Shown here: piece after piece, positions 1 through 42,435 of the stretch
Position numbering within the stretch: the stretch's first letter is position 1
How the letters are laid out: each line of letters opens with the position of its first letter
NCBI GenBank assembly: GCA_018400295.1
Contig: JAGYMZ010000021.1
Location: 1-42,435, forward strand
Source: Bacteroidales bacterium
GTDB taxonomy: Bacteria; Bacteroidota; Bacteroidia; Bacteroidales; B18-G4
DNA length: 42,435 bases
Reading direction: 5' to 3'
The notes under the pieces: generated by a model
Told to the model about the DNA's origin: nothing
Database searches by the model: none
The model's input: only the letters and a program-made list of their open reading frames with translations
Position numbers and translations under genes: made by a program

Positions 1-14
1 ACCATATCTTCTCG

Positions 15-40
15 TCCGCCGCAGCGAACGCGAAGGCGGA
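15..40. repeat. Small palindrome TCCGCC...GGCGGA downstream of ispF
   Basis: Inverted repeat with 6-bp arms (15-20 and 35-40) and a 14-nt spacer, directly after the ispF stop on the minus strand. The arms match the outer arms of the palindromes inside the two tRNA fragments at 42029-42047 and 42198-42216, so it may belong to a dispersed family of short GC-rich palindromes. It could also act as a 3' stem-loop for the ispF transcript. No T-run is visible within the window. Confidence 0.5.
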
Positions 41-523
41 TTAAAGGTTGTTTTGAATAAGGGCAACTGCGTAACAGGTAATGCCTTCAGCACGCCCCTC
101 ATAACCCAGGTGCTCGGTGGTGGTCGCCTTGATGCTGAGTTGCCCTTCGTCAACCCCCATGACATCAGCAAGGGTGTTTTTCATCGCATTTATATAGGGT
201 GAAATCTTCGGCTTCTGCAGGGCAAGCATCACATCAAGGTTAACGATGTCATAATTGTGCGCACCGACCATTGCTAAAACCTGCTTCAGGATGAGCTTAC
301 TGTCGATGCCCTGTAGTGCAGGATCGGAATCGGGGAAATGCTGTCCGATATCCCCAAGGTTCGCCGCCCCCAGCAAGGCATCACAGATCGCATGGATCAT
401 GACATCCGCATCCGAATGGCCTTCCGCACCGGAATCTGAGGGTATCAGCACCCCGCCCAGATACAGGTCGCGCCCCCGGACCAGCCGGTGAACGTCCATT
501 CCAAAGCCTATCCTGAATGACAT
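41..523 (-). CDS. ispF: 2-C-methyl-D-erythritol 2,4-cyclodiphosphate synthase
   Basis: IspF converts CDP-methylerythritol 2-phosphate to the cyclic diphosphate in the MEP route to isoprenoids, in the cytoplasm as a trimer. The 160-residue product has the family's usual length. The N-terminal GFGMDVHRL segment holds the zinc ligands Asp10 and His12, and His44 lies in the HSDADVMIH segment. The C-terminal part contains the ATTTEHLGYEGRAEGI motif that binds the nucleotide and diphosphate. The ATG at 523 lies 7 nt after the porV stop, so it is probably the last gene of the porU-porU-porV-ispF transcription unit. Its link to secretion genes is positional only. Confidence 0.96.
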   Translation of the reverse strand: MSFRIGFGMDVHRLVRGRDLYLGGVLIPSDSGAEGHSDADVMIHAICDALLGAANLGDIGQHFPDSDPALQGIDSKLILKQVLAMVGAHNYDIVNLDVMLALQKPKISPYINAMKNTLADVMGVDEGQLSIKATTTEHLGYEGRAEGITCYAVALIQNNL

Positions 524-530
524 ATTGATT

Positions 531-1748
531 TTACTGGATCTGGTTATTGAATGCGTCGAAGTCGAAAACCAACGAGAAACGTAAGGTATTGGCCAGAGGG
601 TTTTGTTGCTCCATAGGGATCAGGTATGCAAAATCCAGTCCGAACACATTGTATTTCAAGCCGGCACCCAGGGTGAAAAACTTCCTGTTCCCCTTGGTTC
701 TATCCTCATAGAAAAAGCCGCCGCGAATAGCAAACAACTTATTATACCAGTATTCCACACCGATGCTGTAATTGAATTCCCGCATTTCCTCTGAAAAGCC
801 ATCCGGTGCATCGTAAAAAGACTGGATCATACCCTGCACAACCGAAACATCCGGGTCCAATCCTTTATAAATCTCATATTTACCATCCGGCTGAATGATG
901 AACTGACCTGTCGAATCCCTTGCATAAACCGGAGGGGTCGGGACCAGCAGCTTGTTCACGTCTATCGTGAAGGTAAGACTGTTGTATTCATCAAGGTCGA
1001 GAAAAAGAGCCGGGCCAAACCGCAGGTTTGTAGGTATAAAGTCCTTTTTAATACTGGTTTCGCTATACGAGATCTTATTCCCGATATTGGAAACATTCAC
1101 ACCAAAATTGAAACGCCCGTCAACATCTCCAAGATTAACATCTTTCGTATAAAAGAAGGCAACATCCGCAGCAATGGAAGTACCGGCACTGGTTGGAGCA
1201 CCCTGAACGTACTGCCCGGCGGTAAGATTGGAATAAATAAACCGGCCGGCGATGGCCCCGGACCAATGCTCGGAAAACTTACGGGAATAGGTCCCGTCAA
1301 TTGCCCATTCATTGGGTTTGTACGTACCCACATTGGTGCCTACCTCATCCGTAAACACGATCTCACCGAGGGTAAAGTACCGCAGCGAGGCCGCAACGGC
1401 CTGCCGTTCATCTATCTGGTAAAACCCGGTCAGATAACCGAGGTATATGTCGTTTATGTTCAGGTTGCGTAACCAGGGGGTAAATGAAACCGAGACGCCG
1501 AACTCTTTATCAATAAATGCATACTTGGCCGGGTTCCAGTGCATGGAATTGGCATCGGGACTGGTGGCCACACCGGCATCACCCAGGGCCCCTGAACGCG
1601 CATCGGGAGCGATCATCAGAAATGGAACAGCCGTGGTGATCGTCCGGAGGTCATTGTTCTGCTGCCCGCTTAAATCATTGTAATTCTGGCCAATTCCGTT
1701 TAAATATGCCACGGAAAATAAAAACAATACAAGAGATCGTATTTTCAT
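531..1748 (-). CDS. porV: Type IX secretion outer-membrane protein PorV (LptO)
   Basis: PorV is a FadL-like outer-membrane beta-barrel of the T9SS. It shuttles cargo from the SprA translocon to PorU, where the C-terminal sorting domain is removed. The protein has a hydrophobic signal peptide (roughly residues 1-21) and the family's N-terminal signature: AVPFLMIAPDARSGALGDAG, followed by SPDANSMHWNPAKYAF. Alternating hydrophobic strands run to the end, which closes with a phenylalanine-rich strand. I chose the ATG at 1748 (405 residues). A GTG at 1760 would add four residues, but the ATG start gives a compact signal peptide beginning MKIRS. The nearby -7 motif at 1780-1787 suggests it can be expressed separately from the upstream porU genes. 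Confidence 0.93.
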   Translation of the reverse strand: MKIRSLVLFLFSVAYLNGIGQNYNDLSGQQNNDLRTITTAVPFLMIAPDARSGALGDAGVATSPDANSMHWNPAKYAFIDKEFGVSVSFTPWLRNLNINDIYLGYLTGFYQIDERQAVAASLRYFTLGEIVFTDEVGTNVGTYKPNEWAIDGTYSRKFSEHWSGAIAGRFIYSNLTAGQYVQGAPTSAGTSIAADVAFFYTKDVNLGDVDGRFNFGVNVSNIGNKISYSETSIKKDFIPTNLRFGPALFLDLDEYNSLTFTIDVNKLLVPTPPVYARDSTGQFIIQPDGKYEIYKGLDPDVSVVQGMIQSFYDAPDGFSEEMREFNYSIGVEYWYNKLFAIRGGFFYEDRTKGNRKFFTLGAGLKYNVFGLDFAYLIPMEQQNPLANTLRFSLVFDFDAFNNQIQ

Positions 1749-1779
1749 TGGAAACTTCACTTAGATTAAATAAAAGGTG

Positions 1780-1787
1780 CAAATGTA
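1780..1787 (-). promoter_or_regulatory. Bacteroidetes -7 box upstream of porV
   Basis: On the minus strand this reads TACATTTG, matching TAnnTTTG. A TTG lies upstream (1811-1813 on the plus strand as CAA), but the spacing is 23 nt rather than about 19. It is 31 nt from the porV ATG, a plausible leader. Confidence 0.45.
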
Positions 1788-1906
1788 ACGATAATTTAAA
1801 AAACATATTGCAACCGTATACTTTATAATGCATCAAACCGGCCCATGCTCAGATGTGCGGTATGACACGGTTGTTTGCCATGGGCAGGGTTTTATCAGGT
1901 TCCCCG

Positions 1907-4900
1907 TTACCGGCCGATGATCAGCTTCTGTGAATACTCATGGTAGGATCCCTGATCGTCCCATACCTTAACCCGGTAAACATACGTTCCTTTGCCCAGC
2001 TTATTGCCGGATCCATCGGTGCCGTCCCAGGCCAGCGGCTCAATGGATCCCGAAGTTGTGGCCGAATTGGCCTTCAGGGTCCGGACCCGCTGCCCCGTTA
2101 TCGTATAGATATCAATTTCAACATCGAGCGAAGCGCCGGGCTTGTTGTGATCAAATCTGAAGAACGTACGGTCATGGAACGGGTTGGGGTAATTTACCGC
2201 CTTCACAACATCCAGGTCGCCGAATTTATTGATAAGGAAAACAACATGCCGGCTGGAGGGATTGTTCAAAATATCCCATGCCCTGATCTCCAGGGTATGC
2301 TGACCATCGGGCAAGGTTTGCAGGGGCAGTTCGATCCATCCGCCCTGATATGAATCCATGTCGGCCCGGAAATACGGATTCAGATTCAAAGGTTGCCGCA
2401 GATTCCCGTCGATAAATCCGGTGATTTCATGACCTATGCCGATTCCCGTACTGTTTATCCCGTGCTCATCCCATAAATATGCCATTAAAAAAGGATCCGG
2501 GTTCACATAATCCCCGGAAACAAACCCCAGATCATCCAGGAAAATATCTATCCGGGGGCCGGTCTGATCCATGATGCCCCCGGGTGCCATCCCTCCGATG
2601 ACAACCTCCGAATAACCGTTGGCATCCATGTAAGTGATGGTATCGTAGGCATAGTAACTGATCTTACCAGCTCCGTAGTGATGCATAATATCTTTCGGGA
2701 CAATGAATGAAAAGCTGAACCTTCCGTTTTGCACCCTGGAACGACCTTTGAACAAAGACATGTTCTGAAGGTCAAAGGAAGCTACCTGGCTGCTTCCGTC
2801 ATTCCCAAGGGTTTCCCGGACCAGCTTTTTATCGAAAACGGTGGGCATAACGATGCCGTTGAATTCGCTGAAAAGCGTTCCGTCCTTGTCCAGGACCTCC
2901 CCTTCCACCGTCACTTCCTGCAACGATTGAATCGTATCGCCAGCACTCCCGTCAAAAGGGAGGGCATGGACGGAGGTGGTCACGACCTTATGCTCCGGGT
3001 ATGCAAGCTTCAGGGCAGGGTCACCCAGCAGAACAAAATTTTTGATGTTTTGGCTGTTAGACATAATGGTTTTTGAGATCCTGATCAGATCACCCAGCCT
3101 GGGATATTCACCATCCTCCCTTTCAAACGCATATTGATAAATGATCCGGTTAAGCTTAAAGTTCGGATCCGACCAGGCCAGCCTGGTGGTAGAGAACAAT
3201 CCGATACCGCCGCCATCCGGGTTAAGAAATACCCATTCCCCTGCTGAAGTTATCGCGGGGTCATCAAAGCGACTGAATGTACAGGTGGCGGTAATAAAAA
3301 GCGGAAGATTATCAAAATTTTCCCATGCATTGATGGTGGGTATATCCAGTACATGCTCGTGGGTCCATCCACTTTCGCCACCATGGCCCGTATAATTAAT
3401 GATGAGGGCACCCCTGCGCACAGCCCCGGTAATGGCATCGTTCACTTCCGGATAGCGTTGCCCGTTCGGTGTGGACACCTGTTTGTAGGCGTCAATATAT
3501 ATCTTGTCGATGTTATAATCCACATAGGTTGTATCGATAATGGCCTGCAAGCGCTCGGCCTGCTTAAAATGTATGTTGTTGTCTTCATCATCGGCAATAA
3601 AACAAATCAGGTTGCGCCAATCATCCATTACGTTGGTCTTGCCTGTAATGTAATGCTCGATCTTATCCACCGCGGCAACAGCTTCTTCCACAGTATTCAC
3701 AGGAAATCGCCCGATCCCGATATCAATGGTCTTGTAATACCCGTTATTCCCCTCATTTGAATCATATAGGCCATAGAAATCATCCGCAACATATGAATAA
3801 CCGTACTTCAGGGATTCCATCGACTGAAACGTAGGCACCTTATTGCAATTGGGCACATCCCTGCATTTGGGATCATAAGAGCCGTCACCAAAAAGCAATA
3901 AATATCGCGGCAGGTTTTCTTCATCCGCCTTCTGGTAAAGCATTCGGCAAAAATCCCGGATAGCCCCGATATCCTGTGCCCCGGAGGAAAACTCATTGTA
4001 GATCTCCTGGGGCGAGACAACCAGGTAACTCAGCCCATCGTATTGCTGGTGGATCTGTCCCAGCCGCACAGCCTGATCACGGAACATTTCCGGTGCTATA
4101 ATGATATAATCCGCCGGCGACATGGAATGTAGGTTTTGGTTTGCCACCTTTTCAATGAAGTCCACCGCATAATAATCCGTACCATCGTAAGCCAGATACT
4201 CCTTCAATTTATCTGTGGACGCACGGAACACATATTCATCACCACTCAGATCCCCGGGCACGATTTTCACTTCAAACCGGTCCGTCACATCCCAAACGGA
4301 AACAGCACCCGGTGCCCCGCTGAGGCGAAACAAACCCGTCCGTCCGGCGCCATATTTCCTGTGGTCCCTGAAAAGCATTTGCGGGCCTTCCATATGCAAT
4401 TTTCTTCTGGCGTTCAATTCAATATAATTCATCCAGCCTTCAGCCACATTGCTTGTTTGTTCGTACTCCACCCGCAGGTTGACCTCATCGGACCCGGGCA
4501 TAAAGCTGACCGTGTCGGGTGTCGTGGAATAGGCATATACCACCTGGGAGTTTAAATTGATCTTGTTGACTTCCACAGACATGAGGGGCATGGAATTTGC
4601 CGTAAAATGAAAGGTGCTGTTTTGTGTGGACCGGGCAGCAAGGTTGGTACGCAAACTGACTTTAGAACCGGGCGCCAGATTGGGAAACAAAAAATGATAA
4701 TCGTAAGCCAACTGGTCTTTATATTGCTCACCGAACCAAATTTTCCCGGATTTTAAAATATTAACCAGCTCCTCTTCGTGATATGCATAATCCGTAAAAT
4801 GCGTAATGGTATCGGTAGGTTCGGCAGACACCAGGGAATCTTTCCGGATCCTTTTCCCCGGGCCCAGGTCAGCCGTCAGAAAATAAAAGGTCTGATCGCT

Positions 4901-5731
4901 ATAGTAATTCAACGCATGTTCAAAAAGCCCTGTAAATACATTGTATTTCCAAACAACCGGTGAAAGGCCGTAAAAAAGGATATAATCCTGCGGGTCGAAG
5001 CTTCCGTCTTCCTCACCCGCTACAACGATGGCATTTTCCTTCAGGTCGTGATAACGGGATTCCCCGTTACTTTCGGGGACCATGCCGTTGCCATTTCCAT
5101 ACAAGCGTATATGCCGGGGATCCAGGGAAGAAACATCCATTCCCATACCCTCCAGATCATCAAAGCTTATTTTGTAAATGCCGGTTTCGTCCACGCCAAT
5201 GCGATACCAATCACCCGCAGATAAGACGGAAGCCTCGGGGTAGGACGTCAGCTGATCCGCATGCACATTGTCCATGGCAACGATCGTATATTCCAGGGTA
5301 AAGGAAAGCAATTTCTCATATACCCCTGAACTGTCGTTATACCGTATGGGAACGAAAGATACCTCTGCATAAGGCTTCTTCCGTACCAGGATGTTTTCCG
5401 AACGGACATCCCATGTGTTCTTTATCTTCCCGGCATCATCCAACAACTCAATATCAGACCTGGGGATGCTATCGCACACAGGGTCCGTGATGACGGCCTC
5501 AATCCCATAGCGCTCCCCCGGCAAAGGGAGCCTTTCACTGTACACCGGAAGCATACCGGTATGTTCCGAAAGGGTGGCGCCATCAAAATCCAGCACGTAT
5601 GAAAACATCTCCTCACCCAGGAATGTTTTATTCAATCCATTGTCCCAATGAATGTTACGGACGTCTTCCTGGGCAAGCACAGCAACCGGAAATATCAAAG
5701 TGATCAGTGCGAGTATCGTTTTTTGCTTCAT
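1907..5731 (-). CDS. porU: T9SS C-terminal signal peptidase PorU, copy 1
   Basis: PorU is a cell-surface cysteine peptidase (family C25, gingipain-like). It cuts off the C-terminal sorting domain of T9SS cargo and attaches the cargo to anionic LPS. The 1274-residue product has a signal peptide ending near ALAQ, a long beta-rich N-terminal region, and a C25 peptidase region around residues 560-930. That region holds the likely catalytic His783 (in YTGHGGESGW) and Cys817 (in TATCTFSRFDDP). A C-terminal sorting-type domain starts at YPNPF and ends in KLIIGR. It lies 70 nt after copy 2, and His and Cys fall at the same residue numbers in both, so the two are collinear paralogues. The residue after the catalytic Cys is Thr here but Glu in copy 2. 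Confidence 0.93.
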   Translation of the reverse strand: MKQKTILALITLIFPVAVLAQEDVRNIHWDNGLNKTFLGEEMFSYVLDFDGATLSEHTGMLPVYSERLPLPGERYGIEAVITDPVCDSIPRSDIELLDDAGKIKNTWDVRSENILVRKKPYAEVSFVPIRYNDSSGVYEKLLSFTLEYTIVAMDNVHADQLTSYPEASVLSAGDWYRIGVDETGIYKISFDDLEGMGMDVSSLDPRHIRLYGNGNGMVPESNGESRYHDLKENAIVVAGEEDGSFDPQDYILFYGLSPVVWKYNVFTGLFEHALNYYSDQTFYFLTADLGPGKRIRKDSLVSAEPTDTITHFTDYAYHEEELVNILKSGKIWFGEQYKDQLAYDYHFLFPNLAPGSKVSLRTNLAARSTQNSTFHFTANSMPLMSVEVNKINLNSQVVYAYSTTPDTVSFMPGSDEVNLRVEYEQTSNVAEGWMNYIELNARRKLHMEGPQMLFRDHRKYGAGRTGLFRLSGAPGAVSVWDVTDRFEVKIVPGDLSGDEYVFRASTDKLKEYLAYDGTDYYAVDFIEKVANQNLHSMSPADYIIIAPEMFRDQAVRLGQIHQQYDGLSYLVVSPQEIYNEFSSGAQDIGAIRDFCRMLYQKADEENLPRYLLLFGDGSYDPKCRDVPNCNKVPTFQSMESLKYGYSYVADDFYGLYDSNEGNNGYYKTIDIGIGRFPVNTVEEAVAAVDKIEHYITGKTNVMDDWRNLICFIADDEDNNIHFKQAERLQAIIDTTYVDYNIDKIYIDAYKQVSTPNGQRYPEVNDAITGAVRRGALIINYTGHGGESGWTHEHVLDIPTINAWENFDNLPLFITATCTFSRFDDPAITSAGEWVFLNPDGGGIGLFSTTRLAWSDPNFKLNRIIYQYAFEREDGEYPRLGDLIRISKTIMSNSQNIKNFVLLGDPALKLAYPEHKVVTTSVHALPFDGSAGDTIQSLQEVTVEGEVLDKDGTLFSEFNGIVMPTVFDKKLVRETLGNDGSSQVASFDLQNMSLFKGRSRVQNGRFSFSFIVPKDIMHHYGAGKISYYAYDTITYMDANGYSEVVIGGMAPGGIMDQTGPRIDIFLDDLGFVSGDYVNPDPFLMAYLWDEHGINSTGIGIGHEITGFIDGNLRQPLNLNPYFRADMDSYQGGWIELPLQTLPDGQHTLEIRAWDILNNPSSRHVVFLINKFGDLDVVKAVNYPNPFHDRTFFRFDHNKPGASLDVEIDIYTITGQRVRTLKANSATTSGSIEPLAWDGTDGSGNKLGKGTYVYRVKVWDDQGSYHEYSQKLIIGR

Positions 5732-5801
5732 AGATCAGCGTGCATTAATGTTTAGACAGTGAAATGTTTTCTCAGGTTGCACCTCTCCGTATTGAAAACC
5801 G

Positions 5802-8800
5802 TTACTTCAGTATTACCAGCTTCTCCAGTTTATCGGCATAAGACCCATCCATTGTCCGCACACTGAGCTTGTACAGATACACCCCCCGGGCCAGTTGATC
5901 ACCGAAATCATCCCTTCCGTTCCATCCGTGAGGGGGTATGGGGCCGGCACGAAAACCGGCGGTGGTAAGCATGTCATTGTAGGTAAATACGAGTTTTCCT
6001 GAAACCGTGAAGACCTGAAGCAACACTTCAAGGGTGCTTCCGGGTTGATTGTGCTCGAAGAAAAACTCCGTACGGGTGGTAAAAGGGTTGGGATAATTCA
6101 GTACATGATCCAATGCCAACCCGGCCGACTCCGCAACAACAAATTCCAGGTAGGATTCCGATGAGTTGTTGTATACATCCCATACTTTCAGGCTCAGGGT
6201 ATGTGCCCCTTCCTTTAACCCGCTAAAAGGATAACGTACGGACCCGCTGGTATAGCTATCCAGGTCCGACTCATAATAATCATTCAGGTTGATGGACTTA
6301 TCCGTGTTTTTATCCAGGACGGCCACGATATCGTGGCCTATACCGCTCCCTACCGTATTCACCCCGCTGGTATCGTGGATATATGCCAGCATCAGCGGGG
6401 ATTCATCGGTTAAGCCCCCAAAAACAAAGCCCTCATCGTTCAGGTAGAGCTCGATGTCCGGCCCGTCTTTATCCTCTGCCCCGCCGCTTTCGTACCCCCC
6501 AACGATAATATCCTCGTCGTAGCCGGCAGCATCCGTACCATCATTATGGGCATAATAGGAAATTTTCCCGTGACCGAACTGATAGGCGATGTCTTTTGGA
6601 ACGATAAAAGAGAAACGGAACTTTCCGTTTACCACGCTGGCTTTGCCCTTATACAAGACAGAATTCCGCAGCTCAAAAGTGTACACATAGCTGGACGGGT
6701 CGGTCCCCAGTGTTTTAACCTTGGTGGGCTTATCATACACAAGCGGATAAAGGATCCCGTTGTAGCCATCCAGAAGCGTCCCCGCCTGATCCTGTATTTC
6801 TCCCTCTATGGTAATTTTTTTCAGGGCTTTCAGCGTATCCACCGGACTATTGTGATCATCGCTGATGGAAGTGGTCACGGCCGTATGTTCCGGATATGCA
6901 AGCCTGAGGGCCGGATCACCCAGAAGGATAAACTTGAGGTCATTTTCCGTTACGGATCCGCTCTTGTTTTTCGATTGCCGGATGATATCACCAAAACGGG
7001 GATAGTCCCCCTCATTATTCTTTTCAAAGACACAGTCAAAAAGGGCGGAATTCAGATTGAAATTGGAACTCCCGTATGTTGCCCTGGCCGTTGTAAAAAG
7101 CCCCACCGTACCTCCGGCAGGATTCAGGAAGGTAAGCTCACCGGCGGAAGTCCTTTCAGGATCATCATAGCGGCTGAATTCACAGGTAGCGGTCACAAAA
7201 ACAGCCAGTTTATCCATGTTGGTCCAGCCATTGATATCGGATATCTCCAGTATCCGTTCGTGTGCCCAGCCTACCTCGCCACCGTGGCCGGTATAATTCA
7301 TGATCAGCGTGCCCTTGTCCATCCTCCGGTTAATTGCCTCATTCACACCGGGGGCCCGCTGCCCTCCGGGTGTTGCTTCCTGCGGATATGCGTCAACATA
7401 GATCTTGTCTATGTTGTAAACGCGGTATGTTGTATCAATTTTCCGGGCCATTTTCTCGGCATGACTGGCCATATGCATGTTTCCGTCCTCATCATCCGCA
7501 ACGAAGGTCAGGAAATTGCGCCAGGGGCCCATGACGGATGCATCCGCAGCAGCATAATGAATGACCTTATCCACGGCCATCCGGGCCTGTTCCACGTTTG
7601 TGACGGGAAACCTCCCTATGCCGATATCGATCAACTGCGCACCGCCCATGGTCCCTTCCCCATCATCCAGGAAACCGTAAAAATCATCGGTCGAAATGGA
7701 ACTGATGATATTCAGGGAATATGGATCCACCCAGGTAGGGACAAGATTCGTATTGTCTTCGATCCTGTTTTTATAATCATAGGAAGCATCGCCAAACATG
7801 AGCAGGTACATGGGCTCGTTACCGTTCCGGCCCCGGTCATACAGCATTTTCATAAAATCCCTGATGGCCGAGACATCCTGGGCCCCGGAAGAAAATTCAT
7901 TATAAATTTTACCCGGGGTGGTCACAAAAACACTCAACCCGTCGTGGCCCTGATGATGCGCAGCCAATCTGCCGGCTTCAGCAAGGAAAGCCGGATGACT
8001 GACGATCACCATATCATAGGGATCAAGCATGTGCAGGTTCTGATTTTCCACTTTTTCTATAAAAAGTGCACCATAGTATGAACTCCCGTTAAAGGCGGCA
8101 AACTGCAGCAATGAATCGGTGGACAAACGGAATGAAAGTGTGTTGCCGGAGAGGGAATAATTTACATTTCGCACGTCCAGGGGATCGGTAACATTCCAGA
8201 CGCTAACATTGCTTTCTGCATTGCTCATGATAAAATCGGTCACGGAGCCCGGCACGGCCGACAAGGGATCGCGGAATGCCATCTGCGGCCCGTGAAAACT
8301 CAGTTTCCGTCGTGCATTCAATTCGATGTAGTCAAGCCACCCGGTAGCTCCGGAAGAAGTTTTGTTATACTCCAATCGTATGGAAATGTCCGGGTTTCCC
8401 TGGGCAAACATTGTACTGCCGGTCCGGGATTTGGCATAGGCCGAATACGCAGATCCGGAAACATTATCGACAGACAAACTCATCACCTGGTCGCCATTGG
8501 CGTAGAACCGGAATGCGCTGGGCGAAAAAGACCTTGCAGCGACAGAAGACCGGATATATACCGGCGTATTTACATCAATATACGGAAAGCTGAAGTCATA
8601 ACTATGGGATGTGACCACGTCAAAGGGAGGGGAATCGTACCAGGTCCTTCCGGTCTGGGCAATATTGACCTCATCTTCTTCATGAAACTGATGGTCCGTG
8701 AAAAATTCGGATGTATAATCTGCGGGCAGGGTAACCTGGGACTGGTTTTTTATCCTTTTGCCCCTGCCCAGGTCCGCGGTTATAAAATAATACGTGTAAT

Positions 8801-9632
8801 CGGAAAAATCATTTTTTTCATGATAAAACACCTCATCACTTGCCGACCACTTCCACGTATCCGGCGACTCACCATAAAACAGAATATAATCACCCTGGTT
8901 GAAAACCCCGTCATCTTCCCCCACAACCTGTATGGCATTTTCCATGAGATCATCGTAACGGAACCCCGATAACTTTTCCGGAAGCATGCCACCACCATTC
9001 CCATATATGCGTATGTCCCTGGGATCGATCGATCCGGGGGAGATCCCCATATTGGACAGCTCATTGTAAGTAAGTTTATGCACGCCGGTTTTGTTAACGG
9101 CGATCTTGTACCAGTCGCCCGTAGCCAACACAGAGTTGTTTTTGAACGAACGCGGCTTTTGTTCTTTGACAGGTGTTTGGGAAACACGCATTTGTATACC
9201 GAAAGAAACGAGTTGTTCATATGTGCCATTGGCGGGGTTTTTCCGGATGGGGATAAAAGAAATGAAGGCAGAAGGCTTTTTCCGGTCATAAACGACCCGG
9301 GAAGTAATTTCAATCTGGGTCCCGATGTTATGCAAGCCGGGGACCTGGTCCAGGAACTTTCCTTCCAGTGGCGCAAACGTCGCATCCACAAGCCGTACAA
9401 GGGGTTCATAACCCTGATCGCTCCAGGGAAATCGCTCCTCATAAAAGGGAACACCCGGCATTCTGGGATTGTAAACAGCACCATCAAAATAGATCTGATA
9501 CAGATCTTCTTCCGGGGAAAAAACATATTTCTGAATGCCCTCCCAGTCGATCTCTCTTTGATAAATTTCCTGTGAATACAGAAAAACAGGCAGGACCAGA
9601 ATTAACAACGCCAAGGGAAACCTGTATTTCAT
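5802..9632 (-). CDS. porU: T9SS C-terminal signal peptidase PorU, copy 2
   Basis: This is a second full-length PorU-type protein of 1276 residues, with the same architecture as its neighbour: a signal peptide (MKYRFPLALLILVLPVFLYSQ), a beta-rich N-terminal region, a C25 peptidase region and a C-terminal sorting-type domain starting at YPNPF. His783 (YTGHGGEVGW) and Cys817 (TATCEFSRYDDP) are intact, so it should be an active peptidase. It is the first gene of the minus-strand unit and is divergent from porP, with 222 nt between them. Shared segments such as the residues after 'YNEFSSGAQD' and the GDASYD/GDGSYD motif show that it arose by tandem duplication. The sequence alone does not tell which copy is the orthologue of the single PorU in other species. 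Confidence 0.93.
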   Translation of the reverse strand: MKYRFPLALLILVLPVFLYSQEIYQREIDWEGIQKYVFSPEEDLYQIYFDGAVYNPRMPGVPFYEERFPWSDQGYEPLVRLVDATFAPLEGKFLDQVPGLHNIGTQIEITSRVVYDRKKPSAFISFIPIRKNPANGTYEQLVSFGIQMRVSQTPVKEQKPRSFKNNSVLATGDWYKIAVNKTGVHKLTYNELSNMGISPGSIDPRDIRIYGNGGGMLPEKLSGFRYDDLMENAIQVVGEDDGVFNQGDYILFYGESPDTWKWSASDEVFYHEKNDFSDYTYYFITADLGRGKRIKNQSQVTLPADYTSEFFTDHQFHEEDEVNIAQTGRTWYDSPPFDVVTSHSYDFSFPYIDVNTPVYIRSSVAARSFSPSAFRFYANGDQVMSLSVDNVSGSAYSAYAKSRTGSTMFAQGNPDISIRLEYNKTSSGATGWLDYIELNARRKLSFHGPQMAFRDPLSAVPGSVTDFIMSNAESNVSVWNVTDPLDVRNVNYSLSGNTLSFRLSTDSLLQFAAFNGSSYYGALFIEKVENQNLHMLDPYDMVIVSHPAFLAEAGRLAAHHQGHDGLSVFVTTPGKIYNEFSSGAQDVSAIRDFMKMLYDRGRNGNEPMYLLMFGDASYDYKNRIEDNTNLVPTWVDPYSLNIISSISTDDFYGFLDDGEGTMGGAQLIDIGIGRFPVTNVEQARMAVDKVIHYAAADASVMGPWRNFLTFVADDEDGNMHMASHAEKMARKIDTTYRVYNIDKIYVDAYPQEATPGGQRAPGVNEAINRRMDKGTLIMNYTGHGGEVGWAHERILEISDINGWTNMDKLAVFVTATCEFSRYDDPERTSAGELTFLNPAGGTVGLFTTARATYGSSNFNLNSALFDCVFEKNNEGDYPRFGDIIRQSKNKSGSVTENDLKFILLGDPALRLAYPEHTAVTTSISDDHNSPVDTLKALKKITIEGEIQDQAGTLLDGYNGILYPLVYDKPTKVKTLGTDPSSYVYTFELRNSVLYKGKASVVNGKFRFSFIVPKDIAYQFGHGKISYYAHNDGTDAAGYDEDIIVGGYESGGAEDKDGPDIELYLNDEGFVFGGLTDESPLMLAYIHDTSGVNTVGSGIGHDIVAVLDKNTDKSINLNDYYESDLDSYTSGSVRYPFSGLKEGAHTLSLKVWDVYNNSSESYLEFVVAESAGLALDHVLNYPNPFTTRTEFFFEHNQPGSTLEVLLQVFTVSGKLVFTYNDMLTTAGFRAGPIPPHGWNGRDDFGDQLARGVYLYKLSVRTMDGSYADKLEKLVILK

Positions 9633-9854
9633 TTGGGTTTGATTTTGTTGTCGTGATTATGGTAAACATCCCGGAGGTCTTTGTGTTTTTTTTGAAAAAA
9701 TTCGCATCCGGGCAACATAAATTTCAAGTAAAAACGTTACCGGAGTAGTAATATTGTCATTCAGAACTTTATTTAAAAATTTACAACAGTTTTAAAAAAA
9801 ACTTCGTATAATTGTAGCCCCTAATCAATTTGCAGATAGGAGTTTTGCTTAACC

Positions 9855-10862
9855 ATGCCCAAAAAAACATTCGTCACATTCATCGCTGCCTGCTTACTGT
9901 TTGGTATAGCCAAAGGACAATCCTTACCCGATGCGCACTTTTCGCAATTCTATGGGGCGCCCATTTATTTGAACCCCGCCCTGGCAGGTTCAAATATTTG
10001 CCCGAGGATCAACTTTAGTTACCGAAACCAGTGGCCCGCCATGAATAAAAGCTTTATCACCTACAGTGCCTCCTACGATCAGCACATAGAAAAGCTGTCG
10101 GGTGGAATAGGTTTGAACGTAATTGCGGACCGGGCCGGAGACGGCCTGCTCAACACCAATATGATCAATGCCATGTACGCTTTCCGTTTAAGGGTCGGTA
10201 CACATATATTTATGAACATGGCATTGCAGGGTAGTTATATACAAACCACGCTCGACTGGAACAACCTGCAATTTGGGGAACAAATCGATCCCAATTCGGG
10301 CTTTGATCCCTCGATAGGTATTCAGGAAACACCACCGGACAATAACAGCATCGGCTTCCCGGATTTTTCCGCCGGACTTTCCATATCTTATAAAGGAAGC
10401 ATTTATGGGGGTGTGGCCGTCCATCACCTGACCGAACCCGATAATTCTTTTTACAGCGGCGGCGACAGCAAGCTTTACATGAAAATGACCGCACACGGGG
10501 GAGCAATGATCGATCTGGAAGGGAAAGATCCTTACGATGATGATTTTGGCAGTTTCAGCATTTCACCGAATTTCATGTACCAGCAGCAATTCAATTTCCA
10601 CCAGTTGAATGTAGGGATGTATGCCACCAAACTGCCTTTTATCCTGGGGGTCTGGTTCCGGCATAATTTTGAAAACGTGGATGCGATCACGCCTATGGCC
10701 GGTTTTGAGTACCGTTCCTTAAAGATCGGCTACAGTTACGATATTACTTTGTCGCAACTTAAAAGTGTTTCCGGAGGGGCGCATGAGGTATCCCTGGCAT
10801 GGCACTTTAACTGTATTGAAAAAAGAAGACGCATCAAGGCAATAAATTGCCCGCGCTTTTAG
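9855..10862 (+). CDS. PorP/SprF family type IX secretion membrane protein
   Basis: PorP/SprF proteins are outer-membrane beta-barrels that anchor T9SS machinery or surface adhesins. The 335-residue product has a signal peptide (to about residue 22), then DAHFSQFYGAPIYLNPALAG and YRNQWPA, which are family hallmarks. It ends in a barrel with FEYRSLKIGYSYDITLSQL near the C-terminus, also typical. The ATG at 9855 follows an imperfect -7 box (TATAATTG, 9807-9814). gldJ starts 30 nt downstream, so both are probably cotranscribed. PorP paralogues are numerous in this phylum. Its place beside gldJ and porU points to the core secretion apparatus rather than an adhesin partner. Confidence 0.92.
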   Translation: MPKKTFVTFIAACLLFGIAKGQSLPDAHFSQFYGAPIYLNPALAGSNICPRINFSYRNQWPAMNKSFITYSASYDQHIEKLSGGIGLNVIADRAGDGLLNTNMINAMYAFRLRVGTHIFMNMALQGSYIQTTLDWNNLQFGEQIDPNSGFDPSIGIQETPPDNNSIGFPDFSAGLSISYKGSIYGGVAVHHLTEPDNSFYSGGDSKLYMKMTAHGGAMIDLEGKDPYDDDFGSFSISPNFMYQQQFNFHQLNVGMYATKLPFILGVWFRHNFENVDAITPMAGFEYRSLKIGYSYDITLSQLKSVSGGAHEVSLAWHFNCIEKRRRIKAINCPRF

Positions 10863-10892
10863 TTAATAATACACAAAATTAAACACAAGAAA

Positions 10893-12386
10893 ATGTCTAA
10901 GTACTTCAAATTAATCAATGTAGCACTTTTTGTTGTTTTTATTTCCTTCTTGACATCCTGTTCATTATTCAGGAGCAAGGAACATTCAAGAACAACAGGC
11001 TGGGAATATAACAATCCGGAAACCGGTGGTTTTGAAGTATCGGAATTAAAGCAACAACCGACCGGTCCTGGTTTGATCCTGATCGAAGGCGGAACCTTTG
11101 TCATGGGCGCAACACAGGAAGATCTCATGTTCGATTGGGACAATTTCCCGAGAAGGGTTACCATTTCTTCCTTTTACATGGATGAAACTGAAGTAAGCAA
11201 TGTTGATTACCTGGAATACCTTTACTGGCTGAAGCGTGTTTTCGGTGCAGATTATCCCCAGGTATATAACAAAGCCCTGCCCGATACACTTGTATGGCGC
11301 GAACGCCTGGCATATAACGAACCACTGGTTGAAACCTACCTTCGCCACCCGGCTTTTCATAATTATCCTGTGGTGGGCGTAAGCTGGACACAAGCCCAGG
11401 ATTATTGCACCTGGCGCACAGACAGGGTAAATGAAATGATGCTTATAGAACATGGCATTTTGGATTATGATCCTGATCAGAAAAATCAGAATAATTTCAA
11501 TACGGAAGCATATCTTGCCGGACAGTACGAAGGGCTTGTCAATCAACCACTGGAAAACCTTGATCCAAGCAGTACAGGCACCCGGCGTGCCGGTATTAAA
11601 GATGGGCTTATTCTTCCAAAATACCGCCTTCCGACAGAAGCCGAATGGGAATACGCTGCCCTCGGACTCATAGGGAACACCTTGTATGAACGTGTGGTCG
11701 AACGGAGAAAGTACCCCTGGAACGGGAATTACACACGTACGGACGACCGAAAATATTACGGCAGTTTCGTAGCCAACTTCAAACGTGGACGGGGAGACTA
11801 TATGGGCGTTGCAGGAAACCTGAACGACGGTGCAGACATCCCGGCCCCGATCGGTTCCTACTGGCCAAACGATTACGGGCTTTATAATATGGCAGGCAAT
11901 GTCAGTGAATGGACCCAGGATGTTTACAGGCCCCTGACACTGGAAGATGTTTCCGACCTGAACCCATACAGGGGCAATGTATTTAAAAATCCGGTCCGCG
12001 ACTTTGAAGGGTTCCTGGCTGAAAAAGACAGCCTCGGCAGAATAAGATATGAGGAAGTGTCTTCGGAAGAGATCGAAGGCAGAAGGAACTTCAATAAAGC
12101 AGATCACCGGAACTACAAGGATGGAGACATTAAAACGATAACGACCACCGATTGGAAAAGCGAAGATGAGGTTTCCGATAACACAACACAGGAAATGTAC
12201 GAATACGGGGTTACTACCCTGATCAGTGACCAGGCACGCGTGTACAAGGGCGGTTCCTGGAAAGATCCGGCTTTCTTCCTGAGCCCGAGTGTCAGAAGAT
12301 TCCTCGATCAGGATATGGCTACGGATTATATAGGATTCCGCTGTGCCATGACACGCGTCGGAAGCCCGATACCGGGAGGGAACTAA
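10893..12386 (+). CDS. gldJ: Gliding motility/T9SS lipoprotein GldJ
   Basis: GldJ is a lipoprotein with an FGE-sulfatase (SUMF1-like) fold, related to GldK. It is needed for stability of the T9SS ring and for gliding where gliding exists. The 497-residue product has a lipoprotein signal with the lipid-attachment Cys23 (FLTSC). The domain begins at ILIEGGTFVMGATQED and continues through FYMDETEVSNVDYLEYLYWL and YRLPTEAEWEYAA. It ends with MAGNVSEWTQDVYRP, the GGSWKDP strand and FIGFRC-type residues. No catalytic role is expected. It follows porP by 30 nt and ends at a strong terminator. The order porV-porU / gldJ-murF is recalled from other Bacteroidetes and supports GldJ over GldK. Confidence 0.92.
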   Translation: MSKYFKLINVALFVVFISFLTSCSLFRSKEHSRTTGWEYNNPETGGFEVSELKQQPTGPGLILIEGGTFVMGATQEDLMFDWDNFPRRVTISSFYMDETEVSNVDYLEYLYWLKRVFGADYPQVYNKALPDTLVWRERLAYNEPLVETYLRHPAFHNYPVVGVSWTQAQDYCTWRTDRVNEMMLIEHGILDYDPDQKNQNNFNTEAYLAGQYEGLVNQPLENLDPSSTGTRRAGIKDGLILPKYRLPTEAEWEYAALGLIGNTLYERVVERRKYPWNGNYTRTDDRKYYGSFVANFKRGRGDYMGVAGNLNDGADIPAPIGSYWPNDYGLYNMAGNVSEWTQDVYRPLTLEDVSDLNPYRGNVFKNPVRDFEGFLAEKDSLGRIRYEEVSSEEIEGRRNFNKADHRNYKDGDIKTITTTDWKSEDEVSDNTTQEMYEYGVTTLISDQARVYKGGSWKDPAFFLSPSVRRFLDQDMATDYIGFRCAMTRVGSPIPGGN

Positions 12387-12417
12387 TTGGAGCATTGGTT
12401 TTCTGAAAGATATGATG

Positions 12418-12446
12418 AAAGGCTGCCGGGACGGTGGCCTTTTTTA
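12418..12446 (+). terminator. Rho-independent terminator of the porP-gldJ unit
   Basis: An 11-bp stem (12418-12428 with 12432-12442, two G-T wobbles) around a GGA loop, followed by more T residues to 12445. It starts 31 nt after the gldJ stop. Confidence 0.85.
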
Positions 12447-12559
12447 TTGTCGATCCTGAAGGCTGTATGTTCGATGGGCGATGTTGATGTTCAATGCCCA
12501 ATTCCGGGATGCTTGTAACATTCGATGGTTGAATGAAGGGGTGAACGGTTTTTAATTGT

Positions 12560-12567
12560 TAATTTTG
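12560..12567 (+). promoter_or_regulatory. -7 box upstream of murF
   Basis: TAATTTTG matches TAnnTTTG and lies 41 nt before the murF ATG, after the gldJ terminator. The nearest upstream TTG (12529-12531) is 28 nt away, so the -33 element is not convincing. Confidence 0.45.
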
Positions 12568-12607
12568 GCATGGGAAGCCGATCCCCCCAGGAAACTGTTT
12601 TACTGGA

Positions 12608-13903
12608 ATGATCATGATGGAAAAGATATACCGGCAATTCCTCAAAAGCAAAGAAGTCTTCATCGATTCCCGGGAGACTTGTAAGGGCGGATTGTTTTTT
12701 GCACTCAAAGGCGAAAACGCCGACGGCAATAAATTTGCCGGCGAAGCCATTGAAAAAGGGGCAGCCATGGCGATCATCGATGACCCGGAATACAAAAGCC
12801 CGGATCCGCGGACCGTACTTGTGGAAAACAGCCTGGAAACCTTGCAGGAATTAGCGGCAATGTACCGGAAGGAATTCCGCATACCCTTCATCGCCGTCAC
12901 CGGAAGCAATGGAAAAACAACGACAAAGGAACTCATGGGCGCGGTTTTGGAACGCAAATACACTGCATGCACATCCAAAGGAAATTTGAACAATCATATA
13001 GGGGTGCCCCTGAGCATTCTCTCCATGAAAAAAGACACGGAAATCGCTGTGATAGAAATGGGCGCCAATCATGTGGGCGAAATAAAAAAATTGTGTGAAA
13101 TTGCCCGGCCTACCCATGGATTGATCACCAACATCGGCAAAGCACACCTGGAAGGTTTTTTAGATCTGGAAGGAGTGATGCGCGCCAAATCAGAACTATA
13201 CCATTTTCTCATGGACAACAAGGGGGATATCTTTGTGAACCGGGACGATGAACTGCTTATGGACCTGAGCGCGGAAGCCGGAAGATATACGTATGGCAAT
13301 GATGATCATGCCGATGTTTGTACCCGCCTCATAGATGAAGACCCCTTTCTCACAGTGCAATGGAAAACGCCGGCAGGGGAATTCCTGATCGAATCCCGGT
13401 TGTACGGCCGGTACAATTATCCGAACATACAGGCGGCCATAGCCGTTGGTCATTATTTTCATGTAAACCCACACGATATTGCACACGGCATCCGGCATTA
13501 CATCCCTGAAAACAGCCGTTCACAAATCATAGAAACCGGAAATAACAAAGTGCTGCTGGATGCTTATAATGCCAATCCGACGAGCATGGAATTTGCCCTG
13601 GATTATATGGACCGCCTCCGGGATACACCGAAGGCATACATCCTGGGGGATATGCTGGAGCTGGGCAATACATCAGGGATGGAACACCGGAACATCCTGA
13701 AAAAACTGAATGAAACAGGGGCAACACATGTTATGCTTGTCGGCAGCGAATTTACCAAAGCCGCACAAAAAACCAGGTTCCTTTCTTTTCAGAATTCCGG
13801 GGAAGCCCGTGACTGGCTCCGGGAACACCCATTAAAGGGTTTTACCATACTTGTGAAGGGATCACGGAAAATACAACTTGAACAGGTGCTGAAAGAACTG
13901 TAA
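12608..13903 (+). CDS. murF: UDP-MurNAc-tripeptide:D-Ala-D-Ala ligase MurF
   Basis: MurF adds D-Ala-D-Ala to UDP-MurNAc-tripeptide, the last cytoplasmic step of peptidoglycan precursor synthesis. The 431-residue product has the N-terminal substrate domain (DSRETCKGGLFFALKG), the ATP-binding loop GSNGKTT at residues 99-105, NLNNHIGVPLS, the IEMGANHVGEI segment and a C-terminal Mur ligase domain with DAYNANPTSM. All are characteristic of MurF rather than MurC, D or E. ATG codons at 12608, 12614 and 12617 are all possible starts; the first is used. anmK starts 5 nt downstream, so both belong to one cell-wall unit. Confidence 0.96.
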   Translation: MIMMEKIYRQFLKSKEVFIDSRETCKGGLFFALKGENADGNKFAGEAIEKGAAMAIIDDPEYKSPDPRTVLVENSLETLQELAAMYRKEFRIPFIAVTGSNGKTTTKELMGAVLERKYTACTSKGNLNNHIGVPLSILSMKKDTEIAVIEMGANHVGEIKKLCEIARPTHGLITNIGKAHLEGFLDLEGVMRAKSELYHFLMDNKGDIFVNRDDELLMDLSAEAGRYTYGNDDHADVCTRLIDEDPFLTVQWKTPAGEFLIESRLYGRYNYPNIQAAIAVGHYFHVNPHDIAHGIRHYIPENSRSQIIETGNNKVLLDAYNANPTSMEFALDYMDRLRDTPKAYILGDMLELGNTSGMEHRNILKKLNETGATHVMLVGSEFTKAAQKTRFLSFQNSGEARDWLREHPLKGFTILVKGSRKIQLEQVLKEL

Positions 13904-13908
13904 GTCGT

Positions 13909-14970
13909 ATGGAAAACAACACACAGTACCGGGGGATCGGGATCATGTCGGGCACCTCGCTCGATGGTATGGATATTGCTTTTTGCCGCTTCATCCTGAA
14001 GAACAACTCCTGGGAATATGACATCCTGGCTGCCGAAACGTTTCCATATTCCGGAAAAATGAAAAAGCAACTGGGTTCGCTCCGGAACTGCAGTGCATCA
14101 ACGCTGGTCCGGTCGGAAAACGAATGGAGCCGGTTTGCCTCAGACAGGATCCATGATTTTTGTGAAAAATACAAGCTCGAACCGGAATTTATCGCTTCAC
14201 ACGGACATACGGTATTTCATCAGCCCGGAGAGGGGCTGACCTTACAGATAGGCAACGGGGCGCTTATGGCAGCCCGGACAGGCGTGCCGGTTATTTGCGA
14301 TTTTCGCAGGGCGGATACTGCTCGTGGGGGACAGGGAGCGCCACTGGTACCCATAGGCGACCGGTACCTATTCGGAACATATGATCTCTGCCTGAACCTG
14401 GGAGGCTTTGCCAATGTTTCCTTCGAGGAACACGGGATCCGGAAAGCATGCGATATTTGCCCCTGTAATGTGCTGCTGAACCATGTTGCATCAACATTGG
14501 GCAAAGCCTTCGACCAGAATGGGGAAACGGCACGGGAGGGAAAGGTCCTGGACCGTCTTTTAAAAAAATTGAACGGATTGGACTTCTACCGTTTAACCAA
14601 ACCCAGGTCACTGGGTATGGAATGGGTGCAAAAGCATCTGTTCCCCCTGGTCCCCCGCGGTGAGGCTGGCCGCGACTTACTGAGGACCTTCACAGAACAC
14701 ATCGCCCGGCAGGTCACACAGGCAACCGGGCGGAAACCCCCGGGCCGGTTGCTGGTTACGGGAGGAGGCGCTTACAATGTGTTCCTCCTGGAAAGGATCA
14801 AAGCCCTTACCGGACATGAGGTCATCATACCCGGCCAAAAACTCATCGATCACAAGGAAGCACTGATCTTTGCTTTTATGGGGATACGAAGGCTCAGGAA
14901 TGAGGTCAATGTGCTGGGATCCGCAACAGGAGCAAACAAAGATCATAGCGCAGGTGCTGTGTACATATAG
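13909..14970 (+). CDS. anmK: Anhydro-N-acetylmuramic acid kinase
   Basis: AnmK phosphorylates and hydrolyses 1,6-anhydroMurNAc released during wall turnover, giving MurNAc 6-phosphate for recycling. The 353-residue product has the actin-like-fold nucleotide motif GIMSGTSLDGMD near residues 11-22. It also has ASHGHTVFHQP, the IGNGALMAARTGVPVICDFR segment, and a C-terminal TGGGAYNVFLLERI stretch. This matches the family's usual length and order. It lies 5 nt after murF and is followed by 178 nt before the V-ATPase operon. Confidence 0.95.
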   Translation: MENNTQYRGIGIMSGTSLDGMDIAFCRFILKNNSWEYDILAAETFPYSGKMKKQLGSLRNCSASTLVRSENEWSRFASDRIHDFCEKYKLEPEFIASHGHTVFHQPGEGLTLQIGNGALMAARTGVPVICDFRRADTARGGQGAPLVPIGDRYLFGTYDLCLNLGGFANVSFEEHGIRKACDICPCNVLLNHVASTLGKAFDQNGETAREGKVLDRLLKKLNGLDFYRLTKPRSLGMEWVQKHLFPLVPRGEAGRDLLRTFTEHIARQVTQATGRKPPGRLLVTGGGAYNVFLLERIKALTGHEVIIPGQKLIDHKEALIFAFMGIRRLRNEVNVLGSATGANKDHSAGAVYI

Positions 14971-15047
14971 ATCAAAAGGAAGATAAACCAACCGGACCCC
15001 GTCGGCTATGACCCAAAACAAATATTTAAATTTATCAGCAATTTAAT

Positions 15048-15077
15048 TTACATAGTGTAAATCTTTTGTTAATTTTG
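15048..15077 (+). promoter_or_regulatory. Promoter of the V-type ATPase operon
   Basis: TTA at 15048-15050 (one mismatch to the -33 TTG) is followed by exactly 19 nt and then TAATTTTG (15070-15077), a full match to TAnnTTTG. The first gene starts 71 nt downstream. Confidence 0.6.
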
Positions 15078-15148
15078 GCCGGTCCAATAAACGGAAGCAT
15101 CGTTTTTTACTGAAAACAAGACACTTAAAAATAAATAGCCCAGGCCTC

Positions 15149-15769
15149 ATGGAAAACAAATTACAGGAATTGACTGAAAAGATATATTCAGAGGGGATCG
15201 AAAAAGCCAATAAGGAAGCTGAAGAGATCAGGCAAAAAGCGGAAAAAGAAGCAGAAGAGATTGAAAAGAAGGCGAAAAGGGAAGCCGGAAAAATTGTTGA
15301 GAAAGCAAAACAGGAAGCTGAAGAAGCGAAGAGGAAACTCGATTCGGAATTGAAATTAGCGGCCACCCAGGCGCTTACTGCCTTAAAACAAAAAATTACC
15401 GGCCTGATCACTTCCAAAGTGGTTGATGAGCCTGTGGAAAAAGCATTGAATGATAAAGCGTTCCTGCAAAAGATCATTGAAATCGCACTTAAAAACTGGA
15501 ACCCCGGGAAATCAGGAAACCTTGATGTATCCCTTTTACTTCCGGAAGAAGATGAGGAAAAGCTTGGAAATTATTTTACCAGCAAAGAAAATGAATACCT
15601 GAAAAAAGGCCTTGAAGTCCGCTTCGACGACCGCATGAAATCCGGTTTTATGATCGGCCCCAAAGACGGTAGCTTTAAGATCAGTTTCACCGAAGAGAAC
15701 TTTAAGAACTTTTTCAAGGCTTACCTGCGCTCTGCTACGATAGAATTGCTTTATGGAGAACAGTCATGA
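15149..15769 (+). CDS. atpE: V/A-type ATPase subunit E (peripheral stalk)
   Basis: Subunit E forms the peripheral stalk that ties the catalytic head to the membrane sector. The 206-residue product has a long charged N-terminal helix (about residues 5-75) rich in Lys, Glu and Ala with heptad character, and then a globular C-terminal part. This is the expected shape for E. It is the first gene of the operon and overlaps the next by 4 nt (ATGA). No separate subunit G/H stalk gene is seen, so its coiled-coil partner is unidentified. Confidence 0.87.
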   Translation: MENKLQELTEKIYSEGIEKANKEAEEIRQKAEKEAEEIEKKAKREAGKIVEKAKQEAEEAKRKLDSELKLAATQALTALKQKITGLITSKVVDEPVEKALNDKAFLQKIIEIALKNWNPGKSGNLDVSLLLPEEDEEKLGNYFTSKENEYLKKGLEVRFDDRMKSGFMIGPKDGSFKISFTEENFKNFFKAYLRSATIELLYGEQS

Positions 15770-16614
15770 TCAGAATGCCAAAGCACTATTATTGCCTTGT
15801 TGCCGGACTGCCGGAATTGATCCTTGAACAGGAAAAGATCCGGTTTTCGCCGGAAGATTTCAGGGATCAACTCCTGGAAGAGATCCACGCAACAGACCTG
15901 GAATATGTTCATGTGCTTTACCTGCCTCATGACCACAACAATTTGCTCAATCTCCTCCGGAAAGAAAACAAGCCGTTCGATGCCCTTGGGAATTATTCCC
16001 TTGAATTTCTGGAGGACGAAATAAAAGAGCCCGGGAAACTGCCCGCTTACCTGCAGAAATTTATCGTCAATTTTAAGGAAGATACCCCGGTTTATGAAGA
16101 TATGAGCTGGGAAAACCAGCTCACCAGCCTGTATTATGATCATGCAACTTCGCTGAAGAATCATTTCCTGGTGCAGTGGTTTCATTTCGACCGGAACGTA
16201 AACAATGTCATGGCAGGCCTGATGGCACGAAAATATGATCATCCCCTCAAAGGGGAACTTATCGGCCATGACCTGATCACCGAATCCATTCGTAAAAGCC
16301 ATGCCCGTGATTTCGGACTTGCCAATGATTTTCCGGAAATAGAAGATCTGCTCCAAATTATTGACAATGAGAACATACAGGAACGGGAAAAGAACATTGA
16401 TATGCTCAAGTGGCAACATCTTGATGATTTGAACACATTCAACTATTTCACCATAGAAAAGATCCTGGGTTATGTGATCAAATTAAACATGGTTGACCGG
16501 TGGATGCGGCTGGATGAAGAGACCGGGCAAAAAATATTCAATAAATTGATCACCGAACTTAAGAACAGTTTTGAACTACTAAAAGAATTCAAAATAAATG
16601 GCAGAAAAAGCTAA
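15766..16614 (+). CDS. DUF2764 protein of the V-type ATPase operon
   Basis: This 282-residue soluble, mostly helical protein matches the DUF2764 family, which I recall as sitting between subunits E and A in V-type ATPase operons of Bacteroidetes, Spirochaetes and Chlamydiae. Features seen are the start MPKHYYCLVAGLPEL, an HNNLLNLL motif, and the acidic helical middle. There is no signal peptide or membrane segment. Subunit C (the socket linking rotor to ring) is otherwise absent from this operon, and position and size make DUF2764 a candidate stand-in. That is inference. It overlaps both neighbours (4 and 17 nt), which implies translational coupling. An alternative ATG at 15775 would shorten it by three residues. 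Confidence 0.82.
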   Translation: MIRMPKHYYCLVAGLPELILEQEKIRFSPEDFRDQLLEEIHATDLEYVHVLYLPHDHNNLLNLLRKENKPFDALGNYSLEFLEDEIKEPGKLPAYLQKFIVNFKEDTPVYEDMSWENQLTSLYYDHATSLKNHFLVQWFHFDRNVNNVMAGLMARKYDHPLKGELIGHDLITESIRKSHARDFGLANDFPEIEDLLQIIDNENIQEREKNIDMLKWQHLDDLNTFNYFTIEKILGYVIKLNMVDRWMRLDEETGQKIFNKLITELKNSFELLKEFKINGRKS

Positions 16615-18370
16615 ACGCTCCAGGGGAAAGGTCATATCCATCATCGCCAACCTTGTGCTTGTAGAAGTAGATGGCCCCATAGCACAAAACGAGATCTGCT
16701 TCATTAAATTGAGCAATACCTCGTTAATGGCGGAAGTCATCAAGGTTCACGAACCCATAGCATATGTTCAGGTATTTGAAAGCACACGCAGTCTGACCAT
16801 TGATACCGAAGTTGAGTTCACCGGAAACATGCTTGAGATCACCCTGGGGCCCGGCATCCTTTCGAAGAATTTCGATGGCCTGCAAAACGACCTGGACAAA
16901 ATGGAAGGCATTTTTCTGAAACGGGGGGAATATACCATCCCGCTCGATCCGGAAAAGAAATGGGATTTCATCCCCCTGGCCAGTGAAGGGGATACCGTAA
17001 CAGCGGGAAGCTGGCTGGGGGAAGTCACTGAAAACCAGCAACCGCATAAGATCATGGTCCCTTTCAAGCTCACCGGAACCTTCAAAGTTAAAAGCCTGGC
17101 CAAAAAAGGCGCCTATACCATCAAAGAAAAAATTGCCGCCATAACAGACGGGGAAGGCAACACCATTGATTTAACCATGACCCAGAAATGGCCTGTGAAA
17201 GTGCCCATCAAGGTCTATGATTCCAAACCGCGCCCCTTCCGCCTGCTGGAAACCGGTGTCCGCACCATCGACACATTAAATCCCATCATGGAAGGGGGCA
17301 CCGGCTTTATTCCGGGACCCTTCGGCAGTGGTAAAACGGTGTTGCAGCATGCCCTTTCCAAACAGGCAGAAGCCGATATCGTCATTGTTGCAGCCTGCGG
17401 TGAACGTGCCAATGAAGTGGTAGAGCTTTTTACCGAGTTCCCCAAGCTGGATGATCCGCGCACAGGCCGTAAGCTCATGGAACGGACCACCATTATTGCC
17501 AACACTTCCAATATGCCGGTAGCCGCCCGTGAAGCTTCGGTTTACACCGCCATGACCATTGCGGAATACTACCGCCAAATGGGATTGAAAGTCCTGATGC
17601 TCGCCGACTCCACATCCCGATGGGCCCAGGCGCTCAGGGAAATGTCAAACCGCATGGAGGAATTGCCAGGCCCGGACGCTTATCCCATGGACCTTACAGC
17701 GATCATTGCAAGCTTTTATGCACGCGCCGGATATACATGCCTGAATAACAGCAAAACCGGTTCCATTACCTTTATCGGGACCGTGTCACCGGCCGGTGGC
17801 AATTTGAAAGAACCGGTTACAGAAGCAACCAAAAAAGCTGCCCGGTGCTTTTATGCGTTGTCGCAAGACCGGGCCGACAGTAAGCGGTATCCCGCCATAG
17901 ACCCGATCGACAGCTATTCGAAATATCTCGAATACGAAGGGGTTAAAGAATATTTGAATGAAACCATCCACGAAGACTGGATTTCCAACATCGCATCGGT
18001 CAAAAATTTTCTGATCCGGGGCCATGAAGCTTCCGAACAAATCGACATCCTGGGCGATGATGGCGTCCCGGTCACATACCATGTTGATTTCTGGAAATCA
18101 GAGGTTGTTGACTTTGTAATATTGCAGCAGGATGCCTTTGATGAGATCGATGCATCGACACCGGTGGAGCGTCAGCGATATATGCTGGAGAAAGTCCTGT
18201 CCATTTGCAACACCGGCTTTTCCTTTGATGCCTTTGAAGATGTGGCTGAGTATTTCAAGCGCATCATCAACGAACTGAAACAAATGAATTATTCTGAGTT
18301 TGAGTCGGATAAGTTCAAGGGACACGAAGACCAGCTGGAAAAAATCATTGAAGAACGAAAGGATGCCTAA
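16598..18370 (+). CDS. atpA: V/A-type ATPase catalytic subunit A
   Basis: Subunit A hydrolyses ATP in the A3B3 head. The 590-residue product has the N-terminal beta-barrel and the 'non-homologous' bulge domain of V-type A subunits (about residues 110-200). The Walker A loop GPFGSGKT is at residues 240-247, followed by CGERANEV and MLADSTSRWAQALREMS. These set it apart from F-type beta. The start overlaps the DUF2764 gene by 17 nt, and the stop overlaps the B start (TAATG). It is the catalytic core of what is likely a sodium-linked ATPase, judging from the K subunit. Confidence 0.97.
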   Translation: MAEKAKRSRGKVISIIANLVLVEVDGPIAQNEICFIKLSNTSLMAEVIKVHEPIAYVQVFESTRSLTIDTEVEFTGNMLEITLGPGILSKNFDGLQNDLDKMEGIFLKRGEYTIPLDPEKKWDFIPLASEGDTVTAGSWLGEVTENQQPHKIMVPFKLTGTFKVKSLAKKGAYTIKEKIAAITDGEGNTIDLTMTQKWPVKVPIKVYDSKPRPFRLLETGVRTIDTLNPIMEGGTGFIPGPFGSGKTVLQHALSKQAEADIVIVAACGERANEVVELFTEFPKLDDPRTGRKLMERTTIIANTSNMPVAAREASVYTAMTIAEYYRQMGLKVLMLADSTSRWAQALREMSNRMEELPGPDAYPMDLTAIIASFYARAGYTCLNNSKTGSITFIGTVSPAGGNLKEPVTEATKKAARCFYALSQDRADSKRYPAIDPIDSYSKYLEYEGVKEYLNETIHEDWISNIASVKNFLIRGHEASEQIDILGDDGVPVTYHVDFWKSEVVDFVILQQDAFDEIDASTPVERQRYMLEKVLSICNTGFSFDAFEDVAEYFKRIINELKQMNYSEFESDKFKGHEDQLEKIIEERKDA

Positions 18371-19740
18371 TGGAAACACGCGCATTTCAAAAAATACACA
18401 CAAGGATCACAAACATTACAAAGGCCACCTGCTCGCTTAAGGCAACCGGTGTAGGGTACGAGGAACTGGCCATTGTTCATGGCAAACTTGCCCAGGTTGT
18501 AAAAATAAAAGGCGATACCATTACCCTTCAAATATTCGGGGGCACCGAAGGGATCCCCACCAACGGTGAGGTGATCTTCTCCGGAAAACCCCCTTCCCTC
18601 AAGGTCAGCGATGCCCTGGCCGGGCGGTTCTTTGATTCTTTTGGCAATCCTATTGACGGGGGACCGGAAGTGGAAGGGGAAGAGAGGGAAATTGGCGGTC
18701 CGACGGTCAACCCCGTAAGACGGAAACAACCTTCCGAACTCATCGCCACAGGGATTGCAGGCATCGACCTGAACAACACGCTGGTGAGCGGACAAAAGAT
18801 CCCATTCTTCGCAGATCCCGATCAACCCTACAACCAGGTGATGGCCATGGTTGCCCTCAGGGCGAAAGCCGACAAGATCATCCTGGGTGGAATGGGCCTG
18901 GCCAACGATGACTACCTCTTCTTTAAGAATGTATTTGACAATGCAGGGGCCCTGGATCATATCGTCTCCTTTGTGAACTCAACAGAAGACCCCCCTGTAG
19001 AACGATTGTTGGTCCCCGATATGGCACTTACCGCAGCGGAATACTTTGCCGTGGACAAAAATCAAAAGGTATTGGTGCTCCTCACGGACATGACCCTCTT
19101 CGCTGATGCACTGGCCATTGTATCGAACCGCATGGACCAGATACCGTCCAAAGATTCCATGCCCGGCTCCTTGTACAGCGACCTGGCAAAAATTTACGAA
19201 AAAGCCGTGCAATTCCCCGAAGGTGGCTCCATAACCATTGTTGCAGTGACCACGCTGTCCGGTGGGGATATCACCCACGCCGTCCCGGATAATACAGGGT
19301 ATATTACCGAAGGACAGCTTTTTCTGAGAAAAGATACCGACATCGGTAAAGTGATCGTCGACCCGTTCCGAAGCCTCTCGCGATTGAAACAATTGGTGAT
19401 CGGCAAGAAAACCCGTGAGGATCATCCCAGTGTGATGAATGCTGCAATCCGCCTCTTTGCCGATGCATCCAATGCCAAAATCAAGCAGGAAAACGGTTTC
19501 GACCTCACGGATTATGACGAACGCACCCTGGGTTTTGCCAAAGAATATTCCAGGGAACTGCTGGCCATTGATGTGAACATTGAAATTGACAAAATGCTTG
19601 ATACCGGATGGCAGCTGTTCAATACCTATTTCACGAAAGCGGAAGTTGCCATCAAAGAAGATCTGGTCAGCAAGTACTGGCCAGAAGAAGAAGGACTGGA
19701 AGAACGCAGGAAAAAAGAACCTTCAGAAGCCAAAGCATAA
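18370..19740 (+). CDS. atpB: V/A-type ATPase non-catalytic subunit B
   Basis: Subunit B pairs with A in the head and contributes to the nucleotide site without catalysing hydrolysis. The 456-residue product starts METRAFQKIHTRI and contains GIAGIDLNNTLVSGQKIPFFADPD in place of a Walker A loop, as expected for B. It also has LLTDMTLFADALAIVSNRMDQIPSKDSMPGSLYSDL-type sequence and a conserved GSITIVAVTTLSGGDITH stretch. It overlaps subunit A by 1 nt and ends 28 nt before subunit D. Confidence 0.97.
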   Translation: METRAFQKIHTRITNITKATCSLKATGVGYEELAIVHGKLAQVVKIKGDTITLQIFGGTEGIPTNGEVIFSGKPPSLKVSDALAGRFFDSFGNPIDGGPEVEGEEREIGGPTVNPVRRKQPSELIATGIAGIDLNNTLVSGQKIPFFADPDQPYNQVMAMVALRAKADKIILGGMGLANDDYLFFKNVFDNAGALDHIVSFVNSTEDPPVERLLVPDMALTAAEYFAVDKNQKVLVLLTDMTLFADALAIVSNRMDQIPSKDSMPGSLYSDLAKIYEKAVQFPEGGSITIVAVTTLSGGDITHAVPDNTGYITEGQLFLRKDTDIGKVIVDPFRSLSRLKQLVIGKKTREDHPSVMNAAIRLFADASNAKIKQENGFDLTDYDERTLGFAKEYSRELLAIDVNIEIDKMLDTGWQLFNTYFTKAEVAIKEDLVSKYWPEEEGLEERRKKEPSEAKA

Positions 19741-19768
19741 ACGGGACCAAACCAAAAGCAGTGATACC

Positions 19769-20361
19769 GTGAAGATAAAATTTCAATACAACAATACAGC
19801 ATTGCATCGCTTAATAAAGCAATTGGCGATCAGGGAAGGAGCCCTGCCCACACTTAAAAATAAGGAATCGGCTTTGCGTATGGAAGTCAAAGATGCCCGG
19901 GACCAGGCAGACCTTTTGGAGGAAAAACTTCACAAGGAAATGCATGCGTATGATGAAATGGTCCGGATGTGGGGTGAGTTTGATGAAGACCTTCTGGCCA
20001 TTGATGAGGTCAAATTGTCTGCAAAAAAGATCGCCGGTGTCAAAACACCGGTGTTGGAAGACGTCGTTTTCAAAACAAAACCTTTCAGCCTGTTCCGGAA
20101 CCCGGCCTGGTACCTTGATGGGATTGCCATCCTGAAGAAACTCACACGTATTGCCATTGAACAGGAAGTTTTTTCCCGTAAAATGCAGATGCTCGATTAT
20201 GCCCGTAAGAAGACCACCCAAAAAGTAAACCTATATGAAAAGGTTCAAATCCCGGGTTTCCAGGATGCCATTCTGAAAATCAAACGTTTTCTTGAAGATG
20301 AAGAACACCTTTCCAAATCATCCCAAAAGATCGTTAAAAACCGGAAGGAGGAAGCTGCCTG

Positions 20362-20362
<1 letters not shown>
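19769..20362 (+). CDS. atpD: V/A-type ATPase central stalk subunit D
   Basis: Subunit D is the coiled-coil rotor shaft inside the A3B3 head. The protein is mainly two long helices, with a LEEKLHKEMHAYDEMVRMW segment and a C-terminal helix ending at EEAA. I place the start at the GTG at 19769 (197 residues, beginning KIKFQYN). The open frame extends further upstream only by running through the end of subunit B in another frame, with residues unlike any D subunit. It overlaps subunit I by 1 nt. A separate subunit F gene, which usually binds D, is not in this operon. Confidence 0.87.
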
Positions 20363-22609
<2,247 letters not shown>

Positions 22610-22664
22610 GCCTGCCTGGAAATCGTAGATCCGGCAATACACATGCATTGTTTTTATATGATCA

Positions 22665-22690
22665 CCTGATGCATGCCGGAATGCATCAGG
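22665..22690 (+). terminator. Perfect hairpin after the V-ATPase operon
   Basis: A 10-bp perfect inverted repeat (22665-22674 with 22681-22690) around a 6-nt loop, 55 nt after the atpK stop. There is no T-run behind it, so it may be a processing or stability hairpin rather than an intrinsic terminator. Confidence 0.45.
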
Positions 22691-22763
22691 CCTTCACGGA
22701 CCCGCACAGGGGAGGCAGGACATTATTTTGCCCCGCCCTTTCATAATAAAGCTTTGAATTTCC

Positions 22764-22801
22764 TGTTAATATTAACATGTTCATGTGCAAAAGTTATGCA
22801 C
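22764..22801. promoter_or_regulatory. Two palindromes upstream of exbB
   Basis: A perfect 14-bp palindrome (22764-22777, TGTTAATATTAACA) is followed by a second inverted repeat GTGCA-N7-TGCAC (22785-22801). Both lie 58-95 nt before the exbB ATG and could be operator sites. A near -7 box (TACATTTA, 22832-22839) sits downstream of them. The regulator is unknown. Confidence 0.35.
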
Positions 22802-22858
22802 GCAAACCGGATTCATGCTCCTAATCCTAGTTACATTTAAGGCAAATTAAAAACATCT

Positions 22859-23551
22859 ATGAAAACAGGAATCTTGTTACAAATTAACACTGCAGCCCAG
22901 GAAGCAACCGGGGAAGAAATTAATGAAATTTCCCTTTCGGTTTATGAGCTGGCATTAAAAGGCGGCTGGATCATGGCCATCCTTGTGTTGCTTTCCCTTA
23001 TAGCCATTTATGTATTCATTGAACGGTATCTGACGATCAGCCGCGCTTCCCGGGAGGATAAGAATTTTATGAATAACATCCGCGATTTCATTCATAATGG
23101 AAGGGTGGATTCGGCCCTTGCCCTCTGCAAAAACAACGACACGCCGATTTCCAGGATGATCGAAAAAGGCCTGACACGGATCGGCCGGCCCCTGAACGAT
23201 GTTACGGCAGCCATAGAAAATGTGGGCAAGCTGGAAATTTCCCGGCTGGAAAAGAACGTTGCCGGTCTGGCCACCATTGCCGGTGCAGCACCGATGCTCG
23301 GATTCCTGGGCACCGTAATTGGTATGATCATTGCTTTCTATGATATGTCCATGGCTGGCAATAATATAGATGTGGCCCTTTTGTCCACCGGGATCTACCA
23401 GGCCATGGTAACCACAGTGGGAGGGCTTATCGTAGGGATTTTGGCTTACGTATGCTATAACATTCTGGTTGCCAGAATTGAAAAAGTGGTATACAAACTT
23501 GAGGCCCGGTCTACCGAATTTATGGATCTCCTCAACGAGCCGGCTGCATAA
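22859..23551 (+). CDS. exbB: ExbB/TolQ family proton channel
   Basis: ExbB with ExbD uses the proton gradient to power TonB. The 230-residue inner-membrane protein has three membrane helices: about residues 32-54, then two in the segment containing AGAAPMLGFLGTVIGMI and GIYQAMVTTVGGLIVGILAYVCYN. That order and the conserved GLLGTV-like motif identify the MotA/TolQ/ExbB family. It starts a three-gene unit with exbD (34 nt downstream) and tonB. A TolQ role cannot be excluded, but no TolB or Pal gene is nearby. Confidence 0.92.
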   Translation: MKTGILLQINTAAQEATGEEINEISLSVYELALKGGWIMAILVLLSLIAIYVFIERYLTISRASREDKNFMNNIRDFIHNGRVDSALALCKNNDTPISRMIEKGLTRIGRPLNDVTAAIENVGKLEISRLEKNVAGLATIAGAAPMLGFLGTVIGMIIAFYDMSMAGNNIDVALLSTGIYQAMVTTVGGLIVGILAYVCYNILVARIEKVVYKLEARSTEFMDLLNEPAA

Positions 23552-23585
23552 AAAAATGAGTCAAGAACGGGAATAAATTTTCATC

Positions 23586-23999
23586 ATGGCCATACAAACA
23601 AGAAATAAACGCAAAGCAGAGTTCAGCACAGCATCCTTTTCGGATCTGGTCTTCCTGTTGCTCATATTCTTTATGCTGACATCCACCCTGGTGGCCCCCA
23701 ATGCCATAAAATTGCTTCTGCCTGCCAGCAACAGCAAAACGATGGCAAAACAAACCATCACCGTTTATATTGATGGCAACTACCGGTACTATGTAGGAGA
23801 ACAGCAGGTGAGCAAATACCAGTTGCAAAACATCATTGACCAGGTGCTGTCCGGACAATATGAGGGATCGGTGGTCCTGAGGTCTGACAAATCCGTCCCG
23901 GTCCAGTACATCGTAAACGTTATCGATGCTGTGAACACGATCAATCAAAAATACAACACCAAACATAAAGTAATACTGGCAACGCAGCCACGGGAGTAA
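23586..23999 (+). CDS. exbD: ExbD/TolR family protein
   Basis: This is the periplasm-facing partner of ExbB. The 137-residue product has a short cytoplasmic N-terminus, one membrane helix containing the essential aspartate (FSDLVFLLLIFFMLTS), and a small periplasmic domain ending in a conserved beta strand. Length and layout match the family. It lies 34 nt after exbB and 2 nt before tonB, so all three are likely translated from one message. Confidence 0.92.
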   Translation: MAIQTRNKRKAEFSTASFSDLVFLLLIFFMLTSTLVAPNAIKLLLPASNSKTMAKQTITVYIDGNYRYYVGEQQVSKYQLQNIIDQVLSGQYEGSVVLRSDKSVPVQYIVNVIDAVNTINQKYNTKHKVILATQPRE

Positions 24000-24001
24000 C
24001 C

Positions 24002-24892
24002 ATGTCCAGAAGCAAAAAGAACCGGATCAAAGCCCTGATCGGAACCATCGCCTTCCATATCATTGCGATCGGTTTGATGATATTTTTCGGTCTTTCCACA
24101 CCCCTGCCCCTCCCGGGAGAGGAAGGGGTTGTCGTCAACCTGGGCAGCAGAAACCAAGGCATGGGTGAAGTACAGGCGGAAGAACCGGCACCGAAAAAGC
24201 AAGCCCGGCCCCGGCCCACGCCACCACCCGAAGAATCGCGTGAGGAAAGCAAGGAAGAGATCCTTACCCAGGATGTGGAAGAAGCCCCTTCCATTCCGGA
24301 AAAAGAAGAAAAGCCCCCGGAAAAAGAAGAAGAAAAAGTTGAATCCGAAAAACCTGTTGAAAAAACACAGGAGGAAACCACCCCGGATAAAACCGATGTG
24401 CCGGCTGAAGAAACCGAAGAAACGGAAGAAGCGCCCCTTCCTGAAGAAGAACCCGAACCGGAACCCCCGGCCGTGGACCCGCGTGCCCTTTATAAGGGAC
24501 AATCTGAGGATGGCACGGGGCAGGACGAGGGAGAGACCGGCCAACCGGGCGACCAGGGCATAGAAAACGGTGATCCGGAGGAACAAAATCACGAAGGACT
24601 GGGAGGCGCCGGCGAAGGCGTTTCATACAGCCTTGGCGGAAGAGGGTCCAAACACCTGCCCAAGCCCTCCTATAATTCCCCGGAACAGGGAAAAGTCGTG
24701 GTTACGATCTGGGTGGATAAAAATGGAAAGGTTGTCAAAGCATTGGCCGGCGCCAGGGGAACCAATATAGCAGACAGAAACCTGCAAAAAATGGCCAGGG
24801 ATGCTGCCCTTCGTTCTGTTTTTCAATCCGACCCAAATGCCCCGGAAGTCCAAAAGGGAACCATTACATATAATTTTATCAAAATGAATTGA
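24002..24892 (+). CDS. TonB-like energy transducer
   Basis: TonB carries energy from ExbBD to outer-membrane TonB-dependent receptors. The 296-residue product has an N-terminal membrane helix (about residues 10-31). A periplasm-spanning linker of roughly 170 residues follows, rich in Pro and Glu. The C-terminal TonB domain has VTIWVDKNGKVVKA and ends in GTITYNFIKMN. The linker is strongly acidic with repeated Glu-Glu and Pro-Glu stretches, whereas the classical E. coli linker combines Pro-Lys and Pro-Glu tracts. It is the third gene of the exbB-exbD unit, with 2 nt between exbD and its ATG. It is unlikely to be TolA, because the end has the TonB-type strand order. Confidence 0.88.
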   Translation: MSRSKKNRIKALIGTIAFHIIAIGLMIFFGLSTPLPLPGEEGVVVNLGSRNQGMGEVQAEEPAPKKQARPRPTPPPEESREESKEEILTQDVEEAPSIPEKEEKPPEKEEEKVESEKPVEKTQEETTPDKTDVPAEETEETEEAPLPEEEPEPEPPAVDPRALYKGQSEDGTGQDEGETGQPGDQGIENGDPEEQNHEGLGGAGEGVSYSLGGRGSKHLPKPSYNSPEQGKVVVTIWVDKNGKVVKALAGARGTNIADRNLQKMARDAALRSVFQSDPNAPEVQKGTITYNFIKMN

Positions 24893-24958
24893 TTATGACA
24901 CGGGTGGCTGAAACATCGCTTTTATCTTTATCCTTTTGTCTTGTATCCTCTTGACCGC

Positions 24959-26254
24959 ATGAACTACACCCAGGCGCTGGATTACCTGTACAGCCGGTTA
25001 CCAATGTTTCAGCGCATCGGGCCGGCTGCGTATAAAGCGGACCTTTCCAATACCCTCCGCTTATGTGAAGCCCTGGATAACCCGGAAGAAGGACTCAGGG
25101 TGGTTCACATTGCCGGGACCAACGGAAAAGGATCGGTCGCCCACATGCTGGCATCCATTCTTCAGGAATCAGGACTGAAAACCGGATTGTTTACCTCGCC
25201 GCATTTCCAGGATTTCAGGGAACGGATACGGATAAACGGCCGCAAAGTACCGGAAAAATATATTGTCGATTTCATTAAAAACCATGCCCCCGCTTTTACA
25301 AGGATCACACCCTCCTTTTTCGAATTGACAACCGTCATGGCATTTCTGTATTTCAAGGACCAAAAAACAGATGTCTGTGTTGTTGAAACCGGTATGGGGG
25401 GACGGCTGGACTCAACCAACGTAACAACACCGGATGCCTCGGTCATAACGAATATCGGACTGGACCATACGCGGTTCCTGGGTGAGACCCTAAAGAAAAT
25501 AGCCGCCGAAAAAGCCGGGATCATAAAAGAAAATACACCGGTAATTATCGGGGAAACCCACCCCGGAACCCAAAACATTTTTAAACACGTCGCGGCAAAT
25601 AACAATGCGCCCATCCATTTCGCCGACAGGAACTTCTTTTCCATGGGGGACAACCCGATGAACATCCACACCAGGAAAGAAGAATACAAACACCATTACC
25701 CCATAAAACTTTACCATCCCCTGAAGGGCGGTTATCAGCGAAAGAACATCATTACATGCATGCAGGCAACAGAAATCCTTCGAAACCTGGGATACATCAT
25801 AGATAACCGGAATGTGTCCGCCGGATTGAAAAATATCATCTCCAATACCGGTTTCAGGGGAAGATGGCAGGTGCTTTCAAATCATCCGCCAACCGTTTGC
25901 GATATCGGGCACAATCCCGCCGGCCTCCGTGAGATCCTGAGTATGATCCGGCATACACCCCATAAGAAACTTCACATGGTTTTTGGTACCGTCAATGATA
26001 AGCCGGCAGATCCCGTATTGCGCTTATTGCCGGAAAATGCAACGTATTACTTTTGCAAAGCATCCATACCCAGAGGCATGGATGCGGAAGAACTGAGCCG
26101 CCAGGCCGGCAAAGCCGGCCTGACCGGGAAAACCTTCACGTCTGTAAAAAACGCCATACGGTCGGCCCGCCAGGCAGCAGGGAAACACGACCTGGTTTTT
26201 ATCGGTGGGAGTACATTTGTCGTTGCAGAAGCACTGGAACTGGACTATGCCTGA
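24959..26254 (+). CDS. folC: Folylpolyglutamate synthase / dihydrofolate synthase
   Basis: FolC makes dihydrofolate from dihydropteroate and adds glutamates to folates. The 431-residue product has the ATP loop HIAGTNGKGSVAHML near residues 50-64, LFTSPHFQDFRERI, the VVETGMGGRLDSTNV segment and ITNIGLDH, the classic FolC order. The C-terminal part holds DIGHNPAG. I chose the ATG at 24959; a TTG 18 nt upstream would add six residues without family support. It follows tonB by 66 nt with no clear promoter, so it may be read from the exb unit. Confidence 0.94.
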   Translation: MNYTQALDYLYSRLPMFQRIGPAAYKADLSNTLRLCEALDNPEEGLRVVHIAGTNGKGSVAHMLASILQESGLKTGLFTSPHFQDFRERIRINGRKVPEKYIVDFIKNHAPAFTRITPSFFELTTVMAFLYFKDQKTDVCVVETGMGGRLDSTNVTTPDASVITNIGLDHTRFLGETLKKIAAEKAGIIKENTPVIIGETHPGTQNIFKHVAANNNAPIHFADRNFFSMGDNPMNIHTRKEEYKHHYPIKLYHPLKGGYQRKNIITCMQATEILRNLGYIIDNRNVSAGLKNIISNTGFRGRWQVLSNHPPTVCDIGHNPAGLREILSMIRHTPHKKLHMVFGTVNDKPADPVLRLLPENATYYFCKASIPRGMDAEELSRQAGKAGLTGKTFTSVKNAIRSARQAAGKHDLVFIGGSTFVVAEALELDYA

Positions 26255-26268
26255 TCGCCACACCGGTC

Positions 26269-26296
26269 ATGGCTGCAGACCGCCATCGCATTTTTT
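26269..26296 (+). terminator. Possible weak terminator after folC
   Basis: A 5-bp stem ATGGC/GCCAT (26269-26273 with 26282-26286) is followed, after 4 nt, by six T residues (26291-26296). It sits in the gap between the convergent folC and thiS genes. Confidence 0.35.
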
Positions 26297-26323
26297 CCGG
26301 GAAATTCACGGGTAGGAGTGACT

Positions 26324-26527
26324 TTACCCACCGCTGACCAGATGCAGCACCGTGACATGATCTCCATCATGGATCTGTGCTTTGTCACGCTCTTCCTTTT
26401 TAACCAGCCGGCCATTAATTTTTGTGACCAATAATTTGAAGGTAAAGTTTTTATATTCCAAAAGCTCGCTTACCGTCATGCGATCCCGGTCAATGATCTC
26501 TTCTCTGTTATTCAGGATTATTTTCAT
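26324..26527 (-). CDS. thiS: ThiS/MoaD-like sulfur carrier protein
   Basis: This 67-residue ubiquitin-fold protein ends in LVSGG. The terminal Gly-Gly is adenylated by a ThiF/MoeB-type enzyme and converted to a thiocarboxylate that donates sulfur. The start MKIILNNREEIID and the length match ThiS. It overlaps the thiF gene by 20 nt, so the two are translationally coupled. No thiG, thiH, thiE or thiC is present nearby. Because the pair faces an AOR gene, a MoaD-like role in tungsto/molybdopterin synthesis is a reasonable alternative. Sequence alone does not separate the two roles. Confidence 0.88.
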   Translation of the reverse strand: MKIILNNREEIIDRDRMTVSELLEYKNFTFKLLVTKINGRLVKKEERDKAQIHDGDHVTVLHLVSGG

Positions 26528-27113
26528 CGCTCTCTGTGTTTAATAGGATCTCAAGGACCTGGTTGGCTTGCATATTGGCTACGATCCCCACCCTGGGGGC
26601 AAGGGCAGGATTGTCTGCCGACACTTCAGAGCCCTGGTCGCCACATATAAACAAATTCCCCTGTCTTTCTGCCCGCAATTCGTTGTTTCTTCCATATCCC
26701 GCAAGTCCGATACCCGTAATGAGCATTTTGTCTGCCAGCTTTTCCATGACCGTTGTGATGATCATTTCCTTCTCCCTGGCATGGTCGAATGCTTCAACGA
26801 TCACATCGCAATGACCAAAAATACGAACAATGTCGTCAGGCCTCAGCTTGACATCATGGACCTCCACACGACAATCCGGTTCGATGGCCGCAATGGTGCT
26901 TTTGAGGGCATCGACCTTTTTCATGCCGATTTGTTCCTGAAAATAATATTGCCGGTTCAGGTTAGAACGGTCAACCGTATCGAAATCCGCAATAACCAGA
27001 CTGCCCAATCCGCACCTGATCAGGGCAACCGCACAATTAGATCCCAGGCCGCCGCAACCGGCGATCCCCACCTTTTTGGAAGCCAACTGCCTCCGTATAC
27101 ATGCCGTATCCAT
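26508..27113 (-). CDS. thiF: ThiF/MoeB-like adenylyltransferase, short family-2 type
   Basis: This E1-like enzyme activates the C-terminal glycine of the neighbouring carrier with ATP. The 201-residue product has the nucleotide loop GIAGCGGLGSN near residues 16-26, and then DFDTVDRSNLNRQ and GMKKVDALKSTI, all hallmarks of the family. It lacks the paired CxxC zinc motifs of full-length ThiF/MoeB. That fits the short 'family 2' ThiF proteins usually found beside thiS. The -7 box at 27146-27153 lies 33 nt upstream. The pair is divergent from the AOR gene. Confidence 0.88.
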   Translation of the reverse strand: MDTACIRRQLASKKVGIAGCGGLGSNCAVALIRCGLGSLVIADFDTVDRSNLNRQYYFQEQIGMKKVDALKSTIAAIEPDCRVEVHDVKLRPDDIVRIFGHCDVIVEAFDHAREKEMIITTVMEKLADKMLITGIGLAGYGRNNELRAERQGNLFICGDQGSEVSADNPALAPRVGIVANMQANQVLEILLNTESDENNPE

Positions 27114-27145
27114 AACTTAAAATGCAATGCCGTATAAATGATAAA

Positions 27146-27153
27146 CAAAGATA
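27146..27153 (-). promoter_or_regulatory. -7 box of the thiF-thiS unit
   Basis: The minus strand reads TATCTTTG, a full match to TAnnTTTG, 33 nt before the thiF ATG. No clear TTG is found at the right spacing. Confidence 0.45.
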
Positions 27154-27266
27154 TAAAATACGCGGTTCCCGTTCAGGGAAACATCACCGAACAGGATGCG
27201 CATAAAATTTAAACCCATTCTAAATTAATTGAAAGGTCTTATCTTACAAGAATTTACCCAATAACT

Positions 27267-27295
27267 GCCGATATGCATTTCCGTGCATATCTGGC
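27267..27295. promoter_or_regulatory. Palindromic operator candidate upstream of the AOR gene
   Basis: A perfect 8-bp inverted repeat GATATGCA-N6-TGCATATC (27270-27277 and 27284-27291), extended by GCC/GGC with one bulged base. It lies about 45-70 nt upstream of the AOR -7 box and between the two divergent units. The AT-rich half-sites with a 6-nt spacer recall ModE operators, and a ModE-like regulator is encoded 3.2 kb away. This assignment is inference. Confidence 0.5.
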
Positions 27296-27337
27296 GTATT
27301 GTTAAGGATTTAGACAAAAATATCGCTTTTTAATTTA

Positions 27338-27345
27338 TAATTTTG
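27338..27345 (+). promoter_or_regulatory. -7 box of the AOR gene
   Basis: TAATTTTG, a full match to TAnnTTTG. Transcription would begin around 27350, so the GTG at 27348 could not be translated from it, which supports the ATG at 27378 as start. No TTG at 19-nt spacing is seen. Confidence 0.5.
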
Positions 27346-27377
27346 TTGTGACTTCATTAACAAAAAATATCATACCC

Positions 27378-29537
27378 ATGGATGTAAAAGAAATGAGAAA
27401 CGCCCATAAAAAGCTCGTGGAACGGCCATACGAATGGAAGCCGCTTCATCGTGGCTACACGGACAAAATACTATACATCAATTTATCAAACAACGAAATT
27501 AAGGAGAAGGAAGTACCGGCCCTCATGAAAGAAAAATTTATCGGCGGAAGGGGTTACGGGCTGAAGTTGTTATGGGATGCTACAAAGCCTGATACCCAAT
27601 GGGATGATCCGGAAAACGAGATCAACATTTCTTCGGGTCCCATCGGGGGCATTACCCAATACTCCGGTACTGGAAAAAGCATTTGCGTTTCCATTTCACC
27701 GCAAACAGGCTCTGTCATGGATTCCAACGTGGGCGGTTTTTTTGGCCCTTACCTTAAATTCACCGGATTTGATGCCCTTGAGTTGCAGGGCAAAGCGGAA
27801 AAAGACGTGATCATTTATATTGATGGCATCAACCATAACGTGGAGATATCAGAGGCACCCCTGGAACCCAAAGACAGTCATGAGCTGGCCGAGATCCTCA
27901 CGGAAATGTATGCGGAAAATGAAAAAGATAAGAAGAACGTGGCGGTGGTATCCTCCGGGGCAGCCGCCGGGCATTCCCTGATCGGTATGCTCAACTTCAG
28001 CTTTTACGATTCCAAACGGAAGCTCGTCAGACTGAAACAGGCGGGACGTGGTGGCATCGGCACGGTATTCCGCAACAAGAAGGTAAAAGCCATTGTAGCC
28101 AAAATACCTGGAGTTAAAGGGAACCTGAACAACGTGGCCGACCTTGGAGCCATCATGGAAAGAGGAAAGCGCTTTAACAAGGAAATGCGTGAACTGGACG
28201 ATTCCCAGGCAGAGATGCGCACCAAAGGGACCGCGCACCTGGTCAATATCATGAACGATTACGATCTGCTGCCCGTTGACAATTATAAGTTCGGAAGCCA
28301 TCCCGAGGCCGACGCCATTCACTCAGAAGTATGGAAAGAAAGGTTTACACAGGGCATACCCGATGGTTGCTGGATCGGATGCAACATGTCATGCGCAAAG
28401 GGGGTGGATAATTATGAACTCCGCACCGGTCCGTACAAAGACCAGAAAGTGATCGTGGACGGTCCGGAATATGAAAATGCCGGCGGACTGGGTTCCAATT
28501 GTGGGATATTCAACCCGGATTACATCCTTGAAGCGAATTTTTATTGCGATACCTACGGCATTTGTACCATTACATGGGGTACTACCGTGGCTTTCATCAT
28601 GGAATGCTATGAAAACGGTATCCTGAATGAAGAACTTACCGGCGGACTGAAGATGAACTTCGGGAATGCCGATTCCGCAATGGAACTCATGCATCAGCTG
28701 GCCCGGGGCGAAGGCTTTGGGCTCATTGCCGGAATGGGCGTCCGCAAGATGAAGAACATGTTCATCGAAAAAGGTTGGGGGGATGCTGAATTTCTCTTTG
28801 ACATCGCCATGGAAAACAAAGGGCTTGAGTATTCCGAATATGTATCCAAGGAATCCCTTGCCCAACAGGGCGGCTTTGCCCTTACCAATAAAGGGCCACA
28901 GCATGACGAAGCCTGGCTGATCTTTATGGACATGGTCAATAACCAGATCCCGACCTTCGAAGACAAAGCAGAGGCCCTGCACTATTTCCCCATGTTCCGG
29001 ACCTGGTTCGGGCTCGTAGGACTTTGCAAGCTTCCCTGGAACGACGTCGAACCTGCCAATAATGCCGAGCAGGATGAACCCGAAAAGGTCCCGGAACACG
29101 TCGACAATTACGTGACCTTGTTTAAAGGGGTGACCGGGCAAGATTTTGACAAGCACGAAATGATCCGTCAATCCGAACGGGTATACAATTTCCAGCGGAT
29201 CTTCAACCTTCGCCGTGGTTTCGGGACCCGGGAACACGACCGCCAGCCTTTCCGGGCAGCAGGACCGGTCACCATAGAAGAATATGAATCCAGGGCAGAC
29301 CGCTACGATAAACAACTGAAAGACACCATTAAAGAGGATCCGGAAGGCAAATCCACGGAAGAAAAAATGAAGATCCTCCGGAAATACCGGGAAGAACAAT
29401 ATGAGAAACTGGTGGATGCGGTTTATATGCGCAGGGGCTGGACGAAAAACGGGGTGCCCAAAATATCCCATTTGAAAAAGCTGGGCATGGACCTGCCTGA
29501 ACTTATTGAGATCGTAAAAGACCATCAGGAAGATTAA
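27378..29537 (+). CDS. Aldehyde:ferredoxin oxidoreductase family tungsten/molybdenum enzyme
   Basis: AOR-family enzymes carry a tungsto- or molybdo-bispterin cofactor and one Fe4S4 cluster, and commonly oxidise aldehydes with ferredoxin. The 719-residue product (ATG at 27378) has the N-terminal AOR domain with KFIGGRGYGLKLLWD, SSGPIGG and SNVGGFFGPYLKFTGFDALE. Likely cluster cysteines are 331, 335 and 339 (CWIGCNMSC) and 550 (GLVGLCKLPW). The first three are spaced C-x3-C-x3-C rather than the usual C-x2-C-x3-C. From memory, the N-terminal region looks closer to the BamB/YdhV-like branch than to classical Pyrococcus AOR. There is no neighbouring ferredoxin-like subunit, so the electron partner and substrate are unknown. 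thiF-thiS and a ModE-like gene nearby fit a W/Mo enzyme. Confidence 0.88.
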   Translation: MDVKEMRNAHKKLVERPYEWKPLHRGYTDKILYINLSNNEIKEKEVPALMKEKFIGGRGYGLKLLWDATKPDTQWDDPENEINISSGPIGGITQYSGTGKSICVSISPQTGSVMDSNVGGFFGPYLKFTGFDALELQGKAEKDVIIYIDGINHNVEISEAPLEPKDSHELAEILTEMYAENEKDKKNVAVVSSGAAAGHSLIGMLNFSFYDSKRKLVRLKQAGRGGIGTVFRNKKVKAIVAKIPGVKGNLNNVADLGAIMERGKRFNKEMRELDDSQAEMRTKGTAHLVNIMNDYDLLPVDNYKFGSHPEADAIHSEVWKERFTQGIPDGCWIGCNMSCAKGVDNYELRTGPYKDQKVIVDGPEYENAGGLGSNCGIFNPDYILEANFYCDTYGICTITWGTTVAFIMECYENGILNEELTGGLKMNFGNADSAMELMHQLARGEGFGLIAGMGVRKMKNMFIEKGWGDAEFLFDIAMENKGLEYSEYVSKESLAQQGGFALTNKGPQHDEAWLIFMDMVNNQIPTFEDKAEALHYFPMFRTWFGLVGLCKLPWNDVEPANNAEQDEPEKVPEHVDNYVTLFKGVTGQDFDKHEMIRQSERVYNFQRIFNLRRGFGTREHDRQPFRAAGPVTIEEYESRADRYDKQLKDTIKEDPEGKSTEEKMKILRKYREEQYEKLVDAVYMRRGWTKNGVPKISHLKKLGMDLPELIEIVKDHQED

Positions 29538-29585
29538 GATCGCAGGTTTACCTGAAACCATCCACGCATTCCTTGTTTTTTTTCG

Positions 29586-29593
29586 TATCTTTG
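29586..29593 (+). promoter_or_regulatory. -7 box upstream of the superoxide dismutase gene
   Basis: TATCTTTG, a full match to TAnnTTTG, 28 nt before the ATG. No TTG is found at the expected spacing. Confidence 0.5.
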
Positions 29594-29621
29594 AATAAAT
29601 GTCGAATTAAAACAGGGAATT

Positions 29622-30383
29622 ATGAAAAATACATTTGTACTCTTAGCGGTCAGCGCTTTCATCATGACCGCCTGCTATCCTCCGGGCGGTGAAAAAGAAG
29701 GTTTGGAAGAACCCATTGCGGAGATCCAGGAACAAACAGATTACAGCGCCGTTCCGGAAAAGACGGTCCTGCTGGAAGGTTTTGAACTCCCCTCCCTGGG
29801 ATATTCCTACAACGCACTGGAACCCAGTATTGATGCCAGGACGGTTTATATCCATTATGAAAAACACACAAAAGGGTACTACAACCGGTTCATCAATGCC
29901 ATCAAGGAAACCAACCTGGAGGAAATGCCCCTGGAAGAGATCATGCGGAACATCAGCCGGTACGATGCAGGCATACGCAGGAATGGCGGGCAATATTACA
30001 ATCATAAATTTTACTGGGAAAACCTGTCGCCTGAAAGCGGGGAACCTTCCCCGGCACTGCTGGCTGCCATTGAAAAAGAATTCGGATCCATGGAAGAGTT
30101 CAAAAAAGAATTCAACGATGTGGCACGCTCCCGGTTTGCTTCCGGATGGGCTTGGCTGACCATGGGTGAAGACGGAAGCCTGTTCGTTTCCCACACGGCC
30201 AATGAGGTCAATCCGCTTATGGACATCGCCGAATACCCCGGCACCCCCCTGCTGACCATAGACGTTTGGGAACACGCCTATTACCTGAAATACCAGAACA
30301 AACGCCCGGATTACATTACGGCTTTCTGGGATGTGATCAACTGGAATGCCGTGAACAAACGGTATACAGAAGCCATGGAATAG
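29622..30383 (+). CDS. Lipoprotein Fe/Mn superoxide dismutase
   Basis: Superoxide dismutase turns superoxide into oxygen and peroxide. The 253-residue product carries a lipoprotein signal with attachment at Cys18 (IMTAC) and a linker to about residue 50. A full Fe/Mn-SOD domain follows, with metal ligands His78 (YIHYEKH), His128 (YYNHKFYW), and Asp214 and His218 (DVWEHAYY). Gln124, four residues before His128, is where iron SODs have their active-site glutamine. The site where manganese enzymes have glutamine (ANQ) holds Glu195 (ANEVNPL). It should therefore be a membrane-anchored, probably iron-type SOD facing the periplasm or surface. Its position beside an oxygen-sensitive AOR enzyme could be protective, but that is inference. 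Confidence 0.93.
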   Translation: MKNTFVLLAVSAFIMTACYPPGGEKEGLEEPIAEIQEQTDYSAVPEKTVLLEGFELPSLGYSYNALEPSIDARTVYIHYEKHTKGYYNRFINAIKETNLEEMPLEEIMRNISRYDAGIRRNGGQYYNHKFYWENLSPESGEPSPALLAAIEKEFGSMEEFKKEFNDVARSRFASGWAWLTMGEDGSLFVSHTANEVNPLMDIAEYPGTPLLTIDVWEHAYYLKYQNKRPDYITAFWDVINWNAVNKRYTEAME

Positions 30384-30444
30384 CGTTTGTTGTCATCCAT
30401 TCAAAAATTTCCCACATACCATCGCTCGCTTTGAACGACATGCG

Positions 30445-30452
30445 TATCTTTG
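30445..30452 (+). promoter_or_regulatory. -7 box upstream of the ModE-like gene
   Basis: TATCTTTG, a full match to TAnnTTTG, 21 nt before the ATG. No -33 element at the expected spacing. Confidence 0.45.
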
Positions 30453-30473
30453 CATCTCAAATACGGTCATTTT

Positions 30474-30854
30474 ATGGGAAAACGGGGCAAAGCAGACAGA
30501 AGAACAGTATTACTGAATTACAAATTATGGCTATCTTCCATGAGCGGGGAAGGCATCATCAGCGAAGACACATACCACCTGCTGATGAAGATCAAAGAAA
30601 AAGGATCCTTGAAAAGGGCAGCCGAGGAGCAAAACATGAGCTATCGAAAAGCCTGGGGAGACATTAAAAAAGCTGAGGAAATGCTGGAATACGAGCTCAC
30701 GGAAAAGACCCGTGGTGGTATAGGCGGGGGAAGGTCCAAACTTACCGGCAAGGCAGAAAAACTCCTGGAAGCTTACCATGCCCTGCATAAGAAATTCGAT
30801 GAATCCATCGAAGAAGCCTATCAGGAGTTCAGAACAAAGATCAGCAACAAATAA
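30474..30854 (+). CDS. ModE-like winged-helix regulator without molybdate-binding domain
   Basis: The 126-residue protein matches the LysR-like winged-helix DNA-binding half of ModE: GSLKRAAEEQNMSYRKAWGD (helix-turn-helix), then LEYELTEKTRGGIGGGRSKLTG, with the glycine-rich wing typical of ModE. The C-terminal di-MOP/TOBE domains that sense molybdate or tungstate are missing, so it may respond to another signal or partner. I use the ATG at 30474; the TTG at 30450 overlaps the -7 box. Its place near an AOR gene makes metal-enzyme control plausible. The palindrome upstream of the AOR gene is a candidate target. Confidence 0.85.
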   Translation: MGKRGKADRRTVLLNYKLWLSSMSGEGIISEDTYHLLMKIKEKGSLKRAAEEQNMSYRKAWGDIKKAEEMLEYELTEKTRGGIGGGRSKLTGKAEKLLEAYHALHKKFDESIEEAYQEFRTKISNK

Positions 30855-30861
30855 ACCATCC

Positions 30862-31323
30862 ATGAAGCAACCTGTCACAGCAATCAGTCTGAACCCAACA
30901 CTCATCATCATACTTTTGTCATGCCTGATCCCCTCATGCAAAGATGATAATGACCAGAATGCACCGTATATTTCCCTTGGAAACGATCCGGGATATATAT
31001 ACAGGGACACCAGTGTGGCCCCCGGTGAAGTCCTTCCCTTCAGGATCCGGGCCGCCAAAGGGAGCAACAACCTTACACAACTTTACATCCAGGTCATCAC
31101 GGACCAGGCCGACATATATTTTGACACGAGCATGAATACAGGTTCGGTGGACATCATCAAAAAATATACAAAAACCCTGGCCGGTGAAGAAAATTGGAAG
31201 TTTTTCGTACGGGATAAGATCGGAAGGACGGCGGCATATTCCCTTGTCGTAAGGTCCGATACATCCGGTTCCCGTCCAACAAGCAGGATGCCCGGAAAGC
31301 AACAGGTCATCGCCTCAGAGTAA
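30862..31323 (+). CDS. Small lipoprotein of unknown function
   Basis: A 153-residue product with a lipoprotein signal; the likely lipid-attachment site is Cys26 (LIPSCKDD). The remainder is a single small beta-rich domain ([38 protein letters not shown]) that I do not recognise. The last 17 nt overlap the lptB gene on the other strand. It starts 7 nt after the ModE-like gene and is probably cotranscribed with it, with no clear functional link. An ATG-led signal is preferred over upstream in-frame starts that lack one. Confidence 0.7.
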
Positions 31324-32032
31324 AATTCTCCCCAAGATAAACCTTGCGGACATGCTCATCCTCGGCCAGCTCCTCGGAGGTTCCGGATTTCAGGATGGCT
31401 CCTTCAAAAAGCAGGTATGCCCTGTCGGTAATGGAAAGGGTTTCATGTACGTTATGATCGGTGATCAACACACCAATGTTTCGTTCTTTCAACTTGGAAA
31501 CGATGGTTTGAATGTCCTCGACAGCTATGGGATCTACCCCGGCAAAAGGCTCATCCAATAAAATAAATTTTGGGTTGACGGCAAGGGCACGTGCAATCTC
31601 CGTACGTCTTCGCTCCCCTCCCGACAACTGTATCCCATGGCTCTTCCTGACATGCTCCAGTCCGAATTCCTTGATCAGCGCTTCCAGCTTTATCTCCCGC
31701 TCACTTTTGCTGTATTTGGTAAATTCCAGGACGGCCCGGATGTTGTCTTCGACGCTGAGTTGCCGGAAAACCGAAGCTTCCTGGGCAAGGTAGCCTATGC
31801 CGATCTGCGCCCGCTTATACATAGGATAATCCGTGATCTCCTGCTTGTTCAGGTACACATTCCCGGAAAACGGTTTGATCAGGCCGACGATCATGTAAAA
31901 AGAAGTGGTTTTGCCTGCCCCGTTGGGCCCCAGCAATCCTACGATCTCACCCTGTCCCACATAAAAGGATACATCGCGAACAACCGTCCGCCTGCCGTAT
32001 TTTTTAACCAGGTTATCTGTGCGTAATATCAT
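31307..32032 (-). CDS. lptB: LPS export ABC transporter ATP-binding protein LptB
   Basis: LptB powers extraction of LPS from the inner membrane through LptFGC. The 241-residue product has Walker A GPNGAGKT (35-42), the signature [15 protein letters not shown], and Walker [17 protein letters not shown], which with SFYMIVGLI is diagnostic for LptB rather than other ABC ATPases. The ATG at 32032 is chosen; an upstream TTG at 32041 is weaker. It is the last gene of the kdsD-DUF5686-lptB unit, 15 nt after the DUF5686 stop. Confidence 0.94.
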
Positions 32033-32047
32033 GAAGCCCAAAAATAC

Positions 32048-34546
32048 TTAAAATGAGAACCAAAAAGAAAAAAACACCGCGAAATTATCCGCTCCGGGCG
32101 TATCTCTGTGAGAAAGCCTCCATATGGCATCAACCCGGAAAATCTTAAAAATATTCTCCAGTCCCACCCCTGCCTCGTAATACGGTTTCTCTAGATTGCC
32201 CAGGATGCGTGGAAATTCGGAATACGCCTTATTGGCTTCGGTCAAGCTGCCGACCAAACCTCTGCCATGGATCACCGTCCTCCATTTCAGCCGGCGCATC
32301 AAAGGAATGCGGTTGAGGATCAATCCATCAAAATGATGCGTATAATAAAGGCTCACGTATGTATCGCTGCCCATTTCATAATAATCCAGCAAATTATAGG
32401 CATACTCATCGAATAAGAAGGTTTCATTCCCAGGCATCAGCTTTAGCAAGGGATAAGGCAGGGTACCCCAGATCTTGCCGGTCTCAAAAATATATTTTGA
32501 CCATCCGAATGAAAATACATTAAACCAGTGACGTACCCCGGCCTGCAGCTTGTGGTATTCAAACTCACTTTCCAGGAAGCCCGGGATGCCGTATGAATAC
32601 TTCAGGTCAACCACGGGGTAGGTGGTGCCCAGACTTATTCGTTCGAATTCACCCATGACGTATTTTTCCTTGAATGCAAAGCGTGTATCCAGACTTATCT
32701 CAGAGGTTGTAAGGGCGTTTTCCGGAATTCCTTCACCGTCCTTGTACAGTATGAATGTTGTTTCCCCGGCAGGGAATAAAACCCGGTGCCGGAAACGAAA
32801 GGTGTTTGAGAAACCTGTAAACCATTCATGCTCATAATGCCCTGAGAACTCCTGGACCATGGATAATTTATTGGCCGGGCTCCTCCTAAAGAACGATGAA
32901 AACAGATTGTCTTCGCTAAAAGCGTTCTGGCTGGCACCCAGTTGCTCCATGTCGTGCGTATATCCAGCCCCGAACCCCCGCCGTGGATTTTTCGAGAACA
33001 GGTAAAGAAAGCCCAAATTGTATTTGAATTTCCGGTCCTTTGTACCATATGCAACATGGCCGGAAAGCATAAGCTTCGTGGAAAATTCGTTGCTGGTACA
33101 TCCGCCCAGCCTGAAGCGGACACCTTCGATCTCGTTAAAACTCAGCATTTTATAATACGGTCCGATCTCAATATTCCCCCATAACAGGTTCCCGTTGAAT
33201 AGCATATAAAAAAAGTCGACATACGTCCTGAAAAGCGGCACATTCTTCACCGAATCCACCATTTCGTAAATCCCCATTTCCTTTTCAGTAAGTCGTTCAT
33301 GCCTTGCGGTATCCCAGAACGCGTCGGATTTTGTCCGTGCATCATCCTGTATCACAACATCCACAGGGGAACGGTAAAATTCCTTCTGCTTCGGTTGGTT
33401 AAAAACAAAATTCCTGTGTATGGTCGTCCGGTGACCAAAAAAGCCCAGGATCCTGTCCGTATTTTCAATAATGTTGAAATCCACAACAATATAATCCCGT
33501 ATAAGTGTCCAGCGATCATTTTCCAACAGTTCATACGCCTGTTCCAGTGCAAGATCATTGACAAAATTCAGGTTGGCATCGCCCGTCACTTTCATGTCCA
33601 GGCTTTTCACCGCAAAGCTCGTATCATGTATCCAGAGTTCCCCGGTAAATGTCAGTTCCTGTTTGCGTTTGGGCTTGAACATCATATGATAACACCAATA
33701 TCCGTCCATGAAAGCACTGTCGATCAGGTAGTACTTATAAAATCCCAAACCAAAATCAGCGATGGGACTCACAAAGTTTTTTTCAAACAGGGGAATATAA
33801 TTATCGTAAATATTCACATTCTGATACAGGTCCCCGAGGAATTGCGTGATGCTTTCATTTTCTATGCCGGATACCCTGGAAGCTTTTATGATCTCTATTT
33901 CGCCCGGGGGGTCCTTGCTGTAATAATGATCGGAAAGCGTTTCCGAAATAAACACAGGCAAATAGGACTTGCCGTTCACAATGGATGTATCCACATAATC
34001 GAACACGAATTTAAAGGGCTTCATGAACCGGCGCTCCCTGAGCCGGTCATCAATATTATTGGCATCAAACTGGATCTTGGTATACACTTCATGCTGACAG
34101 GCATTATGCGCTTCACGGTTGTTGAGGGCTTTGTTTTTAATGACCTTGCGCAACAATACTTCAGCCGGATTCTCACCCGGCCGGATAACCACCTCATTCA
34201 ACTGCACACCGGCAGGCTGCAATGCAATGGTCATTTCCTGAAATACGCCCGGAATGATCTTCCTTGCCTGAGACCGGTAGCCAACAAAAGAAACATAGAC
34301 CGTATCGAAGTTTCTCCGTGTTTCAATGGAGAATTCGCCATTGAAACCGGAAGTGGCCCCGATGGTATGATCACTGAAATAAATATTGGCAAAAGGCACC
34401 GGTTCACCGGTGTTCCCATCGACCACCCTGCCCATGATGCGCGTCACCTGACCCGTTGCCTGGCCGGCAAAAAATCCGGCAAAACAAATAAGCACAAGAA
34501 GCCGGAGTCCGGGCAGGAGCTGCATATAAAAAAGTTTGTATGGCAT
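32048..34546 (-). CDS. DUF5686 outer-membrane protein with carboxypeptidase-regulatory-like domain
   Basis: A family member widespread in Bacteroidetes with no assigned function. The 832-residue product has a signal peptide (about residues 1-33, ending ATGQ). A carboxypeptidase-regulatory-like Ig domain follows (RIMGRVVDGNTGEPVPFANIY, FVGYRSQARKI). A long DUF5686 region comes next and ends in a beta-rich, barrel-like C-terminus with alternating aromatic strands (FAVFFSFWFSF). I chose the ATG at 34546. An upstream start at 34636 overlaps kdsD and would put the signal peptide 30 residues in. Its position between kdsD and lptB suggests an envelope role, which is inference. Confidence 0.86.
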   Translation of the reverse strand: MPYKLFYMQLLPGLRLLVLICFAGFFAGQATGQVTRIMGRVVDGNTGEPVPFANIYFSDHTIGATSGFNGEFSIETRRNFDTVYVSFVGYRSQARKIIPGVFQEMTIALQPAGVQLNEVVIRPGENPAEVLLRKVIKNKALNNREAHNACQHEVYTKIQFDANNIDDRLRERRFMKPFKFVFDYVDTSIVNGKSYLPVFISETLSDHYYSKDPPGEIEIIKASRVSGIENESITQFLGDLYQNVNIYDNYIPLFEKNFVSPIADFGLGFYKYYLIDSAFMDGYWCYHMMFKPKRKQELTFTGELWIHDTSFAVKSLDMKVTGDANLNFVNDLALEQAYELLENDRWTLIRDYIVVDFNIIENTDRILGFFGHRTTIHRNFVFNQPKQKEFYRSPVDVVIQDDARTKSDAFWDTARHERLTEKEMGIYEMVDSVKNVPLFRTYVDFFYMLFNGNLLWGNIEIGPYYKMLSFNEIEGVRFRLGGCTSNEFSTKLMLSGHVAYGTKDRKFKYNLGFLYLFSKNPRRGFGAGYTHDMEQLGASQNAFSEDNLFSSFFRRSPANKLSMVQEFSGHYEHEWFTGFSNTFRFRHRVLFPAGETTFILYKDGEGIPENALTTSEISLDTRFAFKEKYVMGEFERISLGTTYPVVDLKYSYGIPGFLESEFEYHKLQAGVRHWFNVFSFGWSKYIFETGKIWGTLPYPLLKLMPGNETFLFDEYAYNLLDYYEMGSDTYVSLYYTHHFDGLILNRIPLMRRLKWRTVIHGRGLVGSLTEANKAYSEFPRILGNLEKPYYEAGVGLENIFKIFRVDAIWRLSHRDTPGADNFAVFFSFWFSF

Positions 34547-34619
34547 TATCGTCCAGGCATGTATCTCCCGGCTCAGTTCTGACATGAGCCGGCACAATTC
34601 AGCAATCCCTTCTGCAATC

Positions 34620-35585
34620 CTAAAGTATGCCTTCATTTAAAATATCATGCAGATGGATCACGCCGACATATTTTTGACCTTTCACAACCGGAAGCTGGGT
34701 AATATTATTGGATCGCATGATCTCCAGTGCATTGACCACAAGACTTTCTGATTCAATGGTTTTGGGTCCTTCCGACATAATATCCGAAGCATGGATCGCA
34801 TTGATGTCTGTTTCCCGCTCCAGCATCCTGCGCAAATCGCCATCAGTAATGATACCGGCGATCCTGTCCTTGTCCATTACCACAGCTGCACCAAGGCGCT
34901 TGGATGAGATCTCAACGATCACCGAACGTATGGTGTCCTCCATCACGACTTTCGGGACTTCATTCCGGGGATAAATATCCGAAACCTTGAGGTATAGTTT
35001 TTTCCCCAGGGAACCACCGGGATGGTACCGTGCAAAATCGTTGGCAGTAAACCCCCGTACCTCCAGAAGGGCCACAGCCAGTGCATCACCCATCACCAGT
35101 TGTGCTGTTGTACTGGCAGTGGGTGCCAGGTTGTTGGGACACGCCTCGGATTCTACGGTGGTGTCCAGGATCAAATCGGACTGCCTGGCCAGGTAGGAAT
35201 CAATATTCCCCAGCATACCGATGAGAAAGTTATTCCGGGCTTTCAACAAAGGGACCAGCACCTTTATTTCGGGTGTTTCCCCGCTTTTGGAAATGCATAC
35301 AACGATATCGTCCCTGCGTATGATCCCGAGATCACCATGAATTGCATCCGCCGCATGCATAAATACAGAAGGTGTGCCGGTGGAATTCAATGTGGATACG
35401 ATCTTTGTGGCAATATTGGCACTCTTTCCAATACCGGTGAATATCACACGGCCCTCGGATCGGTAGATCTCTTCAACACAGCGGGCGAAATCATCGTTAA
35501 TGGATCCCTTTAGCCCGTTTATGGCGCTTAATTCCTTCTCAATCGTATTCAACCCGGTTTTTTTTATTTTCTTTAGTCGTTCCAA
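34620..35585 (-). CDS. kdsD: D-arabinose 5-phosphate isomerase
   Basis: KdsD (KpsF) makes arabinose 5-phosphate, the precursor of the LPS sugar Kdo. The 321-residue product has an N-terminal SIS domain (FTGIGKSANIATKI, CISKSGETPEI, HGDLG) and two C-terminal CBS domains (about residues 205-321, ending in LHDILNEGIL). I use the TTG at 35585, since no ATG lies near the family's usual start; an ATT just upstream is possible but rare. It leads a unit with DUF5686 and lptB, linking Kdo synthesis to LPS export. It is divergent from recQ across 181 nt. Confidence 0.94.
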   Translation of the reverse strand: MERLKKIKKTGLNTIEKELSAINGLKGSINDDFARCVEEIYRSEGRVIFTGIGKSANIATKIVSTLNSTGTPSVFMHAADAIHGDLGIIRRDDIVVCISKSGETPEIKVLVPLLKARNNFLIGMLGNIDSYLARQSDLILDTTVESEACPNNLAPTASTTAQLVMGDALAVALLEVRGFTANDFARYHPGGSLGKKLYLKVSDIYPRNEVPKVVMEDTIRSVIVEISSKRLGAAVVMDKDRIAGIITDGDLRRMLERETDINAIHASDIMSEGPKTIESESLVVNALEIMRSNNITQLPVVKGQKYVGVIHLHDILNEGIL

Positions 35586-35632
35586 GGCAATTTTAATTTA
35601 ATTTTCTTGTTTTAATTCTCTGCAATTATGTT

Positions 35633-35640
35633 TATATTTG
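35633..35640 (+). promoter_or_regulatory. -7 box upstream of recQ
   Basis: TATATTTG, a full match to TAnnTTTG. A TTG at 35607-35609 is 23 nt upstream, longer than the usual 19. The recQ ATG is 127 nt downstream. Confidence 0.4.
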
Positions 35641-35736
35641 TGTAAGGCAGCCCTTCAGTAATGAAATGATAACTCACAAAGGCTGTATATTATTATTTAC
35701 CATTGTACCACTTTACCCTTTGGATCATGTGCAGTA

Positions 35737-35744
35737 CAAATATA
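35737..35744 (-). promoter_or_regulatory. Possible -7 box of the kdsD unit
   Basis: The minus strand reads TATATTTG, a full match to TAnnTTTG, about 150 nt before the kdsD start. No -33 element at the right spacing. Confidence 0.3.
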
Positions 35745-35766
35745 TTGATTTTAAGGTGACGGTCAT

Positions 35767-37962
35767 ATGACAACAAAAGTTGAAAATTCACTACAAGCAC
35801 TACTCAAACAAATTTTTGGTTTTGACAGCTTTAAAGGGAATCAGGAAGCGATCATCAACAATGTTCTTGCCGGCAACGATACCTTTGTGATCATGCCCAC
35901 CGGCGGCGGCAAGTCCATGTGTTATCAACTGCCCTCTATAAAACTCAAGGGAACAGCGATCATTATTTCACCGCTCATCGCATTGATGAAGAACCAGGTG
36001 GACAGCATCCGCAATTTTGGTGCTGAAGAGAGCATCGCCCATGTCATGAATTCTTCCCTCTCAAAGGCTGAGCTTAATAAAGTAAGGCAAGACCTGCTAG
36101 AGGGCAGGACCAGGTTGCTATACGTAGCCCCGGAATCCCTTACAAAAGATGAAAATGTTGAGTTTCTCAAGAACATCAGGATATCATTTTATGCCATTGA
36201 TGAGGCGCATTGTATCTCGGAATGGGGTCATGATTTCCGGCCCGAATACCGGAGGCTCAGGCCGATCATAGAGACCATCGGCCAGAATGTTCCGGTAATG
36301 GCCCTTACGGCAACCGCTACACCCAAGGTTCAGCACGATATCCAGAAAAACCTGGGCATCATGAACGCAAAGGTGTTTAAATCCTCTTTCGACAGACCCA
36401 ACTTATATTATGAGATCCGTTCCAAAACCAAGGATGTTGTCCGGGACATCATCAAATACATAAAAACCAAACCCGGAAAATCAGGCATTGTTTACTGCCT
36501 CAGTCGCAAAAAAGTAGAAGAGCTGGCCGAAACTTTCCAGATCAACGGGATCAATGCACTGCCTTATCACGCAGGACTGGATTCTGCTACACGGAAATCC
36601 AACCAGGATAGATTCCTTATGGAAAAAGTAGATGTCATCGTAGCAACCATTGCCTTTGGAATGGGCATTGATAAACCGGATATCCGGTTTGTGATACACC
36701 ACGACATACCCAAAAGCATTGAAAGCTACTACCAGGAAACCGGGCGTGCCGGGCGTGACGATGGTGAAGGGAATTGCTTAGCTTTTTACAGCAGGGAAGA
36801 TATCCAGAAACTTGAAAAGTTCATGAAAGGCAAACCGGTGGCTGAGCAAGAGATAGCCAAGGAGCTTCTGCAGGAAACCATGGCCTATGCCGAGTCTTCC
36901 CTCTGCAGGCATAAATTGCTGCTGCATTATTTTGGAGAGAATTATGATAAGGACAACTGCGGATCCTGCGACAATTGCCTGCACCCCAAAGAAAAATTTG
37001 AGGGAAAAGAATACATCGCACAAGTCCTCGAAGCCATACTGGCCGTCAAGCAATTGTTCAAAACCAACCACATCGTCAATATCCTGACCGGGAAGAATAC
37101 CTCCAACATAAAGGAATATAAGCACAACAAACTGGAAATTTTCGGCCAGGGCTCGGAAAAAGATGAGAAATTCTGGAACGGCGTGATCCGCCAGGCACTG
37201 CTTGACGAATTGATCACCAAAGATATCGACAATTACGGGCTGCTCAAGATAAGCGATAAGGGCAAGAAATACCTGGACAACCCCTATTCCATGATGCTCA
37301 TCAGGGAACCGGAATACGACACCGGGGAAGACGGGGAATTTGAATCCGGGGCCGCCAAGACCTCCACGGCAGACAAGGCCTTGTACAGCATGCTTAAAGA
37401 TCTGCGCAAAGAAATATCCCGCAAGGAAAACCTGCCTCCTTTTGTAATTTTTCAGGACCCATCGCTTGAAGACATGGCGATACAGTATCCGGTCAAAGAA
37501 GAAGAATTATTTCACATCACCGGCGTGGGCACCGGTAAAGCAAAAAAATACGGCCGGCCATTCCTGGAACTGATCAAAAGCTATGTTGACGAAAATGAGA
37601 TCATCCGCCCCCACGACATGGTGGTCAAGTCCGTGGTGAACAAATCCGGCCTCAAGGTACATATCATCCAAAACATCGACCGGAAAATGTCGCTGGAAGA
37701 CATTGCCAGGGCGAAAAACATGCCTATGGGAGACCTGCTCACCGAGATCGAACGGATCGTGTCGTCCGGAACCAAAATTGACCTGGGTTATTATATTGGC
37801 GAAAATGTGGATGAATACCACCAGGAAGAGATCTTCGAATATTTTCATGAAGCCGAATCCGATTCTGTTCAGGAAGCTTTGGAAGAACTGGGTGAGGATG
37901 AATTTACCGAAGAAGAGATCCGGCTGATGCGTATAAAATTCATGTCTGAAATCGGCAACTGA
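35767..37962 (+). CDS. recQ: ATP-dependent DNA helicase RecQ
   Basis: RecQ is a 3'-5' DNA helicase of repair and recombination. The 731-residue product has the helicase motifs: PTGGGKS near 44-50, DEAH at 145-148, TATATPKV and GRAGRDD. The zinc subdomain has cysteines 380, 398, 401 and 404. An RQC domain and an HRDC domain (about residues 545-615) follow. An extra C-terminal helical region of about 115 residues ends LMRIKFMSEIGN, as in other Bacteroidetes RecQ proteins. The stop overlaps the start of the downstream lipoprotein by 1 nt. Confidence 0.96.
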   Translation: MTTKVENSLQALLKQIFGFDSFKGNQEAIINNVLAGNDTFVIMPTGGGKSMCYQLPSIKLKGTAIIISPLIALMKNQVDSIRNFGAEESIAHVMNSSLSKAELNKVRQDLLEGRTRLLYVAPESLTKDENVEFLKNIRISFYAIDEAHCISEWGHDFRPEYRRLRPIIETIGQNVPVMALTATATPKVQHDIQKNLGIMNAKVFKSSFDRPNLYYEIRSKTKDVVRDIIKYIKTKPGKSGIVYCLSRKKVEELAETFQINGINALPYHAGLDSATRKSNQDRFLMEKVDVIVATIAFGMGIDKPDIRFVIHHDIPKSIESYYQETGRAGRDDGEGNCLAFYSREDIQKLEKFMKGKPVAEQEIAKELLQETMAYAESSLCRHKLLLHYFGENYDKDNCGSCDNCLHPKEKFEGKEYIAQVLEAILAVKQLFKTNHIVNILTGKNTSNIKEYKHNKLEIFGQGSEKDEKFWNGVIRQALLDELITKDIDNYGLLKISDKGKKYLDNPYSMMLIREPEYDTGEDGEFESGAAKTSTADKALYSMLKDLRKEISRKENLPPFVIFQDPSLEDMAIQYPVKEEELFHITGVGTGKAKKYGRPFLELIKSYVDENEIIRPHDMVVKSVVNKSGLKVHIIQNIDRKMSLEDIARAKNMPMGDLLTEIERIVSSGTKIDLGYYIGENVDEYHQEEIFEYFHEAESDSVQEALEELGEDEFTEEEIRLMRIKFMSEIGN

Positions 37963-38321
37963 TGAAAAAATCCTGGTTAGTACTGATCCCGCTCTTTTTA
38001 TTCTTCAGCTGCTATAACTCCGATGCGGGAAAAGAAAGATCAAAACAACCCAAGCCGGCCCTGACCGTGGATCAAATGGCCGGTGTGCTGACGGATATGC
38101 ACCTTGCCCAGTCCGCATTGAAATTTCGACAGGATAGAGGACTGAGGCACCGCGACAGCAGCGAACACCTTCATTACATTATCTTCCGGAAACACAACAT
38201 AACCCAGGAGGAATTTGAAAAAAGCATGGATTATTATAAGCATGACCTGAAAAAATACGATCTAATTTATGAGAAGGTGCTTGAAAACCTGAGTAAGCTG
38301 GAAAGCCAACTGAGTGAATGA
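37962..38321 (+). CDS. DUF4296 lipoprotein
   Basis: A 119-residue lipoprotein with attachment at Cys17 (FFSC), then a helical DUF4296 domain containing MAGVLTDMHLAQSALK and an RHRDSSEHLHYIIF stretch. The family is restricted to Bacteroidetes and its function is unknown. It overlaps recQ by 1 nt, so it is translationally coupled to it, though a functional link is not obvious. It converges on the next gene with 14 nt between the stop codons. Confidence 0.85.
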   Translation: MKKSWLVLIPLFLFFSCYNSDAGKERSKQPKPALTVDQMAGVLTDMHLAQSALKFRQDRGLRHRDSSEHLHYIIFRKHNITQEEFEKSMDYYKHDLKKYDLIYEKVLENLSKLESQLSE

Positions 38322-38335
38322 CTGACAAGACCGGG

Positions 38336-38746
38336 TCATTGAATGTAGGTGGCGGTACAGGCCTCCAGGGATCCTGAAATTTCCAGCGAATATTCCCACT
38401 GGATCTTATTGTCCTCATAGATGCCCGTGCCCTCAATGATCCATTTTTCCTGATTTAACTGCCTGGGCAGGGTAATGGTATTTCCGGCTACGATGGCAGT
38501 ATCCGGCCGGGAAACATTGGAAAATCCAAAGTTGTACATCAGTACCTGAATGCTGTTCGACGGGTCATTGGAAATGGTCACCGTGTACCGGCTTTTCTGG
38601 CAGGATTCGTTGTTTACCGACCATTGCCCGGTGAATTTATCCCTTGGGTCCTCAAAAGGCTGAATGTCATCCTCTTCCGAACATGAAACCAGCATTCCGC
38701 AGAGGAATAAAACATGAAGTATGCTATGCAGGCTGAATATTTTCAC
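38336..38746 (-). CDS. Lipoprotein of unknown function
   Basis: A 136-residue product with a lipoprotein signal (attachment at Cys22, LVSC) and a small beta-rich domain resembling a lipocalin-like fold in its alternation (DKFTGQWSVN near the start, GSLEACTATYIQ at the end). I do not recognise the family. A minus-strand TATATTTG box lies 5 nt before the ATG (38751-38758), too close for a normal leader. It would make the message nearly leaderless if used. Confidence 0.65.
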   Translation of the reverse strand: MKIFSLHSILHVLFLCGMLVSCSEEDDIQPFEDPRDKFTGQWSVNNESCQKSRYTVTISNDPSNSIQVLMYNFGFSNVSRPDTAIVAGNTITLPRQLNQEKWIIEGTGIYEDNKIQWEYSLEISGSLEACTATYIQ

Positions 38747-38821
38747 AGGACAAATATAGTATGATTTTGGTTATTGTTTGTATCCGGTCCTGACGGAAGC
38801 CATATGCCTTGCGCTCAATGA

Positions 38822-39658
38822 TCATTCGAATTGAGAAAGTACCGCATCCAATAAGCGGCTGGCACCAATCCGGAAATGATCGGGCGTAAGCCAGGATACA
38901 CCCAGGACGGATCTTACCAGTCCATAATACTGCAAGGCATGCTCCGGAGTGGATATCCCTCCAGCCGGTTTGAAGCCGGCCTTTTTCCCTGTTTTCAGGT
39001 GAAATTCTTTTATGGTATCGATCATGACCAATGCGGCTTCGGGGGTAGCGGCAGGTGTTGATTTTCCGGTGGAGGTTTTCAGGAAATCCGCGCCGGCCAT
39101 CAGGGCCAGTTCAGAAGCTTTGCGGATGTTCCCGGGACTTCCCAGTTCACCGGTTTCCAGGATCACTTTTAAATGCCTGGGACCGCATGCCTCTTTTGCC
39201 AGCGAAACTTCCTTCTTCAGTCCTTCATGGTCCCCGCTCAGAAAGGATCCCCGGTTGATGACCATGTCGATCTCATCCGCACCGTTTTCCAGGGCGTATT
39301 TTATCTCTGCCAGTTTCAGGGATAAGGGAGACTGCCCTGTTGGAAAACAACCGGCCACTGCAGCCAGTTTAACCCCGCTACCTTTAAGTACCTCCCGGGC
39401 CGTACCAAGAAATGTGGAATAAATACACACAGCAGGGACACCGGAATGGTCTTTTGAATGGGTCTTCAGAGCTTTTCTGCAAAGCGTGGCAATATCCTGC
39501 CGGTTGTCGGTATTGTTCAGGGAGGTAAGGTCGATGAAGCCGGGAATCCCCCGGACCCAATTTCTATCCTCAAGGCATTCCTGATTTTTATTGCTTATTT
39601 CGGAAATTCTGTCCCGGAGTTCTGAGACCGAACAGGAATATGCGTCAAAAATGACCAT
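38822..39658 (-). CDS. deoC: Deoxyribose-phosphate aldolase
   Basis: DeoC splits deoxyribose 5-phosphate into acetaldehyde and glyceraldehyde 3-phosphate in nucleoside catabolism, in the cytoplasm. The 278-residue product is a TIM barrel with the Schiff-base Lys194 (FLKTSTGKS), Asp131 (DEIDMVIN) and Lys230 (GFKPAGGIS), all conserved catalytic residues. It starts 18 nt after the upstream PorV-like gene and is probably transcribed with it. Acetaldehyde is a possible AOR-family substrate, but the AOR gene is 10 kb away and any link is speculative. Confidence 0.95.
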   Translation of the reverse strand: MVIFDAYSCSVSELRDRISEISNKNQECLEDRNWVRGIPGFIDLTSLNNTDNRQDIATLCRKALKTHSKDHSGVPAVCIYSTFLGTAREVLKGSGVKLAAVAGCFPTGQSPLSLKLAEIKYALENGADEIDMVINRGSFLSGDHEGLKKEVSLAKEACGPRHLKVILETGELGSPGNIRKASELALMAGADFLKTSTGKSTPAATPEAALVMIDTIKEFHLKTGKKAGFKPAGGISTPEHALQYYGLVRSVLGVSWLTPDHFRIGASRLLDAVLSQFE

Positions 39659-39676
39659 GGCGGATACCGTTTATTG

Positions 39677-40753
39677 TTACGGGTTCTTTCCAAAATCAAC
39701 CCGTAATGAAAATACATTGGAATATAAGGCAATGGATTGGTCCCCAATATCGGTCAGGGCATAATCAATGTGGATCATGTTTTTGATGCATATGCCCAGT
39801 CCTATATTCGGTTGAAACGTCGTGGTGGTTTTTTGTCCGAAATCCGTCTCTTCCTGAAAATTCCCCACACCTGCCCTGAGAAAAACTATTTTTTTATAAT
39901 CCACCTCCAAACCCAATCCGGGATCAATGCTTAGCATACGGGACCTGATCAGGGTATTTCTTTTGCCATCGAAACTGATGTTCATATCCAATTCGATCAG
40001 GGAGGAAAAACTGTTGGATATTTTTATCGTACGGGCCCCTCCGAGGATCAACCTGGGCATGGTCAGCTCCAGGGAATTATCAGGCAACTCATTGCCGGTG
40101 CTGAGCAAAACATCTTCTTCTTTTTCTGTCAAATTGTACGTCCATGCATTGAAAGTCGATGTAATGTCTTTCCCCACGGCTGCAAACCGCCATTGTCCCA
40201 GATGATACTGAATCCCGGCATCCAGTCCGAAACCGTATGCTTTGGCAAAATTGCCGATCTGCCTGTATATGATCTTGAAATTCGCACCGTAATGCAAGCC
40301 CCTGACAGGACTTTTTCGTGCGTATGAAAAAATGGCTGCATAATCGGCAGCTGAGAACTTGGATATCCGGTCGTAATTTACATTCCCCTGATCATCATAC
40401 AGATCCAGGGTATTGGGAATGTCATCGATCCCAAAACGTATCACCGATGCTGAAAAAGCGCTGGCCGTATCAATCTTCATAGCAAACGCAGCATAATCGT
40501 ATTTGGCCACCCCGGCAAAATATTCTGCATGCATCAACCCTACCTGATTCGCAGCACTCAGCTGTACCAGGCCGGCCGGGTTCCAGTATCCGGACGTGAC
40601 ATCGCTCACCGAAGCAACCTGCGCATTAGCCATGGCAAGGCTACGGGCACCGACACCTATGGAAAGGAATTCATTGCTGTATTTGGCCAACTGGGGAAAT
40701 CCAGAAAATGAAAAAAATACGGTCAGGAAGATAATAAGCAGATATTTCTTCAT
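39677..40753 (-). CDS. PorV/PorQ-like outer-membrane protein (PorV2)
   Basis: A FadL-like barrel of the T9SS PorV/PorQ group, 358 residues long, with a signal peptide (about 1-21). The N-terminal signature is EFLSIGVGARSLAMANAQVASVSDVTSGYWNPAGL, in which ARSLAMA and WNPAGL parallel the PorV motifs. It matches the group I recall as putative sorting protein PorV2. The barrel closes with a C-terminal Phe-rich strand (FSLRVDFGKNP). It is a second PorV-type gene in this window. Possible roles are cargo transfer to one of the two PorU proteins or another outer-membrane function. Confidence 0.85.
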   Translation of the reverse strand: MKKYLLIIFLTVFFSFSGFPQLAKYSNEFLSIGVGARSLAMANAQVASVSDVTSGYWNPAGLVQLSAANQVGLMHAEYFAGVAKYDYAAFAMKIDTASAFSASVIRFGIDDIPNTLDLYDDQGNVNYDRISKFSAADYAAIFSYARKSPVRGLHYGANFKIIYRQIGNFAKAYGFGLDAGIQYHLGQWRFAAVGKDITSTFNAWTYNLTEKEEDVLLSTGNELPDNSLELTMPRLILGGARTIKISNSFSSLIELDMNISFDGKRNTLIRSRMLSIDPGLGLEVDYKKIVFLRAGVGNFQEETDFGQKTTTTFQPNIGLGICIKNMIHIDYALTDIGDQSIALYSNVFSLRVDFGKNP

Positions 40754-40838
40754 TTAATGTATACGTGGGTTTTACCATTAACGAAAGATACCTGAAAATA
40801 GTATGCTTTCTGTAATGCCCCTGTCAAAAAAAGCCGGC

Positions 40839-40869
40839 TTTGCTTTCATAAAAATCGTTCGTATTTTTG
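40839..40869 (+). promoter_or_regulatory. Near-perfect Bacteroidetes promoter of the PKD lipoprotein gene
   Basis: TTTG at 40839-40842, exactly 19 nt, then TATTTTTG at 40862-40869: a full match to the TTTG-N19-TAnnTTTG consensus. The ATG is 33 nt downstream of the -7 box. Confidence 0.75.
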
Positions 40870-40902
40870 TACCCGTAATCTCCGGTCATATAAAAGCGGC
40901 CA

Positions 40903-41280
40903 ATGAACCATGTAAGATCATCGATCACCCTGATAACCTCCCTCGCCCTGATCTTTTTCCTGGGCTGCACCAAAGCCGATGAACAGGACAGGGACAATAC
41001 CGCCGGGAACCTGACCCACCCCATTGCCGGTTTTAGTTATACAGGAAACGATAAACCCGCACCGGTAACCATAGAATTTACCAATACATCGGAATATGCC
41101 GACCGGTTTGAATGGAATTTCGGGGATGGGTATACGTCTGCAGAAGTAAATCCTGTGCACACCTTCCACAACGGCACCAATGAACCCAAAAGCTATCTCG
41201 TAACCTTAAAAGCAACGGATTCCGGGTCCGGCCTAAGCAACACACGTGCCCAGTCTGTCAAAATATTGCCCTCAAAATGA
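40903..41280 (+). CDS. PKD-domain lipoprotein
   Basis: A 125-residue lipoprotein (attachment at Cys22, FFLGC) consisting mainly of one PKD domain: PIAGFSYTGNDKPAPVTIEFTN, FEWNFGDGYTSAEVNPVHTF, and SYLVTLKATDSGSGLSN. PKD domains are common surface adhesion or binding modules. It is driven by the best promoter in the window. No enzymatic domain is attached and no partner is obvious. Confidence 0.8.
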   Translation: MNHVRSSITLITSLALIFFLGCTKADEQDRDNTAGNLTHPIAGFSYTGNDKPAPVTIEFTNTSEYADRFEWNFGDGYTSAEVNPVHTFHNGTNEPKSYLVTLKATDSGSGLSNTRAQSVKILPSK

Positions 41281-41444
41281 ATCATTTACTATCCAATTGC
41301 GTATAACCCTACGTTATCGTATATCTTTTTCTGATAACAAGCCAACAAAATCTTATAACTATCTGCCTGATTTTCAGTCTTTAAATTGCTTTGGCATAGA
41401 ATTCGCACTGTATTGTGGCAGCAACCATTAAAAAATCTTATGAC

Positions 41445-41594
41445 ATGAAACTTGGAATAAAAATCAGTTCCATCTCCAGAAAGCCGAAATATTACAGGTA
41501 TTATAAATGTGACCGTTGCGGGTACATCTCAACGGTCAAGAACACAAACTGTCCGATCTGCATCAAGGACGGCTTTGAAATTAAGTTGAAATAA
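41445..41594 (+). CDS. Small zinc-ribbon protein (49 residues)
   Basis: A short gene starting ATG KLGIKISS with two CxxC pairs (CDRC at about 22-25, CPIC at about 36-39) spaced like a rubredoxin or zinc ribbon, and a basic N-terminus. This is a plausible rubredoxin-like or nucleic-acid-binding protein. The stop (41592-41594) overlaps the 3' end of the hybrid GIY-YIG frame on the other strand by 14 nt. I see no confident promoter. Size and motif support a real gene, but function is unknown. Confidence 0.65.
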   Translation: MKLGIKISSISRKPKYYRYYKCDRCGYISTVKNTNCPICIKDGFEIKLK

Positions 41595-41955
41595 TATGAT
41601 GTAACGGATTTCCGGAGATTTTTTTCAACCTTTTAAGGCACGAATTTAAAAGCAGGATAATCCACCTCCAGGAAAATAGTGGATGACATAATTTAATAAT
41701 GCGACCCTTCACCGGGGTTCCCCCGGATACCTCTTTCACCCTCTGCCCGGTCACACCGACCAGGCTGACCTGCACATAAGAAGCCTGTTTTTTAGATCCG
41801 AAAAATTCAACTGAAATAACTTCCCAGGGCCGGTAACGCTTTGTCCAGCCCTTGCCCAGCTCGTTGTGCGATTTAAACCTGGCAATCAGATTGGAAGTAT
41901 AACCGATATAAATCTTATCGAATTTTCGAGAATATAAAACATACGTTACAAACAT
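41581..41955 (-). pseudogene. GIY-YIG nuclease, hybrid copy with replaced C-terminus
   Basis: From the ATG at 41955 the product has a GIY-YIG nuclease N-terminus: TYVLYS, YIG at residues 16-18, Arg26 and His30, to residue 58 (SKKQA). From there it departs completely from the intact copy at 42232-42435. The AMAREKTLK segment, whose glutamate is the metal ligand in this superfamily, is missing. Residues 60-84 (YVQVSLVGVTGQRVKEV...) instead resemble part of a T9SS C-terminal sorting domain, and the rest is unrecognised. It is probably inactive. The DNA is 130/132 identical to the intact copy up to the join at 41782, so the change is recent. A -7 box (41965-41972) lies just upstream. Confidence 0.75.
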
Positions 41956-41964
41956 TGTGCTGAT

Positions 41965-41972
41965 CAAAATTA
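41965..41972 (-). promoter_or_regulatory. -7 box of the hybrid GIY-YIG gene
   Basis: The minus strand reads TAATTTTG, a full match to TAnnTTTG, 9 nt before the ATG, implying a very short leader. It lies in the sequence unique to this copy. Confidence 0.35.
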
Positions 41973-41979
41973 AAGCCCC

Positions 41980-42064
41980 CTTTGAACCGGCTTTTTCTTT
42001 GTAGCGGGGGGCAGGATTCGAACCTACGTCCGCCCAAATCGGGCGGATATGAGCCCGGCGAGCT
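41980..42064 (-). repeat. fMet-tRNA 3' fragment B plus flank, direct repeat of 42150-42233
   Basis: On the minus strand this contains AGCTCGCCGGGCTCATA (D-arm end and anticodon loop of an initiator tRNA). A 7-bp palindrome (42029-42035 with 42041-42047) replaces the expected anticodon-stem and variable segment. A normal T-arm (GTAGG TTCGAAT CCTGC) and the CCCCGCT acceptor strand follow. No 5' half is present, so it cannot be a functional tRNA. An extra C in the acceptor strand distinguishes it from copy A. The shared flank TTTGAACCGGCTTTTTC continues 3' of the tRNA. Confidence 0.75.
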
Positions 42065-42137
42065 GCCGGAGTAAATTGAATATACCCCCATAGCCGGCTT
42101 TGAATATCAATCCCGGTCATTGGCCGGTTCTGCAACC

Positions 42138-42166
42138 AAAAAAAGCCGGCTTTGAACCGGCTTTTT
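42138..42166 (-). terminator. Terminator after tRNA fragment A
   Basis: A perfect 10-bp stem (42140-42149 with 42157-42166) around a 7-nt loop, with a run of T on the minus strand at its end and a T-run on the plus strand too. It is the natural place for a tRNA transcript terminator and supports the tRNA origin of the fragment. Copy B retains only a weaker version (41972-41994). Confidence 0.75.
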
Positions 42167-42233
42167 CTTTGTAGCGGGGGCAGGATTCGAACCTACGTCC
42201 GCCCAAATCGGGCGGATATGAGCCCGGCGAGCT
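42150..42233 (-). repeat. fMet-tRNA 3' fragment A plus flank, direct repeat of 41980-42064
   Basis: Same content as copy B: tRNA 3' half from GTAGCTCGCC to the acceptor end, the palindrome at 42198-42204 with 42210-42216, and the 3' flank. The tRNA sequence reaches to about 42235 and joins directly to the intact GIY-YIG gene, whose stop codon TAG (42232-42234) is part of the D-loop segment GTAGCTCG. No 5' tRNA half precedes it. Confidence 0.75.
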
Positions 42234-42435
42234 ACTTCGGAACAATAAAAGAATGAATATATCTTCTGCCCCCGGCAGACTTTAAAGTTTTTTCCCTGGC
42301 CATAGCCTGTTTTTTAGATCCGAAAAATTCAACCGAAATAACTTCCCAGGGCCGGTAACGCTTTGTCCAGCCCTTGCCCAGCTCGTTGTGCGATTTAAAC
42401 CGGGCAATCAGATTGGAAGTATAACCGATATAAAT
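42232..42435 (-). CDS. GIY-YIG nuclease family protein, intact 3' end, 5' end outside window
   Basis: The visible 67 C-terminal residues start at IYIGYTSNLIARFKSHNELG and contain the YIG motif, the Arg and His of the active site, and the AMAREKTLK segment with the metal-binding glutamate. They end SFIVPK. The length and end match small single-domain GIY-YIG proteins that are common in Bacteroidetes and loosely annotated as UvrC-like. The gene runs off the right edge, so the start is not seen. The stop codon lies within tRNA-derived sequence, which marks a sharp junction between gene and tRNA fragment. Confidence 0.88.
   Translation of the reverse strand: MYIGYTSNLIARFKSHNELGKGWTKRYRPWEVISVEFFGSKKQAMAREKTLKSAGGRRYIHSFIVPK

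Follow-up and report, generated by a model that had tools for sequence, protein, structure and literature searches.

A small GIY-YIG nuclease gene, arranged in an array with broken copies of an initiator tRNA gene, occupies the end of the stretch of DNA analysed here, and we consider it fairly probable that this stretch holds the local member of a Bacteroidota-wide family spreading as a homing cassette of tRNA genes. The stretch, hereafter the window, measures 42,435 nucleotides and constitutes an entire contig (C14) of a Bacteroidales genome of 2.63 Mb in 91 contigs. The same arrangement was found again in many other genomes, and the units are likely to be selfish elements homing into tRNA genes.

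The whole array lies in the last 650 bases of the window, on the minus strand. It starts with the 3′ part of a GIY-YIG nuclease gene (42232..42435; PF01541, 50.5 bits), a reading frame open at its 5′ end with 67 codons and a TAG. There follow a tRNA-fMet 3′ remnant that begins on the D-loop side and extends to the acceptor end (42171..42235), which has the same form in relatives of the Met clade, a terminator-like hairpin with a T-run (42138..42170), recognised from the sequence, and a spacer (42066..42137). The second half comprises another tRNA-fMet 3′ remnant (42001..42065, repeat D2), a diverged copy of the hairpin (41966..42000, repeat D4, 95% over 39 nt) and the 5′ part only of a second GIY-YIG gene (41782..41955, repeat D1; PF01541, 45.3 bits), whose ATG lies at 41955 and whose homology to the first copy stops at 41782. 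Both remnants carry the identical perfect palindrome TCCGCCCGATTTGGGCGGA (42198..42216 and 42029..42047), which takes the place of the anticodon 3′ stem and the variable loop, at the same site as in relatives.

An earlier sequence-only reading had described this minus-strand order, and all its elements are where it placed them. Its counts were also right: the gene copies differ at two of 132 bases (98% identity in the overlap of 41782-41913 with 42304-42435), the near-identical fragments share 58 identical nucleotides, and the gene does end in tRNA-derived sequence, with its TAG stop (42234-42232) falling inside GTAGCTCG. One gene had been called intact; in fact neither is complete, because the contig end cuts the 5′ end of one and the other breaks off at 41782. 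The fragments, read as fMet-type 3′ ends, are indeed tRNA-fMet-like but are not plain tRNA, both being interrupted by the palindrome, which had been overlooked. ARAGORN found no intact tRNA in the window, and none of the nine Rfam matches between 40000 and 42435 reached the gathering score of its family; a 17-mer of the tRNA fragment has two matches in the window at up to three mismatches, against 0.20 expected. On the plus strand, a 59-aa open reading frame with CxxC pairs (YKCDRCGY..NCPICI; 41415-41594), resembling a small zinc ribbon, separates the array from its neighbours, and a 125-aa frame at 40903-41280 has a signal-like start and a PKD-like stretch.

Two other contigs of this genome have, close to their starts, three more small GIY-YIG matches in all. 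On one (C68), the 3′ half of a tRNA-Val and a terminator precede a nuclease gene ending in a tRNA-Val remnant, in which a CCCGAC..GTCGGG palindrome stands in place of the anticodon arm. The other (C75) contains one unit and the start of a second, with tRNA-Asn-like remnants carrying two palindromes, and a solo fMet remnant with palindrome is found near the end of a further contig (C26). The genome has 24 tRNAs over the cut-off and the sole CAT tRNA reads as an elongator; the assembly is therefore devoid of an intact initiator tRNA. If the units are indeed parasites of tRNA genes, their arrays, which break contigs, may be the reason why some tRNA genes are absent from draft assemblies of Bacteroidota.

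The link to tRNA genes was surveyed with PF01541 in nine genomes of the family and 149 of the order, of which 80 of the 149 gave a match, UvrC-like proteins included. The loci read, a part of all places, were 25 new ones in the family, 30 in the order and 80 stretches among the matches listed; a Met-clade alignment run against a collection of 84,980 species contributed the best 80 of 153 relatives. Over the two surveys, an intact tRNA on the same strand lies within 200 bp of 111 of 248 distinct units (47 of 152 in the first set, 64 of 96 in the second), and an opposite-strand tRNA within that distance of none of the 248; units with a domain score below 30 were left out of these and of the remnant counts, and identical units were counted once. 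A later set includes one unit (L395) that, in addition to its own tRNA-Asn, has a tRNA-Leu on the opposite strand, 65 bp downstream. The gap from tRNA end to nuclease domain has a median of 56 bp (n = 101). When wider limits are set for the intact tRNA, 137 units have one adjacent to them, and in 110 of these a remnant of it can be aligned on the far side of the reading frame. A looser fragment test in the first survey placed a tRNA fragment near 74 of 151 units and none near the other 77, among which are some tRNA units with a truncated or diverged neighbourhood (L077, L079, L121) and others standing between different repeats (L076, L144, L160).

An aligned remnant together with an adjacent intact tRNA was obtained for 11 tRNA identities: Ala, Arg, Asn, Asp, Glu, His, Leu, Met, Phe, Pro and Val. 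The idea that nuclease gene and tRNA end form one unit at an initiator tRNA locus is thus borne out for the tie of GIY-YIG genes to tRNA genes, the duplicated tRNA ends and the tandem units, in many Bacteroidota, but the initiator is not the sole target, as all the other identities just named and elongator Met appear to be targeted too. The association with tRNA-fMet, which the same reading proposed to seek in related genomes, is present there. Where ARAGORN called a tRNA-Cys (L169) and a Phe-AAA (L146), it has probably mistaken palindrome remnants for tRNAs; Cys was for this reason not counted as an identity, nor was a distant Gly (L134). In six genomes, 16 of 28 loci of small GIY-YIG reading frames abut a tRNA, neighbouring copies having been grouped by us: three of four in Marivirga arenosa, four of six in Pedobacter helvus, three of four in Draconibacterium mangrovi (one at 379 bp), four of seven in Algoriphagus hitonicola, the single one in Niastella vici and one of six in another genome (G160). 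Viral contigs scanned with a clade of Val units (A3) gave one relative, the units being otherwise on bacterial contigs. Outside Bacteroidota, three loci of Candidatus Cloacimonadota (L202, L203, L204) have same-strand GIY-YIG genes 27-56 bp behind tRNA-Asn.

Two layouts were observed. Layout D (for instance L123, L143, L153, L171) consists of the tRNA, a terminator, the reading frame, a 3′ remnant with palindrome and a terminator; the remnant lies directly 3′ of the reading frame, many units take their stop codon from it and some nuclease C-termini are translated tRNA. Layout U is its mirror image, with a 5′ remnant bearing the palindrome, the reading frame and the intact tRNA, and is mostly of Arg type, the D-loop containing CCTGCCTGCCGGCAGGCAGG or a sequence close to it (L095, L111, L116, L119, L133, L139). 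Among 117 labelled rows of the nuclease tree, 101 are of layout D and 16 of layout U. Tandem arrays comprise two units (L099, L143, L153), three (L123, L171, L247) or four (L249), and one 3-kb stretch (G274) contains six nuclease copies; the arrays read usually combine a single intact tRNA with extra copies that are broken. One genome (G160) also has four tandem GIY-YIG genes with a period of 472 bp (L389, C1:673200-677200), near which no tRNA was found, and, behind a tRNA-Met, some six arrayed units whose palindromes recur at intervals of 344 bp and whose nuclease frames are fragmented (L396, C1:526200-529800). A second class of small GIY-YIG genes lies away from tRNAs and is flanked by other repeated hairpins (L041, L054, L060, L076, L144, L150, L160), several members having GGTATTAA ahead; it is possibly a REP-like system of its own.

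The palindromes, whose site is specific to the clade, set the remnants apart from ordinary tRNA fragments. With a stem of at least 6 and a loop of at most 6, a perfect palindrome is present in 87 of the 104 remnants that could be aligned to an intact tRNA, against 9.9 expected in shuffles, and in 20 of 79 intact tRNAs by the same criterion. Automatic alignment blurred many palindrome boundaries, so the Met and Val-GAC sites were read by eye and their counts made by patterns. In Met units, the ACCCGAAGGT between ..ATA and C.. is replaced by TCCG..CGGA, and within the Met clade this same site is altered from Bacteroidales to Flavobacterium, Pedobacter and Marivirga, with small variants in the last; the change was also seen in a Cyclobacterium MAG and in Kryptoniota. 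It is found in 31 of 60 Met units by a strict pattern and in 40 of 60 by a loose one, those outside the pattern including some cut by contig ends and some in which a remnant cannot be made out (Cyclobacterium salsum, C. lianum). A free-core form of the Met signature occurs at 22 places in 14 of 392 genomes of the phylum, so that few genomes have the fMet form; 21 of the 22 read as tRNA-Met remnants and 12 of the 22 stretches contain a nuclease, and the reversed signature has no place in the 392 genomes. In several Val-GAC units (L180, L193, L210) a 10-nt segment before the anticodon loop is replaced; L099 differs. At a few loci (L132, the same as L189, L227, L341, L342, L349) the promoter and 5′ part of tRNA-fMet are repeated and palindrome-interrupted upstream of the intact tRNA, with no nuclease; L132 has six such 5′ remnants.

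The proteins belong to the GIY-YIG family, both window pieces and five relatives (57-66 bits) exceeding the PF01541 cut-off of 22.6, and in a scan of seven proteins the sole Pfam domains were GIY-YIG and a weak T5orf172. Across 27 relatives eight columns do not vary, among them Y5, Y16, G18, R26, H30 and E63; these six residues correspond to the catalytic set of GIY-YIG nucleases, the window copies themselves being partial. A structural model of one relative (L121; pLDDT 94.8) is nearest to UPF0213 (1zg2) and Slx1, with I-TevI lower (E 0.55). The reading frames are under purifying selection, as the median dN/dS is 0.25 over 138 pairs with dS of 0.02-1.5, three pairs, all between distant proteins, reaching 1; the broken frames of the L396 array run counter to this. 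The nuclease lineage also follows tRNA identity. On a tree of 218 nuclease domains, identity changes 27 times, against a mean of 56.1 and a lowest value of 52 in 300 shuffles, and without Met 21 times against 40.8 (lowest 35); C-terminal tails were omitted, domains scoring below 60 or from frames longer than 260 codons were dropped, forks are poorly resolved, the sample comes partly from the Met-clade query, and the Cys and Gly labels are doubtful.

Flavobacterium allowed the comparison of occupied and empty fMet loci and the definition of unit boundaries by alignment that the sequence-only reading had suggested, since both kinds of locus exist there. A close tRNA-fMet is found in 57 of 61 genomes. 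Among the 70 stretches read, two of which overlap, seven contain an intact nuclease unit, three a palindrome remnant without nuclease (L294, L316, L323) and five end too soon to tell (L331 and L336, for example, stop 103 and 73 nt beyond the tRNA); the remaining 55 have no remnant palindrome, one of them retaining a stump of the nuclease gene (L332). The empty site L275, compared with both L230 and L236, gives the limits of the insertion. Occupied L230 matches it at 94.7% over 899 bp on the left and 90% over 499 bp on the right. The insert, from the tRNA terminator to the right flank, measures 393 bp, first terminator included, and comprises a leader, the nuclease frame, a remnant bearing two palindromes and, after it, another terminator; its single reading frame of at least 40 codons is the nuclease, and it has no integrase.

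At four Flavobacterium loci (F. defluvii, F. oncorhynchi and two others) all comparisons, 17 of 17, place the terminator on the remnant side nearer to those of orthologous empty sites, and the tRNA-side type is common to other occupied loci and one empty one; these loci look as if a new tRNA end had displaced the old one, the remnant-side terminator being the native one. Over all comparisons, displacement is favoured by 28 and opposed by 12 of those with left-flank orthologues, whereas with right-flank orthologues 6 favour it and 18 oppose it, with solo or decayed empties omitted from the tallies, L298 and L299 lacking a remnant end, L322 lacking an orthologue, both terminators alike in L220, L230 and L236 and the remnant end of L295 doubtful. 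Displacement is therefore supported in some loci only.

From these observations we infer the following route. The nuclease, predicted to cut inside the tRNA gene, would produce a double-strand break for which an occupied copy would serve as repair template, the crossovers falling within the tRNA to the left and right of the palindrome. The locus would thereby gain a new tRNA end, a terminator and the nuclease gene, while the old tRNA end would be displaced and left behind; nuclease gene and tRNA end would travel together, as the sequence-only reading had supposed. The palindrome would mark the cut site and make the remnant uncuttable, and renewed cutting of the intact tRNA would drive tandem amplification, as SegB does in phage T6. 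Because amplification of the T6 tRNA-segB unit needs active SegB and recombination genes, array formation could be explained by such renewed cutting. The main weakness of the homing reading is the unchanged intact tRNA. In occupied F. defluvii the tRNA-fMet is identical at 74 of 74 positions to that of many empty sites, and comparison with those tRNAs revealed no sequence immunity in it, the altered copy being the remnant; the occupied allele is therefore not protected by its sequence as in classical homing. Other observations that count against homing are the mixed outcome of the terminator comparisons, the broken nuclease frames of L396, the units with no tRNA fragment nearby and the small-frame loci that abut no tRNA, the palindrome remnants arrayed without a nuclease in L132, and a fold closer to UPF0213 and Slx1 than to I-TevI.

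Another origin of the units deserves to be weighed, in which the nuclease serves a family of mini-palindromes comparable to RAYT/REP systems, the gene travels with the palindromes and tRNA arms are mere hairpin targets. Palindromes do occur away from tRNAs: the whole genome of Draconibacterium mangrovi has 69 places of TCCGYC..GRCGGA against one for the reversed pattern, two of its palindromes lie in the loops of terminator-like hairpins (L255, L262), counts in other genomes are 17-0, 7-2, 6-3, 6-0 and 6-0, and the GIY-YIG genes L076, L144 and L160 stand between different repeated palindromes. The complete Marivirga genome, however, does not rise above its reversed control (2 against 4), and TCC..GGA palindromes reach 1.09 per kb within 350 bp of the reading frames against 0.087 per kb further off and 0.020 per kb in shuffles. 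This explanation, which we hold to be unlikely, also leaves aside the match between lineage and tRNA and the duplication of a whole tRNA end with its terminator. The units could alternatively be host genes, a small UPF0213-like repair nuclease lying behind tRNA genes by chance and multiplied by ordinary repeat recombination. Such an origin would accord with the closest folds and with purifying selection, but it fits poorly with the patchy occupancy of Flavobacterium (7 of 70 stretches), the many different tRNAs and a remnant with its palindrome at a fixed site, which makes it quite improbable.

We give little credence to a useful system of tRNA dosage or decoys, in which the nuclease, like SegB in phage T6, would amplify tRNA loci or decoy copies of them against toxins that attack tRNAs. 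The tandem arrays and the SegB precedent (PMC13096335) speak in its favour; the extra copies, mostly broken beside one intact tRNA, and a PADLOC search for anti-phage defence with weak matches only (best E 0.003) speak against it. The palindrome might act in RNA instead, keeping tRNA-processing enzymes off the tRNA-like 3′ end of the nuclease mRNA, an idea suggested by the position of the layout D remnant and the stop codon that it often supplies. Palindromes are also found in remnants behind no nuclease frame (L132, L341, L342) and in 5′ remnants upstream of the frame, and this role is very improbable. An assembly artefact of repeats could come to mind for the window, since its copy and two others of the genome are at contig ends. 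Arrays lie well inside the complete Marivirga arenosa chromosome (L218) and a 3.69-Mb contig (L249), so the arrangement, at the level of the family, is no artefact, and the chance of one is negligible.

Returning to homing into tRNA genes, a broader proposal, for which we see about even chances, is that the units represent a new class of selfish elements, palindrome-sealed tRNA homing cassettes. Their GIY-YIG nucleases of about 85 residues, each lineage specialised to one tRNA gene, would break and complete this gene, seal the discarded end with a palindrome against recutting and multiply in tandem; the tRNA genes invaded, in Bacteroidota and phyla close to them, would be of no fewer than 11 identities. 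In the open-licence literature we recognised no description of these units. If the proposal holds, essential tRNA genes of a major bacterial phylum would host a widespread parasite whose way of life is to break these genes and make them whole again, a bacterial chromosomal counterpart of fungal mobile ORFs and phage SegB. It would raise the question of how an 85-residue nuclease can be specific to one tRNA gene, provide natural minimal nucleases whose presumed cut sites could be read from their palindromes, and make testable a general question, the survival of a homing enzyme whose target gene can hardly change.

Among known systems, islands that integrate in tRNA genes use tyrosine recombinases, keep one intact tRNA and leave a direct repeat of its end. 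The Bacteroidota units resemble them in being inserted at a tRNA gene with an intact tRNA kept and its end repeated, and differ by an insert of a few hundred bp, which in L230 has the nuclease as its sole frame of at least 40 codons and no integrase. Single-domain GIY-YIG proteins of the UPF0213 or YhbQ type are the nearest solved relatives by both sequence and fold (1zg2), and we know of no linkage of these proteins to tRNA genes. RAYT enzymes, for their part, are Y1 transposases, and no such domain was found in the seven proteins scanned. Their REP sequences are short palindromes tied to one nuclease family (PMC3733652), a likeness with our units. In the Bacteroidota the nuclease is of GIY-YIG type, and the palindromes are concentrated in tRNA remnants beside the gene.

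SegB of T-even phages is a free-standing GIY-YIG homing endonuclease reported (PMC13096335) to cut within tRNA genes and to drive tandem amplification of the tRNA-segB unit in T6, provided that SegB is active and phage recombination genes are present. Both systems thus have a small free-standing GIY-YIG gene beside tRNA genes, and the passages of that paper considered here make no mention of partial, palindrome-bearing tRNA copies. The motif reported for SegB, RAWTSGAAC, resembles the tRNA T-loop when read backwards, by our own comparison. SegB is phage-borne, whereas the Bacteroidota units are chromosomal and split the tRNA, leaving a displaced end with a palindrome. It is also a larger protein. 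A position beside the target, as for free-standing homing endonucleases, was found in the 111 of 248 units mentioned above, always on the same strand, the window having remnants without an intact tRNA.

The mobile ORFs of fungal mitochondria, known from atp6, atp9, cox2 and nad3 of Glomus and atp6 of Allomyces, also come with duplicated gene ends, and in the Glomus atp6 case a LAGLIDADG ORF accompanies an inserted end that is foreign and diverged (PMC3630166). As described there, they have an endonuclease ORF placed between a new end completing the gene and the displaced native end. Our units resemble them in that, for 110 of the 137 next to an intact tRNA, the nuclease ORF separates this tRNA from an aligned remnant, the remnant side looking native at some of the loci compared. 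The fungal elements occupy mitochondrial protein genes, whereas those of Bacteroidota occupy bacterial tRNA genes and add to this common design their palindromes and tandem arrays.
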